A DNA stretch of 64,000 bases. Origin: Mesorhizobium sp. (GTDB lineage Bacteria; Pseudomonadota; Alphaproteobacteria; Rhizobiales; Rhizobiaceae). Shown here in pieces: positions 1 to 64,000 of the stretch. The stretch spans positions 94,699 through 158,698 of the forward strand of contig SUGL01000014.1 of NCBI GenBank assembly GCA_004963905.1, given 5' to 3'. Under the pieces are notes generated by a model. The model did no database searches. It was not told the origin of the DNA and saw only the letters and a list, made by a program, of their open reading frames with translations. Each line of letters starts with the position of its first letter. Position 1 is the first letter of the stretch. The translations under genes and the position numbers were made by a program.

Positions 1-1
1 C

Positions 2-301
2 AAGGCGGCCACGCTGTTTTTGTCCCGGCAATACGCGCTGGATTACGGCGCCCATGGCATCCGCTCCAACGCGGTCAACGCCGACCGCATCCGCTCGGGG
101 CTTCTGACCGACGCCATGATCGCCAGCCGCTCCGGCGCACGCGGCGTCTCGGAGAAGGAATACATGTCCGGCAACCTGCTCGGCCAGGAAGTGACCGCCG
201 ACGACGTGGCGCAGGCCTTCCTGCACCAGACGCTGGCCGAACGCACCACCGCCGACGTGACGACGGTGGACGGCGGCAACATCGCGGCGGCGCTGCGCTG
301 A
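2..301 (+). CDS. Bifunctional aldolase/short-chain dehydrogenase, C-terminal fragment
   Basis: This is the last 99 codons of a gene that starts before the window. The reading frame opens with Lys-Ala-Ala, which fits the catalytic Lys of the SDR YxxxK motif. It continues with GIRSNAVNADRI and ends with TTVDGGNIAAALR, the usual SDR C-terminal cofactor and substrate-loop region. From memory of the family, the ...SGNLLGQEVTADDVAQAF... ending is typical of rhizobial bifunctional rhamnulose-1-phosphate aldolase/alcohol dehydrogenase (RhaD-like) proteins. The aldolase half lies outside the window, so only the dehydrogenase end can be verified. A strong hairpin follows the stop codon directly. It could instead be a stand-alone SDR. 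Confidence 0.8.
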   Translation, partial: KAATLFLSRQYALDYGAHGIRSNAVNADRIRSGLLTDAMIASRSGARGVSEKEYMSGNLLGQEVTADDVAQAFLHQTLAERTTADVTTVDGGNIAAALR

Positions 302-325
302 AGAAGTGAAAGGCATCCCCGGACT

Positions 326-354
326 GGTTCGTCGTTTTACGAGAACGACGAACC
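326..354 (+). terminator. Hairpin terminator after the aldolase/SDR gene
   Basis: A perfect 11-bp inverted repeat (ggttcgtcgtt / aacgacgaacc) with a 7-base loop starts 25 bases after the stop codon and is followed by a pyrimidine-rich tract (tctctctcttt). It looks like a rho-independent terminator with a weak T-run. The rest of the gap up to 519 shows no further gene. Confidence 0.7.
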
Positions 355-519
355 TCTCTCTCTTTGCCCTGACGGTTCTCGGACGGAAGCCCGTTTCGCA
401 CTTCTGCTGGAAAACTGCTCCAAGCGGTCAAAATCCGCTCAAATCCTTCGCTTATTGCTCGAACAGCTTTAAGGGGGTGCCTTGCGCCTCGTTTACGAGA
501 CACAAGAGCTGGAGCCCGT

Positions 520-1134
520 ATGCAATCCAGGGAAGTGCCTTATTTCAGCCAGTGGGAATCGCCCGGCATGACTTTGCCGCTTCTGGCAGAGGGGCCATCG
601 GCACTCTATCGCGATCCGCTGTGGCGCAATTCCGGCGCGCAAACGGTCGAGGACTATGCGCGCTGGGCCGTCAATGTCTGCGGCATGGCCTGCCTGAAGA
701 TGATCCTTGCCGCACGTGGCGAAATTCATCCGACGCTCGAGCTCGCCCGCGCCTGCACGGCTTATGGCGGCTATGTCGTCAATGGCGGGGACGGGTCGAT
801 CAAAGGGCTGATCTATGAGCCCTTCGTCAGGTTCGTCCGCGAGCGATTCGACCTGCTTGCGGAGACGATGACCAATGTCGACATGGCCGCGGTGCCCGGA
901 CTGTTTTCACGGTGGCGCTACTTCATCGCCTCGGTGCACCCCGGCATCCGCTGGCCCGAACACGAGCCGCCGTCCAAGGGCGGCCATCTGGTGCTGGTGA
1001 CGGCGGCCTCTTCCGAAGCGATCCGTTTCCACAACCCGTCCGGCCATGACCGGCAGAGCCAGGCGGATGTCACGCTGCCGCTCGCCAGCTTCGACCGCTT
1101 TTTCGCCCGGCGCGGCATCGCAGTCGGGTTCTAA
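520..1134 (+). CDS. C39-like cysteine peptidase family protein
   Basis: The 204-residue product has the papain-like C39 layout. A Cys sits in [11 protein letters not shown] (Cys54, second Cys58), a candidate catalytic His in KGGHLVLV (His156), and an HNPSG segment at 171-175 where the family places its Asp/Asn. There is no signal peptide or membrane segment, so it would act in the cytoplasm, unlike C39 domains fused to bacteriocin exporters. GGAG lies 5 bases before the ATG. The D-alanine--D-alanine ligase gene begins 30 bases downstream on the same strand with no terminator between, so the two are probably co-transcribed. Its substrate is unknown. It could be an inactive relative used for binding. 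Confidence 0.7.
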
Positions 1135-1164
1135 TCCTGCAACTTGACCATTCCGGAGATATCA

Positions 1165-2235
1165 ATGGCCGAGAAAAGACTGCGTATCGGTGTGCTCTTT
1201 GGCGGCCGCTCCGCCGAGCACGAGGTGTCGCTGCTTTCGGCGGCCAATGTCATGCATGCGCTGGATCCGGCGAAATACGATGCCGTTCCGATCTTCGTTA
1301 CCCGCCAAGGGCAATGGCTGCTGAGCAGCTACCGGAACGGCGCGCTGGCGACACCGTCAAGCGGCACGGATATCTGCCTGGTGCCGGGCGGGCATGGACG
1401 GATGCTGGCCATTCCGGCCGGCGGGCCACCGCACGAACTGCCCGCCATCGATATCCTGTTCCCGGTCCTGCACGGTCTCCATGGCGAGGACGGCGCCGCC
1501 CAGGGGCTGGCCGAAGTGGCGCAAGTGCCGCTTGCCGGCTGCGGCATCCTGGGTTCGGCCACTGCCCTCGACAAGGATATCGCCAAGCGGCTGCTAAAGG
1601 CGGCCGGCGTGCCCGTCGCGCGCTCGGTGACGATCGAGGCGGGCGCAGCACCTTCCCTCGCCGTGCTGGAAGATCAGCTTGGCCTGCCGCTGTTCATCAA
1701 GCCGGCACGGCAAGGGTCGTCGGTCGGCGTCGCAAAGGTCAATGCCAGCCAGGAATTCGATCGTGCGCTCGAGGAAGCCTTCCAGCACGATCGCAAGCTG
1801 CTGGCGGAGGAATTCGTTCGCGGCCGCGAGATCGAGTACAGCGTGCTGGAAGATCCCGAAGGCGAACTCTTCGTCTCACGACCGGGCGAGATCGTGCCCG
1901 CCGAAAGTCACGGCTTCTACAACTACAATGCCAAGTATATCGACGAAAACGGCGCGGCATTGATCGTGCCTGCGGAACTGCCGCCGGAGATCGAGCAAGG
2001 TATGCGCGACATGGCCGCCAAGGCCTTTAGGGCCGTCGGTTGCGACGGCATGGCGCGTGTCGACTTTTTCCTGATGCCGGACATGAGGTTCCTGGTCAAC
2101 GAGCTCAACACCATTCCCGGCTTCACCAACATCAGCATGTACGCCAAGGCGATGACAGCAAGCGGCATCAGCTACCCGGAGGTCATCGACCGCCTGGTGG
2201 CGCATGGGGTGGCGCGTGCCAGCCGGTCGGCCTGA
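1165..2235 (+). CDS. ddl: D-alanine--D-alanine ligase (ATP-grasp)
   Basis: The enzyme joins two D-alanines with ATP to give the peptidoglycan precursor dipeptide, in the cytoplasm. The sequence shows [17 protein letters not shown] at the N-terminus, [11 protein letters not shown], the ATP-binding stretch [15 protein letters not shown], and the C-terminal [13 protein letters not shown] with metal and substrate ligands. At 356 residues it matches the longer DdlA-type enzymes rather than the roughly 300-residue DdlB type. The ATG at 1165 is preferred over an upstream TTG at 1144 because GGAG lies 6 bases ahead of it. Rhizobia normally keep a ddlB in the division/cell-wall cluster. This copy beside a C39-like peptidase is therefore probably an additional ligase, and a ligase making another D-Ala-X product is possible. 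Confidence 0.88.
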
Positions 2236-2247
2236 AGGGCGGATGAA

Positions 2248-2275
2248 AAATGAGCGGCCCGAGAGCCGCTCATTT
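2248..2275 (+). terminator. Hairpin terminator after ddl
   Basis: An 11-bp perfect stem (aaatgagcggc / gccgctcattt) with a 6-base loop lies 12 bases past the ddl stop. It is flanked by A-rich and T-rich ends, so it may work in both directions, although the T-run is short. Confidence 0.75.
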
Positions 2276-2351
2276 CTCTGATTATTAGCTTATTATCGCG
2301 TCGCGCTAAAACCGCCTCACGCCAGGCGCTCTGATAATATTTCGTCGGTCG

Positions 2352-2532
2352 GCGCTGCCCCTCATTGCCCTGCCGGGCATTTCTCCCCGTATAGTGACCG
2401 GGAGAAAGACGCCGTCACCGATGGTTTCGCCAATTGTCGCCGTTGCAGAATGCGGCGCCAGCGTTGAGGCCATCCCCTTCTCCCCGTCACTATACGGGGA
2501 GAAGGTGCCGGCAGGCGGATGAGGGGCAGCGC
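2352..2532. repeat. Palindromic MITE-like intergenic element, copy 1
   Basis: This 181-bp element has roughly 55-bp imperfect inverted arms, running from gcgctgcccc to ggggcagcgc, with ctccccgtatagtga on one arm mirrored by tcactatacggggag on the other. The core is unique and about 65 bp long. A second copy lies at 46929-47110 with its core in the opposite orientation. There is no coding capacity. It fills most of the 351-bp gap between ddl and the ABC importer genes, and apart from the ddl terminator nothing else is visible there. It resembles the mosaic palindromic elements described in rhizobia. Confidence 0.85.
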
Positions 2533-2586
2533 GGCGTTCCCAATGCTGCCAATAGCGCGCAAAGCGACGCGCTTCCCACCCGAACG

Positions 2587-3639
2587 CTACTTGGCGTTCG
2601 GGTTCGGCATCCAGGCGGGCATCGCGACGTCGGCATGGGCGAACTGCGGCAGCTTGGCCGACAGGTCCTCCATGTTCTTGATGTCCTTGTCGACGAGTTC
2701 CTTCTGCGTGATCAGCGTCGGCGGCACGATGACGTTGTGGCCGGGATCCTCGCCGGCGAGCAGCTGCGCCAGCGCGCGCACCGAAACCTGGCCGACGACG
2801 GCCGGGTTGGTGGCGGCCGTCGCTGCCCAGGCGCTGTCAGGCTCGCGCATGGCGGCGATATCCGAGGTCGAGATGTCGGCCGAGTAGATCTTGATGCCCT
2901 TGTTCAGCCCCGCCTCGTCGACGGCGATCTTCACGCCCTTGGCAAACTCGTCGTAGGGCGCGAACATCACCTTGATGTCGGGATGCGCCTGCAGCACCGA
3001 ACGCGCCTGGTTGGCGACGGAGTTGGCGATCGGGTTGTCGAGCGTGCCGAACATGGCGACCTCGCTGATGCCCGAATATTTCTTCTTCACGTCGACCCAG
3101 GTTTCGTTGCGGCGGTCGAGCGGCGCAATGCCGGCGACATAGACATAGCCGGCCTTCCAGGCCTCGCCATTGTCCTTCACCGCCTGCTCGAGAGCGAGCT
3201 TCGCCAAATCGCGGTCGGACTGCTCGATCTGCGGGATCTTCGGATTCTCGACATTGACGTCGAAGGCGACGACCTTGATGCCGGCGTCGACCGCGCGCTG
3301 GGCGGCGTCCTTCATCGATTCCGTCAGGCCGTGCTGGATGATGATGCCCTGCACGCCGAGCGCGATGGCCTGGTCGACCATGTCCGCCTGGAGGGCGGCA
3401 TCCTGGCGGCTGTCCAGCACGCGCAGGTCGACGCCGAGCGCCTTGGCCTGCGCCTCGACGCCGGAGAGATAGGCCTGGAAGAAGTCGCCGGTCGAGAGAT
3501 AGCGCACCAGCGCGATCTTGACGCCCGGCTTGTCGAACGGCGCCGGGCGATCCGCCGCCAATGCCGTGCCCTGCATCAGCAGCGCCGCGCCCGCGAGGCC
3601 AAGTGCGGCCTTCCCCAGAAGTCTTCTTGTGATGCTCAC
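2587..3639 (-). CDS. Sugar ABC importer, periplasmic binding protein (candidate methylthioribose)
   Basis: A 350-residue RbsB-type periplasmic binding protein. The N-terminus has two arginines, a hydrophobic stretch and an ALAAD-like signal-peptidase site. The mature part follows the type I fold of ribose/xylose binders (KIALVRYLSTGDFF, GVQGIIIQHG, DAGIKVVAFDV, IKVMFAPYDEF). The GTG start at 3639 is chosen because TCCTCC on the plus strand (AGGA-type ribosome site) lies 7 bases before it; an upstream ATG at 3666 lacks this. It is the last gene of an ATPase-permease-binding protein operon that faces mtnK-mtnA across a shared operator. This suggests 5-methylthioribose or a related pentose as ligand, which is inference. 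Confidence 0.85.
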   Translation of the reverse strand: MSITRRLLGKAALGLAGAALLMQGTALAADRPAPFDKPGVKIALVRYLSTGDFFQAYLSGVEAQAKALGVDLRVLDSRQDAALQADMVDQAIALGVQGIIIQHGLTESMKDAAQRAVDAGIKVVAFDVNVENPKIPQIEQSDRDLAKLALEQAVKDNGEAWKAGYVYVAGIAPLDRRNETWVDVKKKYSGISEVAMFGTLDNPIANSVANQARSVLQAHPDIKVMFAPYDEFAKGVKIAVDEAGLNKGIKIYSADISTSDIAAMREPDSAWAATAATNPAVVGQVSVRALAQLLAGEDPGHNVIVPPTLITQKELVDKDIKNMEDLSAKLPQFAHADVAMPAWMPNPNAK

Positions 3640-3680
3640 GTCGTTTTCCTCCGTTGTTCTGTTCAATGCCCCGGTCGAAA

Positions 3681-4721
3681 CTATCTCTTGCCCCTGCCGG
3701 AAAGGGCGAAGGTGAAGACAAGGGCGACGACGAGCACCGCGCCCTTGACGAAATCCTGCGTGTAGTAAGGGGCGTTCATCATCGTCAGGCCCTGCAGCAG
3801 GACGCCGACGAACACCGCGCCGACGGCCGTGCCGAGGGCGTTGGGCTTGGCGGCGCCGAGCACCGCGTAGCCGATAAGCGCCGCCGCTACTGCGTCGAGC
3901 AAGAGATTATTACCCGAGGCGATGTCGCCGCGTCCAAGCCGGGCAGCGAGCAAAATCCCGCCGATCGAGGCAAAAACTCCCGAAATGACATAGGCCCAGA
4001 TTTTGTATGCCTTGACAGGCGCGCCGGCGAGTTCGGCGGCGCGTTCGTTGCTGCCGACGGCGTACATCATGCGGCCGAAGCGAGTGTATTCGAGGAAGAA
4101 CCAGATCAGCACCGCGAGCACGACGAGCACCACCACGGAAACCGGGATGAGGCTCGGGATGAAGAAATCGATGCGGTGGCGGCCGAGCGCCAGGAAGGCT
4201 TCCGAGAACTTGCCGTTGGCGACCGAGCCGTCGGGCATCGTCATGCCGGTGGCGATCGAGCGGCCCTCGGTCGGAATGCGCTGCAGGCCGAGCAGCAAGA
4301 ACATCATGCCGAGCGTCGCCAAGAGATCGGGCACGCGCATATAGACGATCAGCCAGCCATTGATCAGGCCGACGACCACGCCGATCACCAGGCAGGCGAT
4401 GACGGCGACGATGGCGTTCTGCTCCAGCACCACCATGGCGTAGGAGGCGGCCATCATGGCGCTGGTGGCGACCGATCCTATCGACAGATCGAAGCCGCCG
4501 ACGACGAGTGTGGCGGTGACGCCGAGCGCCAAAACGCCGGTGATCGCCACCGACTGGAAGATGAAGACGGCGCTCTGCGGCGAGACGAACCCGTCGGCGG
4601 CGATCGCGAAATAGGCGATCAGTCCGAGCAGAAGGACGATGAAGCCATAGCGGATGGCATAGTCACGCAATGTCATCGAACGCTCCCGCTCTGCCGCCCT
4701 CTCCGCCAAACTGGAACTCAT
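3681..4721 (-). CDS. Sugar ABC importer, permease (RbsC family)
   Basis: A 346-residue inner-membrane permease with about eight to ten hydrophobic segments. Near the N-terminus it has LGVTATLVVGGFDLSIGSV, the hallmark of ribose-type permeases. It forms the channel for the RbsA-like ATPase encoded 33 bases upstream, and the binding-protein gene follows 41 bases downstream. The ATG at 4721 has GGAG 7 bases ahead; an internal ATG 15 codons later is also possible. The substrate is inferred from context (methylthioribose or another pentose). Confidence 0.88.
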   Translation of the reverse strand: MSSSLAERAAERERSMTLRDYAIRYGFIVLLLGLIAYFAIAADGFVSPQSAVFIFQSVAITGVLALGVTATLVVGGFDLSIGSVATSAMMAASYAMVVLEQNAIVAVIACLVIGVVVGLINGWLIVYMRVPDLLATLGMMFLLLGLQRIPTEGRSIATGMTMPDGSVANGKFSEAFLALGRHRIDFFIPSLIPVSVVVLVVLAVLIWFFLEYTRFGRMMYAVGSNERAAELAGAPVKAYKIWAYVISGVFASIGGILLAARLGRGDIASGNNLLLDAVAAALIGYAVLGAAKPNALGTAVGAVFVGVLLQGLTMMNAPYYTQDFVKGAVLVVALVFTFALSGRGKR

Positions 4722-4754
4722 GCATGCACTCCAAGTATCGTCATCCGTGCGACC

Positions 4755-6266
4755 TCACGCCGCGCTGTGCAGCGGCCCGCCGGCCACTTCAGCCAGCAGC
4801 CGGTCGAGGTCGATATCGGCGTTCCTGTGCTCGCCGACGATCGTGTGTTCCGACATCACCAGGATGCGGTCGGCGGTCTCCAGAGCCTCGTCGATCTCGG
4901 TGACGAAAAGCAGCGTCGCGCGGCCGTCGGCGCTGGCCCTCAGCTTGGCCGCGATGTCGCGCCGGGCCGAGATGTCGACGCCCTGGAACGGCTCGTCGAG
5001 GATGAACAGGCGCGAGTCCTGCGACATCCAGCGCGCCACCATCACCTTCTGCTGGTTGCCGCCGGACAGCGCCGAGAGCTCGTCCTTTTCCGAACGACAG
5101 ACGATGCCGAGCTCGCCGATCTGGCGGCGGGCGGCGGCGCGCTCGGCGCGGCGCTTCACGACACTGAGGCCCGACATGCGTTTGAGGAACGGCAGGCTGA
5201 TGTTGCGCTCGATGTTGAAGCCGCCGACGATGCCACTGTCGGCGCGATCCTTGGCGACGAGGAAGACGCCGGCGGCGATCGCTTCGCGCGCCGAGTGAGG
5301 CGCATAGGGCCTGCCGTCCATATGCATGGTGCCGGAGAGCGGCCTGCGTACGCCGAACAGCGTTTCGGCCAGCGCCGTCTTGCCGACGCCGACGAGGCCG
5401 GTGATCGCCACCACCTCGCCGGCGCCGAGCGTCATCGAGATCGGCTTCGCGCCCTGCGAAAGCTGCAGGCCTTGGGCGGTGAAGACGGCGCGCGCCGAAT
5501 TTCTGGCGACGACCCGATCGAGACGGATCTTGCGGCCGAGCATCGCGTTGACGGCGCCCTCATAGTCGAGCGGCTTTCGATCGAAGACGCCGGAGATGAC
5601 GCCGTCGCGCATCGATACGATGCGGTCGGCAAGGCGCCGGATGTCGGACATGCGGTGCGAGATATAGAGGATCGCGACACCCTGCCCGCGCAGCCGGTCG
5701 ATCAGCGAAAACAGCCGCTCGGCCTCGGCGCTCGACAGCGAAGAGGTCGGCTCGTCGAGGATCAGCACCTTGGGCTGGTGCGCCATTGCTCGCGCAATCG
5801 CCACCATCTGCCGGTCGGCGAGCGAAAGGTCGGCGACGCGCGCCCTGAGGTCGATGGCGAGGCCCATGCGGTCGGCGACGGCCTTTGCCTCGGCGCGAAC
5901 GTTGGCGGGCCTGAACAGCAACGACGCGCCCTTGCCGCTCAGCCGGTCGAGCGTCAGGTTGGTGGCGACGTCGAGATCGGCCACCACGCCGTCGTTGATG
6001 TTCTGATGCATGGTGACGACGCCGGCGCGGATGGCTTCCGCCGGCGTGACGGGATCGAATGCCTGGCCGGCAAGCCGCATCGCGCCGCCGCCGCGCTCGT
6101 AGACGCCGCTGATGATCTTGACCAGCGTGGACTTGCCGGCGCCGTTGGCGCCCATCAGCACGGTAACCTCACCGGCATGCAATTCGACCGAGATGCCGCC
6201 AAGCACCTCGTTCTGGCCGAAGGATTTCCTCAGGCCCTCCACACGGAACACGGCATCTGCGCCCAT
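4755..6266 (-). CDS. Sugar ABC importer, tandem ATPase (RbsA family)
   Basis: A 503-residue duplicated ABC ATPase. The N-terminal half has Walker A GANGAGKST and a modified signature LSLADRQMVAIARA. The C-terminal half has an atypical Walker A GLVGVGKTAL and signature LSGGNQQKVMVARW. Such half-degenerate tandem ATPases are normal for ribose/galactose importers. The ATG at 6266 is preferred over one 6 codons upstream because GGGAGGA stands just before it. It is the first gene of the minus-strand importer operon, and its promoter lies in the palindrome shared with mtnK. Confidence 0.9.
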   Translation of the reverse strand: MGADAVFRVEGLRKSFGQNEVLGGISVELHAGEVTVLMGANGAGKSTLVKIISGVYERGGGAMRLAGQAFDPVTPAEAIRAGVVTMHQNINDGVVADLDVATNLTLDRLSGKGASLLFRPANVRAEAKAVADRMGLAIDLRARVADLSLADRQMVAIARAMAHQPKVLILDEPTSSLSSAEAERLFSLIDRLRGQGVAILYISHRMSDIRRLADRIVSMRDGVISGVFDRKPLDYEGAVNAMLGRKIRLDRVVARNSARAVFTAQGLQLSQGAKPISMTLGAGEVVAITGLVGVGKTALAETLFGVRRPLSGTMHMDGRPYAPHSAREAIAAGVFLVAKDRADSGIVGGFNIERNISLPFLKRMSGLSVVKRRAERAAARRQIGELGIVCRSEKDELSALSGGNQQKVMVARWMSQDSRLFILDEPFQGVDISARRDIAAKLRASADGRATLLFVTEIDEALETADRILVMSEHTIVGEHRNADIDLDRLLAEVAGGPLHSAA

Positions 6267-6285
6267 TCGTTCCTCCCTGACCATG

Positions 6286-6348
6286 ACGCTATGGGCTCAC
6301 TCGTCAATTGTCAACACGATTGACAATTGCCAGAACGCTACCTAGCTT
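6286..6348. promoter_or_regulatory. Divergent promoter pair with palindromic operator, importer / mtnK
   Basis: A perfect 10-bp inverted repeat (caattgtcaa, 5-base spacer, ttgacaattg) occupies 6305-6329. Each arm carries TTGACA, a consensus -35 hexamer pointing outward. With 17-bp spacers they pair with TAGCTT (6343-6348, plus) and TAGCGT (6286-6291, minus) as weak -10 boxes. A dimeric regulator bound here would cover both promoters. The regulator gene is not in the window. Confidence 0.6.
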
Positions 6349-6403
6349 GGCCCCGCCGCCGTGGCTCCGCTATCGTTGGCGACCACGAGCAGGAGGGGAG
6401 AGG

Positions 6404-7672
6404 ATGACCGGGAAGTTCGAAGCATTGTCGGTGGAGACGCTGCCGAAGCGCCTTGGCGGAACCGCGGCGCTGACCGAGCGCATCGGCAAGGACGCCAGCC
6501 GCTGGAAGGTACGCGAGGTCGGCGACGGCAATTTGAACCTCGTCTTCATCGTCGAGGGCGACAAGGGCGCGGCGGTGGTCAAGCAGGCGCTGCCCTATGT
6601 GCGGCTGGTCGGCGACAGCTGGCCGCTGCCCCTAAAACGCTCCTTCTTCGAATATCATGCGCTGACCAGGCAGGAGCGCCGAGCGCCAGGCTCGGTGCCG
6701 GCAATCTACCATTTCGACGAGACCCAAGCGCTGATCGTGATGGAGTATCTGGCGCCGCCGCATGTCATTCTCAGGCGCGCGCTGATCGACGGCCGCGAGC
6801 TGCCGAACATCGCGCGCGACATCGGCCTTTTCATGGCCCGCACGCTGTTCCGAGGTTCCGATCTGTCGATGGTGGCGCGCGAGCGCAAGGCCGATCTGGC
6901 GCTGTTCGCAGACAATGTCGAGCTCTGCGACATCACCGAGAACCTGGTGTTCTCCGACCCCTATTTCGACGCCGAGATGAACCGGCACACCAGCCCGCAG
7001 CTCGACGGCCTGGTGGCCGAGCTGCGCGCCGACCGCGACCTCAAGGTCGAGGCGCAGCGGCTGAAACATCTCTTCGCCGCCAATGCCGAGACGCTGCTGC
7101 ATGGCGACCTGCATTCGGGCTCGATCATGGTCACCGACACCGAGACCCGGATGATCGATCCGGAGTTCGCCTTCTACGGCCCGATCGCCTTCGACGTCGG
7201 CATGCTGCTCGCCAATTTCTGGATGGCATACTTCTCGCAGCGCGGCCATGAGGAGAAGGGCAGCCGCGACTCGATGCGCGACTATCTGCTCAGGGTCACG
7301 GCCGAGACCTGGGCCCTGTTCCGCGCCGAGTTCTCGCATCTGTGGCGGACCGAACGCACCGGCATGCTCTACCAGAAGAGCCTGTTCGAGGATCAGGGCG
7401 ACAGGCTCGGCGCCGAACAGGCGCTCGACCATATGCTTGGCGGCATCTGGACCGACCTGCTGGGCTTTGCCGGCATCGAGGTGCACCGGCGCATCCTCGG
7501 CCTCGCCCACAACGCCGATTTCGAGACCATTGCCGATCAAGACCTGCGCGCCACATGTGAGGCCAAGGCTTTGCGCTTCGGCCGCCACATCGCCGTCAAC
7601 CGGCATCGGATCCACAGCATCGACGAGGTCAACACCCTGGCCGCGCTGATCGAACAGGAGAATGGAATTTGA
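6404..7672 (+). CDS. mtnK: S-methyl-5-thioribose kinase
   Basis: This kinase phosphorylates methylthioribose with ATP to methylthioribose-1-phosphate in the salvage of the methylthioadenosine made by polyamine synthesis. The 422-residue protein has the aminoglycoside-phosphotransferase-like fold: nucleotide-loop GDGNLNLVF at 41-49, catalytic loop HGDLHSGS at 233-240, and metal-binding DPE at 252-254. The length is close to the usual 400. AGGAGGGGAG lies immediately upstream of the ATG at 6404. mtnA overlaps its stop codon, so the pair is one operon. The divergent ABC importer probably supplies external MTR. Confidence 0.93.
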
Positions 7673-8763
7673 ACGTCGGCGAGCGCCACTACCGCACCAT
7701 TTGGCTGAGCGACGACAAGCGTTCGGTCGAGATCATCGACCAGCGCTGGCTGCCGCATGAGTTCCGCGTCGAGAGGATCGGAACCGTCGCCGGCATCGCC
7801 ACCGCGATCCGCGACATGTGGGTGCGCGGCGCGCCGCTGATCGGCGTCACCGCCGCCTATGGCGTCGCCATCCAGATGACCGACGATCCGTCGGACGAAG
7901 CGCTCGACGCGGTGTGGGAAACGCTGCATAGGACGCGCCCGACGGCGATCAACCTGCGCTGGGCGCTGGACGAGATGCGGCGATTTCTCAAGCCGCTGGC
8001 GCCGGGAGAGCGCGCCGAGGCCGCCTACCGGCGCGCCGCCGAGATCGCCGACGAGGATGTCGGGCTGAACCGCGCCATCGGCGAGAACGGGCTTGCCATC
8101 ATCAAGGCGATCGCGGCGAAGAAGAAGCCGGGCGAGACCGTCAACATCCTCACACATTGCAATGCCGGCTGGCTGGCGACGGTCGACTACGGCACCGCCA
8201 CCGCGCCGATCTATCTGGCGACGGAAGCCGGCATTCCGGTCCATGTCTATGTCGACGAGACCAGGCCGCGCAACCAGGGCGCCCAGCTGACCGCGTGGGA
8301 AATGGCCGGTCACGGCGTGCCGCATACGCTGATCGTCGACAATGCCGGTGGCCACCTGATGCAGCATGGCGATATCGACATGGTGATCGTCGGCACAGAC
8401 CGCACGACCGCCAATGGCGACGTCTGCAACAAGATCGGCACCTATCTCAAGGCTTTGGCCGCCGCCGACAATGACGTGCCCTTCTATGTCGCGCTGCCCT
8501 CGCCCACCATCGACTGGACCGTGGCCGACGGGCTTGCGGAAATTCCGATCGAGGAGCGCTCCGGCGACGAGGTTTCGCTGGTCTGGGGCAAGACGGCCGA
8601 CGGCAAGGTGGCGCAAGTGCGCGTTTCGCCCGACGCGACGCCGGCGGCCAATCCCGCCTTCGACGTGACGCCGGCAAGGCTGGTGACCGGGCTGATCACC
8701 GAGCGCGGCGTGGCGAAGGCTTCGCGCGAGGGGTTGAGGGCGATGTTTCCGGAACGTGGGTGA
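7669..8763 (+). CDS. mtnA: S-methyl-5-thioribose-1-phosphate isomerase
   Basis: It converts methylthioribose-1-phosphate to methylthioribulose-1-phosphate. Family marks in the 364-residue protein are [14 protein letters not shown] (53-66), the catalytic Cys164 in [17 protein letters not shown], and the catalytic Asp244 in [19 protein letters not shown]. The start is a TTG that overlaps the mtnK stop (TTGA), with AGGAG 9 bases before it; the next in-frame ATG would remove conserved sequence. No mtnB, mtnC, mtnD or Ald2-like aldolase gene follows, so the fate of the product is not encoded here. Confidence 0.92.
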
Positions 8764-8784
8764 CGGCTGATCTCCCCCGGCACT

Positions 8785-8943
8785 TCGTCATCCTCGGGCT
8801 TGACCCGAGGATCCAAGCCGTGACCTCCGTCATGGAGCGCAACGGCGCAGAATTCTGTAACCGTTGCAACGCCTTAGCGTCACGGCATGGATCCTAGGGT
8901 CTGCGCGCGTCGCTTCGCTCCTTGCTCCGCCCTAGGATGACGA
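8785..8943. repeat. Palindromic intergenic element between mtnA and the riboswitch
   Basis: Outer arms tcgtcatcctcgggcttgac (left) and a ...ccctaggatgacga (right) are inverted and imperfect. The right arm is longer and holds its own small hairpin. The core at 8839-8867 is a nested palindrome (gcaacgg ... cagaattctg ... ccgttgc). It has no coding capacity and resembles common rhizobial intergenic repeats. With the riboswitch it accounts for the whole 458-bp space between mtnA and ribH2. Confidence 0.75.
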
Positions 8944-8961
8944 CCGATATGTCATCGCCAA

Positions 8962-8990
8962 TTGACAGCGTCGCTGCGTCCCTCCATACA
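8962..8990 (+). promoter_or_regulatory. Putative sigma-70 promoter of the riboswitch-ribH2 unit
   Basis: TTGACA at 8962-8967 is followed by a 17-base spacer and CATACA at 8985-8990. The implied start of transcription lies just ahead of the riboswitch P1 stem at 9003. The -10 is weak, so this is a plausible assignment only. Confidence 0.5.
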
Positions 8991-9002
8991 AACCGCGTCA
9001 AT

Positions 9003-9689
<687 letters not shown>

Positions 9690-9779
9690 GCAACCGGTGC
9701 ACCGGAACTAAACCGATTTGGATTTCAGGACCGCAACGAGAGTGGTTGCGGAGCGTCGGAAATCCGGCCAGAAGCAACG

Positions 9780-9802
9780 GGCCGCCCGCCCGGGCGGCCT
9801 TT
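9780..9802 (+). terminator. Hairpin terminator between ribH2 and fba
   Basis: An 8-bp perfect GC stem (ggccgccc / gggcggcc, loop gccc) is followed by TTT. It lies 90 bases after the ribH2 stop and 37 bases before fba, so fba probably has its own promoter or is attenuated here. Confidence 0.7.
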
Positions 9803-9838
9803 CAAACACGGCTCGAACCAGATACGGGAGACTATTCG

Positions 9839-10903
9839 TTGGCTCGCATCACACTGAGACAATTGCTCGACCATGCCGCCGAACACGGCTATGGCGTGCC
9901 CGCCTTCAACATGAACAATATGGAACAGGGGCTCGCCATCATGGAGGCGGCCGAGGAGACCAAGTCGCCGGTCATCCTGCAGGCCAGCCGCGGCGCCCGC
10001 GCCTACGCCAATGACGTGGTGCTGGCCAAGCTGATCGACGCGCTGGTCGAGATCCATCCCGACATCCCGGTCTGCATGCATCTCGACCACGGCAACAACG
10101 AGGCGACCTGCGTCACCGCGATCCAATACGGCTTCACCTCGGTGATGATGGACGGCTCACTGAAGGAGGACGGCAAGTCGCCGGCCGACTACGCCTATAA
10201 TTCCGGCATCACGCGGCGCGTCGTCGACATGGCGCATTGGGGCGGCGTCTCGGTGGAAGGCGAGATCGGCGTGCTCGGCTCGCTGGAGAGCGGCGGCGGC
10301 GAGCAGGAAGACGGCCACGGCGTAGAAGGCGCGATCAGCCACGACCAGCTCTTGACCGACCCCGTGCAGGCCGAGCAGTTCGTGCGCGACACGCATGTCG
10401 ATGCGCTGGCGGTGGCCATGGGCACCAGCCACGGCGCCTACAAATTCTCGCGCAAGCCGGACGGCGCGGTGCTGGCGATGAACGTGATCGAGGAGATCCA
10501 CCGCCGCCTGCCCAACATGCATCTCGTCATGCACGGTTCCTCGTCGGTGCCGGAGGAGCTGCAGGAGATCATCAACAAATATGGCGGCCAGATGAAGCCG
10601 ACCTGGGGCGTGCCGGTGGAGGAGATCCAGCGCGGCATCAAGCACGGCGTGCGCAAGATCAACATCGACACCGACAACCGCATGGCGCTGACCGGCGCGA
10701 TCCGCAAGGTGCTGACCGAGAACCCGTCGGAATTCGATCCGCGCAAATATCTGACACCCGCCATGGCGGCGATGAAGAAGCTCTGCAAGGAGCGCTTCGA
10801 GCAGTTCGGCACCGCCGGCAACGCGCCGAAGATCAAGCCGATCCCCTTGTCGGACATGGCCAAGCGCTACAAGTCGGGCAGCCTCGACCCGAAGTTCGGC
10901 TGA
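9839..10903 (+). CDS. fba: Fructose-bisphosphate aldolase, class II (Calvin-cycle subtype)
   Basis: A zinc-dependent aldolase that splits fructose-1,6-bisphosphate into DHAP and glyceraldehyde-3-phosphate. The 354-residue protein has AFNMNNMEQ (22-30), the catalytic and metal-binding CMHLDHGNN (79-87), [15 protein letters not shown], and HGSSSVPEE toward the C-terminus. A TTG start at 9839 is supported by GGGAG 8 bases upstream and by the conserved [12 protein letters not shown] beginning; no ATG gives a better fit. The last 77 bases of the gene are present again as a decayed copy at 17669-17745. It is probably the housekeeping aldolase. A role in cleaving methylthioribulose-phosphate next to mtnKA is conceivable but unsupported. 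Confidence 0.93.
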
Positions 10904-10934
10904 GTTCGGCCGATCTCGCGATCCCGGACGACAC

Positions 10935-10963
10935 CGGGCAGGAGCCGACAAGGTTCCTGCCCG
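10935..10963. terminator. Bidirectional hairpin between fba and the GH63 gene
   Basis: The stem gggcaggagcc / ggttcctgccc (one G-T pair) closes a short loop 32 bases after fba and 23 bases before the convergent GH63 stop. It could terminate both transcripts. Confidence 0.65.
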
Positions 10964-10985
10964 TCTTCGTCGTTCCGGCGCATGC

Positions 10986-12263
10986 TTACGCGCCGCGCAA
11001 AAACTCGATCACCATCGCCGCGGTCCAGGTGAAGCGGCCGCCGCCAAGCGGCGCGCCGCTCTTCGGATCATAGTATTCGGCAAAGCCGCTTTCCGTGATC
11101 AGGTCGAGGCTGGAGCGGGTGATGCGGCGGGCGACCTCACCGTGGCCGGCAGAGAGTAGTCCGTCGGCGATCATGTAGTTGACGACCAGCCAGACCGGAC
11201 CGCGCCAGTAGCGCCCGGCGTCGAAGCGCGGGTCGGCGGGATCGTGCGACGGCACGATAAAGCGCGCCGTGCCGGCCAGGCGCTCGATGGTGCCGGCAAT
11301 CGACGCGGCGCGATCCTCCGGGATGGCTGCGAAGGCAGGCAGGATGCCGCCTACGGAGGCGCTGTCGACGAGCTTGCCGGCGACGCGGTCGAGGCAGAGA
11401 TACTGGCCGTGCGCCTCGCTCCACAGCCGCTCGATCGCCGCAAGGCCTTTTTGGGCGCGGGCGCGATTGGGATTGGCGATCTCCATTTCGCCGAGCACCT
11501 CTGCGAGATCGGCGAGGTCAACGCAGGCGCGGATCAGGATGGCGTTGAAACCGGGATCGACGATCTGGAACGGCGAGGCATCGTGCAGCCGGGCATTGTC
11601 CCAGCCCAGCCCGCGAAAATGCTGCACCAGCCAGAGATAGCGATCGTACTGCGCCTTGGTCGGCCGATGCGCCGGATCGGCATGCAAGGTATCGCGGCGG
11701 GTGTAGGGTTCGATACCTTCGGTCGGCACGCGCTCGAAGGCGTCATCCCAGTCGATGGAATTGTCGCGGCCGGATTCCCAAGGATGGATGATCGCGACCA
11801 GCCCCTCGCCTTTGGGGTCTCGGTTCTCATAGAACCAGCGGTGCCAGGCGTCGATCTTGGGCAGCAGCCTGCGGGCCCGCTCCGCGGCAAGCTTCTTGTC
11901 GCGCGCCCGGTCGAACAGCCGGCGCACGGCGAAGCCGGCGACGGCCGGCTGGGTGATGCCGGAGGTCGCCGTCGGGCGGCCGGTGCGCCAAACTTCCGGT
12001 CCAGGGAAATAGCCGTCGTTCGATACATGGAAGACGATGTGCGGCACCATGCCGTCGGACCATTGATGCGCGAACAAGGTCTCGATCTCGGTCCAGGCGC
12101 GCGCCTCGTCATGGTGGGCGAGGCCAAGCGCGGTGAGGCAGGAATCCCAGTTCCACTGGAACGGATAGAGGCCCTTCGTCGGGATGGTGTAGTCGCCGTG
12201 GTCGTTTTCCTTCAGCACTTCGACGGCGCGGGCAATGATGTCTTGGGCAGTGGAGGCTGTCAT
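10986..12263 (-). CDS. GH63-type mannosylglycerate/glucosylglycerate hydrolase-like enzyme
   Basis: A 425-residue cytoplasmic (alpha/alpha)6-barrel glycoside hydrolase. It has QWNWDSCLTAL (36-46), HPWESGRDNS (160-169) with candidate catalytic acid Asp167, RYWRGPVW (351-358), and GFAEYYDP (393-400) with candidate catalytic base Glu396. This combination matches the MGH1-like subgroup of GH63, which hydrolyses the compatible solutes mannosylglycerate and glucosylglycerate; the related trehalases and glucosidases are larger. It is the last gene of a LacI-controlled importer operon, which fits uptake followed by internal hydrolysis. The ATG at 12263 is chosen. An ATG at 12290 overlapping the ATPase gene is possible, and neither has a strong ribosome site. 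Confidence 0.82.
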   Translation of the reverse strand: MTASTAQDIIARAVEVLKENDHGDYTIPTKGLYPFQWNWDSCLTALGLAHHDEARAWTEIETLFAHQWSDGMVPHIVFHVSNDGYFPGPEVWRTGRPTATSGITQPAVAGFAVRRLFDRARDKKLAAERARRLLPKIDAWHRWFYENRDPKGEGLVAIIHPWESGRDNSIDWDDAFERVPTEGIEPYTRRDTLHADPAHRPTKAQYDRYLWLVQHFRGLGWDNARLHDASPFQIVDPGFNAILIRACVDLADLAEVLGEMEIANPNRARAQKGLAAIERLWSEAHGQYLCLDRVAGKLVDSASVGGILPAFAAIPEDRAASIAGTIERLAGTARFIVPSHDPADPRFDAGRYWRGPVWLVVNYMIADGLLSAGHGEVARRITRSSLDLITESGFAEYYDPKSGAPLGGGRFTWTAAMVIEFLRGA

Positions 12264-12279
12264 GGCAGATCGAGGTCTT

Positions 12280-13320
<1,041 letters not shown>

Positions 13321-13341
13321 GGGTGTTCTCCCTGCCCTGTG

Positions 13342-14190
13342 TCATCGGTTGGCGATCCCCCACATGGCGAACAGATATTTCCGGACGGCGAAGATGAAGA
13401 TCAGCGCCGGCACGACCAGGGCCGCGCCGCCGGCGAATTTCAGATAGAGCGGCGACTCGCCGAGGCTCTGCAGCAGGAAGGCGGTCAGCGTGCGGTTCTC
13501 GATGGTGAGCACGGCGGCGGCGAAGACCTCGTTCCAGGAGATGGTGAAGGCGAATACGGCCGACGCGGCGATGCCGGGCAGCGCCAGCGGCAGGATCACC
13601 TTGCGAAAGGCCTGCCATCGCGTGCAACCGAGCGTCCAGGCCGCCTCCTCCAGCTCGACCGGAATGCCGGAAAACAGCGAGAAGGTGATGAGCACCGCGA
13701 AAGGCAGCGCCAGCGTGGTGTGCACCAGCGCCAGGCCGATCGCGGTGTCGTCGAGGCCGGTGCGGATGAACATCACCGCCAGCGGCAGCGCGAGCAGCGG
13801 CAGCGGGAAGGCGCGGGTCATCAGCACCAGGAAGCGGAATGTGCCCTTGCCTGGGAAATCGAAGCGCGACAGCGCGTAACCCGCCGGCGCGCCGAAGCCG
13901 ATAGACAGGATCATCGTCAGCGTGGCGACGAGAACCGAGTTCCACAGCGCCCTGGCAACGCCGGCGAAATTGATGAAGAAAGTGAGGCTGCCGAGATCGA
14001 AGGATGGAAAGAAGCGCTTGGGGAAAGCGGTCACCTCTTGCGGCGACGACAGCGCGTTGACGATCAACAGATAGATCGGCAGCAGCACCCAGACGCAAAG
14101 CAGGATGGCGGTGGCGACGAGCAGCCAGCCGCCGGCCTTGCGCGCATCGGCGGTTGCAGCCGTTACAGGCGCTTCGGCGACGGCGCTCAT
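13342..14190 (-). CDS. Carbohydrate ABC importer permease (MalG type)
   Basis: A 282-residue inner-membrane protein with six hydrophobic segments. The cytoplasmic EAA loop EEAAWTLGCTRWQAF docks on the ATPase. The N-terminal 20 residues are Ala/Thr-rich and cytoplasmic. GGAGG lies about 8 bases before the ATG. It pairs with the MalF-type permease upstream (30-base gap). Confidence 0.9.
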   Translation of the reverse strand: MSAVAEAPVTAATADARKAGGWLLVATAILLCVWVLLPIYLLIVNALSSPQEVTAFPKRFFPSFDLGSLTFFINFAGVARALWNSVLVATLTMILSIGFGAPAGYALSRFDFPGKGTFRFLVLMTRAFPLPLLALPLAVMFIRTGLDDTAIGLALVHTTLALPFAVLITFSLFSGIPVELEEAAWTLGCTRWQAFRKVILPLALPGIAASAVFAFTISWNEVFAAAVLTIENRTLTAFLLQSLGESPLYLKFAGGAALVVPALIFIFAVRKYLFAMWGIANR

Positions 14191-14220
14191 ATGCGCGCCT
14201 CCGTCATTTCCGTGCCTCCT

Positions 14221-15066
14221 TCATATCCGTGCCTCCTTGGGGACGCGCAGCACTCTCAGGAAGAACAGCGTGAAGCCGATCGAGATGGCGAGGATGAGCA
14301 GCGCCGAGGCGGCGGCGACGTTGCGGTCCTGCAGTGTGAATTGCCAGTTGTAGGTCTCGCCCATCAGCACCGGCAGATTGGTGCCGCCAAGTGCTGCAGC
14401 GACGGCAAAGACCTCGAAGGCGAGGATGACGCGCAGGATGATCGCCGTTTGCAGGCTGGGGCGCAGCAGCGGAAGCGTAATGCGCACGAAGCGTTTCCAT
14501 GGGTCGGCGCCGAAGACTTCCGCCGCCTCGTAATATTCCTTGGGTATCAGCCCCATGCCGGCCACGAGGATGACCATCATGATCGCGGTGGCGCGCCAGA
14601 TCTCGGCCAGCGCCACGGCGATGAAGATGGTGAGCTTGCTCTGGTAGCCGAGGAACATGATCGGCCGGTCGACGATGCCGAGGCCGGAAAGCAGCGTGTT
14701 GAGGAAGCCGGACTGGTCGAAGATGGCAAGCCAGATAAGGCCGGCGGCAAGGTCGGAAATGCCGAGTGGTATGGCGAAGATGTAAAGCGCGGCGCTGCGC
14801 CCGGTCTCCAGCCGCGACACGATGCTCGCCATCAGCAGCGCCATGGCGAGCTGGATCGGCACGACGATTGCGGCCAGCAGCAGCGTGTTGCGGATGGTGG
14901 CCGGAAACTTCCAGCTGCCGGCCATGGTGCGAAAATTGTCGAACGTGAAGGCGCCGTCGCGGGTTACCGCCTCGAAGGCGACCAGCACGAACGGGTAGAG
15001 GAAGAAGACGCACAGGAACAACGTCGCCGGCATCAGCAGCAGATAGGGCAGAGCCTTGCCGTTCAT
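14221..15066 (-). CDS. Carbohydrate ABC importer permease (MalF type)
   Basis: A 281-residue inner-membrane permease with about six segments and an EAA loop around YYEAAEVFGADPWKRFVRI. The ATG at 15066 has AAAGGAG 7 bases upstream; the frame is open 42 codons further up but lacks a start signal and runs into a repeat. It is separated from the binding-protein gene by a 172-bp gap holding a stem-loop and a palindromic repeat, typical where much more binding protein than permease is needed. Confidence 0.9.
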   Translation of the reverse strand: MNGKALPYLLLMPATLFLCVFFLYPFVLVAFEAVTRDGAFTFDNFRTMAGSWKFPATIRNTLLLAAIVVPIQLAMALLMASIVSRLETGRSAALYIFAIPLGISDLAAGLIWLAIFDQSGFLNTLLSGLGIVDRPIMFLGYQSKLTIFIAVALAEIWRATAIMMVILVAGMGLIPKEYYEAAEVFGADPWKRFVRITLPLLRPSLQTAIILRVILAFEVFAVAAALGGTNLPVLMGETYNWQFTLQDRNVAAASALLILAISIGFTLFFLRVLRVPKEARI

Positions 15067-15107
15067 GATGTCTCCTTTGCGCTGCGGTCGAGGGCCGCGG
15101 TCCGGGC

Positions 15108-15132
15108 GCCCGGAGCACAACAAACTCCGGGC
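15108..15132 (-). promoter_or_regulatory. Intercistronic stem-loop between binding-protein and permease genes
   Basis: The perfect 8-bp stem gcccggag / ctccgggc with a 9-base loop lies 42 bases ahead of the permease start. Read on the minus strand it would sit in the operon mRNA and could act as a partial terminator or 3'-end stabiliser for the binding-protein transcript. Confidence 0.5.
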
Positions 15133-15163
15133 ACCCCTTGGGAGGATTATCTTATTGTTTGAC

Positions 15164-15226
15164 CATGATCTTTTCCGAAAACCGGCCTCCACTTTTCGCT
15201 GACGCGGTCCTTCGGTTCGGGATCAT
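15164..15226. repeat. Degenerate rhizobial palindrome (atgatc...gatcat)
   Basis: The segment begins atgatcttttccgaaaaccg and ends with ccacttttcg...gatcat. It resembles the frequent rhizobial palindrome in which a ccgaaaaccgg arm pairs with a ccacttttcgg arm. A related but different copy is at 38203-38243. No gene lies in this gap. Confidence 0.55.
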
Positions 15227-15238
15227 TGGTCCGATCGC

Positions 15239-16510
15239 CTAGTCGACCGGGCAAGCGCCCTCGGACGGCTTGTCGGGCGCCCAGCACGGTGCCTTGGCCT
15301 GATCGATGATCGCCTTGAGCGCGGCGCCCTGCTCCTCGAGCACGCCATGCACGTCCTCGCCGCCGAGCACGATGCGCTCGAAGGCATCGGTGTAGACCTG
15401 GTTGAACTTGCCGCCGAGATCGCCGAGCCCCATCGGCAACAGCGCCGGCAGCGCATCCGGGGCGCCGGTCATGGCGGCGATGGCCGGACCGAACGCCTTC
15501 ACCGAGGCCGGCATGTCGTCAGGCAGCTTGACGTCGACGACAGGGAAGAAATTGGTCGCCTTCAGCGTCGCGATCTGCGTCTCCGGTTTCAGCATGTAGG
15601 CGACCAGCGCCTTGGCCTTGTCGATATCCGGTGAGGTCTTCGGGATAGCGACGCCGGCCACCACCGGCATGAAGCCTCGGCCGGCGGGACCGGCCGGCGC
15701 CGGGAAGGCGACGAAGTCGTCGGGCTTCTGATTGAAGGCGTCGGCGAGACGGGCGACGTGGTCGAATGCAATCCACACCTCGCCGCTCAGCAGCGGCTCC
15801 TGCATGAAGGCGTAGTTGGTCGAGTTCGGGTTGGTGTATTGCCACAGCTCCTTGAACTTGTTCCAGGCGGTCTCGGCTTCGGGCGAGCGGAACTTGGTCA
15901 CCATCGAGCCGGTATAGGACGGATAGAGAAAACCCTCGAAGAAGCGGTGCCTCAGCCCCTTGGGCCCGGCCGGAAAGCCGAATTTCGGCGAGCCGGTCTT
16001 TTCGGCGATGGTCTTCGACCATTCGATCAGCTGGTCGTAGGTGATGGTGTTGAGATCGACGCCCGGCGGCAGATATTGCAGCGCCTGCTTGTTCGCCGCC
16101 ATCAGATAGGTGGCCTGCATCCAGGGCATGTATTTCTGCTCGCCGGTGCCGAGCATGCCGAGCTTCTTGTAGGCCTCGTTGACCTTGACCCCTCCGACAT
16201 CGACGGCGGACAGGTCGACCAGATTGGCGCCGACGGTGGAGAAGTCGCCATGCAGGCCGCCGAGCAGGCCGATGGCGCCGGTGCCGGCCTGCAGCTCGGC
16301 CTGCAGGCGGGTGAGCCAGGGGCCGTCCTCGGCGACCTGATAATCGACCGGACCGTCGAAGCCTTTCAACACCTCGTCGCGCATCTTCTGCGTCTCTTCA
16401 ACCGGGCGCGCCTGGGTCGACCAGAACAGCACCTGCTGCGCCTGGGCGCCGCCAACGGCAAAGGACAGCGCCAGCGCGGCGCCCGCCAGTTTCCTCAACA
16501 TGGTCTTCAT
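15239..16510 (-). CDS. Carbohydrate ABC importer, extracellular binding protein
   Basis: A 423-residue family 1 solute-binding protein. It has a Sec signal peptide (KLAGAALALSFAVGGAQAQ) cut after AQA, then LFWSTQARPVEE, the QYLPPG and WSKTIAEKTGSPKFGF lobes, and a conserved AGVAIPKTS segment. Two late cysteines (in APCWAPDKPSEGACPVD) may form a disulfide. AGGGAGGAAGAG precedes the ATG directly. It is the second gene of the lacI operon, 36 bases after lacI. The substrate is inferred from the GH63 gene: a glucosyl- or mannosyl-glycerate-like solute. Confidence 0.88.
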   Translation of the reverse strand: MKTMLRKLAGAALALSFAVGGAQAQQVLFWSTQARPVEETQKMRDEVLKGFDGPVDYQVAEDGPWLTRLQAELQAGTGAIGLLGGLHGDFSTVGANLVDLSAVDVGGVKVNEAYKKLGMLGTGEQKYMPWMQATYLMAANKQALQYLPPGVDLNTITYDQLIEWSKTIAEKTGSPKFGFPAGPKGLRHRFFEGFLYPSYTGSMVTKFRSPEAETAWNKFKELWQYTNPNSTNYAFMQEPLLSGEVWIAFDHVARLADAFNQKPDDFVAFPAPAGPAGRGFMPVVAGVAIPKTSPDIDKAKALVAYMLKPETQIATLKATNFFPVVDVKLPDDMPASVKAFGPAIAAMTGAPDALPALLPMGLGDLGGKFNQVYTDAFERIVLGGEDVHGVLEEQGAALKAIIDQAKAPCWAPDKPSEGACPVD

Positions 16511-16546
16511 GCTCTTCCTCCCTGGATTGGCGCCGTCATGCCGGCC

Positions 16547-17590
16547 TCAGCTTGTCTTCCTTGGTGCCGGCCCATGGCTCGCCCGTGGAACCAGCGTCGG
16601 CCGTATCAGCCGCGTCAGCGGCTCGGCCGGCCTGTCGACAATGACGGTGAGCAGCATGTCGGCGATCTCGCGCGCGCACTGGCGGATCGAAGCGTCGAAT
16701 GTGGTCAGGCCGGGCGGCGCATAAGCCGAGGCAAGGACGTTGTCGAAGCCGATGACGGAGAGATCGCGCGGCACAGTGAGGCCGGCGCGCGCCGCCTCCT
16801 CCATCACCGTCAGCGCCAGCTCGTCGAACAGGGCGACGATCGCGGTCGGCCGGTCGGGACCCTGCAGCATGCGGTTGACGGCTTGGATGCGGGCGCCGCG
16901 GTCGAAGCGCGGCGCGGTCGCCACGTCGAGCCGCACCGAGGGATCGCCGCGACGGGCGATCGCGGCGGCGAGACCGTCCTGCCTGAGGTGCCTGAAGGTC
17001 ATCGGCTCGGAAATGGTCACCAGGCCGAAATGGCGGTGGCCGAGATCGTAGAGCATGTCGAAGGCTTCGCCGAAGGCATGGGCGCCGTCGGTGTCGAGCC
17101 AATTGTAGGCAAAGTCGCTGTCGAGCAGCCGCCCATGCGCCACGAACGGAAAGCCGCGCCCACGCAGATAGGCGAGCCGCTCGTCGACCTCGGCGATGCG
17201 GGTGACGACGACGCCGTCGGCGCGCCCGGATTCGACGACATGGCGCAGCACGGCAAGCTCGGCCTGATCCTGCGCTGCAGTGGCGAGGATCAGGTCGGCG
17301 CCATGCGCCACCAAGCCTTCGCCGAGCCCGGTGACGAACTCGCCGAGGAAGGAATCGACCAGGTTCGGACCGCGGATCGGCAGCACCAGACCGATGAAGC
17401 CGCTGCGGCCGGAAACCAGCGTGCGCGCGGCGGTGTTGGGAACATAGCCGGCCTGGCGCGCCGCCTGGGCAACACGCTCGCGCGTCTTCAGGGCGATCTG
17501 CTGATGGCCGGCAAGCGCCCTCGATACCGTCGTGATCGACAAACCGAGGCTGGCCGCAAGCTCCTTCAGCGTGGCGACGCGAGGTGGCAA
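16547..17590 (-). CDS. LacI-family repressor of the GH63/ABC operon
   Basis: A 347-residue regulator. The N-terminal helix-turn-helix is TLKELAASLGLSITTVSRAL and the hinge helix is YVPNTAARTLVSG; a periplasmic-binding-protein-like effector domain follows (GFIGLVLPIRGPN to the C-terminus). The start is a TTG with GGGAGGA 5 bases upstream; an ATG four bases earlier is out of frame. Two LacI-type sites lie 22 to 67 bases upstream, so it probably represses itself and the five genes downstream until the imported sugar or a breakdown product binds. Confidence 0.9.
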   Translation of the reverse strand: MPPRVATLKELAASLGLSITTVSRALAGHQQIALKTRERVAQAARQAGYVPNTAARTLVSGRSGFIGLVLPIRGPNLVDSFLGEFVTGLGEGLVAHGADLILATAAQDQAELAVLRHVVESGRADGVVVTRIAEVDERLAYLRGRGFPFVAHGRLLDSDFAYNWLDTDGAHAFGEAFDMLYDLGHRHFGLVTISEPMTFRHLRQDGLAAAIARRGDPSVRLDVATAPRFDRGARIQAVNRMLQGPDRPTAIVALFDELALTVMEEAARAGLTVPRDLSVIGFDNVLASAYAPPGLTTFDASIRQCAREIADMLLTVIVDRPAEPLTRLIRPTLVPRASHGPAPRKTS

Positions 17591-17611
17591 TCATTCCTCC
17601 CGAATGTAGTG

Positions 17612-17657
17612 TTGAAACGTTTGTAATCGTCTTTTGTGGAATTGCAAACGTTTTAAA
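17612..17657 (-). promoter_or_regulatory. Two LacI-type operators ahead of lacI
   Basis: Two CG-centred sites, ttgaaacgtttgtaa (17612-17626) and ttgcaaacgttttaaa (17642-17657), follow the TGnAAnCGnTTnCA pattern of LacI-family operators. They lie about 30 bp apart centre to centre, which allows side-by-side binding on one DNA face. A further inverted pair attgcaaa / tttgcaat spans 17641-17665. Confidence 0.65.
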
Positions 17658-17668
17658 TTTGCAATTGG

Positions 17669-17745
17669 CGCTGAAGATCAAGCCGATCCCTTGTCGGACA
17701 TGGCCAAACGCTACAAGTCGGGACAGCCTCGATCCGGAGGTCGGT
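17669..17745 (+). pseudogene. Decayed duplicate of the fba 3' end
   Basis: These 77 bases align with 10823-10900, the last 26 codons of fba. Long runs are identical (gatcaagccgatccc, ttgtcggacatggccaa, cgctacaagtcggg), with one base deleted, one inserted and a handful of substitutions. The reading frame is broken and the stop codon is lost. Homology does not continue beyond the fba stop or upstream of 17669. The fragment lies at the far edge of the GH63/ABC/lacI block that begins right after intact fba. Confidence 0.88.
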
Positions 17746-17758
17746 AAAACCGGCCTGC

Positions 17759-17788
17759 CCCGCGACCGCCTGAGAAGCCGGTCGCGGG
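17759..17788. terminator. Hairpin after the fba remnant
   Basis: A perfect 10-bp stem (cccgcgaccg / cggtcgcggg) with a 10-base loop begins 14 bases after the fba remnant. There is no T-run. It may be the original terminator of the ancestral fba locus. The 303-bp gap between lacI and the next gene holds the LacI operators, the fba remnant and this hairpin. Confidence 0.5.
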
Positions 17789-17893
17789 AGCCTGCACGCT
17801 CTGCCGCCCGCGAATTCGGCGGAACTTCACGCCGGCGAATCGGTTTCCTGTGCTGACACCTTCCTCGCCCCATCCGCAGGCAAGGAGCAGATC

Positions 17894-18052
17894 ATGAGCA
17901 AGGATCGCGACAAGGAAGGCCCGGTCTTTTCCGGACAGGACGCGCGCCAAGGCGAAATCATCCTGCGCACGCGCGCAAGGCGTGTCATCTTCATCGCCGG
18001 GCTCGTCGGCATCGTCGTGCTGGCACTGGTGCTGAGCATCGCCGTCCGGTGA
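17894..18052 (+). CDS. Small single-pass membrane protein (52 aa)
   Basis: ATG at 17894 with AAGGAG 6 bases upstream opens a 52-residue frame. The product has a charged N-terminus (MSKDRDKEGPVFSGQDARQG), a basic stretch RTRARR, then one hydrophobic helix (VIFIAGLVGIVVLALVLSIAV) and a terminal Arg. Rhizobial genomes often carry such a protein, usually labelled as a peptide ABC transporter permease without support. Its function is unknown. The good ribosome site and consistent topology argue that it is real. Confidence 0.7.
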   Translation: MSKDRDKEGPVFSGQDARQGEIILRTRARRVIFIAGLVGIVVLALVLSIAVR

Positions 18053-18165
18053 AGGACCGTTCGCGCCTATGGAGTCGAGCTGCGCCGGCCACGGAACCAT
18101 CGGCGGCCAAGCCCAGTTGAACGTTCAGACGCAACGGAGGGGTAACTTGGCTACCCTGACGGACG

Positions 18166-18892
18166 ATGTTCGAGCCGCTTTGCTGCGACATGCCGCTTCA
18201 TCCGACCTGGCCGGATCTCGCCGCGCGGCTGTTGGCGACACTGGTCGCGGGTTTTCTCATCGGTTTGAACCGCGAAGCGCGCGGCCACTCCGCCGGGCTG
18301 CGCACGACCAATACTGGTCGGCCTCGCGGCCTGCGTCGCCATGGTCCAGGCCAACATGCTGCTCGATGTGTCCGGCAAAGGGCCGGACTCCTTCGTGCGC
18401 ATGGACGTGATGCGTTTTGCGCTCGGCGTGCTCACCGGCGTCGGCTTCATCGGCGGCGGTGCCATTCTGAGGCGCGGCGATCTCGTCACCGGTGTCACCA
18501 CCGCCGCCACCATGTGGATCGTGACGATGATCGGGCTGGCCTTCGGCGGCGGTCAGTTCGGCCTCGCCGCAATCGCGACCGTTCTAACGCTGGTGACCCT
18601 GCAGGCCCTGAAATGGGTCGATTTGAAGATTTCTCGCGACCACAAGGCGATCCTGTCGGTCTCGTGGCCGAAGAGTTCGCCGCCCGATATTGGGGACATG
18701 GTGCGCCCGCTCGGCTACGACGCACGCTTCGTCGGCATGGAGCACGATACCGACCGCCACTGCTACGTGTTTTCCTTCAACGTTCAATGGAAGCAGCCCG
18801 ACGCGGTCGAGCCTTCGACGGACGTGTTGGCGGTGATCGCCGAGCACTGCGCGGTCGAGCGCTTCGAGGTGATCGGGGAGAAGCCGTTTTGA
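18166..18892 (+). pseudogene. mgtC: MgtC/SapB-family membrane protein, frameshifted
   Basis: The first frame encodes the MgtC beginning LLATLVAGFLIGLNREARGHSAGLRTT up to codon 18307-18309. The second frame then continues it exactly as ILVGLAACVAMVQANM ... LTGVGFIGGGAILRRGDLVTGVTTAATMW and a soluble C-terminal domain ending at 18892. One extra A at 18310 or 18311 accounts for the shift. The family normally has about 230 residues with five membrane helices and helps survival at low magnesium and in phagosomes. The start is uncertain (ATG 18166 or 18190). A sequencing error cannot be excluded. Confidence 0.85.
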
Positions 18893-18908
18893 TCGTCGAC
18901 CGGCAGGC

Positions 18909-20138
18909 TTACTCGGCGGCGTCTGGCGTCTCGGCGTCGGCGCGAACGAGCTTGATATCCGCTCCCGCCGCCCAGGCGCCAATGTCCTCGCGGCGCAGCG
19001 CGGCGGCCATCATGTCGGGGAAGTGATCGGGCGTGCAGGCAAAGACCGGGATACCCAGCGCCGCGACCGAACCGGCCATCGAGGGATCGTAGCCGGGCCG
19101 GCCCTGGTCGGTGAGCGCCAGAAGCACGATGACATTGACGCCCGACTGCACCAGCGCGGCCAGCCTTTGCAGAAGCTCCTTGCCGTTGCCGCCCTCGTAG
19201 AGGTCGGTGATCAAGATGAAATGTGCCTTGGTCGGCCGTTCGATGCGCCCAGCGCAATAGGCGACCGCCTGGTTGATGTCGGTGCCGCCGCCGAGCTGAA
19301 CGCCGAACAGCACCTCGACCGGATCGCTGAGCTCTTCCGTCAGATCGACGATCGCGGTGTCGAAGCAGACGAGCTTGGTGCGCACGACCGGCAGTGATGC
19401 CATAACGGCGGCGAAGATCGAGGCGTAGATCACCGAGCTTGCCATCGAGCCGGACTGGTCGACGCATAAAGTCACCTCGTCGAGGTCGACAAGCCGGCGC
19501 TGGCGACGCATGAAGCCGACCAGCTTTTCCGGCACGACGGTCTTGTGATCCGGCTGATAGTGGCGAAGGTTGGCCGCGATGGTGCGCGGCCAGTCGATGT
19601 CGCGCTGCCGTGGCCGGTTGGTGCGCCGCGAGCGGTCGAGCGCGCCGCGGATCGCTTCGGCGGTCTTCTGTTCCAGGCGCTGCATCAGCTTGGCGACGAT
19701 ATCGGAAATGATCGAGCGCGCGATGTCCTTGGTCTTCTCCGGCATAGCCGAGCGCAGCGAGACTAGGTCGGCGACGAGATTGACGTCGGCCTCGATCGCC
19801 TTGAGGAACTCCGGCTCCATCAGCATCTGCTTCAGGTTCAGCCGCTCGAAGGCGTCCTTCTGCACGACCTGGACGACCTGCTCGGGAAAGAAGGAGCGGA
19901 TATCGCCCATCCATTGCGCGACGCGCGGCGCCGAGCGGCCGAGCCCGCCGCGCCGCTTGCGCGGATCGCCGGCCTCCTCGCCATCGCCATAGAGCGCGTC
20001 GAGCGCCGCCGAAAGCCGCCGGTCCTCGGCCGACAGCGCCGAGGAAGACTCTTCGTCGGCGCCGATCGCCAGCCGCCAGCGGCGCTCTCGTTTGTCTTCC
20101 GTCGGATGGAGCTCTGGGCCGATCGTTTCATCGTCCAT
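18909..20138 (-). CDS. VWA-domain (CoxE-like) protein
   Basis: A 409-residue cytoplasmic protein. The first 200 residues are helical and charged. The C-terminal half is a von Willebrand A domain with a complete MIDAS: DQSGSM (Asp227, Ser229, Ser231), Thr286 in LGGGTDI, and Asp312 in ILITDLYEGG. Such proteins usually work with a MoxR-type AAA ATPase, which is encoded two genes upstream. The start at 20138 (GGGGGAG 6 bases ahead) overlaps the end of the DUF5682 gene by 11 bases, implying coupled translation. It is the last gene of the five-gene operon and converges on the broken mgtC. Partners or targets are unknown. Confidence 0.9.
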   Translation of the reverse strand: MDDETIGPELHPTEDKRERRWRLAIGADEESSSALSAEDRRLSAALDALYGDGEEAGDPRKRRGGLGRSAPRVAQWMGDIRSFFPEQVVQVVQKDAFERLNLKQMLMEPEFLKAIEADVNLVADLVSLRSAMPEKTKDIARSIISDIVAKLMQRLEQKTAEAIRGALDRSRRTNRPRQRDIDWPRTIAANLRHYQPDHKTVVPEKLVGFMRRQRRLVDLDEVTLCVDQSGSMASSVIYASIFAAVMASLPVVRTKLVCFDTAIVDLTEELSDPVEVLFGVQLGGGTDINQAVAYCAGRIERPTKAHFILITDLYEGGNGKELLQRLAALVQSGVNVIVLLALTDQGRPGYDPSMAGSVAALGIPVFACTPDHFPDMMAAALRREDIGAWAAGADIKLVRADAETPDAAE

Positions 20139-22389
20139 GGCCGGGCTCCCCCGCAAGCAGCTTGCCGATGATGCCGAAATGCCGGCGCCAGGCCTCGCCG
20201 CCGTCCGGCGCCGGCATCAGGCCGGCGGGCAGGCTCGCCCGGCGGCCAAGCACGGCCTCGATCAGGCGCCGGCGCTCCATGCTGTCGAGATTGGAGAAGA
20301 CGCGGCGCAGCAAGGGCAGATGCGCCACGAACGCCTCTTCGTCGAGCGATGCCAGCCATGCATCGACGGCGCCGCGCAGGCCCTCGTCATAGATCAGCCT
20401 CTGGCCGGCGCCGCTGAAGAAGCCTTCGAAGAAAGCGGCGGCATCGATGACCGGCGTTCCCGGCGACAGGCGCTTCGCCAGAAGGTCGGCCGTGGCTCCG
20501 GCCGAGAGCCGCCCGACCTCGTAGAGCAGGTGCGCGGCACAGCCGGCAACGAGCGCCGTCGAGCGCGACGAATCGAGCACGGCGGACAGGCCGCCCCGCC
20601 ACGCCTCCAGGACATGTTCGTCCGGCTCCACCAGCCTGATCGCCTCGTCGGCCTTGCGCAGTGCGGCCATCAGCGCCGCGGCAGCCTGCGCGTCGAGATC
20701 GCGCGCGGCGTAAGGCAGTGCGATCGCGCCTTCGATGATCAGCCGTTCCAAGAGGCCGGCAAGCCGCTCCGTCTCGGTCTTGCGCGCTTCGCCGTAGCGG
20801 ATGATGTCGGCGAGCGGCGGCACCGAGGCGAGTATCTCCAGGCACTCGCTGCTCACCGCCGCCTTTTCCTCGAGCGCGGCGAGGCCGGCCGCGGACGCCT
20901 CGCTCAAGGCGGCCCTGATCGCGCTCTGGACCAGCGCAGCCAGAGCGTCGAGCGTTGCGGCGGCGCCGATCATCTGGACCAGGCGACCGTTGGCGGCCTT
21001 CTCGATGGTGGGCCCGTAGATCAGGTTTTCGACCAGGCGCACGGCATATTCCGGCTGCCAGGCCAGCATCCAGCGCTCACGGAACGTGCCGCGGCTGCGG
21101 CCGACATCCGTCAGCCTGCCCCAGTTTACGCCAAGCACGTTCAGCCGGTGCAGCAGCGTCGAGCGGAAGAGCCCACTCTCGCTGCGCAGGTCGATGGAGA
21201 GTTCCCGCTCCAGCGCCTCCGGCTTCAGCCGAGCCGCCTTCTGGTTGCGCTGCAGGTCGTCGATCAGCGGCGCAAGCGGCGTATCGGGCGGAATCTCGCC
21301 GACATCGGCGCCGAGCAGCAGCTCGGCCTCGACCATCTTCCACAGCAGGGCCTCGCCGTTGAAGAGCGCCGCGATCGAGGCGTCGCGCAATTCCTCGAAA
21401 CCGGGCTTCGGCCGCTCGCGAATGGCGGCGAGCGCGCGCGCCAGACGCTCTGCTTCGATCAACGACGCCGTCGAGATCATGTGGCCCTTGGCGCGGAGTA
21501 CCGTGGCGATCCGCGCGAGCCACAGAACCGAGGCGTCGTCCTGCCCCCGCGTCTGCCACAGATGCTTGCACCAGCCGGGCGCGACGACGCCGGCGCCGTA
21601 GCCATAGCCCAGCGCCAGGCGCGGTCCAGTCCACGGCGCATAAGTCATCGTGGTCTTGCGCCGGCCGATGTCCTTGAGCAGCGCCTGGTCGCTCTTTTGC
21701 GTATGCGCGGTCCGCAAGGCCGGCACATGCCAGGCGCCGCAGACGACGGCCAGCGGTCCGTCGAACTCCTTGCGCGCGGCCGCGATCTCCAGCCGCATAT
21801 GCGCCTCGCGCATGGCCTCCAACTTGCCGATCGCGCCCTCGCCGTCGCGCAGCGTCGTCATCGCGTCGGCGATGGCCGCGAAGATCGGGCCAGGATCAGG
21901 ATTCTGCTCGATGATATCCGACCACCAGCTTTCGCCGTCCTCATAGCCGGCGGCGCGCGCCAAGGTGCCGATCGGATCCTGGATGCGCGCGGTCTCTTCG
22001 CCCTGCGCTTCCGTGACTTCGGCCTCGGCGGCATCGGCGCCGGTCGACCCTTCAGGCGCCTTCTCCGCAAGCCTCGCGGCCGACGGAAGATCGATGAAGC
22101 GCAGCGCCGCCTTGTTGGCGACGGCCCAGAGTGCTGCCTGATATTCGGGCGAGAATTCGGCGAAGGGCCAGAAGCTGGTCGCGGCTGGGTCGTCCTCCGG
22201 ATAGCAGAGCAGCGCCACCGGCGGCTTCATGTCTGCGCTGGCAAGCAGCGGCAGCAGCGGCGACGCGTCCGCCGGCCCTTCGACCAGCACGGCGACCGGC
22301 TGCAATTCCTGCAACGCCTTGACCAGGCTCTCGGCAGAGCCCGGCCCGTGATGGCGTATGCCGAAATAGCTGATGCCGCCCTGCGTCAT
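20128..22389 (-). CDS. DUF5682-type protein with TraB/ChaN/EreA-like motifs
   Basis: A 753-residue soluble protein. The N-terminal 240 residues hold four motifs in the order expected for the TraB/TIKI/ChaN/EreA hydrolase superfamily: YFGIRHHGPGS (8-18), VLVEGP (34-39), MREAHM (193-198) and VVCGAWHVP (215-223). The remainder is Ala/Leu-rich and probably helical repeats. This suggests a metal-dependent hydrolase or peptidase-like domain with a scaffold tail, which is inference from motifs. The gene starts 3 bases after the MoxR gene stop and overlaps the VWA gene. I recognise the family only as a frequent neighbour of MoxR and VWA genes. Confidence 0.75.
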   Translation of the reverse strand: MTQGGISYFGIRHHGPGSAESLVKALQELQPVAVLVEGPADASPLLPLLASADMKPPVALLCYPEDDPAATSFWPFAEFSPEYQAALWAVANKAALRFIDLPSAARLAEKAPEGSTGADAAEAEVTEAQGEETARIQDPIGTLARAAGYEDGESWWSDIIEQNPDPGPIFAAIADAMTTLRDGEGAIGKLEAMREAHMRLEIAAARKEFDGPLAVVCGAWHVPALRTAHTQKSDQALLKDIGRRKTTMTYAPWTGPRLALGYGYGAGVVAPGWCKHLWQTRGQDDASVLWLARIATVLRAKGHMISTASLIEAERLARALAAIRERPKPGFEELRDASIAALFNGEALLWKMVEAELLLGADVGEIPPDTPLAPLIDDLQRNQKAARLKPEALERELSIDLRSESGLFRSTLLHRLNVLGVNWGRLTDVGRSRGTFRERWMLAWQPEYAVRLVENLIYGPTIEKAANGRLVQMIGAAATLDALAALVQSAIRAALSEASAAGLAALEEKAAVSSECLEILASVPPLADIIRYGEARKTETERLAGLLERLIIEGAIALPYAARDLDAQAAAALMAALRKADEAIRLVEPDEHVLEAWRGGLSAVLDSSRSTALVAGCAAHLLYEVGRLSAGATADLLAKRLSPGTPVIDAAAFFEGFFSGAGQRLIYDEGLRGAVDAWLASLDEEAFVAHLPLLRRVFSNLDSMERRRLIEAVLGRRASLPAGLMPAPDGGEAWRRHFGIIGKLLAGEPGHGR

Positions 22390-22392
22390 GGC

Positions 22393-23472
22393 TCAGATGG
22401 CCGCGTTCAACGCCGCGTAGTAGCCGGCATAGTCCGGACGCTTCTTCAGCACCGTCTCCAGATATTCCTCCAGCACGACCTTGTCCTGGACCGGATCCTT
22501 GACGATGGCGCCGACCAGGCTCGGCGCCAGGCCTTCGGCATGCAGTTGGCCGCCGTCGAACCATGCCGCCTGGCTGAGGCCGCTGATCATCGTGGCGATC
22601 GCCTCGGCGGTGGAGAGCGAGCCCGACGGCGTCTTCAGCGTCACCTTGCCGTCCGAGGTCGCGCCGGAGCGCAGCTCGCGGAAGATGGTGAGCACGCGGG
22701 CGATCTCCTCGCCGACATTTTTCGGGACCGGCAGGTCCAGCCCGCCGGCCATCTCGCCGACGCGCCTGGAGACGATGGAGACCTCTTCCGCCATATCCTC
22801 CGGCAGAGGCAGCACCACGACGTTGAAGCGCCGCTTCAGAGCCGAGGAGAGTTCGTTGACGCCCTTGTCGCGATTGTTGGCCGTGGCGATGATGTTGAAG
22901 CCGCGCTGCGCGTAAATCGAGGTGTTCAATTCCGGCACCGGCATCATCTTTTCGGACAGCACGGTGATCAGCGTGTCCTGCACGTCGGAACCCATGCGCG
23001 TCAGCTCTTCGAGGCGACAAAGCTTGCCTTCCTGCATGGCGCGGTAGAGCGGCGTCGGCACCAGCGCCTCCTGGCTCGGACCTTTTGCCAGAAGCTGGGC
23101 ATAGTTCCAGCCATAGCGGATCTGGTTCTCGTCGGTGCCGGCCGTGCATTGCACGATCAGCGTCGAGTTTCCCATGATGGCGCCGGCGAGATGTTCCGAG
23201 ACCCAGGACTTCGCCGTTCCCGGCACGCCGAGCAGAAGCAGCGCCCGGTCGGTCGCGAGCGTCGCGACCGCGGTTTCCATCAGTTGGCGGCGGCCGACAT
23301 ATTTCGGCGTGATGAGCGTGCCGTCGCTCGCCTTGCCGCCCATCAGGTAAGTGAGGACGGCCTTGGGCGACAGGCTCCAGCCGGCAGGCTTTTGCCGATC
23401 ATCGTCGCGCGCGAGCGCCTGCAGTTCGGCGGCGTAGACCTGCTCGGCCGGAAGGCGGATGGCTGCGTTCAT
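22393..23472 (-). CDS. MoxR-type AAA+ ATPase
   Basis: A 359-residue AAA+ ATPase with Walker A GVPGTAKS (82-89), sensor 1 in IIATANNRD (about 194-202) and an arginine-finger region at FRELRSG. The Walker B position reads LCRLEEL (151-157), with Glu in place of the usual Asp. MoxR ATPases remodel or activate partner proteins, normally together with a VWA protein, and a VWA gene lies downstream in the same operon. The upstream DUF5691-type gene ends 19 bases before it. No membrane segment is present. Confidence 0.9.
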   Translation of the reverse strand: MNAAIRLPAEQVYAAELQALARDDDRQKPAGWSLSPKAVLTYLMGGKASDGTLITPKYVGRRQLMETAVATLATDRALLLLGVPGTAKSWVSEHLAGAIMGNSTLIVQCTAGTDENQIRYGWNYAQLLAKGPSQEALVPTPLYRAMQEGKLCRLEELTRMGSDVQDTLITVLSEKMMPVPELNTSIYAQRGFNIIATANNRDKGVNELSSALKRRFNVVVLPLPEDMAEEVSIVSRRVGEMAGGLDLPVPKNVGEEIARVLTIFRELRSGATSDGKVTLKTPSGSLSTAEAIATMISGLSQAAWFDGGQLHAEGLAPSLVGAIVKDPVQDKVVLEEYLETVLKKRPDYAGYYAALNAAI

Positions 23473-23491
23473 GCGATCTTCTCCGGGTTGA

Positions 23492-24928
23492 TCATCTGGT
23501 TGGGTTTCCGGCCAGCGCCGCGTTGAGGCGCAGCAGGCCGAGCGATGGGGAAGCGGGCGGCAGGCCGGCGGCGACGACCTCGCCGATTAATTTTTCCGCC
23601 GTAACCGGATTGGCCAGAAAGCCTATGGCTTCGAGATACTGCTCGGCGCTTCGTTTCGTGACGTCGTTGTCACCCGAGACGGCGGAACGCAGCGCCGAAA
23701 GCGCCTTGCCGTTTGCAAGATCGCCCCATTCGAGCCAGCCTGCTTCCGCGCCTTCGATCAGGTTGAGCGCGGCCAGATTTTGCGCATCATTGAGGATCTG
23801 CCTGATCAGCACACGCTTCCTGCCGCCGTCCAAACGCAACATGAGCTGGAGGACGAGAAGCGCCAGCTTGCCGCCGGCGGCGACAAGCAAATCCGCCAAG
23901 CAGGCCACCGCCGCATCGCCGCCGGACACCGAGACCATCCGAACGAGAAAGAAATCGGCGCCGTCATCGATGCCGAACTGCCACGCGCCGATGAAATCGG
24001 ACTCCGTCTTGCCGAAGCGAGCGACGAGATCGCCGAAGTAACAGGATGCGAACAAATCGGCGCGGCGTGCCTGTTGCGCAGGCGATTTGAGCTTTATCGG
24101 CGCGTAGGTGAAGCGGCGGCGGATGAAGCCGGCCTTGCCTTCCTCGATGAAAGCGGCGAGCTCAGCTGTCGAATCTTCCGACCCGCCATCCGTTGGATTG
24201 CCGCGTTCCCCCAATCTTGCCAGCAGCCGGCCGGCCATTTCGCGCACCTTGCCCGAGCGGTCGGCGGACAGGCTCTTCAGAAACGGAACGTCATCGGCAT
24301 TGAGGCCGAAGCGCAAGAGTTCAATGAGCGCCAGCCTGACCTCCGCCGGCTCGCTTGCTCCCTTGGTCTCGATAAGAGTACGCGCCAAGGCAGGCATGGT
24401 GCGCCGTAAATCGACCAGCGCGGTAAGGCGCGCGGCGGGATAGAAATCATCCCAGGTCTCCGCCGTCAGATGCTCGCGTCGGGACTGTTTTTCGCTGTCC
24501 GCGCCCGCCTGCCAGTCGACCCACGGAGCATAGACGTCCGGACTTTCTTGATATGACGCGGCGGGCATCCAATCCATCGGATGCAGCACGAAGCCGCGGC
24601 TGGCGACCAGCGCGGCCACGCGGGTCTTGAGCCTCGCATCGGCCGCATATTTCAATGCGGCACGCAGCAACGGCCGCAGCCGTTCGGGAAGCATCGGCAG
24701 GGCCAGAACCGGCAGCGGCGGACGCCGCTTTAAGATTTTCGGCGCCGCCGGGCGAAGCGCGACATCGAGCGCTTGAGCGGCGATGACCAACAGCCGCCGC
24801 TCCTGCTCGTCGGGGCTGGCGGCAGCGGCAAGCTCCTTCCACTCGGGCGGCGCAAGCTCGAAACCGGCGCCGCCCGAAATCCAGCCGTCGCGCAATCGTG
24901 CCAGCCCTGCCTGCTCCAGCTCGTTCAT
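23492..24928 (-). CDS. DUF5691-type helical protein
   Basis: A 478-residue soluble protein, rich in Leu, Ala and Arg, with no catalytic motif I can identify. Sections such as PLLRAALKYAADARLKTRVAALV and ARLGERG look like HEAT-type helical pairs. The conserved-looking core HPMDWMPAA and VYAPWVDW lies around residues 130-155. The ATG overlaps the stop of the SWIM gene (ATGA), so the two are translationally coupled. From context it is probably a scaffold or adaptor of the MoxR/VWA assembly. I know it only as a member of this gene neighbourhood. Confidence 0.7.
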   Translation of the reverse strand: MNELEQAGLARLRDGWISGGAGFELAPPEWKELAAAASPDEQERRLLVIAAQALDVALRPAAPKILKRRPPLPVLALPMLPERLRPLLRAALKYAADARLKTRVAALVASRGFVLHPMDWMPAASYQESPDVYAPWVDWQAGADSEKQSRREHLTAETWDDFYPAARLTALVDLRRTMPALARTLIETKGASEPAEVRLALIELLRFGLNADDVPFLKSLSADRSGKVREMAGRLLARLGERGNPTDGGSEDSTAELAAFIEEGKAGFIRRRFTYAPIKLKSPAQQARRADLFASCYFGDLVARFGKTESDFIGAWQFGIDDGADFFLVRMVSVSGGDAAVACLADLLVAAGGKLALLVLQLMLRLDGGRKRVLIRQILNDAQNLAALNLIEGAEAGWLEWGDLANGKALSALRSAVSGDNDVTKRSAEQYLEAIGFLANPVTAEKLIGEVVAAGLPPASPSLGLLRLNAALAGNPTR

Positions 24929-26337
24929 GACAGGTCGAGCCTCCCGATGCTGCTTTGCGATGCCAGGAGCTCGAGCCTGGCACCGTTCCAGAGCGCTGCC
25001 GTCGCCGCGAGGTCGAAGCCGAGCAAAGTCTGGCTGACGGAACCCGCGACAGGCAAGGCGATGCCGTGCGGATCGCCGGCCGGCTGCCACCAGGCGCCGT
25101 CCTTCTCATCCAGCGCGATGGCACCCGCCGGCAGGATGATGGGGCAATCCGAGAGCCAGGGCGCGCCATCCTGGAACGCGGCGTAAGCGGCCAGCGGATC
25201 GCCGGTAGCGTCTTCAGCGAAAGTTGGCCACGCGCCCGGCGCCGCATCGCCCAGCCGTTCCGCGACCAGTGCGCGGAGCGGATTGCGGGACGGATAGAAC
25301 ACCAGCCTCGCCTTGAAGCGATCCCCCGGCGCGAAGGCGCCGGAGCGCCGCCCGGCCGATGCCGGAAAGAAGTCGAGCAGGACCGCAAAGCGAGGCGTGG
25401 GGCCTTTCAGATCGAGCAGCCACGTCGCGTGGCTGACCAAACCATCGCGGCGAGTCTCGATCTTCTCGCCAAGCACCTCCCAGTCGCTCTCGACCTGGAC
25501 GGCGTTCGGATCGGCGAGGATCTGGTCGCGTGTTTCCGACGTCGAAATCAGACGTTTCAGCTCGGCGTCGTCGGGCGCGGCGCGCCAGGCCTTGGCGATG
25601 AGCACCAGCTTGCCGAGCTCGCGGATCGCAGCGTCCGGCCGCTCCTCGCCGCGCAGTGCCATCAGCCGCGCCGGCAGCTCGTCGATACGACCGGCCAAAG
25701 CGGTCGCCTTCAGGTCGACAAGCCTTGCGGCGATGCGGCGACAGCGCTCGCTGCTGGCGTCGACAAATCCGGCAAGGCCAAGCCGAAGCTGGTCGGCAAT
25801 CCACTGGTCGAGCTCATCGAGCGCCGCCGAAACCGCGGTTCGCGTGTCCTCGACCCGCTTGCGCTGTGCCGCCTCGCGGCGCTCGGCGGCCGCGGCGTCT
25901 TCGACCGGGGCGCTTTCCTCAGGCCGCGCGGCCTCGTCGATGCTCTTGCCTTCGGCGCGTGCTGGCGCTGCCGTCGGCGGCTGACCCGGCTTGCGGCGGC
26001 GGCCAAGCCAGTCGTTCACCCATTCCGGCGTCTGATCGACTTGGGCGAAACTGTCTGGCGCGGTGGCGCCGATCCACATCAGCGCCAGAATGTGCTTGCA
26101 CGGAAACTTGCGCGACGGACAGGTGCATTTATAGCCGTGATCCGACGTATCGAATGCGACCCGGTAGGGATTCGAGCCGGAGCCCTGGCATTCGCCCCAG
26201 ATCAGCGGCAGCTGTTCATGCGCTTCAAGCCGGGGCCAGTTCGACCGCTTGGTCAGCTTGGCGGCGGCGCCAAGCGAGGCCTGATCGGGGGCTAAAGCCT
26301 CGATTGTTTTCAAATCCAGCTGCAAACCGCCCCCCAT
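24925..26337 (-). CDS. SWIM zinc-finger protein
   Basis: A 470-residue protein and the first gene of the five-gene operon. The SWIM motif CxCx6CxH is intact at Cys71, Cys73, Cys80 and His82 (CTCPSRKFPCKH), after an N-terminal segment ending in VAFDTSDHGYK. Residues 120-190 are charged with a low-complexity Pro/Ala/Glu linker. The C-terminal half (about 200-470) has no recognised domain. SWIM domains bind DNA or protein. The operon promoter should lie in 26338-26443, which shows no clear consensus boxes. Confidence 0.85.
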   Translation of the reverse strand: MGGGLQLDLKTIEALAPDQASLGAAAKLTKRSNWPRLEAHEQLPLIWGECQGSGSNPYRVAFDTSDHGYKCTCPSRKFPCKHILALMWIGATAPDSFAQVDQTPEWVNDWLGRRRKPGQPPTAAPARAEGKSIDEAARPEESAPVEDAAAAERREAAQRKRVEDTRTAVSAALDELDQWIADQLRLGLAGFVDASSERCRRIAARLVDLKATALAGRIDELPARLMALRGEERPDAAIRELGKLVLIAKAWRAAPDDAELKRLISTSETRDQILADPNAVQVESDWEVLGEKIETRRDGLVSHATWLLDLKGPTPRFAVLLDFFPASAGRRSGAFAPGDRFKARLVFYPSRNPLRALVAERLGDAAPGAWPTFAEDATGDPLAAYAAFQDGAPWLSDCPIILPAGAIALDEKDGAWWQPAGDPHGIALPVAGSVSQTLLGFDLAATAALWNGARLELLASQSSIGRLDLS

Positions 26338-26443
26338 GACCCCGAAGCATCACGTCGCGACGATTGATAGCCGTTTGCGGCGCGCCGGTGTAGCTCCAGC
26401 CGCAGCAAAATTCAGGCCTTATCTAATGTCGCGTTGCCCTGCC

Positions 26444-27157
26444 TCAGGCGGGCATGGCGGTATCGGCTCCGCCGAGATAGAGCCGGTGCAGTTCGTCCGG
26501 CGATTGGCGAAGATTGCCGCAGTCGCCGTCGTAGACGACGCGGCCGCGGCGCATGACATAGGCGCGGTCGCCGATCGACAACGCGAGTGCTGCGAACTGC
26601 TCGACGAGAAGCACCGCCAGGCCATCGTCGGCGAGCCTGCGCACCGCCGTCATCAGCCGCGTGACGATGACCGGCGCCAGGCCGGCCGACATCTCGTCGA
26701 TCAGCAGCACCTTCGGGCGGGTGAGAAGCGCCCGCGCGATGACCAGCATCTGCTGCTCGCCGCCGGAAAGCAGGCTCGCCTTCACCGCGCGGCGCTGCAG
26801 CAGCTCGGGAAAGAGCGCATAGGCCTCCTCGATGTCGGCGCCCGAATGCAGGCTGACGCGCAGGTTCTCTTCGGTCGTGAGCTGGCGGAAGACGGTGCGG
26901 CCCTGCTCGACATGAGCGAGGCCTTCGCGCGAGCGGGCGCCCGGCCGCGCCTTCTGCAGCTCATGGCCGTCGATGGCGATTACGCCGCCGGCGACAGGGA
27001 TGATGCCCGACAGGCCCTCGAGCAGCGTCGTCTTGCCGGCGCCATTGGCACCGAGCACGACGCTGATCGCGCCGCTCTCGGCGACGAGGTCGACCGAGGT
27101 GACGACGGGAAGCTCGGCGCGATTGATCGACAGGTTGGAAACGACGAGCCTGCTCAT
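26444..27157 (-). CDS. livF: Branched-chain-type ABC importer ATPase (LivF)
   Basis: A 237-residue ATPase with Walker A GANGAGKTT, signature LLSGGEQQMLVIARAL and Walker B KVLLIDEMSAGL. Its start overlaps the stop of the fused LivM-LivG gene (ATGA). Together with LivH, LivM-LivG and the binding protein upstream it makes a complete HAAT-type importer. These importers take up branched-chain amino acids but also amides, urea and aromatic acids, so the name does not fix the substrate. It is the last gene of the minus-strand run that starts at the aminotransferase. Confidence 0.9.
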   Translation of the reverse strand: MSRLVVSNLSINRAELPVVTSVDLVAESGAISVVLGANGAGKTTLLEGLSGIIPVAGGVIAIDGHELQKARPGARSREGLAHVEQGRTVFRQLTTEENLRVSLHSGADIEEAYALFPELLQRRAVKASLLSGGEQQMLVIARALLTRPKVLLIDEMSAGLAPVIVTRLMTAVRRLADDGLAVLLVEQFAALALSIGDRAYVMRRGRVVYDGDCGNLRQSPDELHRLYLGGADTAMPA

Positions 27158-28872
27158 GCCGCCACGCTCTCTTCCTCGATGCCGAGATAGGCCTTCTTCA
27201 CCGCGCGCTCGCCCAGCACCTTGGCCGGCGCGCCGGAGGCGATCACCTGGCCGAAATCGAGCACCGTGACGTCCGAACAGACTGCCCGCACCAGGTCCAT
27301 GTCGTGTTCGACCAAAAGCACCGCCGAGCCGAACAGTCTTGGAATCTCGGCTATGCGCCGGCCAAGCCGCAGCGTCTCCTGATGCGACTGGCCGGCGGCC
27401 GGCTCGTCGAGCAAGACGACCGCCGGGCGGGCCGCGACGACGCCGGCGACGTCGAGCAGCCGCCTTGTGCCGGCATCGACCGATGCGACCAGCGTGTCGG
27501 GATGCGGGCAGTCCAGCCAGTCGAGCACCGCCTTGGTCTCGCTCGCCGAAAGGCCCTTGGCGGCCAAAGCCAGATAACCGCCGACGGTGAGTTCCGGCGC
27601 GATGCGGTTGGTCTGCCAGCTGCGGCGCACGCCTTCGCGGGCGCGCAGATGCGCCGGAACGCCTTCGAGCGGCCTGTCGCCCAACCGAACGCTGCCCTGA
27701 TAGGATGACAGGAAGCCGGCGACGGCATCGATGAAGGTCGACTTGCCGGCGCCGTTCGGGCCGATCAGTCCCGCCACCGTGCCGGCGGCAACCGTCAGGC
27801 TGACATTGTTCAGCGCGACGACACTGCCGTAGCGGACCGTCAAGCCCTCTATGGTGAGCGCAGGACCTGCAGAACGCTCGACCGCCTCCGGCAATTCCGA
27901 CAGGGATACGGCGGCAGCCTTCGAAGCGCGGGCCGACAGCAGCTTGCGGAACTGGCGCCTGAAGGTTTCGCTCATCGTCTCGCCGGTCGACAGTGCCTGG
28001 GTGGCGCCGATGGCGAACAGCACGTTGCCGATGTCCTGCGGCCAATCCAGCCGGCGCAGGATTTCCGGGAACATGACGACCAGCAGGCCGCCGATGATCG
28101 CGCCCTCGGCAAAATGCGCGCCGGTCATCACCGACACCGCATAGAGCGAGAGCGACTGCATCATGCTGAAATTCTCGGAGACCAGCGTGCCGAGATAGCC
28201 GGCAAGCAGGCCGCCGGAGATGCCGGCGACGAAGGCGCTGATGGCGAAGGCCGAAAGCTTGGCGGTGGCGATGCTGACGCCATGCGCGGCGGCAGCGCGC
28301 TCCGAATGGCGCACCGCCAGCCAGGACGCGCCGAGCCGCGAACGGCTGACGAATTCGAGCGCCACGGCGATGGTCACGTAGAAGGCCAGCACGAAGACGA
28401 AATAGCCCTCGTCGCTGTCGAACAGCTCCGGCCGCGGCACCTGCAGGAAATCGGTCTGACCGGGATAGGTCATGGTGGCCAGGATGGTGTCGAAAGCGGT
28501 GGCGAAGGAGAGCGTGACGATGGCGAGGTTGATGCCGCGCAGCCTCAGTGCCGGCAGGCCGATGGCGATGCCGAGCGGCACCGACGCCAGGCCGCCGATC
28601 AGGATCCATGTGGCCAGTCCGCCGGGCGCCTCGGCGAGATTGAGATAGCCGACCGTCCAGGCGCCGACGCCGGCGAAAGACATCTGGCAGAGCGCGATCA
28701 TGCCGGTGCGGCCGGCGACGAGACCAAGGCTCTGCAAGGCAACGCCGGTGATCAGCATCGAGGTGGCAAGAAACACCCAGTAGGACGGCAGCAGGCCGGC
28801 ATAGGCAACGCCGCCGGCGACCAGCGCCACGACAATGGCGATCAACGAGGCCCGAAGACTAGCGCGCTTCAT
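27154..28872 (-). CDS. livMG: Fused permease-ATPase of a branched-chain-type importer (LivM-LivG)
   Basis: A 572-residue fusion. Residues 1-320 are a LivM permease with eight to ten membrane segments, including GRTGMIALCQMSFAGVGAW. Residues 340-572 are a LivG ATPase with Walker A GPNGAGKST (about 371-379), Walker B AVVLLDEPAAG and switch His in LLVEHDMD. Where LSGGQ is expected it reads SVDAGTRRLLDVA, so the signature is degenerate and the second site formed with LivF may be the active one. The start at 28872 (GGGAGG 9 bases ahead) overlaps the end of livH by 14 bases. Confidence 0.88.
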   Translation of the reverse strand: MKRASLRASLIAIVVALVAGGVAYAGLLPSYWVFLATSMLITGVALQSLGLVAGRTGMIALCQMSFAGVGAWTVGYLNLAEAPGGLATWILIGGLASVPLGIAIGLPALRLRGINLAIVTLSFATAFDTILATMTYPGQTDFLQVPRPELFDSDEGYFVFVLAFYVTIAVALEFVSRSRLGASWLAVRHSERAAAAHGVSIATAKLSAFAISAFVAGISGGLLAGYLGTLVSENFSMMQSLSLYAVSVMTGAHFAEGAIIGGLLVVMFPEILRRLDWPQDIGNVLFAIGATQALSTGETMSETFRRQFRKLLSARASKAAAVSLSELPEAVERSAGPALTIEGLTVRYGSVVALNNVSLTVAAGTVAGLIGPNGAGKSTFIDAVAGFLSSYQGSVRLGDRPLEGVPAHLRAREGVRRSWQTNRIAPELTVGGYLALAAKGLSASETKAVLDWLDCPHPDTLVASVDAGTRRLLDVAGVVAARPAVVLLDEPAAGQSHQETLRLGRRIAEIPRLFGSAVLLVEHDMDLVRAVCSDVTVLDFGQVIASGAPAKVLGERAVKKAYLGIEEESVAA

Positions 28873-29728
28873 CCCAGCGGGCCTCCCGCTGCGACCAGAG
28901 AAGAACGGCAAGCACCACCAGGAACGGAATGGCGCTGCGATACTGGCTGATGCTGTCGACGGAGCTTGCCAGGCCTTCGACGATGCCCAGCGCGATACCG
29001 CCGGCCAGTGTCCGCCAGAAGCTGCGGAAGACGCCGACGAGCGCCGCCGCAAGGGCCGGCACGACCAGCAGGCTCAGCGTCATGAAGTTCGGCGAGCGCT
29101 GCGGCGCAATGATCATCAGCGCGAAGGTGGTGAAGGCGCCGGTCATGCCCCACACCAGCAACGACAGGAGCTGCACGCGCACGCCGAGCAGCTCGGCCGC
29201 CATCGGCCGGTCGGCTAGCGCGCGCAGATTGAGTCCTATCCTGGTCCTGTTGAGGAAGAGGTCCGAGAGGATGGTGAACAGCACCGCCAGCCCGATGGTG
29301 AGCACCGAGGCGATGGTCACCTCGACACCGGCGAGGCGAAAGGCGGAACCCGGGAACAGCTCCGGCATGTTGTGCGGATGCTGGCCGCCGGTAAGGCGAA
29401 GGCCGACAGCAATCAGGCCGACGAGCAACGCCACCGTCACCGCCGCCTTGGTCGAGGCGCTCGCCTCGCCGAACCACCGTGTCATGACGTAGCCGACGGC
29501 AACGCCGGTCAGCGTGCCGGCCACAATGCCCGCCAGCACCGAGGACCAGATCGGGAAGCCGGCTTCGAACAGCGCGATCAGCACGAAGGTGCCTGCAGCG
29601 CCAATCGCGGCCCCAGTGAAGTTCACCACCGAGACAAGCCTGTAGGTGAAGACGGCGCAGACGCCGAGCAAGGCATAGGTGCCCCCGGCCGTCAGTCCCG
29701 CCACGGCGGATGTAAGCAACGCGTTCAT
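28859..29728 (-). CDS. livH: Branched-chain-type ABC importer permease (LivH)
   Basis: A 289-residue inner-membrane permease. The N-terminus ALLTSAVAGLTAGGTYALLG and NFTGAAIGAAGTFVLIALF are typical of LivH proteins, and about eight membrane segments are visible. The ATG at 29728 is preferred; a GTG at 29755 is an alternative, and neither has a strong ribosome site. The binding-protein gene lies 60 bases upstream. Confidence 0.88.
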   Translation of the reverse strand: MNALLTSAVAGLTAGGTYALLGVCAVFTYRLVSVVNFTGAAIGAAGTFVLIALFEAGFPIWSSVLAGIVAGTLTGVAVGYVMTRWFGEASASTKAAVTVALLVGLIAVGLRLTGGQHPHNMPELFPGSAFRLAGVEVTIASVLTIGLAVLFTILSDLFLNRTRIGLNLRALADRPMAAELLGVRVQLLSLLVWGMTGAFTTFALMIIAPQRSPNFMTLSLLVVPALAAALVGVFRSFWRTLAGGIALGIVEGLASSVDSISQYRSAIPFLVVLAVLLWSQREARWDEAR

Positions 29729-29788
29729 CTGTTGTCCCGTTCCGAAGGACGGCACGGCAGCCGCCGCGCCGTCCGATTCAGGCGACCA

Positions 29789-30973
29789 TCACTTGGCTTG
29801 CGGCAGCACGACCCAGTCCGGCGTCTCGACCTTCCAGGCGCCGTTCTCGAGCTTCATCACCTTGGTGGCCTGCATCGGCGAATGCGCCTTGGCCTTGCCG
29901 AAGACGTAAGGAGAGCCGGCGAGCGGGTTGGTGAGCGGCTGCATGTCGTGCAGCGCCTTGGCGACGCTTTCGCGCGTGACCTCGCCGTCGATCGAAGCGA
30001 CCACCTTGAGGAACAGCTCGGCGGCGAGATAGCCGCCCTGCGAGAAGGCGGTGAGCGGCCGGTTCGCCTTCTGCATGTCGGCGATCCACTCGGCGTTCGC
30101 GGCTGAGTTCTTCTCGGTATAGGGCTCCCACTCGGTGCCGACATAGATCGGCTGCTTGGTGTCGGAGAGCGCCTTGGCGACCTGCTCGGTATAGCCTGGC
30201 GCCAGGAACAGCCAGTCGATACCGGTGATCTTCTGCGCGTCGACGGTCTTGATCAGCTGCACCACCTGCGGCTCGACCTGATTGGTCAGCACCGCGTCGC
30301 AGCCGGCATCACGCGCCTTGATGACATAGGGTGTCAGATCGCCCTGGAAGGGCAGCGTCAGGTCGATCAGATGGATCTTCTGGCCGCTGATCTTCTCCCA
30401 GTTCTCGATCGCCTTCTTGTAGGCCTCCTGGGTGCCGCCGATGATGATGAAGAAAGCGCAGAGTTTTTTCGTCTTCAGCTCATTGGCGGCGTAGTAGGCC
30501 ATTGCGGTCGAGAGCGTGTAGGGCCCGACATTGACCGGCGCGACATTGGGCGAGGAGAAGCAGGCGGCGTCGACGCCGAGACCCTGGACGGAGAGGATCT
30601 TCTTGCGGCTGTAGGTGGCGGAGTTGACGGCGCAGTCGAGCAGGCTTGCCGAGCCGACCAGCGCCACCGCCTCCTTGTTGTCGATCAGGTCGCGCGCGGC
30701 TTGTGCCGCGACCGCCGGGTCGGCCTTGTCGTCGGCGATCGTGTAGTCGATCTTGCAGCCATTGATGCCGCCGGCGGCATTCACCGCATCGAAGGCTGCC
30801 TGGGTGGCCTTCGGCACCTCGGAGAAATCGGCCGGACCGGTGACGGTCGATACGGCGCCGACCTTGATCGCGCCGTCCTTGCAGGTCGGGCCGGCGGCAG
30901 AAGCCGTGCCGGCCATGGCGGCAAGACCGATGCCGGCCAACGCTGCCGCGAGCAGTCTCGATTTCCAATGCAT
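29789..30973 (-). CDS. Branched-chain-type ABC importer, periplasmic binding protein
   Basis: A 394-residue LivK-like protein with a Sec signal peptide (RLLAAALAGIGLAAMAGTASA) and mature start AAGPTCKDGAIKVG. The first lobe has GAVSTVTGPADFSEV and an unusually high number of Cys residues (CKDG, NGCKID, DCAVNS, DAACFSS), likely disulfides. GGGAGAG lies about 8 bases before the ATG. It is 29 bases downstream of the CobW gene. The enzymes further upstream suggest an amide-, amino- or hydantoin-like ligand rather than leucine, which is inference. Confidence 0.85.
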   Translation of the reverse strand: MHWKSRLLAAALAGIGLAAMAGTASAAGPTCKDGAIKVGAVSTVTGPADFSEVPKATQAAFDAVNAAGGINGCKIDYTIADDKADPAVAAQAARDLIDNKEAVALVGSASLLDCAVNSATYSRKKILSVQGLGVDAACFSSPNVAPVNVGPYTLSTAMAYYAANELKTKKLCAFFIIIGGTQEAYKKAIENWEKISGQKIHLIDLTLPFQGDLTPYVIKARDAGCDAVLTNQVEPQVVQLIKTVDAQKITGIDWLFLAPGYTEQVAKALSDTKQPIYVGTEWEPYTEKNSAANAEWIADMQKANRPLTAFSQGGYLAAELFLKVVASIDGEVTRESVAKALHDMQPLTNPLAGSPYVFGKAKAHSPMQATKVMKLENGAWKVETPDWVVLPQAK

Positions 30974-31002
30974 GTTTTCACTCTCCCATTTTTGTTTTCG
31001 GT

Positions 31003-32085
31003 TCAGGCGGCAGCCAGCGCCGGCGCGGCGATGCTGGCGGCGTCTATGGCGGCGAATTTCACCAGCGTGCGCGCGATTGCTTCGCGCTCGATGTTGCGGA
31101 CGATGAAGACCAGCCGGGTGTGGCGGTCGTCGGACGGCCAACGCTCGAGCCGCGCCGGGGGATGAAAGACGTGCTGCACGCCATGCAGGACGAGCGGCTG
31201 TTCCGGCTGGTCCGTGACATGCACCAAGCCCTTGAAGCGCAGCAGGTCCTCGCCCTTCAGCGCCGCGACATAGTCGAGCCAGCGGGCGAAGGCGGCCCAC
31301 TCGACCGGCTTGTCGATGACGAAGCTGAAGGACTGGATGCCGTGATGCGCGCCGTGGTGGTGATCGTGATGGTGGCAATCCGGCCCGCAGTCGTGATCGT
31401 GATGCGCAACGGTTTCGAGTCGAGCGGCGATGCGGGTCACGTCCGCGGCAGCGTCGGCGGGCAGGCCCGCCAGATCGACGTCCAGCTCACCGTTGCGGGC
31501 AACGATCTGCTCGACCGCCGGCGCCAGATGCTGCAGCCGGTGCCGCAACGCGCCAAGAGCCTGTTCCGATACAAGATCGGTCTTGGTGATCAGCAGCCGG
31601 TCGGCGACCGCGACCTGCTTGGCGGCTTCGGGATGGCGGTCGAGCGTCGCCGCGCCGTTGACCGCATCGACCGTTGTGACGACACCGCCGATACGAAAGC
31701 GAGCCGCGAGCTCAGCTTCAGCCATCAGCGTGTGCAGGATCGGCGCCGGATCGGCGAGCCCGGTGGTTTCGATGATCGCCCGCGTGAGCGGCGGCGTTTC
31801 GCCGGCCTGGCTCTTGCGATCGAGCTCCTTCAGCGTCGCGACCAGATCGCCGCGCACCGTGCAGCAGACGCAGCCATTGTCGAGCAGCGTGAATTGCTCC
31901 TCGCTGGCCTCGATCAGCAGATGGTCCAGCCCGACCGCACCGAACTCGTTGACGATGACGGCGGCCCCCGCCAGCGAGGGCTTGCGCAGCAGGCGGTTGA
32001 GCACCGTCGTCTTGCCGCTGCCGAGGAAGCCGGTGAGCACCGTCACGGGGATCCTGGCATCGCTTGAGGGATCAGGCGCGCTCAT
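31003..32085 (-). CDS. CobW/COG0523 GTPase, probable metal chaperone
   Basis: A 360-residue G3E GTPase with P-loop TGFLGSGKTT (18-27), the metal-binding GCVCCTVRGDL (71-81), switch ETTGLADP and specificity TKTD (168-171). A His-rich stretch at 228-249 (HHDHDCGPDCHHHDHHHGAHH) could buffer zinc. The C-terminal CobW_C domain covers about 255-345. Family members load zinc or other metals onto client enzymes. The start overlaps the end of the amidohydrolase gene by 14 bases, so that enzyme is the obvious candidate client. Confidence 0.9.
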   Translation of the reverse strand: MSAPDPSSDARIPVTVLTGFLGSGKTTVLNRLLRKPSLAGAAVIVNEFGAVGLDHLLIEASEEQFTLLDNGCVCCTVRGDLVATLKELDRKSQAGETPPLTRAIIETTGLADPAPILHTLMAEAELAARFRIGGVVTTVDAVNGAATLDRHPEAAKQVAVADRLLITKTDLVSEQALGALRHRLQHLAPAVEQIVARNGELDVDLAGLPADAAADVTRIAARLETVAHHDHDCGPDCHHHDHHHGAHHGIQSFSFVIDKPVEWAAFARWLDYVAALKGEDLLRFKGLVHVTDQPEQPLVLHGVQHVFHPPARLERWPSDDRHTRLVFIVRNIEREAIARTLVKFAAIDAASIAAPALAAA

Positions 32086-33736
32086 AGACCACCCTCCCCT
32101 CGAAATACGTCGTCAGCACTTTTGTGTCGGCGAGCTCGTCGGCCGGCGTTTCCAGCACGTTGCGGTCGAGCACGATGAGGTCGGCCGACTTGCCGATCTC
32201 GATCGAACCGACGGTGTCGGCCAGGCCGATGGCGCGAGCAGAATTGATGGTGAAGATCTCCAGCGCCGTGGCGACGTCGATCGCCTGCTCCGGCCAAAGC
32301 GACGCTCCCGGAAATTCGCCGCTCGGGTTGCGGCGCGTCACCAGCCCTTCGATGCCGTCCCATGGATCGGGGTTGGGCATGACCGGCCAGTCGGAGCCGC
32401 CGGCCAGCAGCGCGCCGGCGGCAAGCAGATCCTTGTTCGGCCAGAAGCGCAAAGCGCGCGCCTCGCCCATCGTCTGCTTGTGGCCTTCGAGGAAGCTCGT
32501 CGGATACCACAGGAAAGGCGAGAGATCGGCGACGACGCCGAGCTCGGCGAAGCGGGCGATGTCGTCGGGTGCGATGTAGCTCGCATGTGCGATGTGATGC
32601 CTCAGCTTGGTCGGACCGTTGAAGGAACGCACCACATCGATCGCGTCGAGCGCCTGGCTGACGGCGGCGTCGCCGGCACAATGGATCTTTACGCCGAGGC
32701 CGAGCTTCTCGCATTTGCCGACCCAGCGGATCAGCTCCGGCACGGTGACGATGGTCGAGCCGCGGAAGCAGCAGCCGAGCACCGGATCCTTGGTATAGGG
32801 TTCGTGGAAGGCGGCGGTGCGCGCGCCCGGCACGCCGTCGAGGAAGATCTTCACGAAATCCGGCCGCGCATGGGCGCCGCGATACTGCTCGCGCAAGGCG
32901 ATCAGCTCGTCGCCGGCGATGCCGAACATGAAGGAGGGTTCGACCGCCGGCATGGCCGATACCGACCAGGCGGTGAGCTCACCGCGATCGTCGAGGCCTT
33001 TGAGGGCCGCCAGGATCGGCTGCATGGCGGCGGCATCGAGGAAAGCGGTGACGCCGTAGGAATTCAGCGTGGCGATCGAACGCGCCATCGCCGCGCGGTC
33101 CATCGCTTCGGTGTAATGGCCGGATTGCGCGATGGTGCGCTCGACGATGCCGGCGGCGGATTCGATCATCATGCCGGTCAGCGCGCCGGTCGCCGGATCG
33201 CGGCCGATGGAGCCCTTCTCCGGATCGGACGAGGAAGCGGACAGGTCGGCGAGAGCAAGAGCCTGCGAGTTGACCCAGCGGTTGTGATAGGTGTCGTCGC
33301 GCAGCATCACCGGCCTGCCCTGGCTGACCCGGTCGAGTTCTGCCAGCGCCTCCAGCCGGTTGAGCTTGGGCAACAGATCGCTGCCCCATTGGCCGCCGAT
33401 GATCCAGGCCGTTTCGGGCGCCTTGGCCGCCGCCTCGCCGACGCGCGCGATCAGCGTCTCGAAGCTCGCCGTCGGCGGAAAGCGCAGCTCGAACAATTCC
33501 GCCTGGCCGCCCATCATCAGATGCGCATGCACGTCGACGATGCCCGGCATCGCCATCGCGCCCTTGAGGTCGACGACGCGCGTGGAGGATCCTGTCAGCG
33601 CATCAACGGCGCCCGCCTCGCCGACGGCGACGATGCGGCCGCCCTTGACGGCAACGGCCGAGGCCCAGGGCCGCTTGCGGTCGAGCGTGTAGATGCGGCC
33701 ATTGGTGAAGACCAGGTCGGCATTTCTGTCGGGCAT
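32072..33736 (-). CDS. YtcJ-like metal-dependent amidohydrolase
   Basis: A 554-residue amidohydrolase-3 family protein. The metal-binding HAH is in GIVDVHAHLMMGG near residue 70, a KIHCAGDAAV segment gives the later metal ligand His, and the C-terminal DLIVLDRN is family-typical. No signal peptide is present. The reaction is probably hydrolysis of an amide or cyclic amide bond, but the substrate is not predictable. GAGGAGAAG lies just before the ATG. It sits between an SDR (61-base gap) and the CobW gene (overlap). Confidence 0.88.
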   Translation of the reverse strand: MPDRNADLVFTNGRIYTLDRKRPWASAVAVKGGRIVAVGEAGAVDALTGSSTRVVDLKGAMAMPGIVDVHAHLMMGGQAELFELRFPPTASFETLIARVGEAAAKAPETAWIIGGQWGSDLLPKLNRLEALAELDRVSQGRPVMLRDDTYHNRWVNSQALALADLSASSSDPEKGSIGRDPATGALTGMMIESAAGIVERTIAQSGHYTEAMDRAAMARSIATLNSYGVTAFLDAAAMQPILAALKGLDDRGELTAWSVSAMPAVEPSFMFGIAGDELIALREQYRGAHARPDFVKIFLDGVPGARTAAFHEPYTKDPVLGCCFRGSTIVTVPELIRWVGKCEKLGLGVKIHCAGDAAVSQALDAIDVVRSFNGPTKLRHHIAHASYIAPDDIARFAELGVVADLSPFLWYPTSFLEGHKQTMGEARALRFWPNKDLLAAGALLAGGSDWPVMPNPDPWDGIEGLVTRRNPSGEFPGASLWPEQAIDVATALEIFTINSARAIGLADTVGSIEIGKSADLIVLDRNVLETPADELADTKVLTTYFEGRVVYERA

Positions 33737-33797
33737 TCTCTTCTCCTCATCTCCTTCGACCAGCGCCCTCACGCCGGCCGAACGGACTAACCTCAAG

Positions 33798-34571
33798 TCA
33801 CACCGCCCTGTTCTGCGTCGGCGCGCGGCCGCCGCCGTCCGCCACCAGCACAGCGCCGGTGACGAAGGACGCTTCGTCGGAGGCCAGGAACAGACAGCAG
33901 GAGGCGATCTCTTCAGGCTCGGCGACGCGGCGCAGCGCAATGCGGTTGGTGAGCGCGGCGAACTCGGCCTCCGGCGTCGAGCCGTTGGCGCTCGCGGCCA
34001 TTTTCATTTCGTAGACGCTCATCGGCGTGCGCACCCAGCCCGGCGCCACCGCATTGGCACGGATGCCGTCCGGGCCGTGCGCGAAGGCGAGCGAGCGGGT
34101 GTACGAGACCAGCGCGGCCTTGCTCGCCGAATAGGCGGCGTTCTGGCCGCTGGCGTTGAAGGCGCCGACCGAGGCGATGTTGACGATCGCGCCGCCGCGC
34201 TCCTTCAGCAGCGGCAGCGCCGCGCGGCAGACCATCATCGAACCGGTGACGTTGACGGCGAAACTCTTCGCCCAGGTCTCGTCGCTCAGCGTCTCCGGCT
34301 CGTCGAGGATCATCACGCCGGCGGCGTTGACGACGATGTCGAGCCGGCCGTCGCAGGCATAGATGGCGCGGGCAATGTCGCCGGCATCCGTGATGTCGCC
34401 GCCCACGGCGATGCCGCCGCTGGCCTTCGCCGCATCCTCCAGCACCTCCCCGCCATGGCCGAAGACGATGACCTTGGCGCCGTGACGGCCGAACAGCTCG
34501 GCGGTGGCGCGGCCCATGCCGGTGGCGGCACCGGTGACCAAGGCGGTGCGGCCTTCGAGGCGCCGGCTCAT
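33798..34571 (-). CDS. Short-chain dehydrogenase/reductase 1
   Basis: A 257-residue classical SDR with cofactor motif TGAATGMGRA, NAAGV, catalytic Ser in NIASVGAF, YSASK (Tyr and Lys) and the C-terminal VADGGG. The start overlaps the stop of the preceding SDR gene (ATGA). The two SDRs in tandem may carry out successive oxidations in the pathway of this operon. The substrate is unknown. Confidence 0.88.
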   Translation of the reverse strand: MSRRLEGRTALVTGAATGMGRATAELFGRHGAKVIVFGHGGEVLEDAAKASGGIAVGGDITDAGDIARAIYACDGRLDIVVNAAGVMILDEPETLSDETWAKSFAVNVTGSMMVCRAALPLLKERGGAIVNIASVGAFNASGQNAAYSASKAALVSYTRSLAFAHGPDGIRANAVAPGWVRTPMSVYEMKMAASANGSTPEAEFAALTNRIALRRVAEPEEIASCCLFLASDEASFVTGAVLVADGGGRAPTQNRAV

Positions 34572-35365
34572 GCGAGCCCCCAATGCCGCTCGACGGCGTA
34601 GCCGGTCTCCGGCAGGGTCGAGCCGCCGTCGACGACGATGGTCTGGCCGGTCAAGTATTTCGCCTGCTCGGAGGCGAGGTAGAGCATGGCGTAGGCGATG
34701 TCGTCGGCCTCGCCGAGACGACCGACGGGGATGAACCGGCCGAGCCTGCCCGCCACCTCCGGCGTGCTCATCGTGCCGCGGCCGGGCTTGGCGACGAAGC
34801 CAGGCTCGACGCCGTTGACGGTGATGCCGTCGCGTGCGAACTCGAAGGCGGCACCCCGGATGAAGGCGTTGACGCCGGCCTTGGCCGCCGAATAATGCGC
34901 GCCGCCGGCCATAGCCACGCGCGCCGAGACCGACGAGGTGACGAGGATGCGGCCGAAGCCGTTGGCGCGCATTGCTGGAGCTGCAGCCTGCGCCAGCCAG
35001 AAGCAGGCTTTCAAATTGACCGCCAGCGCCTGTTCCAGCTTGTCCTCGTCCAGCTCCTCGACCAAGGCCCAGGGGCAGCCGCCGGCATTGTGGACGACGA
35101 TGTCGAGGCGGCCGGCCTTGCGCGCGACATCGCCGACGAGCCGATGCAGCGTAGCACGGTCGAGCCCGGCAAGCGGAACGGCACGGGCAGAGAGGCCGCG
35201 CCCCGACAGCTCGGCCGCGAGCGCTTCCGCGACATCCAGCGTGCGGTTGGCGATGACCACCGAAGCGCCGGCCTCGGCAAAGCGCGTGGCGATGGCGGCG
35301 CCGATGCCGCGCCCGCCGCCGGTCACCAGCGCCACCCTGCCTTCGAGGTCGAACGGGTTCGCCAT
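34568..35365 (-). CDS. Short-chain dehydrogenase/reductase 2
   Basis: A 265-residue classical SDR with TGGGRGIGAAIA, HNAGGCPW in place of the usual NNAG, VTSSVSARV with the catalytic Ser, YSAAK, and VVDGGSTLPE at the end. It starts 3 bases after the aminotransferase stop and overlaps the next SDR gene. It is clearly different in sequence from its neighbour, so this is not a recent duplication. Confidence 0.88.
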   Translation of the reverse strand: MANPFDLEGRVALVTGGGRGIGAAIATRFAEAGASVVIANRTLDVAEALAAELSGRGLSARAVPLAGLDRATLHRLVGDVARKAGRLDIVVHNAGGCPWALVEELDEDKLEQALAVNLKACFWLAQAAAPAMRANGFGRILVTSSVSARVAMAGGAHYSAAKAGVNAFIRGAAFEFARDGITVNGVEPGFVAKPGRGTMSTPEVAGRLGRFIPVGRLGEADDIAYAMLYLASEQAKYLTGQTIVVDGGSTLPETGYAVERHWGLA

Positions 35366-35368
35366 CGT

Positions 35369-36760
35369 TCAGACGATGCCCGCGCCGCGGACCAGATCGA
35401 CGAAGCGGCCGAAGACCTCCGTGTGGCGGTCGACATCGGCCGTCGACGTCGCTGGGCACATCAGGAACATGGTGTGGAACGGCGTCACGAGGATGCCTTC
35501 GTTCATGTAGAAGGCGTGCAGCAGCGTTTCGAGGTCGCCTCGACGCCCGGCGATGACGTCGGCGCCGTTGCGCGGCGGCTTCGGCATGAACATGATCTCG
35601 GCGCGGGCGCCGATCTGCGTCACATGCCAAGGCAGTTTGTTCTCACCGACGATGCGGCGCGCGGCTCCGGCCAGGCGCGTGGCGTTGGCGATCATGAGTT
35701 CGAAATTGGCCGGCGTCAGCACCTCTTCCAGCACCGCGCGCATGGTGGCGACGGTCAGCGCGTTGCCGGCCAGCGTGCCGCCGATGCCGAGATGCGCCGA
35801 CTGGCGCACGCGCGGATTGACCATCGGCACGATCTTCCAGAGCCGTTCGGCGATCTCCTGAGAGACGCCGAAGATGCCGGCCGGAATGCCACCGGCGATC
35901 GCCTTGCCGGCGACCAGCATGTCGGGTTCCAGACCGTGCAGCGCGGTGTAGCCACCGGGCCCGCTGGAGATGGTGTGCGTCTCGTCGATGATCAGCACCG
36001 TGCCGGTGCGGCGGGTGATCTCGCGCAGCGCCGCGTGAAAGCCTTCGGCGACCGGGATCATGCCGAAATTGGTCATCAGCGGCTCGGTCAGCACGCAGGC
36101 GACATCGCCTTGCGAGAGCGCTTCCTCCAGCGCCGCGGCATCGTTGAACTCGACCACCCTGGAGACGGCGGAATGATCGACGCCGTTCGGATGGATCATG
36201 TTGCGCATGCCGACGCGGCCGTCGCGTATCTCGACATGCGCTTCCTCGACGCCGCCATGGTAGCAGCCGGAGAAGACCAGCACCTTGTCGCGGCCGGTGA
36301 TCATGCGCGCGATGCGGATGGCGCCGCGATTGGCATCGGTGGCCGAAGTGGTCAGCGTCCAGTAGGGCAGGCCAAAGCGACGCGTGAGCTCGGCGCCGAC
36401 CCAAAGGCTGTCCTCGGTGGGCAGCATCATGGTGGTGCCGTTCTGCAGCTGATGCAGCGCCGCGCGGGTTACCGCCTCGGGCGCGTGACCGCACATGCCG
36501 CCGGTGTCGCCGAGCGCGAAGTCGACATAGTCGTGGCCGTCGATGTCGCGGATATGGGCGCCACGCGCGGAAGCGGCATAGACCGGGAAGCCGCCGGCCC
36601 AGCGGCGCATCCAGTGTGACGGCCCGCCATAGAGGAAATGCTTCTTGCCCTCTTCCCAAGCCGCCGCCGACCGCGGATGCGTGTCGAGGAAGCGCGCCTG
36701 CTCGCGGTCGAGCAGGTCTTCGATCGTTGCCGATTGCAAGTCGTTTCTGCTGGCGGCCAT
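35369..36760 (-). CDS. Class III aminotransferase (glutamate-1-semialdehyde aminomutase-like)
   Basis: A 463-residue PLP enzyme. It has the cofactor-binding STSATDAN-like region TTSATDANRGAIRIAR, SGCYHGG (164-170), the metal-free DETHT box (Asp259) and the Schiff-base Lys286 in LVAGKAIAGGIPAG. It resembles glutamate-1-semialdehyde aminomutases but is a catabolic-context paralogue, so it more likely transaminates an amino acid or amine. The ATG at 36760 has GGGAGAG about 13 bases ahead. It is the first gene of the long minus-strand operon and diverges from an IclR gene. Confidence 0.85.
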   Translation of the reverse strand: MAASRNDLQSATIEDLLDREQARFLDTHPRSAAAWEEGKKHFLYGGPSHWMRRWAGGFPVYAASARGAHIRDIDGHDYVDFALGDTGGMCGHAPEAVTRAALHQLQNGTTMMLPTEDSLWVGAELTRRFGLPYWTLTTSATDANRGAIRIARMITGRDKVLVFSGCYHGGVEEAHVEIRDGRVGMRNMIHPNGVDHSAVSRVVEFNDAAALEEALSQGDVACVLTEPLMTNFGMIPVAEGFHAALREITRRTGTVLIIDETHTISSGPGGYTALHGLEPDMLVAGKAIAGGIPAGIFGVSQEIAERLWKIVPMVNPRVRQSAHLGIGGTLAGNALTVATMRAVLEEVLTPANFELMIANATRLAGAARRIVGENKLPWHVTQIGARAEIMFMPKPPRNGADVIAGRRGDLETLLHAFYMNEGILVTPFHTMFLMCPATSTADVDRHTEVFGRFVDLVRGAGIV

Positions 36761-36819
36761 CACGGCGCTGAACTCTCCCTGGCGCGCAAAACTTAGAGGC
36801 GCGCAGCCGTTCCCAAGTC

Positions 36820-36836
36820 GGTTCACTATTTGAACC
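36820..36836. promoter_or_regulatory. Palindromic operator candidate between aminotransferase and IclR gene
   Basis: A perfect 6-5-6 inverted repeat (ggttca, ctatt, tgaacc) lies 60 bases ahead of the aminotransferase and 87 bases ahead of the IclR gene. IclR proteins bind short palindromes of about this size in divergent promoters. Confidence 0.5.
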
Positions 36837-36879
36837 AGTGTTTTGTATGTTATAGGCACACTGAAGGCAGGAATGGCGC

Positions 36880-36909
36880 CTGTCAAGTTAATTCACATGC
36901 GAAGTATCT
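36880..36909 (+). promoter_or_regulatory. Conserved 30-bp leader of IclR gene 1
   Basis: The segment starting ctgtcaagttaattcaca and ending aagtatct is 26/30 identical to 59765-59794, which lies at nearly the same distance ahead of the second IclR gene. It may be a shared operator or core promoter. Confidence 0.6.
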
Positions 36910-36922
36910 CGGAGAACACTCG

Positions 36923-37669
36923 ATGAGCACGGTGGGCAAGGCGGTGTCGCTGCTGGAGCTGTTCACGCTTCACGAGCCGGAGATCGGGCTCTCCGACCTC
37001 GCCCGCCGCGCCAGCCTCGACAAGGCCACCGCCAGGCGCCTTTTGATGGCGCTTGCCGCTCATCGATTGATCGAGCAGGAGCCGCATAGCCGCCGCTACC
37101 GGCTGGGCGCCGGCCTGTCGCGGCTGGCGCGCATCCGCGACGCGCATTTTCCGTTCGTGCGCCTCGCCGCGCCGGTGATCCGGGAGCTCGCGCTGGAAAC
37201 CGGCGAGACCGTGCATCTGTCTGAATTCAGCACCGGGGCGCTGCTGACCGTCCATGTCGAACTGTCGGCCAAGGCCAACCGGGTCAATGTCGATGTCGGC
37301 CAGGTGCTGCCGCTGCACGGCACGGCCTCGGGCATCGCCTTCCTTGCCGCCTCGCGGCTGGAAGTGGTCAGCGCCTATCTCGAAAAGCCTTTGCAGGCCT
37401 TCACCGCGCATACCATGACAGGGCCGGAGACGCTGGCCAAAGCCATCGCGTTTGCAGCCGCAAGCGGCTATTCGCGCAGTTCGCAGGGCTATGAGGAGGG
37501 CGTGCACAGCATAGGCGCCGCGATCCTCGGCGCCGACGGCCAGCCGATCGGGACGCTGTCGATCGCCTCCCCAGTCTCGCGCGTCGACGACGCGGTCGCG
37601 GCCAGCCAGGGCGAGGCGGCGGTCAGGGCGGCGCGGCTGATCTCGGCACGGCTGACCGGCGAGGCATAG
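36923..37669 (+). CDS. IclR-family regulator 1
   Basis: A 248-residue regulator. The winged helix-turn-helix is at 1-60 (VGKAVSLLELF ... LSDLARRASLDKATARRLLMAL). The effector domain follows from about 75 (FVRLAAPVIRELALETGETVHLS, LHGTASGIAFLA). GGAG lies 9 bases before the ATG. It is divergent from the aminotransferase/SDR/amidohydrolase/Liv operon and probably controls it in response to a pathway compound. It resembles the second IclR protein of the window along the whole length, including MSTVxKAxSLLE at the start. Confidence 0.9.
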   Translation: MSTVGKAVSLLELFTLHEPEIGLSDLARRASLDKATARRLLMALAAHRLIEQEPHSRRYRLGAGLSRLARIRDAHFPFVRLAAPVIRELALETGETVHLSEFSTGALLTVHVELSAKANRVNVDVGQVLPLHGTASGIAFLAASRLEVVSAYLEKPLQAFTAHTMTGPETLAKAIAFAAASGYSRSSQGYEEGVHSIGAAILGADGQPIGTLSIASPVSRVDDAVAASQGEAAVRAARLISARLTGEA

Positions 37670-37738
37670 CCCTATTTCCGCAGTTGCGGCAGGGATGGTT
37701 AAGGTGCCGCCGACGCCAGACGTTCTCGTTCCTCGCCA

Positions 37739-38125
37739 TCAAACACCGTCCTGGTAAAGTTCGATAGGGAGTCCATCGGGATCGGCGATGAAGGTAAACA
37801 ATCGTCCCGTGTAGGGATCTGTTCGGATGGGTTCCACCTCAACGTCTTGCGAACGAAGCAGTTCGGCAGTTGCCTCGACCGAGGCGACCGCGAATGCAAT
37901 ATGTCTTAATCCGCAGGCCTCGGGCCTGCTGGGCCGGCTTGGCGGATCTGGGAAACTGAACAACTCGATCTGGATGGCGCCATGACGCAAATCGCATTTC
38001 CAAGACTGCCTTTCGGGGCGCCAGTTTTCGGCGAGAACGACGAAGCCGAGCTTGTTCGTGTAGAACTGCTTGGACCTTTCATAGTCACTGCAGATGATTG
38101 CGACATGATGGACAGCCAGGAGCAT
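37739..38125 (-). CDS. VOC-family (glyoxalase-like) protein
   Basis: A 128-residue protein of the vicinal-oxygen-chelate fold. It has HHVAIICSDYERSKQFYTNKLGF at the start, GLRHIAFAVAS in the middle and FIADPDGLPIELYQ at the end, with metal-ligand positions His, Glu, His and Glu in the expected places. This pattern matches the small YaeR-type proteins. The substrate is unknown. The gene stands alone, convergent with the IclR gene. Confidence 0.85.
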   Translation of the reverse strand: MLLAVHHVAIICSDYERSKQFYTNKLGFVVLAENWRPERQSWKCDLRHGAIQIELFSFPDPPSRPSRPEACGLRHIAFAVASVEATAELLRSQDVEVEPIRTDPYTGRLFTFIADPDGLPIELYQDGV

Positions 38126-38202
38126 CAAATTGGCCTCACACGTAGGGGTCGTTAACGGCGACGCAGCAGGGTCGCATCGGCTATGCCTTTGGCGCAACCA
38201 GT

Positions 38203-38300
38203 GCATGTCTCCCGAAAGTGGGAACCGGTTTCGGGAGACATGCGTAAAATCAAAACCTAAAGCGCATGGAGCGAATCTGAAAGATTGCGACGCGCTTAGG
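38203..38300. repeat. Rhizobial palindromic repeat pair
   Basis: A perfect 15-bp inverted repeat (gcatgtctcccgaaa / tttcgggagacatgc, loop gtgggaaccgg) is at 38203-38243. An imperfect one (cctaaagcgc / gcgcttagg) is at 38256-38300. This tandem arrangement is a familiar composite repeat of rhizobial intergenic regions. It occupies the middle of the 396-bp gap between the VOC and AraC genes; apart from it I see only unmarked promoter space on either side. Confidence 0.8.
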
Positions 38301-38521
38301 TACCGACACCGGCCTCGAGCGGGCCGAGAAACGTACGGAGTCCCGGCCGCTTGCCAGGTCCTTCTCGCCTGCCCTGAGCGCTTCCTTCGTCAACGAGCAC
38401 GAATGAATTTCTGCCGTTGCGGCAAAGATGATTAGCATGTTAACTTCTTTGCGGTTGCATCGGCACAGCCGTTGCGTCTCAATCCTGCGAAAAGACGGGA
38501 CGAACCAAGGTGGAGGAGACT

Positions 38522-39469
38522 ATGTTCGGCCAGCATGTGAGCGTCGCCGACGGCGAGGCCTTCCTGTCCGCATCGCGGATATTGTTCGGCCCGATCACCC
38601 AGCGCTTCGCGCGCGGCGAAGCGCCGTCGCTGCCGAAGCTGGTGTCGGTCAATCTGGGCTCCTGCCGGCTCTCCGAGATCAGGGCGAAATCGCATCTGGT
38701 CGTCAACGACCGCGCCTTCTGGCGCAGCTTCGATCCCGACGCGATCAAGATCCTGATGCAGCTCAAGGGCCGCAGCCGCTTCGAGCAGCAGCAGGTCGCC
38801 GTCGACCTCGGCCCGCGCGCGGCGATCATCTACGATCCGGTGCGCGCCTATTCGCTGCAGAACCTTTCGGACGTCGACCAGCTCATCCTGCAGGTGCCGC
38901 GCTCGACCTTCGGCGACGAGACGCTGGCACGCCTGTCGGCGCCCGTGCCGCTGCCCGGCGAGGACGACAGCCTTACCCATATCGTGTCCGGCCTGATGCA
39001 GATGGCGATCGGCGAGGCGCACAAGCTGGACGAGGCCGGCTGCCGCCGGGTCGGCGAAAGCCTGATCCAGCTCGTCAACGGGCTGATCCAGGCGAAGCCC
39101 ATGGCGCCGGAATTCCGCCGCTCGCCGCTGGAAGCGCTGCGCGAGCGCATCGTCGCCTATATCGACGCCAACCTCGCCCGCAGCAGCCTGTCGGCCGAGG
39201 ACATCGCCCGCCACATGGGCTGCTCGCGCCGCTACCTGCACCGCGCCTTCGAAGGCGAAGGCATGACGCTGGAACGCTTCGTCTGGGACAGGCGGCTGGA
39301 GCGCAGCAAGGAGGAACTTCTCTCCCCCGCGCGCGCCTCGGTATCGATCTCCGAAATCGCTTTTGCATGCGGCTTCAATTCCAGCGCGCATTTTTCGCGG
39401 GCGTTCAAGAGCAAGTATGATGTCGCGCCACGGGAGTTGAGGGAGCGGGTGAGGCTGGTGGTGCATTGA
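38522..39469 (+). CDS. AraC-family regulator
   Basis: A 315-residue protein. The N-terminal 200 residues form an AraC-binding-like sensor (QVAVDLGPRAAIIYDP). The C-terminal double helix-turn-helix spans about 215-312, with LSAEDIARHMGCSRRYLHRAFE and ISEIAFACGFNSSAHFSRAFK. GGAGGAG precedes the ATG at 38522; a GTG four codons earlier overlaps that site and is unlikely. Its target is not obvious, because the flanking genes are unrelated single units. Confidence 0.9.
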   Translation: MFGQHVSVADGEAFLSASRILFGPITQRFARGEAPSLPKLVSVNLGSCRLSEIRAKSHLVVNDRAFWRSFDPDAIKILMQLKGRSRFEQQQVAVDLGPRAAIIYDPVRAYSLQNLSDVDQLILQVPRSTFGDETLARLSAPVPLPGEDDSLTHIVSGLMQMAIGEAHKLDEAGCRRVGESLIQLVNGLIQAKPMAPEFRRSPLEALRERIVAYIDANLARSSLSAEDIARHMGCSRRYLHRAFEGEGMTLERFVWDRRLERSKEELLSPARASVSISEIAFACGFNSSAHFSRAFKSKYDVAPRELRERVRLVVH

Positions 39470-39572
39470 AGGGCAAAGCATCTTCTTCCGAACGATCGGA
39501 TTTGACCCGAATGTCGATCGTCGATGCTCGTTTACAGTCGACGGGTCGTGACGTGCACGACTCAGGCGGAGG

Positions 39573-39923
39573 TCAGGGCGCGGGATCGGTGAGGAAGGGC
39601 ATGATGTCCACGCCGTCTCCTGGAAAGACGGAGAAATGCGGGTGGTTCTCGAAGAGGCGGGCGGCCGCCTCGATGGTTTCGGCCTCAACGACGATGTAGC
39701 CGCAGAAGGGGTTCACGGCGCCGGCGATGCCGTCCTTGGTGACGCGCGTCGTCTTGCCGACCATGCCGCCACGATCGGGGAACGATGCGGCGTTCCTCTG
39801 CTCCCAATCCGCCCACCGCTTTAACCCGACGGCGTCGATCGCGTCCTGCTCGGGCTTGGGCAGGCAGCGAAAGCGGGCGAGGTCTTCGGGTTTCATGGTG
39901 TAGACGGCGAGAAAGCGGGGCAT
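39573..39923 (-). CDS. YCII-related domain protein
   Basis: A 116-residue protein with the YCII-type ferredoxin-like fold pattern. FLAVYTMKPEDLARFR is the first strand and helix, and GYIVVEAETIEAAARLFENHP is the second, followed by a short acidic end. No catalytic residues can be assigned. Such proteins often accompany extracytoplasmic-function sigma factors, but none is here. The ATG at 39923 is chosen; the frame is open 12 codons further up. Confidence 0.7.
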   Translation of the reverse strand: MPRFLAVYTMKPEDLARFRCLPKPEQDAIDAVGLKRWADWEQRNAASFPDRGGMVGKTTRVTKDGIAGAVNPFCGYIVVEAETIEAAARLFENHPHFSVFPGDGVDIMPFLTDPAP

Positions 39924-40107
39924 GCGGCGCGCTCTATGTGATGGCAGAAAGGCATTCAAGCTTAGAGCCGCTACCGGCCGAAGTCACTCCGATCAGGTGC
40001 CCGCCGCCTATCCGCATCAGATCGGGACATTCGCTTCCGGAGGACGGAGGGGTCGGCGGAATGACCGAGATTGCCGACGTCGCCACCGCATCGAGATAGC
40101 AGCCTCG

Positions 40108-40758
40108 TCACCCACCCGATGCCGCCGTGGCAACCGCCAGCTGCGCCTCGAACGCCCGCTTGAAGGCCGGCCTCGCTTCGCCGCGGGCGACATAGGCGGC
40201 GAGGTTCGGCATTTCGTCGAGCAGCCCCGACCTGTTCAATCTGCGCAGCACCCCGACCATGATCAGGTCGCCGGCGCTGAAGGCGCCGTCGAGCCAGTCG
40301 GCATCGCCGAGGTGACGGGAAAGTTCGCTGAGCCGCTTGCGTATACGATCCTCGACCAAGGGCAGGCGCTCAGCGTGCCACGGCGCGTCGCGTTCGAGGA
40401 GCACGGCGCTTTCGCGTTCCAGGACCGGCGGTTCCACCGTGCTCAGTGCGGCGAACATCCAGCTGATGGCGCGCGCCCGGACGTTCGCATCGTCCGGAAG
40501 CAGGCCGGCATGGCGCTCGGCGATATGGAGCACGATCGATCCAGACTCGAACAGGCAGAGATCGCCTTCCTCATAGGTCGGAATCTGGCCGAACGGATTG
40601 ACCGCAAGATGCGCGGGTTGCTTCATCGCGCCGAACGAGAGGAGACGAACGTTATAAGGCTGGCCGACTTCCTCGAGCGCCCAGCGGACACGCATGTCGC
40701 GTGCCTGCCCCCTGCCGCCGTCGGGCGAGCGTTCAAAGGCGGTGATGGTGGGGATCAT
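40108..40758 (-). CDS. Glutathione S-transferase
   Basis: A 216-residue cytoplasmic GST. The thioredoxin-like N-domain has the cis-Pro loop GQIPTYEEGDLCLFESGSIVLHIAE with the Glu-Ser that binds glutathione. The helical C-domain has the N-capping box region WLDGAFSAGDLIMVGVL. The start at 40758 gives the canonical MIPTITAF-like first strand; upstream sequence in frame is not GST-like. The substrate is unknown. Confidence 0.88.
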   Translation of the reverse strand: MIPTITAFERSPDGGRGQARDMRVRWALEEVGQPYNVRLLSFGAMKQPAHLAVNPFGQIPTYEEGDLCLFESGSIVLHIAERHAGLLPDDANVRARAISWMFAALSTVEPPVLERESAVLLERDAPWHAERLPLVEDRIRKRLSELSRHLGDADWLDGAFSAGDLIMVGVLRRLNRSGLLDEMPNLAAYVARGEARPAFKRAFEAQLAVATAASGG

Positions 40759-40995
40759 CGGCGGGCTCCGGGTGCATGACTGGCGAGCGTGAATGATTGC
40801 GAGCACCCAAAGGACGATCGACCGCCGCTGCTCCCGACAACTCGTTCGTTTTCTTTGTCGTGGGACTTCCCGTCCGAGCCTTTGGCGCGCGGGTGCCGTC
40901 GGCGACCCGAAACCTTTCGCACTCATCATCTGATGAGCAACCCGGAACAGCAGCGGGAACCATGGGCCGATGAGGCCATCGACGCCGGCTCCGGA

Positions 40996-41517
40996 TCAAA
41001 CGCCGGCAATCGCGAAGAGCCAGGCCAGGATGTCGAGCAACAGGAAGAACAGCGCGATCTGCAACGCCACCCGCAGCCGCTGGATGATTCGCCAGTTGCC
41101 GGCCATGTCCGCCTTGATGCGCAAGGCAAGCGCGCGGCGCATGGCCGACATCGTTGCCGGCCTGTCGCCATCGACATATTGTTCGAGCAGCTCTTCCGGG
41201 TCGAAGCGGAACGCGTATTGGTGGTAGGGCCAAAGCATGAAGACGATCAGCCCGCCGATGCCGAACAGCAGGGCCACCGCGATCCAGTCCCAAAGCCCAA
41301 GCCCATTGGAGAGGGCCGCGCTGCCGAGCAGCGAGTTTGCGAATGCGGTGGCGAAGATAAGGCTGCCGGCGCGGGTATTCATGTTCTCCACGACGCTCTG
41401 CTGATGAGTGAGACCTCTCACCGCCTCCTCGTAGATGAACGCAAGACGAGGATCGTCGTCGGCAATACCGTTTGCGACGGCTCCGATGCTTTCTCCTCGA
41501 CCCGGACGTTCGGCCAT
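40996..41517 (-). CDS. Three-helix membrane protein of unknown function
   Basis: A 173-residue protein. It has an amphipathic N-terminal region (RLAFIYEEAVRGLTHQQSVVENMNTRA), then two membrane helices at about 50-70 and 77-97, a 50-residue charged linker and a third helix at about 150-171. The layout, with a cytoplasmic helix leading into a short paired-helix bundle, recalls some small membrane effectors of signalling-nucleotide systems, but no partner synthase is nearby and the likeness is weak. I do not recognise the family. Confidence 0.65.
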   Translation of the reverse strand: MAERPGRGESIGAVANGIADDDPRLAFIYEEAVRGLTHQQSVVENMNTRAGSLIFATAFANSLLGSAALSNGLGLWDWIAVALLFGIGGLIVFMLWPYHQYAFRFDPEELLEQYVDGDRPATMSAMRRALALRIKADMAGNWRIIQRLRVALQIALFFLLLDILAWLFAIAGV

Positions 41518-41566
41518 GAAAGATGCCTCCAGCGCGGCGAAGCTTAGCTCAAATCCTTCGCAGGCT

Positions 41567-42553
41567 TCAAACCGTCACCACGATCTTGCCGAACTGCTCG
41601 CCCGATTCGAGGAAACGATGCGCCTCGACGATTTCGTCGAACGGGAAGGTCCTCGCGATCACCGGCTTCAGCGCGCCAGCCGCGAGGCCGTCGAGAATGA
41701 AGCGCTTGGCCGCTTCCAACCGGGCCGGATCGCCGGTGATTTCGTGGACGAGGTAGCCGCGCAGCGTCAGCGTCTTGGCCAGCACCTCGAACAGCGGGAA
41801 CGGCGTCGGCTCCGGGCTCAAGCCGCCATATTCGATGAGCATGCCGCCGCGCGACATCGCCGCCGTCAGCGGCATGAAGATCGGGCCGCCGACCGCGTCG
41901 AGGACGACGCGCACGCCCTGCGGCGCGATCTCCTTCAGCCGTGCTTCGAGCTCTTCCTCATGCGAGGCCACAACATGAGCGGCACCGGCGTCAAGCAGCG
42001 CCGCTTTCTTGGCCGATGTCCGCGTGACGGCAATCGGCACCGCGCCGACCGCTTTGGCGATCTGGATTGCTGCGAGCCCGACACTGCTCGACGCCGCGGT
42101 GATGACGACAGGCTCACCGCGACCAAGATGAGCGATGTCGATCAGCGCGCCGTAGGCGGTGAGATATTGCATCCATGTCGCGGCGGCGGCTTCGAAGCCG
42201 AGCGATGGCGGGTGCTTCACCACGAGTTCGGCCGGAAAGGTGACGAGCTCACCATAGGCCGGCCAGCGCGCCATCGAGCGCGGCGGAATGATGCTGACCG
42301 CATCGCCCAGCGCCAAGCCATCGACGCCCTCGCCCACCGCCTCGACGATGCCCGCCGCTTCGAGGCCGAGGCCTGACGGCAGCGCCGGCGTCTCGATATA
42401 GGTGCCCTTGCGCATCGAGGCCTCGGCGCGGTTCAAGCCCAGCGCCTTGACGCGGATCCGCACTTCGCCTGAGCCAGGCGGCGGCACCGCGACATCCTCG
42501 ATGCGCAGCACCTCCGGACCGCCATAAGCGTAAAAGCGAACAACCCTTGCCAT
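41567..42553 (-). CDS. Zinc-independent quinone oxidoreductase-like dehydrogenase (MDR family)
   Basis: A 328-residue NADPH-dependent medium-chain reductase. The GroES-like domain opens with RFYAYGGPEVLRIEDVAVP and GLNRAEASMRKG. The cofactor site is VVITAASSSVGLAAIQIAK. The Cys/His zinc ligands of alcohol dehydrogenases are absent, as in quinone oxidoreductases. It is divergent from a LysR gene that probably controls it; the gap of 102 bp holds both promoters. Confidence 0.9.
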   Translation of the reverse strand: MARVVRFYAYGGPEVLRIEDVAVPPPGSGEVRIRVKALGLNRAEASMRKGTYIETPALPSGLGLEAAGIVEAVGEGVDGLALGDAVSIIPPRSMARWPAYGELVTFPAELVVKHPPSLGFEAAAATWMQYLTAYGALIDIAHLGRGEPVVITAASSSVGLAAIQIAKAVGAVPIAVTRTSAKKAALLDAGAAHVVASHEEELEARLKEIAPQGVRVVLDAVGGPIFMPLTAAMSRGGMLIEYGGLSPEPTPFPLFEVLAKTLTLRGYLVHEITGDPARLEAAKRFILDGLAAGALKPVIARTFPFDEIVEAHRFLESGEQFGKIVVTV

Positions 42554-42655
42554 CCAAGCAACTCCAAATCTAATCGATGGAATGGACTATGCAACTGCGC
42601 TGCAGAGGGATAAATCCGTCGGCAGGCAGAACAGTCGAAACAGCTGGTTTTGAAT

Positions 42656-43558
42656 ATGGATCGCCTCGAAAGCATGGAAGTGTTCGTCAAGGCGGTCGAT
42701 CTCGGCTCGTTCGCGGCCGCCGCGGCGGCGCTCGACCTGTCGGGGCCGATGGTCGGCAAGCATGTCCGCTTCCTCGAGGAGCGCCTGGGCATGCGTCTCA
42801 TCAACCGTACGACGCGCCGGCAGAGCCTGACCGATTTCGGCCGCGCCTATTACGAGCGCTGCCGCGTCGTGCTGGCGGAGGCGCAAGCCGCCGATGCGCT
42901 GGCGGCCGACCAGTTGTCGGAACCTCGCGGCAAACTGCGCGTGACGATGCCCGCGCATTTCGGCCGGCACTGCGTGACCCCGATCCTGCTCGAACTCGCG
43001 CGGCGCTATCCGACGCTGGAGCTCGACCTGTCGCTCAGCGACCGCTTCGCCGACCTCGTCGAGGACGGTTTCGATCTGGCGATCCGCACGGGAGCGCTGG
43101 ACGACAGGGCCGGCATCATCGCGCGCCGCGTCGCCCGCCAGCGCATGATCGTCTGCGCCTCGCCCACCTACATTGAGAGGTTCGGCCAGCCGCTTGGCCT
43201 GGAGGACATCGCCGGCCAACAGACGCTCATCTATCGGCGGCTCGGCCATGTGCTGCAGCCCTGGCTGTTCCCGCGCGACGATGGCTCGGTCGCCGAGGTC
43301 GCCCCGGCTGGCCGGCTGCGGCTCGACGATCTCGACGCGATCGCCGACGCGGCGACCGAGGGCATGGGTCTCGCCTGGCTGCCCTACTGGCTGGTGCGGA
43401 AGCGCATCGAAGCCGGCGCGCTCGTCCGGCTGCTGCCGGACCAGGCGGACTATCTCTACGACTGCCACGCGCTCTGGCTGCAAACGCCGCATCTGCCGCT
43501 GAAAGTGCGGCTGGCCGTCGATGCGCTGGCGGCGGGGCTGCCGGGAATGATGAGCTAG
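42656..43558 (+). CDS. LysR-family regulator
   Basis: A 300-residue LTTR. The N-terminal winged helix-turn-helix is MEVFVKAVDLGSFAAAAAALDLSGPMVGKHVRFLEERLG and the effector domain runs from about 90. It belongs to the CrgA/AaeR-like type with the RTTRRQSLTDFGRAYYERC segment. The ATG at 42656 gives the family-typical MDRLESMEVF start. The likely target is the divergent oxidoreductase. It ends 2 bases from the convergent LivM gene. Confidence 0.9.
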   Translation: MDRLESMEVFVKAVDLGSFAAAAAALDLSGPMVGKHVRFLEERLGMRLINRTTRRQSLTDFGRAYYERCRVVLAEAQAADALAADQLSEPRGKLRVTMPAHFGRHCVTPILLELARRYPTLELDLSLSDRFADLVEDGFDLAIRTGALDDRAGIIARRVARQRMIVCASPTYIERFGQPLGLEDIAGQQTLIYRRLGHVLQPWLFPRDDGSVAEVAPAGRLRLDDLDAIADAATEGMGLAWLPYWLVRKRIEAGALVRLLPDQADYLYDCHALWLQTPHLPLKVRLAVDALAAGLPGMMS

Positions 43559-43560
43559 TT

Positions 43561-44541
43561 TTACGCCGACTTCAGGCGTTGCATCACACCAAGCCGCGTC
43601 AGCCCCCTCGGCAGGAACAGCATCGCCAGGATGATCGTCAGCCCCGAGATCACCGGGTGGTAGTCGGGCACGACGATGCGGGCGAGATCGAACACGGCGT
43701 ACATCACCAGCGCGCCCAGGATCGGCCCCAGCAGCGTGCCGGTACCACCGACCACGGTCATCATCAGCGGCAGGAGCATCCAGTCGAGGTCGAACACCGA
43801 GTCCGGCCCGACATGAAAGATGTAGAATGTGTAGAGGCTGCCGGCGACGCCGGCGATGAAGGCGCTGCCGGCGAAAGCGGCGACCTTGACCTTGAGCGTG
43901 TCGATGCCGTTGGCGGAGGCCGCCATCTCGTCGTCGCGCACCGCGATCAGCGCCAGGCCGTAGCGCGAGCGCATCAGCGCGCGGATGGCTAAAGCGGTGG
44001 CAACCATCAGGCCCAAGGCGACGAGATAGTGCGGGCGCAGCGTATCGAAGCTGCTCGCCGGCGCGACGATGCCGAAGGCGCCGCCGGTGAAGTCGCCGCC
44101 ATTGACGAAGATCACCTTGACGATCTCGCCGAAGCCGAGCGTGCCGAGCGCGAAATAGTCGCCATGCAGCTTCGACAAGAGCGGCAGGCCGATGAGGACC
44201 GCCGCGAGCGCCGCGACAAGGCCGCCGAGCAGCATCGTCACCGGATCGAAATAATAGATGCCGGGATGGGCGTCATAGAGCGAGCCCCAGACATAGTTGC
44301 CGCTCCACAGGATCGCCGTGGTGTAGGCGCCGAGCCCGAAGAAGGCATGGCCGCCAAGGCTGATCTGGCCACCGTAGCCGGCCACGAGGTTCCAGCTCTG
44401 CGCCATGATGGCGTAGAGGAAGACGAAGAACAGGAACGAGAAATAGTAAGCGTCGACGGCGCCGGGCAGGAACGGCAGCAGCGCCAGTACCGCGACGACG
44501 ACGATTGCGATCCATTGCAAGGCTCGGCTCATCGCTCTCAT
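43561..44541 (-). CDS. livM: Branched-chain-type ABC importer permease (LivM), second system
   Basis: A 326-residue permease with about nine membrane segments and the LivM signature NLVAGYGGQISLGGHAFFGLGAY. The late cytoplasmic loop RYGLALIAVRDDEMAASANGI contacts the ATPase. Its ATG overlaps the livH stop (ATGA). It is the last gene of the second Liv operon. Confidence 0.9.
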   Translation of the reverse strand: MRAMSRALQWIAIVVVAVLALLPFLPGAVDAYYFSFLFFVFLYAIMAQSWNLVAGYGGQISLGGHAFFGLGAYTTAILWSGNYVWGSLYDAHPGIYYFDPVTMLLGGLVAALAAVLIGLPLLSKLHGDYFALGTLGFGEIVKVIFVNGGDFTGGAFGIVAPASSFDTLRPHYLVALGLMVATALAIRALMRSRYGLALIAVRDDEMAASANGIDTLKVKVAAFAGSAFIAGVAGSLYTFYIFHVGPDSVFDLDWMLLPLMMTVVGGTGTLLGPILGALVMYAVFDLARIVVPDYHPVISGLTIILAMLFLPRGLTRLGVMQRLKSA

Positions 44542-45431
44542 GCCTTCTTGTAGGGCCGGCTGAACAGGCCTTCCGGCTTGAACATCAGGACAGCCAAGAA
44601 CACGCCGTAGGCGATGGCATTCGTCCAGCCGCCCGAGATGAAGAACTGGACATAGGCCTCGATCAGGCCGAGCAGGATGCCGCCGGCCAGCGCGCCGGTG
44701 ACGTTGCCAATACCGCCGAGCGCCAGCGCCACCAGCGCCTTCAGGCTGAAGATGAAGCCGGCAAACGGATTGAACGGAAAGGTGGTCGCCACCGCGACAC
44801 CCGCCGCGCCGGCGAGCGAAATGCCGATAGCGAACGCAACGGCGTTGACGCGGTGCGGGCTGATGCCCATCAGCGTCGCGGCATCCATGTCTTCGGAAGC
44901 GGCGCGCACCGCCTTGCCGACGATCGTCTTGCGCAGGAAGAGCATCACCAGACCGGTGCCAGCGAGCGCGATCAGGAAGCCCATCGAGCGGGTAAAGGAG
45001 GTGCGCACGCCGAGCAGCTCGATGCCGCTTGCCGTGTAGGACGTCACCACGCCCGCGGTGTTGCCGCCCCACACCACCGTCATCAGGTTCTGGATCAGGA
45101 ACATCAGGCCGACGGCGATCAGCAGCGAGACGTTGCGGTCCGCTTCAGCAGCCGCCTTGCGGAACAGGCCCTGATAGATCAGCCAGCCGACGACGAGCCC
45201 GACCGGCACGACGATGAGGAGCGACAGGAACGGATCGATGCCGAGGCCGTAGAACAAGGCCCGCACGAAATAGGCGGCAAGGATGATCATCGCGCCCTGG
45301 GCAAGGAAGATCAGCCGCATGGTGCCGAAGATGAGGCTGAGGCCTACGGCGGCGACGCCATACATGGCGCCGCCGAGCGCACCGTTGATCGAGAGCTGGA
45401 GCAGGATGTCGGGTGGCGGGAGATTGAACAT
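44538..45431 (-). CDS. livH: Branched-chain-type ABC importer permease (LivH), second system
   Basis: A 297-residue permease with eight membrane segments. LSINGALGGAMYGVAAVGLSLIFG and LAQGAMIILAAYFV at the start are family-typical, and EDMDAATLMGISPHRVNAVAFAIG is the cytoplasmic coupling loop. It lies 3 bases after the LivF stop. Confidence 0.9.
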   Translation of the reverse strand: MFNLPPPDILLQLSINGALGGAMYGVAAVGLSLIFGTMRLIFLAQGAMIILAAYFVRALFYGLGIDPFLSLLIVVPVGLVVGWLIYQGLFRKAAAEADRNVSLLIAVGLMFLIQNLMTVVWGGNTAGVVTSYTASGIELLGVRTSFTRSMGFLIALAGTGLVMLFLRKTIVGKAVRAASEDMDAATLMGISPHRVNAVAFAIGISLAGAAGVAVATTFPFNPFAGFIFSLKALVALALGGIGNVTGALAGGILLGLIEAYVQFFISGGWTNAIAYGVFLAVLMFKPEGLFSRPYKKA

Positions 45432-45434
45432 CTT

Positions 45435-46157
45435 CTACTCCAACACGCCCATATAGGCCTTCTGGATTTCGGGATCGGCGATGAGCTCGGCGCCGGTGCC
45501 CTGCATGGCGAGCGAGCCGGTCTGCAGCACGAAGGCGTAGTCGGCGACCTTCAGAGCCTGATGGATGTTCTGCTCGACGAGCAGGATGGTGACGCCCTGG
45601 CCGTGCAAGGTCTGGATGAGCGTAAACATCTGCTGCACGACCAGCGGGCTGAGACCCAGCGACGGCTCGTCCAGGATGAGCAGCGACGGCTCCGACATGG
45701 TGGCGCGCGCGATCGCCAGCATCTGCTGCTCGCCGCCGGAGAGCGAGCCTGCCTTCTGGTGCGCGCGCTCCTTCAGGCGCGGAAACAGCACGTAGGCCTT
45801 CTCCAGCAATTCCTTCGTGCGCGGCCGTGCCTTGGGCTGGAAGGCGCCGAGCTCGAGGTTCTCCAGCACCGTCATCTGGCGGAACAGGCCGCGCCCTTCC
45901 GGCACGTGGGCGATCCCCATGCGGGCGATCTCCTGCGGCGCCTTGCCGACCAGCGACTGGCCGGCCAGGCGGATGTCGCCCGCCTTCGGCTTGAGCAGGC
46001 CGGACACCGTCCGGAGCAGCGTCGTCTTGCCGGCGCCGTTGGCGCCTACCAGCGCGACGATCGTGCCCGGATCGACATGGAGCGACACGCCCCACAACGC
46101 GCCGACGTCGCCGTAGGCGACTTCGAGATCGTTCACTTCAAGCAGCCGGTTCGCCAA
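45435..46157 (-). CDS. livF: Branched-chain-type ABC importer ATPase (LivF), second system
   Basis: A 240-residue ATPase with Walker A GANGAGKTT, signature SLSGGEQQMLAIARA and Walker B LLILDEPSLGL. No ATG lies near the conserved beginning (LLEVNDLEVAYG). A TTG at 46157 with GAGG 6 bases ahead is the best start, overlapping livG by 20 bases. The long in-frame extension upstream is inside livG and is not coding. Confidence 0.88.
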   Translation of the reverse strand: MANRLLEVNDLEVAYGDVGALWGVSLHVDPGTIVALVGANGAGKTTLLRTVSGLLKPKAGDIRLAGQSLVGKAPQEIARMGIAHVPEGRGLFRQMTVLENLELGAFQPKARPRTKELLEKAYVLFPRLKERAHQKAGSLSGGEQQMLAIARATMSEPSLLILDEPSLGLSPLVVQQMFTLIQTLHGQGVTILLVEQNIHQALKVADYAFVLQTGSLAMQGTGAELIADPEIQKAYMGVLE

Positions 46158-46875
46158 GATAGGCCTCGATGACTTTGCGGTTTTGCGCGACCTCGTGCGG
46201 CGTGCCGTCGGCGATCTTCTCGCCATGATCGAGCACGATCACCCGGCTGCACACTTTCATGATGGCGTCGACCTTGTGCTCGACCCACAGCATCGAGATG
46301 CCCTTCTCGCTGCGAACCCGCCGGATGACGTCGACCATGCGCTGGATCTCGGTCGGGTTGAGACCGGCCATCGGCTCGTCGAGGAGCAGCAGCGCCGGGT
46401 CGGAAGCGACGGCCCGCGCGATCTCCAGCATGCGGCGGTCGGACAGCGTCATATGCGCGGTGCGCATGTCGCGTCTCGCCGTCAGGCCGACCAGCTCGAG
46501 CGCGGCGTTTGCCGCTTCGGTCGCATGCTTGACGCGGCCGCCTGCCCCATAGACGGCGCCGACCATGACGTTCTCCAAGGCGGTCATCGTCAGGAAGGTG
46601 CGGACCAGCTGGAAGGTGCGGGCGATGCCCAGCCTCGATATGCGATACGGCGCGATGCCCGTGATGTCCTGACCACGAAACGACACCCGCCCTTCGGTCG
46701 GCGCGTAGATGGCGGTGATGACGTTGAAGAGCGTCGACTTGCCGGCGCCATTGGGGCCGATCAGCCCGATCAGCTCGTTGCCGCCGACCGCGATATCGAT
46801 GTTGTTGAGGACGACAAGCCCGCCGAAGCGCTTCTTGACCGCCTCGAGGCGCAGCAAGGTTCCGTCAGGCTGCAT
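46138..46875 (-). CDS. livG: Branched-chain-type ABC importer ATPase (LivG), second system
   Basis: A 245-residue ATPase with Walker A GPNGAGKST. In place of LSGGQ it has TLSDRRMLEIARAV, an accepted LivG-type variant, and Walker B is LLLLDEPMAGLNPTE. It is the first gene after the palindromic repeat that separates it from the binding-protein gene (284-bp gap). Confidence 0.9.
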   Translation of the reverse strand: MQPDGTLLRLEAVKKRFGGLVVLNNIDIAVGGNELIGLIGPNGAGKSTLFNVITAIYAPTEGRVSFRGQDITGIAPYRISRLGIARTFQLVRTFLTMTALENVMVGAVYGAGGRVKHATEAANAALELVGLTARRDMRTAHMTLSDRRMLEIARAVASDPALLLLDEPMAGLNPTEIQRMVDVIRRVRSEKGISMLWVEHKVDAIMKVCSRVIVLDHGEKIADGTPHEVAQNRKVIEAYLGEPAA

Positions 46876-46928
46876 CGTGTTTTCGTCTCTCCGGTCGAAG
46901 CTATCATATGCGGAAATTGTCGAGGTTG

Positions 46929-47110
46929 GCGCCGCCCCTCATTGCCCTGCCGGGCATTTCTCCCCGTATAGGGACGGGGAGAAAGTGGCTGGCCGCATCG
47001 TCGGTGCCGTTCTTGCGACGCTAGCGATTGGCGAAACCGGCGATGACGGCGCCCCTCTCCCCGTCACTATACGGGGAGAGGATGCCGGCAGGCAGGTGAG
47101 GGGCAGCGCC
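46929..47110. repeat. Palindromic MITE-like intergenic element, copy 2
   Basis: The arms match copy 1 at 2352-2532 (gcccctcattgccctgccgg on one side, tgaggggcagcgcc on the other; tcactatacggggagag inside). The core between the arms is the reverse complement of copy 1's core, so the whole element is inserted in the opposite orientation. It lies between the binding-protein gene and livG and is expected to form a long hairpin in the operon mRNA. Nothing else is visible in the 284-bp gap. Confidence 0.85.
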
Positions 47111-47159
47111 GGCGCTCGAATGGGGTACCTCTGTATGCGAACGACCCGCCTCACCTCGT

Positions 47160-48368
47160 TCAACGCTTGTCCCAGGCCGGCGCCGGCTTGTAGGTCCAGT
47201 TGCCGTCGGGATAGATCAGCTGGTGCTTGCCCTGCCACCACTGGGTGGCGACGCTCGGGATCAGCGCGAAGCCGGTGTCGTCGAATTTCAGATCGCCGAC
47301 CACCGTGTCCTTGAACTCCTGGCCGAAGATCGCGTCATGGATTGCCGACGCATCGGTGCTGCCGGCCTTCTCGATTGCCTGCGCCAGCACCTGCGCGTTG
47401 GCGTAGAAGGCGCCGACGGTGACGGAGTCCTTCTTGAATTCGGCCTCGTAGCGGTCGCCGAGTTCCTTGGCTCCCTTGTAGGGATAGCTCGCCGACCAGA
47501 AACCGTCGGTCAGGATGTAGTCCGAGTCCGGTCCGAGCGCCTCGTGGAACTCGCCGGTCCAGGTGCCCTTCCAGCCATGCAGGTAAGGCACGGAGAAGCC
47601 GAGCTCCTTCATCTGCCTGAGCAGCGTGATGGTGTCGGCCGGCGAACCGAAGACCAGCATGGCGTCGACATCGGCGGCCTTGAGCTTGGTGATCAGCGCC
47701 GAATAGTCGGTGGCGCCGATCGCCCAGGGATCGTCGACGGCGAAGCTATAGCCGTATTTCTTCGCCGCCGCCTCGAAGGCGCCGCCGAAACCCTTGCCGT
47801 CGGGCGAGTCTTCCGAGACCAGCGCCGGATGCTTCGGTTTCTCGTCGGCCGGCAGCTTGTCCCAGATCTGGAACGGCACTTCGGCGCCAGGGCCCGGATG
47901 GAAGAAGAACAAGGCGGAGTATTTGAGCTTCAGCGGCTGCCACTCGAACGGGAAGGCAGTCGTGATCATGTAGAACTTCTTGTATTTTTCCGCGACGATG
48001 GCGCCGGCGATGTTCATCGGTCCGGAATGGGTCGACAGCAGCGCGTCGACCTTCTGCACCTTGATCAGGTTCTCAAGCGCCGAGGCAACCTTGCCTTCGG
48101 AGCTTTCGTCGTCGGCGACGACCAGCCTGACCGGCAGCTTCTTGCCGGCGGACTTCACCATGATGCCGCCGGCCTTGTTGATGTCGGCGACGGCCTGCTC
48201 ATAGGCCCATTTCTGCTCCTTGCCGTCGCCGGCCAGCGGGCCGGTCAGCGAGATCGGCGCGCCGATGACGATCTCGTCACCGGCGGCATTGGCGACGAGC
48301 GTGCCGCCGAGCCCAAGCGCTGAGGACAGCAACAGGCCGGCCAGCATTCCCTTCAGACTGATTTCCAT
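47160..48368 (-). CDS. Branched-chain-type ABC importer, periplasmic binding protein, second system
   Basis: A 402-residue binding protein with a signal peptide (LKGMLAGLLLSSALGLGGTLVANAAG) and the lobe I start IVIGAPISLTGPLAGDGKEQK. LLSTHSGPMNIAGAIVAEKYKKFY resembles binders of amides and aromatic compounds. The ATG at 48368 is chosen because GGGAGG lies 6 bases before it; an ATG at 48374 would overlap that site. The likely ligand is the substrate of the SDR/MoaF/SnoaL enzymes encoded just upstream. Confidence 0.87.
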   Translation of the reverse strand: MEISLKGMLAGLLLSSALGLGGTLVANAAGDEIVIGAPISLTGPLAGDGKEQKWAYEQAVADINKAGGIMVKSAGKKLPVRLVVADDESSEGKVASALENLIKVQKVDALLSTHSGPMNIAGAIVAEKYKKFYMITTAFPFEWQPLKLKYSALFFFHPGPGAEVPFQIWDKLPADEKPKHPALVSEDSPDGKGFGGAFEAAAKKYGYSFAVDDPWAIGATDYSALITKLKAADVDAMLVFGSPADTITLLRQMKELGFSVPYLHGWKGTWTGEFHEALGPDSDYILTDGFWSASYPYKGAKELGDRYEAEFKKDSVTVGAFYANAQVLAQAIEKAGSTDASAIHDAIFGQEFKDTVVGDLKFDDTGFALIPSVATQWWQGKHQLIYPDGNWTYKPAPAWDKR

Positions 48369-48426
48369 TGTCATCCTCCCAGGTTTTCCATCGGGCAGAA
48401 ACCTGCCCGCATGCATGCTCCAGCGC

Positions 48427-48819
48427 CTAGCCCATCGCGGCCGCGACCAGCTTGGTGTCGGTGAACTGTTCGAAACTGACGGCCTTGCCGTCCTGCATTT
48501 CCCAGACATGGACGACGCGCGCGGACATCTTCTTGCCGGTCTTTTTGTAGGTGCCGGAATAGGTGCCGATGCCGACGATGGTGGTGCCGCCGTCGACCAG
48601 TTTCTCCAGCGTGAAGGTGTAGCCGTCCCAGTCTTCGCCGATGCGTTTGAACACGCCGGAGATGACGGCGTCAGGGCCGACATAGGTGCCGGCATAGGGA
48701 AAGCCCGCCATCTCCGTCCAGGCCGTGCGGCCGGTGACAGGCGCCATCATCGCGGCCAGGTCCTTGGCGTCGGAGCCGGCATAGTGCGTCTTGATCGCGT
48801 CGTAGTTCTCGTTGCTCAT
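48427..48819 (-). CDS. SnoaL/NTF2-like protein
   Basis: A 130-residue single-domain protein with the NTF2-like cone-fold pattern. It has a helix pair at the start (DAIKTHYAGSDAKDLAAMMAP), a GPDAVISGVFKRIGEDWDGY helix and strands ending in VVHVWEMQDGKAVSFEQFTDT. Such domains act as isomerases, dehydratases or cyclases, or simply bind a ligand; catalytic residues are not certain. It lies 18 bases after the MoaF-like gene and 58 before the binding-protein gene, in one operon. Confidence 0.82.
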   Translation of the reverse strand: MSNENYDAIKTHYAGSDAKDLAAMMAPVTGRTAWTEMAGFPYAGTYVGPDAVISGVFKRIGEDWDGYTFTLEKLVDGGTTIVGIGTYSGTYKKTGKKMSARVVHVWEMQDGKAVSFEQFTDTKLVAAAMG

Positions 48820-48837
48820 GCTTATGCTCCCAAGCGC

Positions 48838-49632
48838 TCAGACCGGCGCCTTGCCGGGGTCGTAGACGGTCCTGGATTTCTTCTCGATGAAAGCGCCGGC
48901 CGGCTTGTTCTCGACCTTGCCCTGGCTGGTCACGCCCAGGAATTTGCCGGTGGAGCGCATCGTGTCCCAGTTGTAGAAAAACAGCGAGGCGACCGGGATG
49001 ATGAATTCGCGGAAGCCGAAGACATAAAGATTGTCGTCGAACTTCCAGGTGGTCGCGAGATCGACGTCGCCATGGCCGCGCTGCACGCCGACCAGATTCT
49101 GCCAGGCATAGCGCTCGGCGCTCAGATAGATGTGCTCGTAGACGTGGTTTGGGCTGTAGGTGTAGTGCGCGGTGAGCCCGATCAAGTCACGCGTCGGCGC
49201 TGGCTCGTTGCCCGCCGGCGGCACAGCCGGATCGCCAAGAACGCCCGCCGCATAGACCTGCGCGACACGCGGCTCGCCGGGCGCCTCGCCGGGTTCGCGC
49301 ACCCGCTCGCGCACCGAGAGCACACGGCGCGTTCTGGTGTTGACGATGAAAGCCTCGTCCTCGGCCGGCCTGGCGGCGAAGGTCATGTTGATGAAGAAGA
49401 CCTGCGGCGCGACCTCCAGCGCCTCGTACCAGTCGGCGCCGGCCTCGTTGCCTTCGCTCCAGGCCACCGTGTCGGCGGCGGTGAAGGCGAGATCGATGAT
49501 GCGCCCGGTCTTCAGCGTGATCTTGAAGGTTTGGCCGCGCAGCGCATCCGTCGTCGGCAGCCGGTTGGTGGCGATGCCGGCGGCGAAGTCGTCGAAGTGC
49601 TTCCAGTCGGCGGGTCTGTTCTGGTCGTTCAT
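48838..49632 (-). CDS. MoaF-like protein
   Basis: A 264-residue protein. The N-terminal half (FKITLKTGRIIDLAF, AWSEGNEAG, VNTRTRRVLSVRERV) and the C-terminal half (HYTYSPNHVYEHIYLSAERY, LATTWKFDDNLYVFGFREFIIPVASLFFYNWD) match my memory of the two-domain MoaF family. That family was named from the monoamine regulon of Klebsiella, and the molybdenum-cofactor label often attached to it is not supported. An SDR, analogous to MoaE, is encoded 13 bases upstream. The ATG at 49632 has GGAG 6 bases ahead. The biochemical role is unknown. Confidence 0.75.
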   Translation of the reverse strand: MNDQNRPADWKHFDDFAAGIATNRLPTTDALRGQTFKITLKTGRIIDLAFTAADTVAWSEGNEAGADWYEALEVAPQVFFINMTFAARPAEDEAFIVNTRTRRVLSVRERVREPGEAPGEPRVAQVYAAGVLGDPAVPPAGNEPAPTRDLIGLTAHYTYSPNHVYEHIYLSAERYAWQNLVGVQRGHGDVDLATTWKFDDNLYVFGFREFIIPVASLFFYNWDTMRSTGKFLGVTSQGKVENKPAGAFIEKKSRTVYDPGKAPV

Positions 49633-49645
49633 GGCCATCTCCAAA

Positions 49646-50434
49646 TCAATCGACGAAAGCAAGGGTCGGCAGGTCGACGACGGTGGCGCCGCCATCGACG
49701 GTCAGGATCGAGCCATTCATCATCGCCGCCTCGTCTGAAGCGACGAAGCAGATGACATTGGAAACTTCCTCCGATGTCGCCGGGCGGCCAAGCGGCACAT
49801 CTTTCGTCACCAACCGATAGGCTTCGTCGATGGAGCCCAGTCCATGCTTCTCGACGATCACCCGCATTTGCTCGTCGGCCATGGCAGTCGCCACCCAGCC
49901 GGGGCAGATGATGTTGGTGCGCACACCCTGGCGGCCGTAGTCGCGCGCCAGCGATTTGCCGAAGCCGACGCAGGCATGCTTCATGGTGACGTAGCCGGCC
50001 GCCGCGGGTCCGGCGAAAAGCCCGGCGATGGAAGCGACGACGACGATGTTGCCCTTCCGCGCGATGAGATCCGGCAGGCATTCGCGGGCACAGACGAAAG
50101 CGGTATCGAGATTGGTGCGCGTCGCCAGCGCCCAGGTCTCGTCGCTCATCGTCACCGTCGGGCCGACGCCATGGCCGCCGGCATTGGCGACCAATATGTC
50201 GATCGGGCCGATCTTCTCGTGCACTTCGGCAAGGGCAGCGCGCACCGCTCTCGCGTCGGCGGCATCGCCCTGCACCACCAACCCGCCTATGTCCTTTGTC
50301 ACGGCTTCGAGCGGCTCGCGACGCCTTCCCATCAGCACCACCTTGGCACCCTCGGCGGCCATGCGACGGGCGACGGCCGCGCCGATGCCGGTTCCGCCGC
50401 CGGTGATGAATGCCGTCTTGCCGGAAAATCTCAT
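49646..50434 (-). CDS. Short-chain dehydrogenase/reductase 3
   Basis: A 262-residue classical SDR with TGGGTGIGAAVA, ANAGGHG and VVASIAGLF with the catalytic Ser. The active-site motif reads YVTMK, which keeps Tyr and Lys, and the end is VDGGATVVD. It is the first gene of the SDR-MoaF-SnoaL-importer run. The 184-bp gap upstream holds its promoter region and one copy of a 34-bp direct repeat. Confidence 0.88.
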   Translation of the reverse strand: MRFSGKTAFITGGGTGIGAAVARRMAAEGAKVVLMGRRREPLEAVTKDIGGLVVQGDAADARAVRAALAEVHEKIGPIDILVANAGGHGVGPTVTMSDETWALATRTNLDTAFVCARECLPDLIARKGNIVVVASIAGLFAGPAAAGYVTMKHACVGFGKSLARDYGRQGVRTNIICPGWVATAMADEQMRVIVEKHGLGSIDEAYRLVTKDVPLGRPATSEEVSNVICFVASDEAAMMNGSILTVDGGATVVDLPTLAFVD

Positions 50435-50510
50435 TGCTGCCGTCCTCGAGGGCGCAAGGCCCAATGTCGCTGATCCTTTGCCGCGAAGTGTGCGACGATC
50501 GCTTCTGGTC

Positions 50511-50557
50511 GTCTTGTCCGAGCGGGAACTTTGTTTTGACTGAGCGCGCACTTCGCG
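50511..50557. repeat. Direct repeat flanking the yceI block, copy 1
   Basis: A 34-base stretch from gtcttgtccgagcggg to tttgttttgactgag is identical to bases 52226-52259. The similarity continues imperfectly for another dozen bases (gcgcacttcgcg here, agcgcactcgcg there). It has no coding sense in either strand. Confidence 0.8.
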
Positions 50558-50618
50558 GCTCGTCTTGCGAGGCGCCGCGCGACCATACGGGCCGCGCGGC
50601 TGCCCGATCGTCGTCGAC

Positions 50619-51206
50619 CTATTTCTTGATCGCTTCGAGATCGATGACGATGTCGACATCCGGGCCGAGGCCGAAGCCGGCGGCGGCCTTGGCCATCGGG
50701 AAGTCGGCGGTGCTGACCTTGCCGGTGGCGCTGAAGGCCGCCTTGGTCAGCGTCGCATCCCACGGCGCCGGCGCCTCGTTGAGCAGCTTGACGTCGAGCG
50801 TCACCTCCTTGCTGACGCCGCTGATGGTGAGATTGCCAGTGACCTTGCCGGTCTTGTCGTCGACCTTCTCCACCTTGGTGCTTTCGAAGCTGATGGTCGG
50901 GAACTCGGCCGCGTTGAAGAAATCGGGCCCTTTGAGGTCGCTGTCGCGCTGGTCGAAGGCGGTGTGGACCGAGCCGACGTCGAGCTCCGCCTTGACGCTG
51001 CTCTTCGTGACATCGGCCTTGTCCAACGCGATCGTGCCCTTGACGGCATCGAACTGGCCGTGGGCGATGCCATAGATGCCGTGCTTGACGGTGAAGGTGA
51101 CCCAGGCGTGCTGGCCATCGATGTCGTAATTGTCGGCGTGAGCCGCGGCGATCAGCATGGATGCGCCGGCAAAAGCGAGCGCGGCAATCAGTTTCTTCGT
51201 CCTCAC
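50619..51206 (-). CDS. yceI: YceI-family periplasmic lipid-binding protein
   Basis: A 195-residue secreted protein with signal peptide KKLIAALAFAGASMLIAAAHA, then the YceI beta-barrel. YDIDGQHAWVTFTVKHGIYGIAHGQFDAVKGTI opens it, and FDQRDSDLKGPDFFNAAEFPTISF and LTISGVSKEVTLDVKL follow. The family binds isoprenoid-type lipids. A GTG start at 51206 with GGGAGAG 5 bases ahead gives a complete signal peptide, while the next ATG would cut it. It is 38 bases downstream of the membrane-protein gene. Confidence 0.9.
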   Translation of the reverse strand: MRTKKLIAALAFAGASMLIAAAHADNYDIDGQHAWVTFTVKHGIYGIAHGQFDAVKGTIALDKADVTKSSVKAELDVGSVHTAFDQRDSDLKGPDFFNAAEFPTISFESTKVEKVDDKTGKVTGNLTISGVSKEVTLDVKLLNEAPAPWDATLTKAAFSATGKVSTADFPMAKAAAGFGLGPDVDIVIDLEAIKK

Positions 51207-51244
51207 ATATCTCTCCCTATTTTGGTTGTGGTTCTTGGACCGGC

Positions 51245-52141
51245 TCAGGAAAAGCCGAGGGCCGCCCCATGCGGCGCCCAGACGATCGCCGTCACGATGG
51301 CCAGCATCGCCGGGATGGCGATCAGGAGACCGGCAACGATCGGGCGCAGAGGCCGCGTGCCGGGAAGAAGGCCTTGCCGCCAGCCGCGCACCAGCACGGC
51401 CGCGATCGGCGGCAAGGATGACAGGACGAGCGCCACGGGATTGGCCTTGGGCGCCAGCAGCGCAACTTGAAGCAGCACCGTGGCAGCGGCGTAGAGCAGC
51501 AGGGACTCGACGCCCTTGCCCCACGAAGCGGCCGCGCCGCCGCGCAGCTCCGCGAGATATTGCACGAGGCACCAGCCGCCGATCAGCGCGGCGAGCGAGC
51601 CGAGCAATTGTCCGGTGACGATCGAGGCGCCGAGCACCGAAACGACGGCGCCGGAGAGCGACAAGGTGAGCACGGCGGCCGGCACGAGGAACGGCTCTTC
51701 GGCCAAGGCTGACGGAGATGGCTGCTGCGCAGCGAGCATCGCGGCGCCGACAATCGTCAGCAGTCCAACGACAATTGCCGCCATCATCTGCGGGTCGAGC
51801 GAGCCGGCGGCAAAGCGCCGCCAGCCGAGCCACAGGAACGCCAAGGCAAGAGCAACAACGGCAAGGAGGGCTGCTGCCCGGCCGCCCCTCACCCGCTCGG
51901 GCAGCAGGCCGATGACGATGCCGGCAAAGGCGAGATAGATCAGCTTCTGGCTGGCGGCGACCGGCGGCAGGACCGGGGGCCCAAACGTGTCCCGGTAGAA
52001 GAACAGAATCAGTGCCGACCAGAGCAGCGTCAGCACGAGCGACGCCTGCCCAACAAGACGGGCGAGCAGAGCAAGCGCGATGCCGAGCAGTAGCGGCAGC
52101 GCGGCCGTGGTGACCATCGGATTGCCGAGTAACGCGCTCAA
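51245..52141 (-). CDS. Multi-pass membrane protein of unknown function
   Basis: A 298-residue, very hydrophobic protein with about nine membrane segments and short polar loops. It has no signature that I recognise. Leu and Ala make up much of the sequence. A TTG start at 52141 with GGGAGGG about 10 bases ahead is the best signal; an in-frame ATG at 52117 is an alternative. It is probably co-transcribed with yceI, so a role in lipid or quinone handling is conceivable but not shown. Confidence 0.7.
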   Translation of the reverse strand: MSALLGNPMVTTAALPLLLGIALALLARLVGQASLVLTLLWSALILFFYRDTFGPPVLPPVAASQKLIYLAFAGIVIGLLPERVRGGRAAALLAVVALALAFLWLGWRRFAAGSLDPQMMAAIVVGLLTIVGAAMLAAQQPSPSALAEEPFLVPAAVLTLSLSGAVVSVLGASIVTGQLLGSLAALIGGWCLVQYLAELRGGAAASWGKGVESLLLYAAATVLLQVALLAPKANPVALVLSSLPPIAAVLVRGWRQGLLPGTRPLRPIVAGLLIAIPAMLAIVTAIVWAPHGAALGFS

Positions 52142-52225
52142 TCGCCGCCGCCCTCCCAAGGCCTATCGAGAACGTGCCGGCGTGGCCGATCTCAATGTTC
52201 AATTTTGATTGGTCCGACGGGGGCC

Positions 52226-52271
52226 GTCTTGTCCGAGCGGGAACTTTGTTTTGACTGAGAGCGCACTCGCG
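52226..52271. repeat. Direct repeat flanking the yceI block, copy 2
   Basis: Same 34-base identity as at 50511. With that copy it brackets the yceI and membrane-protein genes. It lies in the 208-bp divergent gap ahead of the aldehyde dehydrogenase gene. Confidence 0.8.
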
Positions 52272-52349
52272 CTTCCGGCGGCTTGAAGCGCGCCGGCACG
52301 CTCCATAACCCTCCAGCAAATTGTTCATCGGCTTTTCGAGGAGGATGGC

Positions 52350-53852
52350 ATGAACGAGAGAACCGTGCCGCCGATCAGCGCTGCCGCCGCCGCATTCCTG
52401 TCGCGGTCCCACCGGCCCTTCATCAACGGACGTTTCGTCGACGGTCTCGCCGGCGATGGCCTGGCGGTCGATGATTCCGCCTCCGGAGAGATCGTCGCGC
52501 ATGTGCCGGAGAGCGGCCCCGAACTGGTCGACCAGGCGGTGCGGGCGGCACGCGCGGCGCTCGAAGGGCCGTGGGCGTCGATGCGGCCGGTGGACCGCCA
52601 GAACCTCATGCTGAAGCTTGCCGACGCGATCGAGGCCGACGCCGACCTGCTTGCCGAAATCGAGAGCATCGAGAACGGCAAGTCGCTGGGCGTCGCCCGC
52701 ATGCTGAGCGCCGGCGGCACCGTCGACTGGCTGCGCTACTATGCGGGCTGGGCGACCAAGGTCGAGGGCTCGACCTTCCAGGTCTCGATCCCCGTGCCGC
52801 CCGGCGCCAAGCATCATGCCATGACGGTGATGGAGCCGGTCGGCGTGGTCGGCGCCATCGTGCCGTGGAATTTTCCGCTCCTGATCGGCATGTGGAAGAT
52901 CGCGCCGGCGCTGGCCTGCGGCTGCACGATCGTCTTGAAGCCACCACAGGAAACGCCGCTCGGGCTGCTGAGGCTCGCCGAGCTGATCGAGGCGGCCGGC
53001 TTCCCGCCCGGCGTCATCAACATCGTCACCGGCAGCGGTGCGGTCACCGGCGAGGCGCTGATCCGCCATCCCGGCATCGACAAGCTGACCTTCACCGGCT
53101 CCACCGAAGTGGGGAAGCGTGTCGGCCATGCAGCGGTCGACCGCGTCGCGCGTTTCACGCTGGAGCTCGGCTCCAAGTCGCCGATGATCCTGCTTGCCGA
53201 CATGGAAGACGGCATCGAGCCGCTGCTTGCCGGGCTTGGCATGTTCTTCAACCAGGGTCAGGTCTGCACCTCGGCGGCGAGGCTTCTGATCGAGAAGTCG
53301 ATCTACGACCGCACGCTGGCCCGGCTCGCCGAGATCGCCGACGGCATGACCATGGGCGCCGGCCGCGATGCGGAAGCCCAGATCAACCCGCTGGTATCGG
53401 CCAAGCATCGCAGCAGCGTGCAGGGTTATGTCGAACGCAGCCTGGCGGCCGGTGTCGAACGGGTAAGCGGCGCGCGACCGGTGCCGGCCAGAGGCCACTA
53501 CGTCGCGCCGACCATCCTGCATCACGTGAAGCCCGAGATGGAGATCGTGCGCGAGGAGGTGTTCGGCCCGGTGGTGGCGGCAATGCCGGTTGCCGATCTC
53601 GACGAGGCGATCCGCGTCGCCAACGACACGCGCTACGGCCTGTCGGCCTCGATCTGGACCCGCGACATGGGCAAGGCGATGACTGCGATCCACGGCCTGA
53701 AGGCCGGTACCGTCTGGGTCAACTCGCACAACACGCTCGATCCGGCAGCGCCCTTCGGTGGCTTCAAGCAGTCCGGCATCGGCCGCGAGCACGGCCGCGC
53801 GGCGATCGAGGGCTACCTCGAAACCAAGACCGCCATCATGCGCTACGCCTGA
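52350..53852 (+). CDS. Aldehyde dehydrogenase 1
   Basis: A 500-residue NAD(P)-dependent aldehyde dehydrogenase. It has the oxyanion Asn174 in VPWNFPLL, Lys197 in IVLKPPQETP, the general base Glu272 in TLELGSKSP and the nucleophile Cys306 in NQGQVCTSA. GGAGG lies just before the ATG. The GMC oxidoreductase gene begins 3 bases after its stop, so the pair probably oxidises an alcohol to an acid in two steps, as BetA/BetB do for choline. The substrate is not determined. Confidence 0.92.
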   Translation: MNERTVPPISAAAAAFLSRSHRPFINGRFVDGLAGDGLAVDDSASGEIVAHVPESGPELVDQAVRAARAALEGPWASMRPVDRQNLMLKLADAIEADADLLAEIESIENGKSLGVARMLSAGGTVDWLRYYAGWATKVEGSTFQVSIPVPPGAKHHAMTVMEPVGVVGAIVPWNFPLLIGMWKIAPALACGCTIVLKPPQETPLGLLRLAELIEAAGFPPGVINIVTGSGAVTGEALIRHPGIDKLTFTGSTEVGKRVGHAAVDRVARFTLELGSKSPMILLADMEDGIEPLLAGLGMFFNQGQVCTSAARLLIEKSIYDRTLARLAEIADGMTMGAGRDAEAQINPLVSAKHRSSVQGYVERSLAAGVERVSGARPVPARGHYVAPTILHHVKPEMEIVREEVFGPVVAAMPVADLDEAIRVANDTRYGLSASIWTRDMGKAMTAIHGLKAGTVWVNSHNTLDPAAPFGGFKQSGIGREHGRAAIEGYLETKTAIMRYA

Positions 53853-53855
53853 CCG

Positions 53856-55445
53856 ATGACAGAGGTCTACGACTACATCGTCGCCGGCGCGGGCTCGGCC
53901 GGCTGTACCGTAGCGAGCCGGCTGGTCGCGGCCGGCAAGCGCGTGCTCGTCGTCGAGGCAGGGCCGGCCGACAACACGCGCTTCATCGATATGCCTGCCA
54001 CCTTCGCCAAGGTGATCGGCACGGCACGCAGCTGGATATACCAGTCTGAACCGGAACCCAGCGTCGGCGGCCGGTCGCTGCCGGTCCCGCAGGGCCGCAC
54101 GCTGGGCGGCGGCTCGTCGATCAACGCCATGCTCTACATCAGAGGTCAGCCGCAGGACTATGACGGCTGGCGCGATCTCGGCTGCCTCGGCTGGGGCTGG
54201 GACGACGTGCTGCCGGTCTACAGGCGGCTGGAGCGCAACGAGCGACTGGCTGGGGAGCGGCATGGCACCGACGGTCCACTGCCGGTCTCCGATCCGCGCC
54301 ACCGGCATCCGCTGTCGCTCGCCTATGTGCGGGCCGCGCAGCAGGCAGGCTACCGCTACAATGACGACTTCAACGGCGAGCGCCAGGAAGGCGTCGGCTT
54401 CTACCAGACAACGACGGCGGGCGGTGAAAGGCAGTCGGCGGCCAAGGTGTTTTTGCGGCCCCTCACCGGCAATGCCAACCTCAAGGTCGTCACCGACGCG
54501 CTGGTGACTGGGCTGACGCTGGAGAACGGCGCCGCGACAGGGCTGTCCTACACGACGGCGGATGGGCACAGCCATTCGGCCTCGGCGAAAGCGGAAGTGA
54601 TCCTCGCCGCCGGCGCGCTGGCGACACCAAAGCTGATGATGCTCTCCGGCCTAGGTCCGGCTGCGCACCTCGCCGAGATGGGCATTCCCGTCATCCGCGA
54701 CATGCCGGCGGTCGGCCAGGACCTGCAGGATCATGTCGCAGCGCCCCTCTACGCACTGACCCGCAAGCCTGTCTCGCTGCTCGGCGAGGATCGCGGGCTC
54801 AAGGCGCTGCGGCACGGCATCGAGTATCTCCTGTTCCGGCGCGGCCTGCTCACCTCCAACGTGGTCGAGAGCGGCGGCTTCTTCGACACCGATGGCGACG
54901 GCCGGCCCGACGTGCAGTTCCATGTTCTGCCGGTGATGATCGAAAGCGCCGAGCACGGCTCGATCGAGCGCCACGGCATGGAGCTGAACCCTTGCGTGCT
55001 ACGACCGAAATCGCGGGGCTCCGTCAGGCTGCGCTCGCGCGACGCAAGCGACCCGATCCGCTTCACCACCGGCTTCCTGTCGCACGCCGATGATCTGGCG
55101 CTGCTGCTTGCCGGCATGAAGGTGGCGCGTGCCATCCTGCGCCAGCCGGCGCTGCGCGAGGTGGTCGCCGAGGAGCTTGCACCCGGCACGGCGGACGACC
55201 TTGGCGACGAGCGAATAGTCGACCACATCATCCGGCACGCCAAGACCGTCTACCACCCGTGCGGCACGTGCCGGATGGGAACGGACGAACACGCGGTGGT
55301 CGATCCTCAGCTTCGCGTGCGCGGCGTGCCACGCCTGCGCATCGCCGACGCCTCGGTCATGCCGCGGCTGACCAGCGGCAACACCAATGCGCCGGCGATC
55401 ATGATCGGCGACCGCTGCGCCGATTTCATTCTGGGCAACCCCTGA
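53856..55445 (+). CDS. GMC-family FAD alcohol dehydrogenase
   Basis: A 529-residue flavoprotein of the choline dehydrogenase/alkanol oxidase family. The Rossmann motif GAGSAGCTVASRL starts at residue 11, the FAD-contact GGGSSINAMLYIRG follows near 90, and the active-site His lies in VYHPCGTCRMG near residue 465. NTNAPAIMIGDRCADFIL ends the protein. No signal peptide is present. It is co-transcribed with aldehyde dehydrogenase 1 and converges on aldehyde dehydrogenase 2 with only 4 bases between the stops. Confidence 0.92.
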   Translation: MTEVYDYIVAGAGSAGCTVASRLVAAGKRVLVVEAGPADNTRFIDMPATFAKVIGTARSWIYQSEPEPSVGGRSLPVPQGRTLGGGSSINAMLYIRGQPQDYDGWRDLGCLGWGWDDVLPVYRRLERNERLAGERHGTDGPLPVSDPRHRHPLSLAYVRAAQQAGYRYNDDFNGERQEGVGFYQTTTAGGERQSAAKVFLRPLTGNANLKVVTDALVTGLTLENGAATGLSYTTADGHSHSASAKAEVILAAGALATPKLMMLSGLGPAAHLAEMGIPVIRDMPAVGQDLQDHVAAPLYALTRKPVSLLGEDRGLKALRHGIEYLLFRRGLLTSNVVESGGFFDTDGDGRPDVQFHVLPVMIESAEHGSIERHGMELNPCVLRPKSRGSVRLRSRDASDPIRFTTGFLSHADDLALLLAGMKVARAILRQPALREVVAEELAPGTADDLGDERIVDHIIRHAKTVYHPCGTCRMGTDEHAVVDPQLRVRGVPRLRIADASVMPRLTSGNTNAPAIMIGDRCADFILGNP

Positions 55446-55449
55446 ATGG

Positions 55450-56940
55450 TTATCCGAGATTGATCCACGCCGTCTTCAGGTCCGTGTATTTCTCGATCGC
55501 GTGCAGCGACTTGTCGCGGCCGAAGCCGGACTGCTTGAAACCGCCGAGCGGCACCGTGATGTCGGCGCCGCCATAGGTGTTGACGTGGACGACGCCGGCA
55601 TTGATTGCGCGCACCATGCGGTGCGCGGTCGACAGGTTCGAGGTCCATACGGCGGAAGCGAGGCCGTAGACGGTCGCGTTGGCGAGGCGCACCGCTTCTT
55701 CCTCGGTCTCGAAGCGCATGACGCCGAGCACTGGCCCGAATACTTCCTCGCGGGCAAGCTGCATTTCTTCGGTCACATCCTCGAAGATGGTCGGCGCCAT
55801 GTAGCTGCCGCCGGTCTCGGTCAGGATGCTCGTTCCTCCCGTGACAAGGCGGGCGCCCTCTTCCGCGGCTTTCGCGACAAAGCCGAGATTCTTGGCCAGT
55901 TGCTCGGTGCTCGATACCGCGCCGATGTCGTTCGAGAGATCGAGCGGATCGCCGACTTTCAGCTTCGTGGTCGCCTTGAGAAGCTCGTCCATGAAGCGGT
56001 CGTAGATCGAGGCCTGGACGAGCAGGCGCGAACCGGCGACGCAGACCTGCCCGGAATTGCGGAAGATGCCGTTGGCCGAGACGACCGCCGCCTGTTTCAG
56101 GTCCGGCGCATCGGCAAAGACGATGTTGGGCGACTTGCCGCCGAGTTCGAGGAAGACCCGCTTCAAATTGGAGCGCGCGGAATATTCGAGCAGGCGGCGG
56201 CCAACAGGCCCAGAGCCGGTGAAGGCGATGGCGTCGACATCCATATGCAGGCCGAGCGCCTCGCCGGCGACCGAACCGCGGCCGGTGACGACATTGAAGA
56301 CGCCCTCGGGCAGCCCGGCCTCGGCGGCCAGCTCCGCCAGACGCAGCAAGGTGAGCGAGGCGATCTCCGGCGGCTTGACGACGATCGAGTTGCCGGCGGC
56401 CAAAGCCGGCGCGATCTTCCAGGCGCCGATCATCAGCGGGAAGTTCCACGGCACGATGACGCCGACGACGCCGAGCGGCTCCCTGTGGATCAGGCCGAGC
56501 ACATTGTCGGCCGTCGGCGCGATCTCGCCATAGACCTTGTCGATCGCCTCGGCGTAGTAGCGGATGGTGCCGGCGGCCGAGAGCGGTTCGGCCTTGTAGG
56601 CCATGCCGATTTCGGTGCCATTGTCGCGCACGCCGAGCACTGCCAGTTCCAGCGCGTGCTTCTCGACCAGCTCGGCGAATTTCGTCAGCACCTTCTTGCG
56701 GAAGGCGGGCGCTGCGCGCGACCAGGAGCCTTTGGCGAACGCCTTGCGCGCCGAGGCCACCGCGCGTTCGACGTCAGCGGCGCCGCCATCGGCGATGCTG
56801 GCAAAGGGGCGGCCGTCGATCGGCGAGATCACCTCAAGGCTTGCACTGCTCTGCGCATCCACCGGGGTTCCATCGATGAACAGACGCCGCGCGCCGACTT
56901 CCGTTTTGCGCAGCGCGTCGATGGTGTCCTGGTCGATCAT
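55450..56940 (-). CDS. Aldehyde dehydrogenase 2
   Basis: A 496-residue aldehyde dehydrogenase with Asn166 in VPWNFPLM, base Glu265 in FLELGGKSP and nucleophile Cys300 in NSGQVCVAG. It resembles the PuuC/betaine-aldehyde group but the substrate is not fixed. The ATG lies 2 bases after the P450 stop, so the two are translated as a unit: a P450 oxidation giving an aldehyde that this enzyme removes is the simplest reading. Confidence 0.92.
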   Translation of the reverse strand: MIDQDTIDALRKTEVGARRLFIDGTPVDAQSSASLEVISPIDGRPFASIADGGAADVERAVASARKAFAKGSWSRAAPAFRKKVLTKFAELVEKHALELAVLGVRDNGTEIGMAYKAEPLSAAGTIRYYAEAIDKVYGEIAPTADNVLGLIHREPLGVVGVIVPWNFPLMIGAWKIAPALAAGNSIVVKPPEIASLTLLRLAELAAEAGLPEGVFNVVTGRGSVAGEALGLHMDVDAIAFTGSGPVGRRLLEYSARSNLKRVFLELGGKSPNIVFADAPDLKQAAVVSANGIFRNSGQVCVAGSRLLVQASIYDRFMDELLKATTKLKVGDPLDLSNDIGAVSSTEQLAKNLGFVAKAAEEGARLVTGGTSILTETGGSYMAPTIFEDVTEEMQLAREEVFGPVLGVMRFETEEEAVRLANATVYGLASAVWTSNLSTAHRMVRAINAGVVHVNTYGGADITVPLGGFKQSGFGRDKSLHAIEKYTDLKTAWINLG

Positions 56941-56942
56941 TC

Positions 56943-58136
56943 TCAGCTTGCTCCAAATTCCACGTGAAGTGTCGCCGGCGCGCGGAATTCCCAGCCGCGG
57001 AAGACCGGCTCCCTGCCCGGCACCAGCCGCAGGTCCGGAAACCGCTCCAGCAGCAATCTTACCGCAAGGCACATCTGCTCGCGCGCGAAGAAGCGGCCCG
57101 AACAGAAATGATGGCCGAAGCCGAAGGCGGCGTGGTTGCCTTCGTCGCGGTGGATGTCGAAGCGGTCCGGATCGCTGAAGCGGCTTTCGTCGCGGCTGGC
57201 CGAGGAGACGAGCGCGGCGACCGGGGCACCGGCGGGGATGGTCGCTCCGCCGATCTCCACGGCGCGGGTCGTTTCGCGCGTCTGCGTGCCGATCGGCGCC
57301 ACCCAGCGCAGGCCCTCGTCCACGGCCCTGGGCACGAAGGTTTCCGGATCGCCGAGCACCTGGCGCAGCTGTTTGGGATTGGTGAGCAGGCCGACGAGGA
57401 TCGAGCCGGCGCCGTGTCCCGGCTCCTGCATGCCGCCAAGCAGGATGACCTTGATGGTCGGCATCAGGAAGTCGATCGCGCGGGTTTTGCCCTCCGGCAT
57501 GCCGTCATGCAGCATGTGCGACAGCGCCGAGCCGTCGGGCTCGCGGACGAGCTTCTCCAAGGTCGGCAACACGGCATCACTGACCTCGGCGCCGATCGCG
57601 TCGGCGATCTCCTGCCGCTTCGGATCCTTTTCGAAGTTGATGGCGCCCTGGGCGAGACCATAGAACCAGCGGCGCAAGGTCGGCATGTCGATATCCATGA
57701 GGCCGAGCGAGCGCGCCAGGCTCAGCGTCGACACCGGCTCGAAATAGTCGGCCATCAGTTCGGCGGAACCCCGTCTGGCTATCTCGTCGAGATAGGGTTC
57801 GGCGATCGAGCGCACGAGATCGCCGGCATAGGAGGCGACGGTGCGCGGCCGGTATTTCGGGTCGACGCCCTGGCGCAGGTCTTTATGGATCTCGCCGTCG
57901 GTGGTGAGGATGGTGGGCTTGCCGAAGGAGCGCTCGACGGGCGAGACGCCCACTCTGACGATGGCGGAGAAGATGTCTGGCGACTTCGCCACCAGCTCGA
58001 CGTCCTTCCAGCGGGTGACGAACCAGAGATTGACCGCCGGCACGAAGGCGACCGGGGCACTGCGCCTCAGCTCCGCATAGATCGGATAAGGATCGGCCTC
58101 CAGCGCCTCGACGGTGATGCTTTCAGCAAAGCTCAT
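56943..58136 (-). CDS. Cytochrome P450
   Basis: A 397-residue soluble bacterial P450. The heme ligand is Cys345 in FGFGHHFCSG, and the K-helix ExxR is Glu274-Arg277 in DEGLRW. The I-helix reads GGMQEP (234-239), so the usual acid-Thr pair (D/E-T) is replaced by Glu-Pro, which changes the proton-relay site. Redox partner genes are not nearby. The APC permease gene lies 54 bases upstream on the same strand. The substrate is probably an imported amine or amino acid, which is inference. Confidence 0.93.
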   Translation of the reverse strand: MSFAESITVEALEADPYPIYAELRRSAPVAFVPAVNLWFVTRWKDVELVAKSPDIFSAIVRVGVSPVERSFGKPTILTTDGEIHKDLRQGVDPKYRPRTVASYAGDLVRSIAEPYLDEIARRGSAELMADYFEPVSTLSLARSLGLMDIDMPTLRRWFYGLAQGAINFEKDPKRQEIADAIGAEVSDAVLPTLEKLVREPDGSALSHMLHDGMPEGKTRAIDFLMPTIKVILLGGMQEPGHGAGSILVGLLTNPKQLRQVLGDPETFVPRAVDEGLRWVAPIGTQTRETTRAVEIGGATIPAGAPVAALVSSASRDESRFSDPDRFDIHRDEGNHAAFGFGHHFCSGRFFAREQMCLAVRLLLERFPDLRLVPGREPVFRGWEFRAPATLHVEFGAS

Positions 58137-58190
58137 GCCGCTGCTCCCGTTGCGTCAAGAAGGGGCGGCGTGGGCCGCCCCTTCTGCCCA

Positions 58191-59636
58191 TCAATCCTTC
58201 AGCGGCTGGCCGAGCCTTTCGAAGGCGGCCGGATCGCGGCTTCTCAAGGAGCTTGCCAGCAGCAGGCCTACCACCGCCGCGATCAGCACCAGTGCCGGCA
58301 GGAATACGCCGAGGAACCCGGCGGCTCCCGACAGGCTGCCGAAATTGATGACGATCAGGTAGATGATGACGACGAAAGCGATGAAGGTCAGCCCCGGCAG
58401 GATAGTGGTCTTCAGCGCGCTTTCCTGGCTCGACGGAATGGCGCGGAAGTACGTCACGACGGCGAGCGAGGCCACCGCCATCATCACGATCACGCCGAGG
58501 GTGGCGACATTGGTGAGCCACGAGAAAAGCGCCAGCACCGGATCGAGGCCGAGCACGGCGAAGAGTCCGACGACTAGCGCCGCGAGCACGGTTTGGATGA
58601 CCGACGCGACATGCGGACTCTGATGCGCCGAATGCGTGACGCCGATCGTCTGCGGCAAGAGCTTCTCGCGGCCGGCGACGTAGATGTAGCGGGCGACCGC
58701 GTTGTGGAAAGCCAGCACGCCGGCGAACAGGCTGGAGACGAAGAGGATGCTCATGGCGTGGGTGAGCAGCGTCCCGGCATAGCGGTCGGACAGGCCGAAC
58801 AGGAAGGTGGTCGGATCCTGCAGCGCCTGCAGCGACGGCAAGAGCTTGTCGACGCCGGCGCCGACCGCCATCAGCCAGGCCGTGATCATGTAGAAGAGGC
58901 CGATCAGGATGACAGAGAAATAGGTGGCGCGCGGAATGGTCACCTTCGGGTCGCGCGCTTCCTCGGCATAGATCGTCGTCGCCTCGAAGCCGATGAAGGC
59001 GGCAAAGCAGAACAGAATGGCGATGGCCGGCGCGCCGCTGGTGATCTGGCTCCAGCTGAAGGGCGCGGCCGACAGGCCGCTGTCGCCGCCAGTCTTGAGG
59101 ATGGTGAGGTCGAGGATCAGCACGACGAGATATTCGGCGAGCACCAGCACGGTCAGGATCTTGGCCGACAGGTCGACCTGGCGGTAGCCAAGCACGGCGA
59201 CGATGGCGATGGCGATGAAGCTCCACACCCACCAGGGCAGATTGATGCCCCAGCCGGCGAACAGGCCGGCGGTGGCCGCGCCCAGCAGGCCCATGACGCC
59301 GATCTGCATGGCGTTATAGGAGAGGATCGCGATCAGCGCGGTGGCGCCGCCGGCCAGACCGCCGAGGCCCCGCGCGGCATAGGCGTAGAAGGCGCCGGCA
59401 TTGCCGATATGGCGCGACATGGCGACATAGCCGACCGCGAACAAGAGCAGCAGAAGCGTCACGATGAGATAGGTGCCGGCAAAGCCGGCGCCGTTGCCCA
59501 TGAGCATGCCGAGCGGCGTGCCGCCGGCGACAGCGGTCAGTGGCGCGGCCGCCGAGATCACCATGAAGGTGATGGCGCCGACGCCAAGGCTGTTCTTCCT
59601 CAGCCGGTTCACTTCACCGGCTTCAACAGTGGTCAT
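58191..59636 (-). CDS. APC-family amino acid/amine permease
   Basis: A 481-residue transporter with twelve membrane segments. The TM1 motif VGAITFMVISAAAPLTAVAGGTPL and the loop IGFEATTIYAEEARDPKVTIPRA are typical of the APC amino acid transporters that take amines and polyamines. GGAGGG lies directly before the ATG at 59636; the frame is open further upstream through the promoter but has no start signal. It is divergent from IclR gene 2 and heads the permease-P450-aldehyde dehydrogenase operon. Confidence 0.9.
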   Translation of the reverse strand: MTTVEAGEVNRLRKNSLGVGAITFMVISAAAPLTAVAGGTPLGMLMGNGAGFAGTYLIVTLLLLLFAVGYVAMSRHIGNAGAFYAYAARGLGGLAGGATALIAILSYNAMQIGVMGLLGAATAGLFAGWGINLPWWVWSFIAIAIVAVLGYRQVDLSAKILTVLVLAEYLVVLILDLTILKTGGDSGLSAAPFSWSQITSGAPAIAILFCFAAFIGFEATTIYAEEARDPKVTIPRATYFSVILIGLFYMITAWLMAVGAGVDKLLPSLQALQDPTTFLFGLSDRYAGTLLTHAMSILFVSSLFAGVLAFHNAVARYIYVAGREKLLPQTIGVTHSAHQSPHVASVIQTVLAALVVGLFAVLGLDPVLALFSWLTNVATLGVIVMMAVASLAVVTYFRAIPSSQESALKTTILPGLTFIAFVVIIYLIVINFGSLSGAAGFLGVFLPALVLIAAVVGLLLASSLRSRDPAAFERLGQPLKD

Positions 59637-59764
59637 TTTTCCCTCCATTCCGCGCTGCGGAAACCAAGTGTCCCTGAGATGCCGAGAACCTTCTGACGGG
59701 GTCAATGTGCATTTCATTATTTGCAACGGCATTTCGATATTAGACTTGCAAAGGAATCGACTTG

Positions 59765-59794
59765 CTGTCAAGTTAATTCGCACGTTAAGTATCT
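59765..59794 (+). promoter_or_regulatory. Conserved 30-bp leader of IclR gene 2
   Basis: It is 26/30 identical to 36880-36909, and both end about 15-20 bases ahead of an IclR start codon. It begins ctgtcaagttaattcgcac. It is a candidate shared operator or promoter element. Confidence 0.6.
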
Positions 59795-59813
59795 GAAGGA
59801 GGGCAGACACGCG

Positions 59814-60578
59814 ATGAGCACGGTGGCCAAAGCGATTTCGCTGCTGGAAATGCTGGGCGGCGGCGCGCCGGAGACGGCGCTTGCCGATCTCGCCAGGAGC
59901 GCCGGCTTCGACAAGGCGACGACGCGCCGGCTGCTGGTTTCCCTCATCGCGCAGGGGCTGGTCGAGCAGGACGAGACCACGCGCCTCTACCGGCTAGGCG
60001 CCGGCATCACACGGCTGGCATTGATGCGCGAGGCGCAATTTCCGTTCCTGCGCATGGCGGCACCGGTAATCGAGGCGCTGGCCGCCGAGACGGGCGAGAC
60101 GGTGCATCTGTCGGAACACTCCGGGCGCGGCCTGATCTCCGTCCATGTCGTCGAATCGACCAAGGCCAATCGGGTCAGCGTGCCGCTCGGCGAGGTGCTG
60201 CCGATGCATGCGACGGCGTCGGGCATCGCCTTCCTGGCTTTCACCGAGGAGCGCATCCGCCACGCCATTCTGGCCGGGCCGATGCCCGCCTTCACACCCT
60301 TCACCATAGGCGATGCGACGACGCTGGCAGAGCATGTCGCCGCCGCCCGCGCGCGCGGCCATTCGACCGGCACGCAGGGCTTCGAGGAAGGCGTCATCAG
60401 CGTTGCCGCGCCGATCCTCGGCGCCGACGGTTTCGCCATAGGCGTCATCGCGATCGCGGCGCCGCATGTGCGTATCCGCAAAGGCGACGTCGAACGCTAT
60501 GGCGCCAGCGTGATCGCCGCGGCGCGGGAGATCGGCGAGCGGCTGTTCGGCCGGCTGCCTGGCCAGAAGCGGGCATAA
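59814..60578 (+). CDS. IclR-family regulator 2
   Basis: A 254-residue regulator. The winged helix-turn-helix is LADLARSAGFDKATTRRLLVSL, and the effector domain starts near residue 75 (FLRMAAPVIEALAAETGETVHLSEHS, MHATASGIAFLA). AGGAGGG lies upstream of the ATG. It resembles IclR 1 throughout. It stands between the APC permease/P450/aldehyde dehydrogenase operon (divergent) and the Tm-1-like/HAD/aminotransferase genes (co-directional), so it probably controls both. Confidence 0.9.
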   Translation: MSTVAKAISLLEMLGGGAPETALADLARSAGFDKATTRRLLVSLIAQGLVEQDETTRLYRLGAGITRLALMREAQFPFLRMAAPVIEALAAETGETVHLSEHSGRGLISVHVVESTKANRVSVPLGEVLPMHATASGIAFLAFTEERIRHAILAGPMPAFTPFTIGDATTLAEHVAAARARGHSTGTQGFEEGVISVAAPILGADGFAIGVIAIAAPHVRIRKGDVERYGASVIAAAREIGERLFGRLPGQKRA

Positions 60579-60607
60579 CAACGATGACCACTGCAGGGAG
60601 ACTGATC

Positions 60608-61861
60608 GTGGAGGAGAAACGCCGAATCCTGGTTATCGGCACCGGCGACACCAAGGCGGACGAGCTGCTGTTCATGCGCGAGCGCATCGAGGCGGTCGGC
60701 GGCGTTGCCATGATGATGGACGTCAGCGTACTGAGCGATCCACCCTACAGGCCGGAGCACGACCGGCACGCCGTGGCGCGCGCCGCCGACACGACGATCG
60801 AGGCGATCATCGCCAGCGGCGACGAGAATTCGGCGATGACGCTTATGGCGCTTGGCGCCTCGCGGCTTGCCCGCTCGCTGCACGACAAGGGCGAGATCGA
60901 AGGCGTCATCGCGCTTGGCGGCTCGATGGGCACCGACCTCGCGCTCGACGTCGCGCTGGCGCTGCCGCTCGGCGTGCCGAAATTCGTCGTCTCGACGATC
61001 GCCTATTCGCATCTCTTGCCGCCGGAGCGCATCGCCACCGATCTGATGATGATCCTCTGGGCCGGCGGGCTCTATGGGCTTAACAGCGCCTGCAAGGCGG
61101 TGCTGTCGCAGGCCTGCGGCGCCGTGGTGGGCGCCGCGCGCGCCGTCGTCAAGCCGGACCAGGCGAAGCCGCGCATCGGCATGAGCTCGCTGGGCAAAAG
61201 CTGCCTGCAATATATGGTGACGCTGAAGCCTGAGCTGGAAAAGCGCGGTTACGAGGTCATCGTCTTCCACACCACCGGCATGGGCGGACGGGCGCTGGAA
61301 GCGATCGCCGCGCAGAAGGGTTTCGTCGCGGTGCTCGATTTCAGCCTGCAGGAACTCGCCAACCAGCTCACCGGCTCGGTGGTGAATTCAGGCGCCGACC
61401 GGCTGGAGAATGCCGGGCGGCAGGGCATCCCGCAGATCGTCGCGCCCGGCGCCATCGACATGGTGGATTTTCCGACATGGCAGGCCGTGCCATCGCGCTT
61501 CACCGAGCGGCCCTACCACGCGCACAACCGGCTGCTTGCCTCGGTGACCTCCGACGGCGCGACGCGCCAGGAGATCGCACGCGCCATCGGCGAGAAGCTT
61601 GGCACGGCGACGGGCCCGACCGCCTTCATCCTGCCGGCCGGCGGCATCCAGCAATGGGATCAGGAGGGCGAGCCGCTTTACGAACCTGAGGCGCTGTCGG
61701 CTTTTGTCGAGGAGATGCGAGCGCGCGTGCCGCGGAATGCCGAGCTGCATGAGATCGCCGGCCACATCAACGACGCCGCTTTCTGCGCCAAGGCGCTGGA
61801 AATCTTCGACCGCTGGGTGGCCGAAGGCATCGTGCCGCCCGGCCGAAGAGAAGCCGCATGA
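60608..61861 (+). CDS. Tm-1-like ATP-binding domain protein (UPF0261)
   Basis: A 417-residue cytoplasmic protein. Its N-terminal Rossmann-like start ILVIGTGDTKADELLFM, the Gly-rich IALGGSMGTDLALDVALALP and the C-terminal GGIQQWDQEGEPLYEPEA match the UPF0261 family. In bacteria the family often stands next to a TIM-barrel protein with related substrates, but no such partner gene is here. A GTG at 60608 is chosen because GGGAG lies 7 bases before it; an ATG at 60584 would add eight residues and has a poor ribosome site. It begins 29 bases after IclR gene 2. Confidence 0.82.
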   Translation: MEEKRRILVIGTGDTKADELLFMRERIEAVGGVAMMMDVSVLSDPPYRPEHDRHAVARAADTTIEAIIASGDENSAMTLMALGASRLARSLHDKGEIEGVIALGGSMGTDLALDVALALPLGVPKFVVSTIAYSHLLPPERIATDLMMILWAGGLYGLNSACKAVLSQACGAVVGAARAVVKPDQAKPRIGMSSLGKSCLQYMVTLKPELEKRGYEVIVFHTTGMGGRALEAIAAQKGFVAVLDFSLQELANQLTGSVVNSGADRLENAGRQGIPQIVAPGAIDMVDFPTWQAVPSRFTERPYHAHNRLLASVTSDGATRQEIARAIGEKLGTATGPTAFILPAGGIQQWDQEGEPLYEPEALSAFVEEMRARVPRNAELHEIAGHINDAAFCAKALEIFDRWVAEGIVPPGRREAA

Positions 61862-62523
61862 GCGGGGTGAGGCCGCAAGCGCTGGTGCTCGACTTCGGCG
61901 GTGTCGTCACCCGCACGCTGTTCGAGACACATGCACTGACCGAGCAGGCGCTGGGGTTCGAGCCCGGCACGCTCGACTGGCGCGGGCCGTTCGACCCGGC
62001 CTCCGATGCGCTGTGGCGCTCGATGCAGGCCGACGAGATCAGCGAGCGCGACTATTGGAAGACACGCACACGCGAGGTCGGCCGACTGGTGGGCGAGGAC
62101 TGGCGGGACATGTCGACCTTCGTGCAGCGGGCGCGCGGCGCCGACCCGCAGGCCGTGGTGCGACCCGAAGCCGAGCTGGCGATCCGCATCGCACGTGATG
62201 CCGGCGTTCGGCTCGCCATCCTCTCCAACGAACTCGACCTGTTCTACGGCAAGTCCTTCCGCGAGCGGCTGCCGCTGCTCTCGCTGTTCGAGGTAATCGT
62301 CGACGCCACCTATACCAAGGTCCTCAAGCCAGACGCCCAAGCCTACGCCTTGGTCGGCGAGGCGCTGAAACTGCCGCTCCGGGCCTGCGTCTTCGTCGAC
62401 GACCAGAAGCGCAATGTCGACGGCGCGGTGGCCGCCGGCATGCGCACCGTGCATTTCGACGTCGCAGAGCCGGCGCGAAGCTATGCCGAGGCGCTCGGGC
62501 ATTTCGGCCTGACGCTCTCCTAA
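61858..62523 (+). CDS. HAD-superfamily hydrolase
   Basis: A 221-residue HAD-IA type protein. Motif I is LDFGGVVT with nucleophile Asp12; the usual second Asp is replaced by Gly, as in some phosphatases and dehalogenases. Motif II is ILSNE, motif III Lys is in KVLKPDA and motif IV is FVDDQKRNVDGA. The start overlaps the Tm-1-like gene stop (ATGA), implying coupled translation. The substrate is unknown. Confidence 0.85.
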   Translation: MSGVRPQALVLDFGGVVTRTLFETHALTEQALGFEPGTLDWRGPFDPASDALWRSMQADEISERDYWKTRTREVGRLVGEDWRDMSTFVQRARGADPQAVVRPEAELAIRIARDAGVRLAILSNELDLFYGKSFRERLPLLSLFEVIVDATYTKVLKPDAQAYALVGEALKLPLRACVFVDDQKRNVDGAVAAGMRTVHFDVAEPARSYAEALGHFGLTLS

Positions 62524-62547
62524 TTGGAAAAACCGGAGCCCCTCCCG

Positions 62548-63906
62548 ATGCGTGACATCAACTTCCTCACCGAAAACAACGCCAAGCCGATCTGGCATCC
62601 GATGGCGCATCCGGCGGAAATGCGGGCGACGCCGCCGAAAATCATCATGAAGGGCGAAGGCGTCTCGGTCACCGATGCCGAAGGCCGCACCGTGCTCGAC
62701 GCTGTCGGTGGCTTGTGGAACGTCAACCTCGGCTACAGCTGCGATCCGATCAAGAAGGCGATGGCAGCCCAACTCGACGCCCTGCCCTATTATTCCGGCT
62801 TTCGCGGCACCTCGACCGGACCATCGATCGAGCTCGCCTACGAGCTCACCGAATGGTTCGCGCCGGAAGGCATGGTGCGCGCCTTCTTCACCTCGGGCGG
62901 CTCGGATTCGGTCGAGACGGCGCTCAGGCTCGCACGGCAGTACTGGAAGATCCGCGGCCAGGGCGACCGCACGAAATTCCTGGCGCTGAAAAAGGGCTAT
63001 CACGGCACGCATTTCGGCGGCGCCTCGGTCAACGGCAACGCCAATTTCCGCCGCAACTACGAGCCGCTGCTGCCCGGCGTCTTCCACACGCCGGCGCCAT
63101 GGACGTATCGCAACCCGTTCGACGAGACTGATCCGGCGAAGCTCGCGAAACTCTGCGCGCGGGCGATCGAGGAAGAGATTGCCTTCCAGGGCGCCGACAC
63201 CATCGCCGCTTTCATCATGGAGCCGGTGCTCGGCGCCGGCGGCGTCATCGTTCCGCATGAGAGCTTCATGCCGATGGTGCGCGCGATCTGCGACCGCCAC
63301 GATATCCTGCTCATCGCTGACGAGGTGGTGACGGGCTTCGGCCGCAGCGGCGCCTGGGCCGGCTCGCGGCTTTCCGGCGTAAAACCCGATTTCATGACCA
63401 TCGCCAAGGCGATCACCTCGGGCTATTTCCCGCTCGGCGCGACCTTGATCGGCGCCAAGGTCGCCGACGTCTTCGAGGCCGACAAGACCAGCTTCGGCTC
63501 GATCGGCCATGGCTACACCTATTCGGGCCACCCCGTGGGTTGCGCGGCGGGACTTGCGGCGCTTGCCGAAACCAGGCGGCTTGCCATCAACGAGAACGCG
63601 GCGGCGCGCGGCATCGAACTCGGCAAGGCGCTCGAAGCGCTGAAGGCGAGGCATCAGCTCGTCGGCGACGTCCGCTACCAAGGCCTGATGGCCGCGCTCG
63701 AACTCGTCTCCGACCGCGCCGCCAAGAGGCCGGCCGACAAGAAGACGATGGCCGCGGTTGCCGACGCCGCCTACGGCGCCGGCGTCATGCTGCGCGTCTC
63801 CGGCAACAACATCATCCTGTCGCCGCCGCTGATCGTCACCGGAGCCGACGTGGCGAAGATTGCGGAAGGGTTGGATGCGGGGTTGGCGGCCGCTACCGCG
63901 GCCTAG
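62548..63906 (+). CDS. Class III omega-aminotransferase
   Basis: A 452-residue PLP enzyme with FTSGGSDSVETALRLAR (114-130), KGYHGTHFGG, Asp259 in LLIADEVVTGFGRSG and Schiff-base Lys287 in MTIAKAITSGYFPLGA. It fits the omega-amino acid/amine-pyruvate aminotransferase group and would turn an amine into an aldehyde for the aldehyde dehydrogenases of this block. The ATG at 62548 follows GGAG. A tandem repeat begins 40 bases after the stop. Confidence 0.9.
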   Translation: MRDINFLTENNAKPIWHPMAHPAEMRATPPKIIMKGEGVSVTDAEGRTVLDAVGGLWNVNLGYSCDPIKKAMAAQLDALPYYSGFRGTSTGPSIELAYELTEWFAPEGMVRAFFTSGGSDSVETALRLARQYWKIRGQGDRTKFLALKKGYHGTHFGGASVNGNANFRRNYEPLLPGVFHTPAPWTYRNPFDETDPAKLAKLCARAIEEEIAFQGADTIAAFIMEPVLGAGGVIVPHESFMPMVRAICDRHDILLIADEVVTGFGRSGAWAGSRLSGVKPDFMTIAKAITSGYFPLGATLIGAKVADVFEADKTSFGSIGHGYTYSGHPVGCAAGLAALAETRRLAINENAAARGIELGKALEALKARHQLVGDVRYQGLMAALELVSDRAAKRPADKKTMAAVADAAYGAGVMLRVSGNNIILSPPLIVTGADVAKIAEGLDAGLAAATAA

Positions 63907-63945
63907 GGAGTAGGGATTAGGCAGTAGGCAATAGGGAAGACAGCA

Positions 63946-64000
<55 letters not shown>

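Follow-up and report, generated by a model that had tools for sequence, protein, structure and literature searches.

A five-gene SWIM, DUF5691, MoxR, DUF5682 and VWA operon of Mesorhizobium sp. corresponds in gene set to ddrTUVWX of Deinococcus and shares its core with the yeh genes of Escherichia coli

Analysis of a 64,000-nucleotide stretch of DNA from Mesorhizobium sp. (hereafter the window) identified a five-gene operon whose gene set is already in print as ddrTUVWX of Deinococcus, a correspondence missed by the preliminary description of this DNA. Its core, consisting of genes for MoxR, DUF5682 and VWA proteins, is homologous to yehL-yehM-yehP of Escherichia coli and has the same order. 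The operon is read here as encoding a stress-responsive, ATP-driven remodeller that would work a TraB-like hydrolase or binding protein, a reading for which belief and doubt are evenly balanced. The preliminary description had called the system uncharacterised, with no obvious phenotype. No function was found in print for the E. coli yeh core. The match of the window core to YehL-YehM-YehP had been overlooked, and the published radiation-induced, IrrE/DdrO-controlled ddrTUVWX gives a regulatory lead.

The genes were found on the minus strand at positions 18909..26337 in the order SWIM, DUF5691, MoxR, DUF5682 and VWA, with each product scoring above its own Pfam cut-off. As had been described, they are tightly packed, with spacings ranging from an overlap of 11 bp (DUF5682/VWA) to a gap of 19 bp (DUF5691/MoxR); SWIM and DUF5691 overlap by 4 bp, with MoxR and DUF5682 being 3 bp apart. 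The start of the DUF5691 gene was refined to ATG 24928 (an ATGA overlap with the SWIM stop codon) instead of GTG 25090, and that of the VWA gene to ATG 20138 instead of TTG 20156. Upstream sequences suggest that TTG 26325 may be the true start of the SWIM gene. The operon lies on an accessory segment of 7551 bp (18893..26443, no strand assigned) between two flanking stop codons, those of an ABC-transporter ATPase gene (26444-26446) and of a convergent mgtC-like gene (18890-18892). In a relative (G055) this site was found to be empty, with the flanking stop codons 6 bp apart.

All five genes were found together in 70 of 80 MoxR-anchored loci from seven phyla, and a set that keeps its order from one phylum to another is not a chance assembly. 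This count answers the co-occurrence check proposed with the preliminary description and, along with the empty site and gene fusions, upholds its view of the five genes as a coherent unit. Fusions were identified between the DUF5682 and VWA genes (six loci) and between the SWIM and DUF5691 genes (two loci), splitting the set into a three-protein core and a two-protein add-on. A divergent SWIM-DUF5691 pair was found at eight loci of one set and at three of the MoxR-anchored set. MoxR and VWA genes adjoin that of DUF5682 in 13/14, 3/6 and 29/29 fetched loci of three phyla, with part of the core not found nearby in three of the six fetched Bacteroidota loci. Among 398 Pseudomonadota genomes, DUF5691 exceeded its cut-off in seven, these being the same seven with a high-scoring DUF5682.

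The MoxR AAA+ ATPase (22393..23472, minus strand, 359 aa, DdrV position; AAA_5, 132.1 bits) is of the YehL type, sharing 42% identity with E. coli YehL over 362 columns in a full-length alignment (E 8e-81). Of the two E. coli MoxR proteins, YehL and RavA, this comparison covered YehL. The Walker A motif GVPGTAKS (23206..23229, minus strand) occupies conserved columns, with G82, P84, G85, T86, A87 and K88 present in 80/80 sequences and S89 in 76 (Thr in the other four), and the Walker B acids E155 and E156 (23005..23010, minus strand) were found in 80/80. Among solved structures, the AAA domains of midasin were the best matches of MoxR; none useful was found for the DUF5682, SWIM, DUF5691 or VWA protein. 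The VWA protein (18909..20138, minus strand, 409 aa, DdrX position; VWA_CoxE PF05762, 184.8 bits) is a CoxE-type MIDAS protein corresponding to YehP (36% identity, E 3e-77). Its MIDAS had been described as intact, and the set of D227, S229, S231, T286 and D312, of which the first three lie in the motif DQSGS (19446..19460, minus strand), was found to be complete and identical in 72/72 rows (window included).

The DUF5682 protein (20128..22389, minus strand, 753 aa, DdrW position; PF18934, 692.6 bits) corresponds to YehM (28% identity, E 3e-37). It had been described as TraB/ChaN-like, and profile comparison, together with invariant His, Glu and His residues, supports this likeness at a suggestive level. 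The motif GIRHHG (22345..22362, minus strand), aligned to the ChaN GExH motif, is the putative counterpart of the TraB/ChaN GxxH, with R12, H13, H14 and G15 in 76/77 rows (the remaining row being a gap). E37 of the motif LVEGP (22279..22281, minus strand) was found in 77/77 rows. H221 of the motif CGAWHVPAL (21727..21729, minus strand), the putative counterpart of the last TraB/ChaN His by alignment with both families, was found in 75/77, the other two being gaps. The TraB profile scored 28.4 against DUF5682, above 59/59 column shuffles, although the hhalign probability was low (5.5%); the ChaN profile scored 26.1, above 60/60 column shuffles, but a reversed ChaN control came as high as 21.4 and the probability was similarly low (4.0%). 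TraB and ChaN were absent among the 25 of 38 Pfam families listed for 61 DUF5682 members at E up to 1. Kinship of DUF5682 with erythromycin esterase was rejected, as its score of 19.2 was below that of a VWA control (22.1). A metal-binding or hydrolase activity of DUF5682 is a prediction.

The SWIM zinc-finger protein (24925..26337, minus strand, 470 aa, DdrT position; PF04434, 26.7 bits) carries the SWIM motif CTCPSRKFPCKH (26092..26127, minus strand), which contains invariant columns. Its zinc ligands C71, C73, C80 and H82 were kept in 76/77 rows (window included), with a gap in the remaining row. The DUF5691 protein (23492..24928, minus strand, 478 aa, DdrU position; PF18944, 73.5 bits) is helical and HEAT-like, with 8/37 members matching HEAT_2 at E ≤ 0.1. 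Profile comparison of DUF5691 with YehQ and DUF4132 gave no convincing match (probabilities of 0.3% and 9.2%), and kinship of the SWIM protein with YehQ was likewise rejected (profile probability of 6.6%, no significant similarity by BLASTP).

The ddrTUVWX genes (Deide_18730 to Deide_18690) were reported in 2009 and 2017 as radiation-induced and IrrE-dependent with a DdrO motif, the induction being published for D. deserti. Published descriptions identify the first gene product as SWIM, the third as MoxR-like and the fifth as VWA; gene order would make Deide_18720 a DUF5691 and Deide_18700 a DUF5682 protein. The published list of the 35 genes with the strongest induction does not include Deide_18700, and a published list of the 23 most strongly induced proteins contains none of the five. 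A 17-bp DdrO-type site with a score of 22.1 was identified on a D. taeanensis plasmid, 19 bp before the SWIM start (known DdrO sites score 11.5-27.7 in leave-one-out scoring). Across 25 kb (50,062 windows), the next-best separate position scored 8.9, and 22.1 was reached by 0/2000 shuffles and 0/1000 in a repeat. D. radiodurans and D. geothermalis were found to lack the operon; radiation resistance as such can therefore do without it.

Upstream of the window copy (26338-26640) a DdrO-type site (RDRM) was absent, the best score being 1.7, which makes the window operon a relative of ddrTUVWX and not a member of the DdrO regulon. The DdrO matrix, which presupposes a GC-rich background, gave best scores of 20.7 and 20.6 among 66 other upstream regions, both from AT-rich Bacteroidota. 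Shuffles reached these scores in 23 and 5 of 1000 (5 to 111 of 1000 for the top five), and DdrO-type sites outside Deinococcus were rejected as chance after 66 tests. LexA boxes of the alpha pattern (both strands) and the E. coli pattern were found in 0/67 upstream regions, with the Bacillus-type pattern in one of the 67 (L118; 0.38 expected), and four LexA patterns gave none in 131 upstream regions, grouped by lineage into sets of 47, 17, 26 and 41. LexA control was therefore rejected at the consensus level, although degenerate boxes may exist. With neither a DdrO-type site before the window copy nor consensus LexA boxes, the evidence for damage control is confined to Deinococcus, where it may be a local co-option; a damage role in other organisms would be an extrapolation from that genus.

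In the preferred reading, that of a stress-responsive remodeller, the operon proteins would form one machine in which MoxR is an ATP-driven ring with the MIDAS VWA protein as its partner. DUF5682, with its invariant His-Glu-His, would be the fixed third part of the core, probably binding metal and acting on or presenting a client. SWIM and DUF5691 would make up a two-protein adaptor, separable from the core, for client recruitment or damage sensing through a probably zinc-dependent contact with nucleic acid or protein, and ATP hydrolysis by MoxR would remodel the DUF5682/VWA-client assembly. Complex formation and the sensor, adaptor and effector roles are proposals. The whole would be a stress-survival module, the Deinococcus version of which is made on DNA damage under IrrE/DdrO.

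A bolder form of this reading, held tentatively, is an undescribed damage-response machine in which a zinc-finger/HEAT adaptor would choose the clients and the MoxR ring and MIDAS protein would direct a TraB-like metalloprotease or hydrolase to them; in the E. coli type, a DUF4132/WGR adaptor would take the place of the zinc-finger/HEAT one. A general proteostasis or remodelling machine, for which the Deinococcus damage regulation is local promoter capture only, is possible but doubtful. It would fit a promoter proper to each lineage, as suggested by the missing LexA boxes elsewhere and the missing DdrO-type site before the window copy. However, DUF4132-type genes join both operon versions, and in D. 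radiodurans DdrO controls DUF4132 and WGR genes (DRA0166, DR2173) that are related to the type B partner. A further point against it concerns molR, the yehF-yehI region adjoining yehL. This gene is listed as SOS or LexA-regulated.

An anti-phage or conflict system, with MoxR-VWA setting a threshold and DUF5682 as effector in the manner of MoxR-vWA ternary systems, is unlikely, even though several features agree with it. Its spread is patchy (14/398 Pseudomonadota genomes; 10/25 in the window's genus, its own included, and 0/5 in five further genomes), MoxR matches 40 plasmid-collection records (some chromosome-sized), the site in G055 is cleanly empty, SWIM and DUF5691 are the fastest-diverging of the five proteins, and MoxR alone of the five passed the bpMoxR cut-off (29.4 vs 27 bits). 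Against this, the best PADLOC match of the five proteins was not a strong one (E 0.0042), Pfam identified VWA domains only and no effector domain in the window VWA protein, searches of viral contigs and of the phage collection returned two weak MoxR fragments and one record with a DUF5682 relative, respectively, and the E. coli version is near-universal, with 5162/5426 complete genomes (95%) containing the core. For the flanks, 12 near-duplicate loci were first removed, and the three closest proteins within 5 kb of each remaining locus gave 172 candidates, of which 99, from loci up to L112, were scanned with PADLOC and Pfam. Ten PADLOC models were matched at E 1e-10 by one protein each, a descriptive count with no background set. 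These scattered matches gave no sign of a defence island, and a conflict or defence setting, earlier raised as one option, is not borne out by them or by the E. coli distribution.

A maturation chaperone dedicated to one metalloenzyme encoded elsewhere, like CoxD/CoxE, NorQ/NorD or CbbQ/CbbO, appears slightly more improbable. The VWA protein is of the CoxE type, and the best-studied precedent is that of MoxR-VWA pairs whose clients are known. Nevertheless, the operon is common to organisms of very different metabolism, and similarity clustering of 617 flank ORFs gave no recurrent client gene. The largest cluster covered 15/80 loci with 17 members, the six scanned being a mix of ABC-transporter ATPases, and no Pfam family recurred in more than three of the 99 flank proteins. 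A metalloenzyme client cluster had been named beforehand as evidence against a five-part system, and no such gene was found to recur beside the operon.

If the damage-response machine exists, a single core with two exchangeable adaptors, both linked to damage, would have spread as a unit over many phyla. The link between Deinococcus and E. coli gives YehL-class MoxR ATPases a phenotype in DNA damage, oxidative or zinc stress that is testable in E. coli K-12 and D. deserti; the fusions mark pairs worth purifying and the invariant residues mark targets for mutation.

The operon was also compared with known systems of related make-up. CoxDE, NorQD and CbbQO chaperones have linked client enzyme genes, whereas the operon loci have no recurrent client neighbour. 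DUF5682 aligns weakly with the TraB/PrgY/GumN and ChaN families in motif register over its N-terminal part but, unlike them, has more than 400 further C-terminal residues. MoxR-vWA ternary conflict systems, as covered by PMC7159879, combine MoxR and VWA with a third conserved protein, as in the window; that third component is VMAP, iSTAND, FtsH or a beta-propeller, for none of which a Pfam domain was found in the five proteins, and variable effector domains occur on the VWA protein, which by Pfam the window VWA protein lacks. The YehL subfamily of MoxR ATPases is named in PMC3893208, and the window has a full-length YehL match accompanied by genes for DUF5682 and VWA in matching order. E. coli yehL-yehM-yehP-yehQ with yehI forms type B, with DUF4132 (YehI) upstream of MoxR, a small yehK in between, and the SWIM protein YehQ placed last and larger than that of the window, whereas the window is type A, with SWIM-DUF5691 in front. 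Deinococcus ddrTUVWX has a DdrO operator and radiation induction, whereas the window copy has no DdrO-type site, and in D. taeanensis a 237-bp hypothetical gene, which the window copy lacks, separates MoxR from DUF5682. The D. taeanensis operon otherwise shares the window's order of SWIM, DUF5691, AAA, DUF5682 and VWA, with a MoxR 64.3% identical to that of the window.

Five genes on the minus strand of the window (18909-26337) were found to encode proteins matched above cut-off by the Pfam profiles VWA_CoxE, DUF5682, AAA_5 (MoxR), DUF5691 and SWIM. Spacings along the operon are an overlap of 4 bases, gaps of 19 and 3 and an overlap of 11, in agreement with the preliminary description of five tightly packed genes of these families. 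Reading of the sequence placed the corrected starts of the DUF5691 and VWA genes at 24928 and 20138 (both minus strand). NCBIfam returned no above-cut-off match for any of the five proteins, and the best PADLOC E value among them was only 0.0042. Genes for an ABC transporter of the branched-chain amino-acid type lie upstream on the same strand, with a convergent mgtC-like gene downstream (18166-18892, plus strand). Pfam MgtC matches the latter in two frames (profile positions 1-27 and 46-118), so this gene looks split by a frameshift or an assembly error.

The five genes encode a real five-part machine of an already known, uncharacterised kind. Among genome contigs, the best 80 of at least 591 confirmed MoxR relatives were examined, ranked by likeness to the window, a set biased to its type because the most window-like relatives were retained; the whole five-gene set was present in 70 of these 80 loci. 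Judged from record titles, the 68 loci of the tree represent seven phyla. Where the set was incomplete, the contig ends within or near the operon (L063, L067, L087, L107, L121) or is 5.3 kb long with MoxR only (L113); otherwise SWIM and DUF5691 (L072, Moraxella), SWIM and VWA (L108) or VWA (L125) are missing, or a 1.5-kb unassigned gap occupies the expected place of DUF5691 (L114).

A second set, anchored on DUF5682, was selected independently of likeness to the window, with carriers identified in 14/398 Pseudomonadota, 7/198 Bacteroidota and 21/296 Actinomycetota genomes. Both MoxR and VWA were found near DUF5682 in 13 of 14 Pseudomonadota loci (14 of 16 match rows, leaving out the window's own and a 19-bit match), the sole miss, L039, reaching a contig end. 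The same held for three of six Bacteroidota loci (six of seven rows, the seventh being L086, which has all five genes; misses L233, L235 and L236) and for all 29 Actinomycetota loci (30 of 33 rows, leaving out two of genome G893 and that of G435, which is L118 and has all five). DUF5691 scored above cut-off in seven of the 398 Pseudomonadota genomes, the same seven with high-scoring DUF5682, and below cut-off in two more, both without DUF5682. The proposal that the five genes co-occur as a unit was thereby upheld. Of 14 control genomes, Deinobacterium chartae matched DUF5691 and DUF5682, and E. coli DUF5682 only. On a Methylosinus plasmid (L134), DUF5682 is followed by insertion-sequence genes and no annotated VWA gene, which may mean either a damaged copy or an incomplete gene table.

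Two types of operon were distinguished, type A of the window (SWIM-DUF5691-MoxR-DUF5682-VWA) and type B of E. coli and others (DUF4132-MoxR-DUF5682-VWA-large SWIM), a variant of the latter being carried by an A. vitis plasmid. A YehI/DUF4132-profile protein was also present in seven of the 80 MoxR-anchored loci (L092, L093, L099, L100, L104, L106, L114). In actinobacteria, DUF5682 and VWA are fused in one reading frame at six loci (L238, L242, L245, L247, L251, L265) and SWIM and DUF5691 at two (L249, where the SWIM match begins no earlier than profile position 127, and L256). At other actinobacterial loci the SWIM and DUF5691 genes are neighbours transcribed in opposite directions, away from each other (three Streptomyces loci of the MoxR-anchored set, eight loci of the DUF5682-anchored set). 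These fusions and divergent pairs identify MoxR-DUF5682-VWA as the core and SWIM-DUF5691 as a separable pair. Four actinobacterial loci (L243, L248, L250, L252), with a distant DUF5682 (151 to 216 bits) by MoxR and a long VWA protein, may represent a third version of the core. In Deinococcus taeanensis, a small hypothetical gene (L132:13065-13301) separates MoxR from DUF5682.

Across the 68 rows having all five genes, the window among them, mean pairwise identity was 0.67 for MoxR, 0.59 for VWA, 0.42 for DUF5682, 0.34 for SWIM and 0.215 for DUF5691. The components also correlate in their pairwise identities (Spearman 0.75-0.87), a result that common host ancestry alone could produce too. The MoxR Walker A is constant except for S/T at its end. 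At the place of Walker B, which in AAA+ proteins is usually Asp-Glu, residues 155-156 (window 23005-23010) are Glu-Glu in 80/80 relatives. The VWA MIDAS, previously described as intact, is constant in 72/72 rows, and the SWIM ligands in 76/77. Residues R12-H13-H14, E37 and H221 of DUF5682 are constant in all rows ungapped there, and their counterparts are invariant across seven type B YehM relatives.

Profiles built from relatives' genomes for TraB (26/30 loci usable), ChaN (9/9) and erythromycin esterase (Ere; 14/15) were set against the N-terminal part of DUF5682, which had been called TraB/ChaN-like. The motif register aligned with both families, REAxM...CGAWHVP with RNxxM...VGALHLP for TraB and GExH through the last GxxH for ChaN. 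Scores exceeded those of all column shuffles (TraB 28.4, best of 59 shuffles 20.7; ChaN 26.1, best of 60 shuffles 22.1) and of the controls at 22.1 (VWA), 19.2 (Ere), 17.0 (SWIM) and 16.2 (DUF5691), with TraB against ChaN at 24.6 and reversed profiles at 14.8 (TraB) and 21.4 (ChaN). The hhalign probabilities were low (5.5% and 4.0%) and single-protein Pfam scans of DUF5682 listed neither family; by these sequence comparisons, a relationship to TraB/ChaN is likely, not proven. A DUF5682 relative (31% identity) was also found at 10839-12752 of MT835988.1, a 14-kb unannotated phage-collection record that is possibly a bacterial contig.

Within the genus, DUF5682 was found in 10 of 25 genomes, the window's own included, and in none of five additional genus genomes from the 398-genome Pseudomonadota search. 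A profile search found no DUF5682 in one relative (G055), where the stops of the two flanking genes, both in long open frames, are 6 bp apart; in the window the same stops bound a 7551-bp segment (18893-26443). Besides the five genes this segment contains only 16 bp and 106 bp, too little for an integrase or insertion sequence. The empty site may reflect either gain or loss. In the plasmid collection 40 records, some chromosome-sized, match MoxR at E 1e-30. A FastTree tree of MoxR, DUF5682 and VWA from the 68 loci, some of them metagenome bins, required 10 phylum-label changes against a possible minimum of 6; on this tree, the operon appears to have descended mostly lineage-wise, with some jumps.

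A link to DNA damage is suggested by the D. deserti operon ddrTUVWX. Radiation induces its SWIM gene >10-fold and three others (Deide_18720, Deide_18710 and Deide_18690, the last encoding VWA) >5-fold, in each case dependent on IrrE; Deide_18700 does not appear in the 35-gene table of radiation-induced genes (PMC5552922). A DdrO motif precedes the operon, and an operon gene with this motif is marked in D. deserti, D. gobiensis, D. maricopensis and D. peraridilitoris (PMC5552922). Deide_18710 was termed MoxR-like, a chaperone acting with Deide_18690 was suggested and their operon was said to be conserved in various species (PMC2669436). In D. radiodurans, DRA0166 (DUF4132) and DR2173 (WGR) are under DdrO control and increase with mitomycin C (PMC8533742). 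The D. taeanensis plasmid operon has the families and order of the window, and its best DdrO-type site in 25 kb (L132:9041-9057) lies 19 bp ahead of the SWIM start at 9077. With a matrix of 24 published D. radiodurans sites (leave-one-out scores 11.5-27.7), this site scored 22.1 and 21.8 on its two strands; 0/2000 shuffles of the 200-bp upstream stretch reached its score, and the next separate place scored 8.9. Upstream of the window operon the same matrix gave 1.7. In E. coli, the start of a CTG-N10-CAG match lies 25 bp ahead of yehF; being one of 17 such matches in a 26-kb region, it is weak alone. The yehF-yehI region is taken to be molR, a gene listed as SOS or LexA-regulated in PMC3978071 and PMC11039860. 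Two results count against the damage link: consensus LexA boxes were not found in the other operon upstream regions searched, and the printed list of the 23 most induced proteins contains none of the five. The best reading of the operon is an ATP-driven remodeller that responds to stress and is built around a TraB-like DUF5682.

In the PMC literature no mention of DUF5682 or DUF5691 was found, nor any pairing of two among DUF5682, DUF5691, MoxR and SWIM zinc finger; two or more of yehL, yehM, yehP and yehQ were named in just two papers, both genome reports by title, and the ddrTUVWX terms, in this sense, only in two Deinococcus papers among the matches listed. A link between ddrTUVWX and yehLMPQ was not found in print by this search, which misses most subscription journals. 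Seven MoxR subfamilies have been named, YehL among them (PMC3893208). When six proteins of the E. coli K-12 region were compared with the window by BLASTP, SWIM and DUF5691 had no match at E 0.01, while MoxR matched YehL (42% identity, E 8e-81), DUF5682 matched YehM (28%, E 3e-37) and VWA matched YehP (36%, E 3e-77). At least 80% of yehL-yehQ is present in 5162 of 5426 E. coli genomes, and the order yehL-yehM-yehP matches that of MoxR-DUF5682-VWA in the window.
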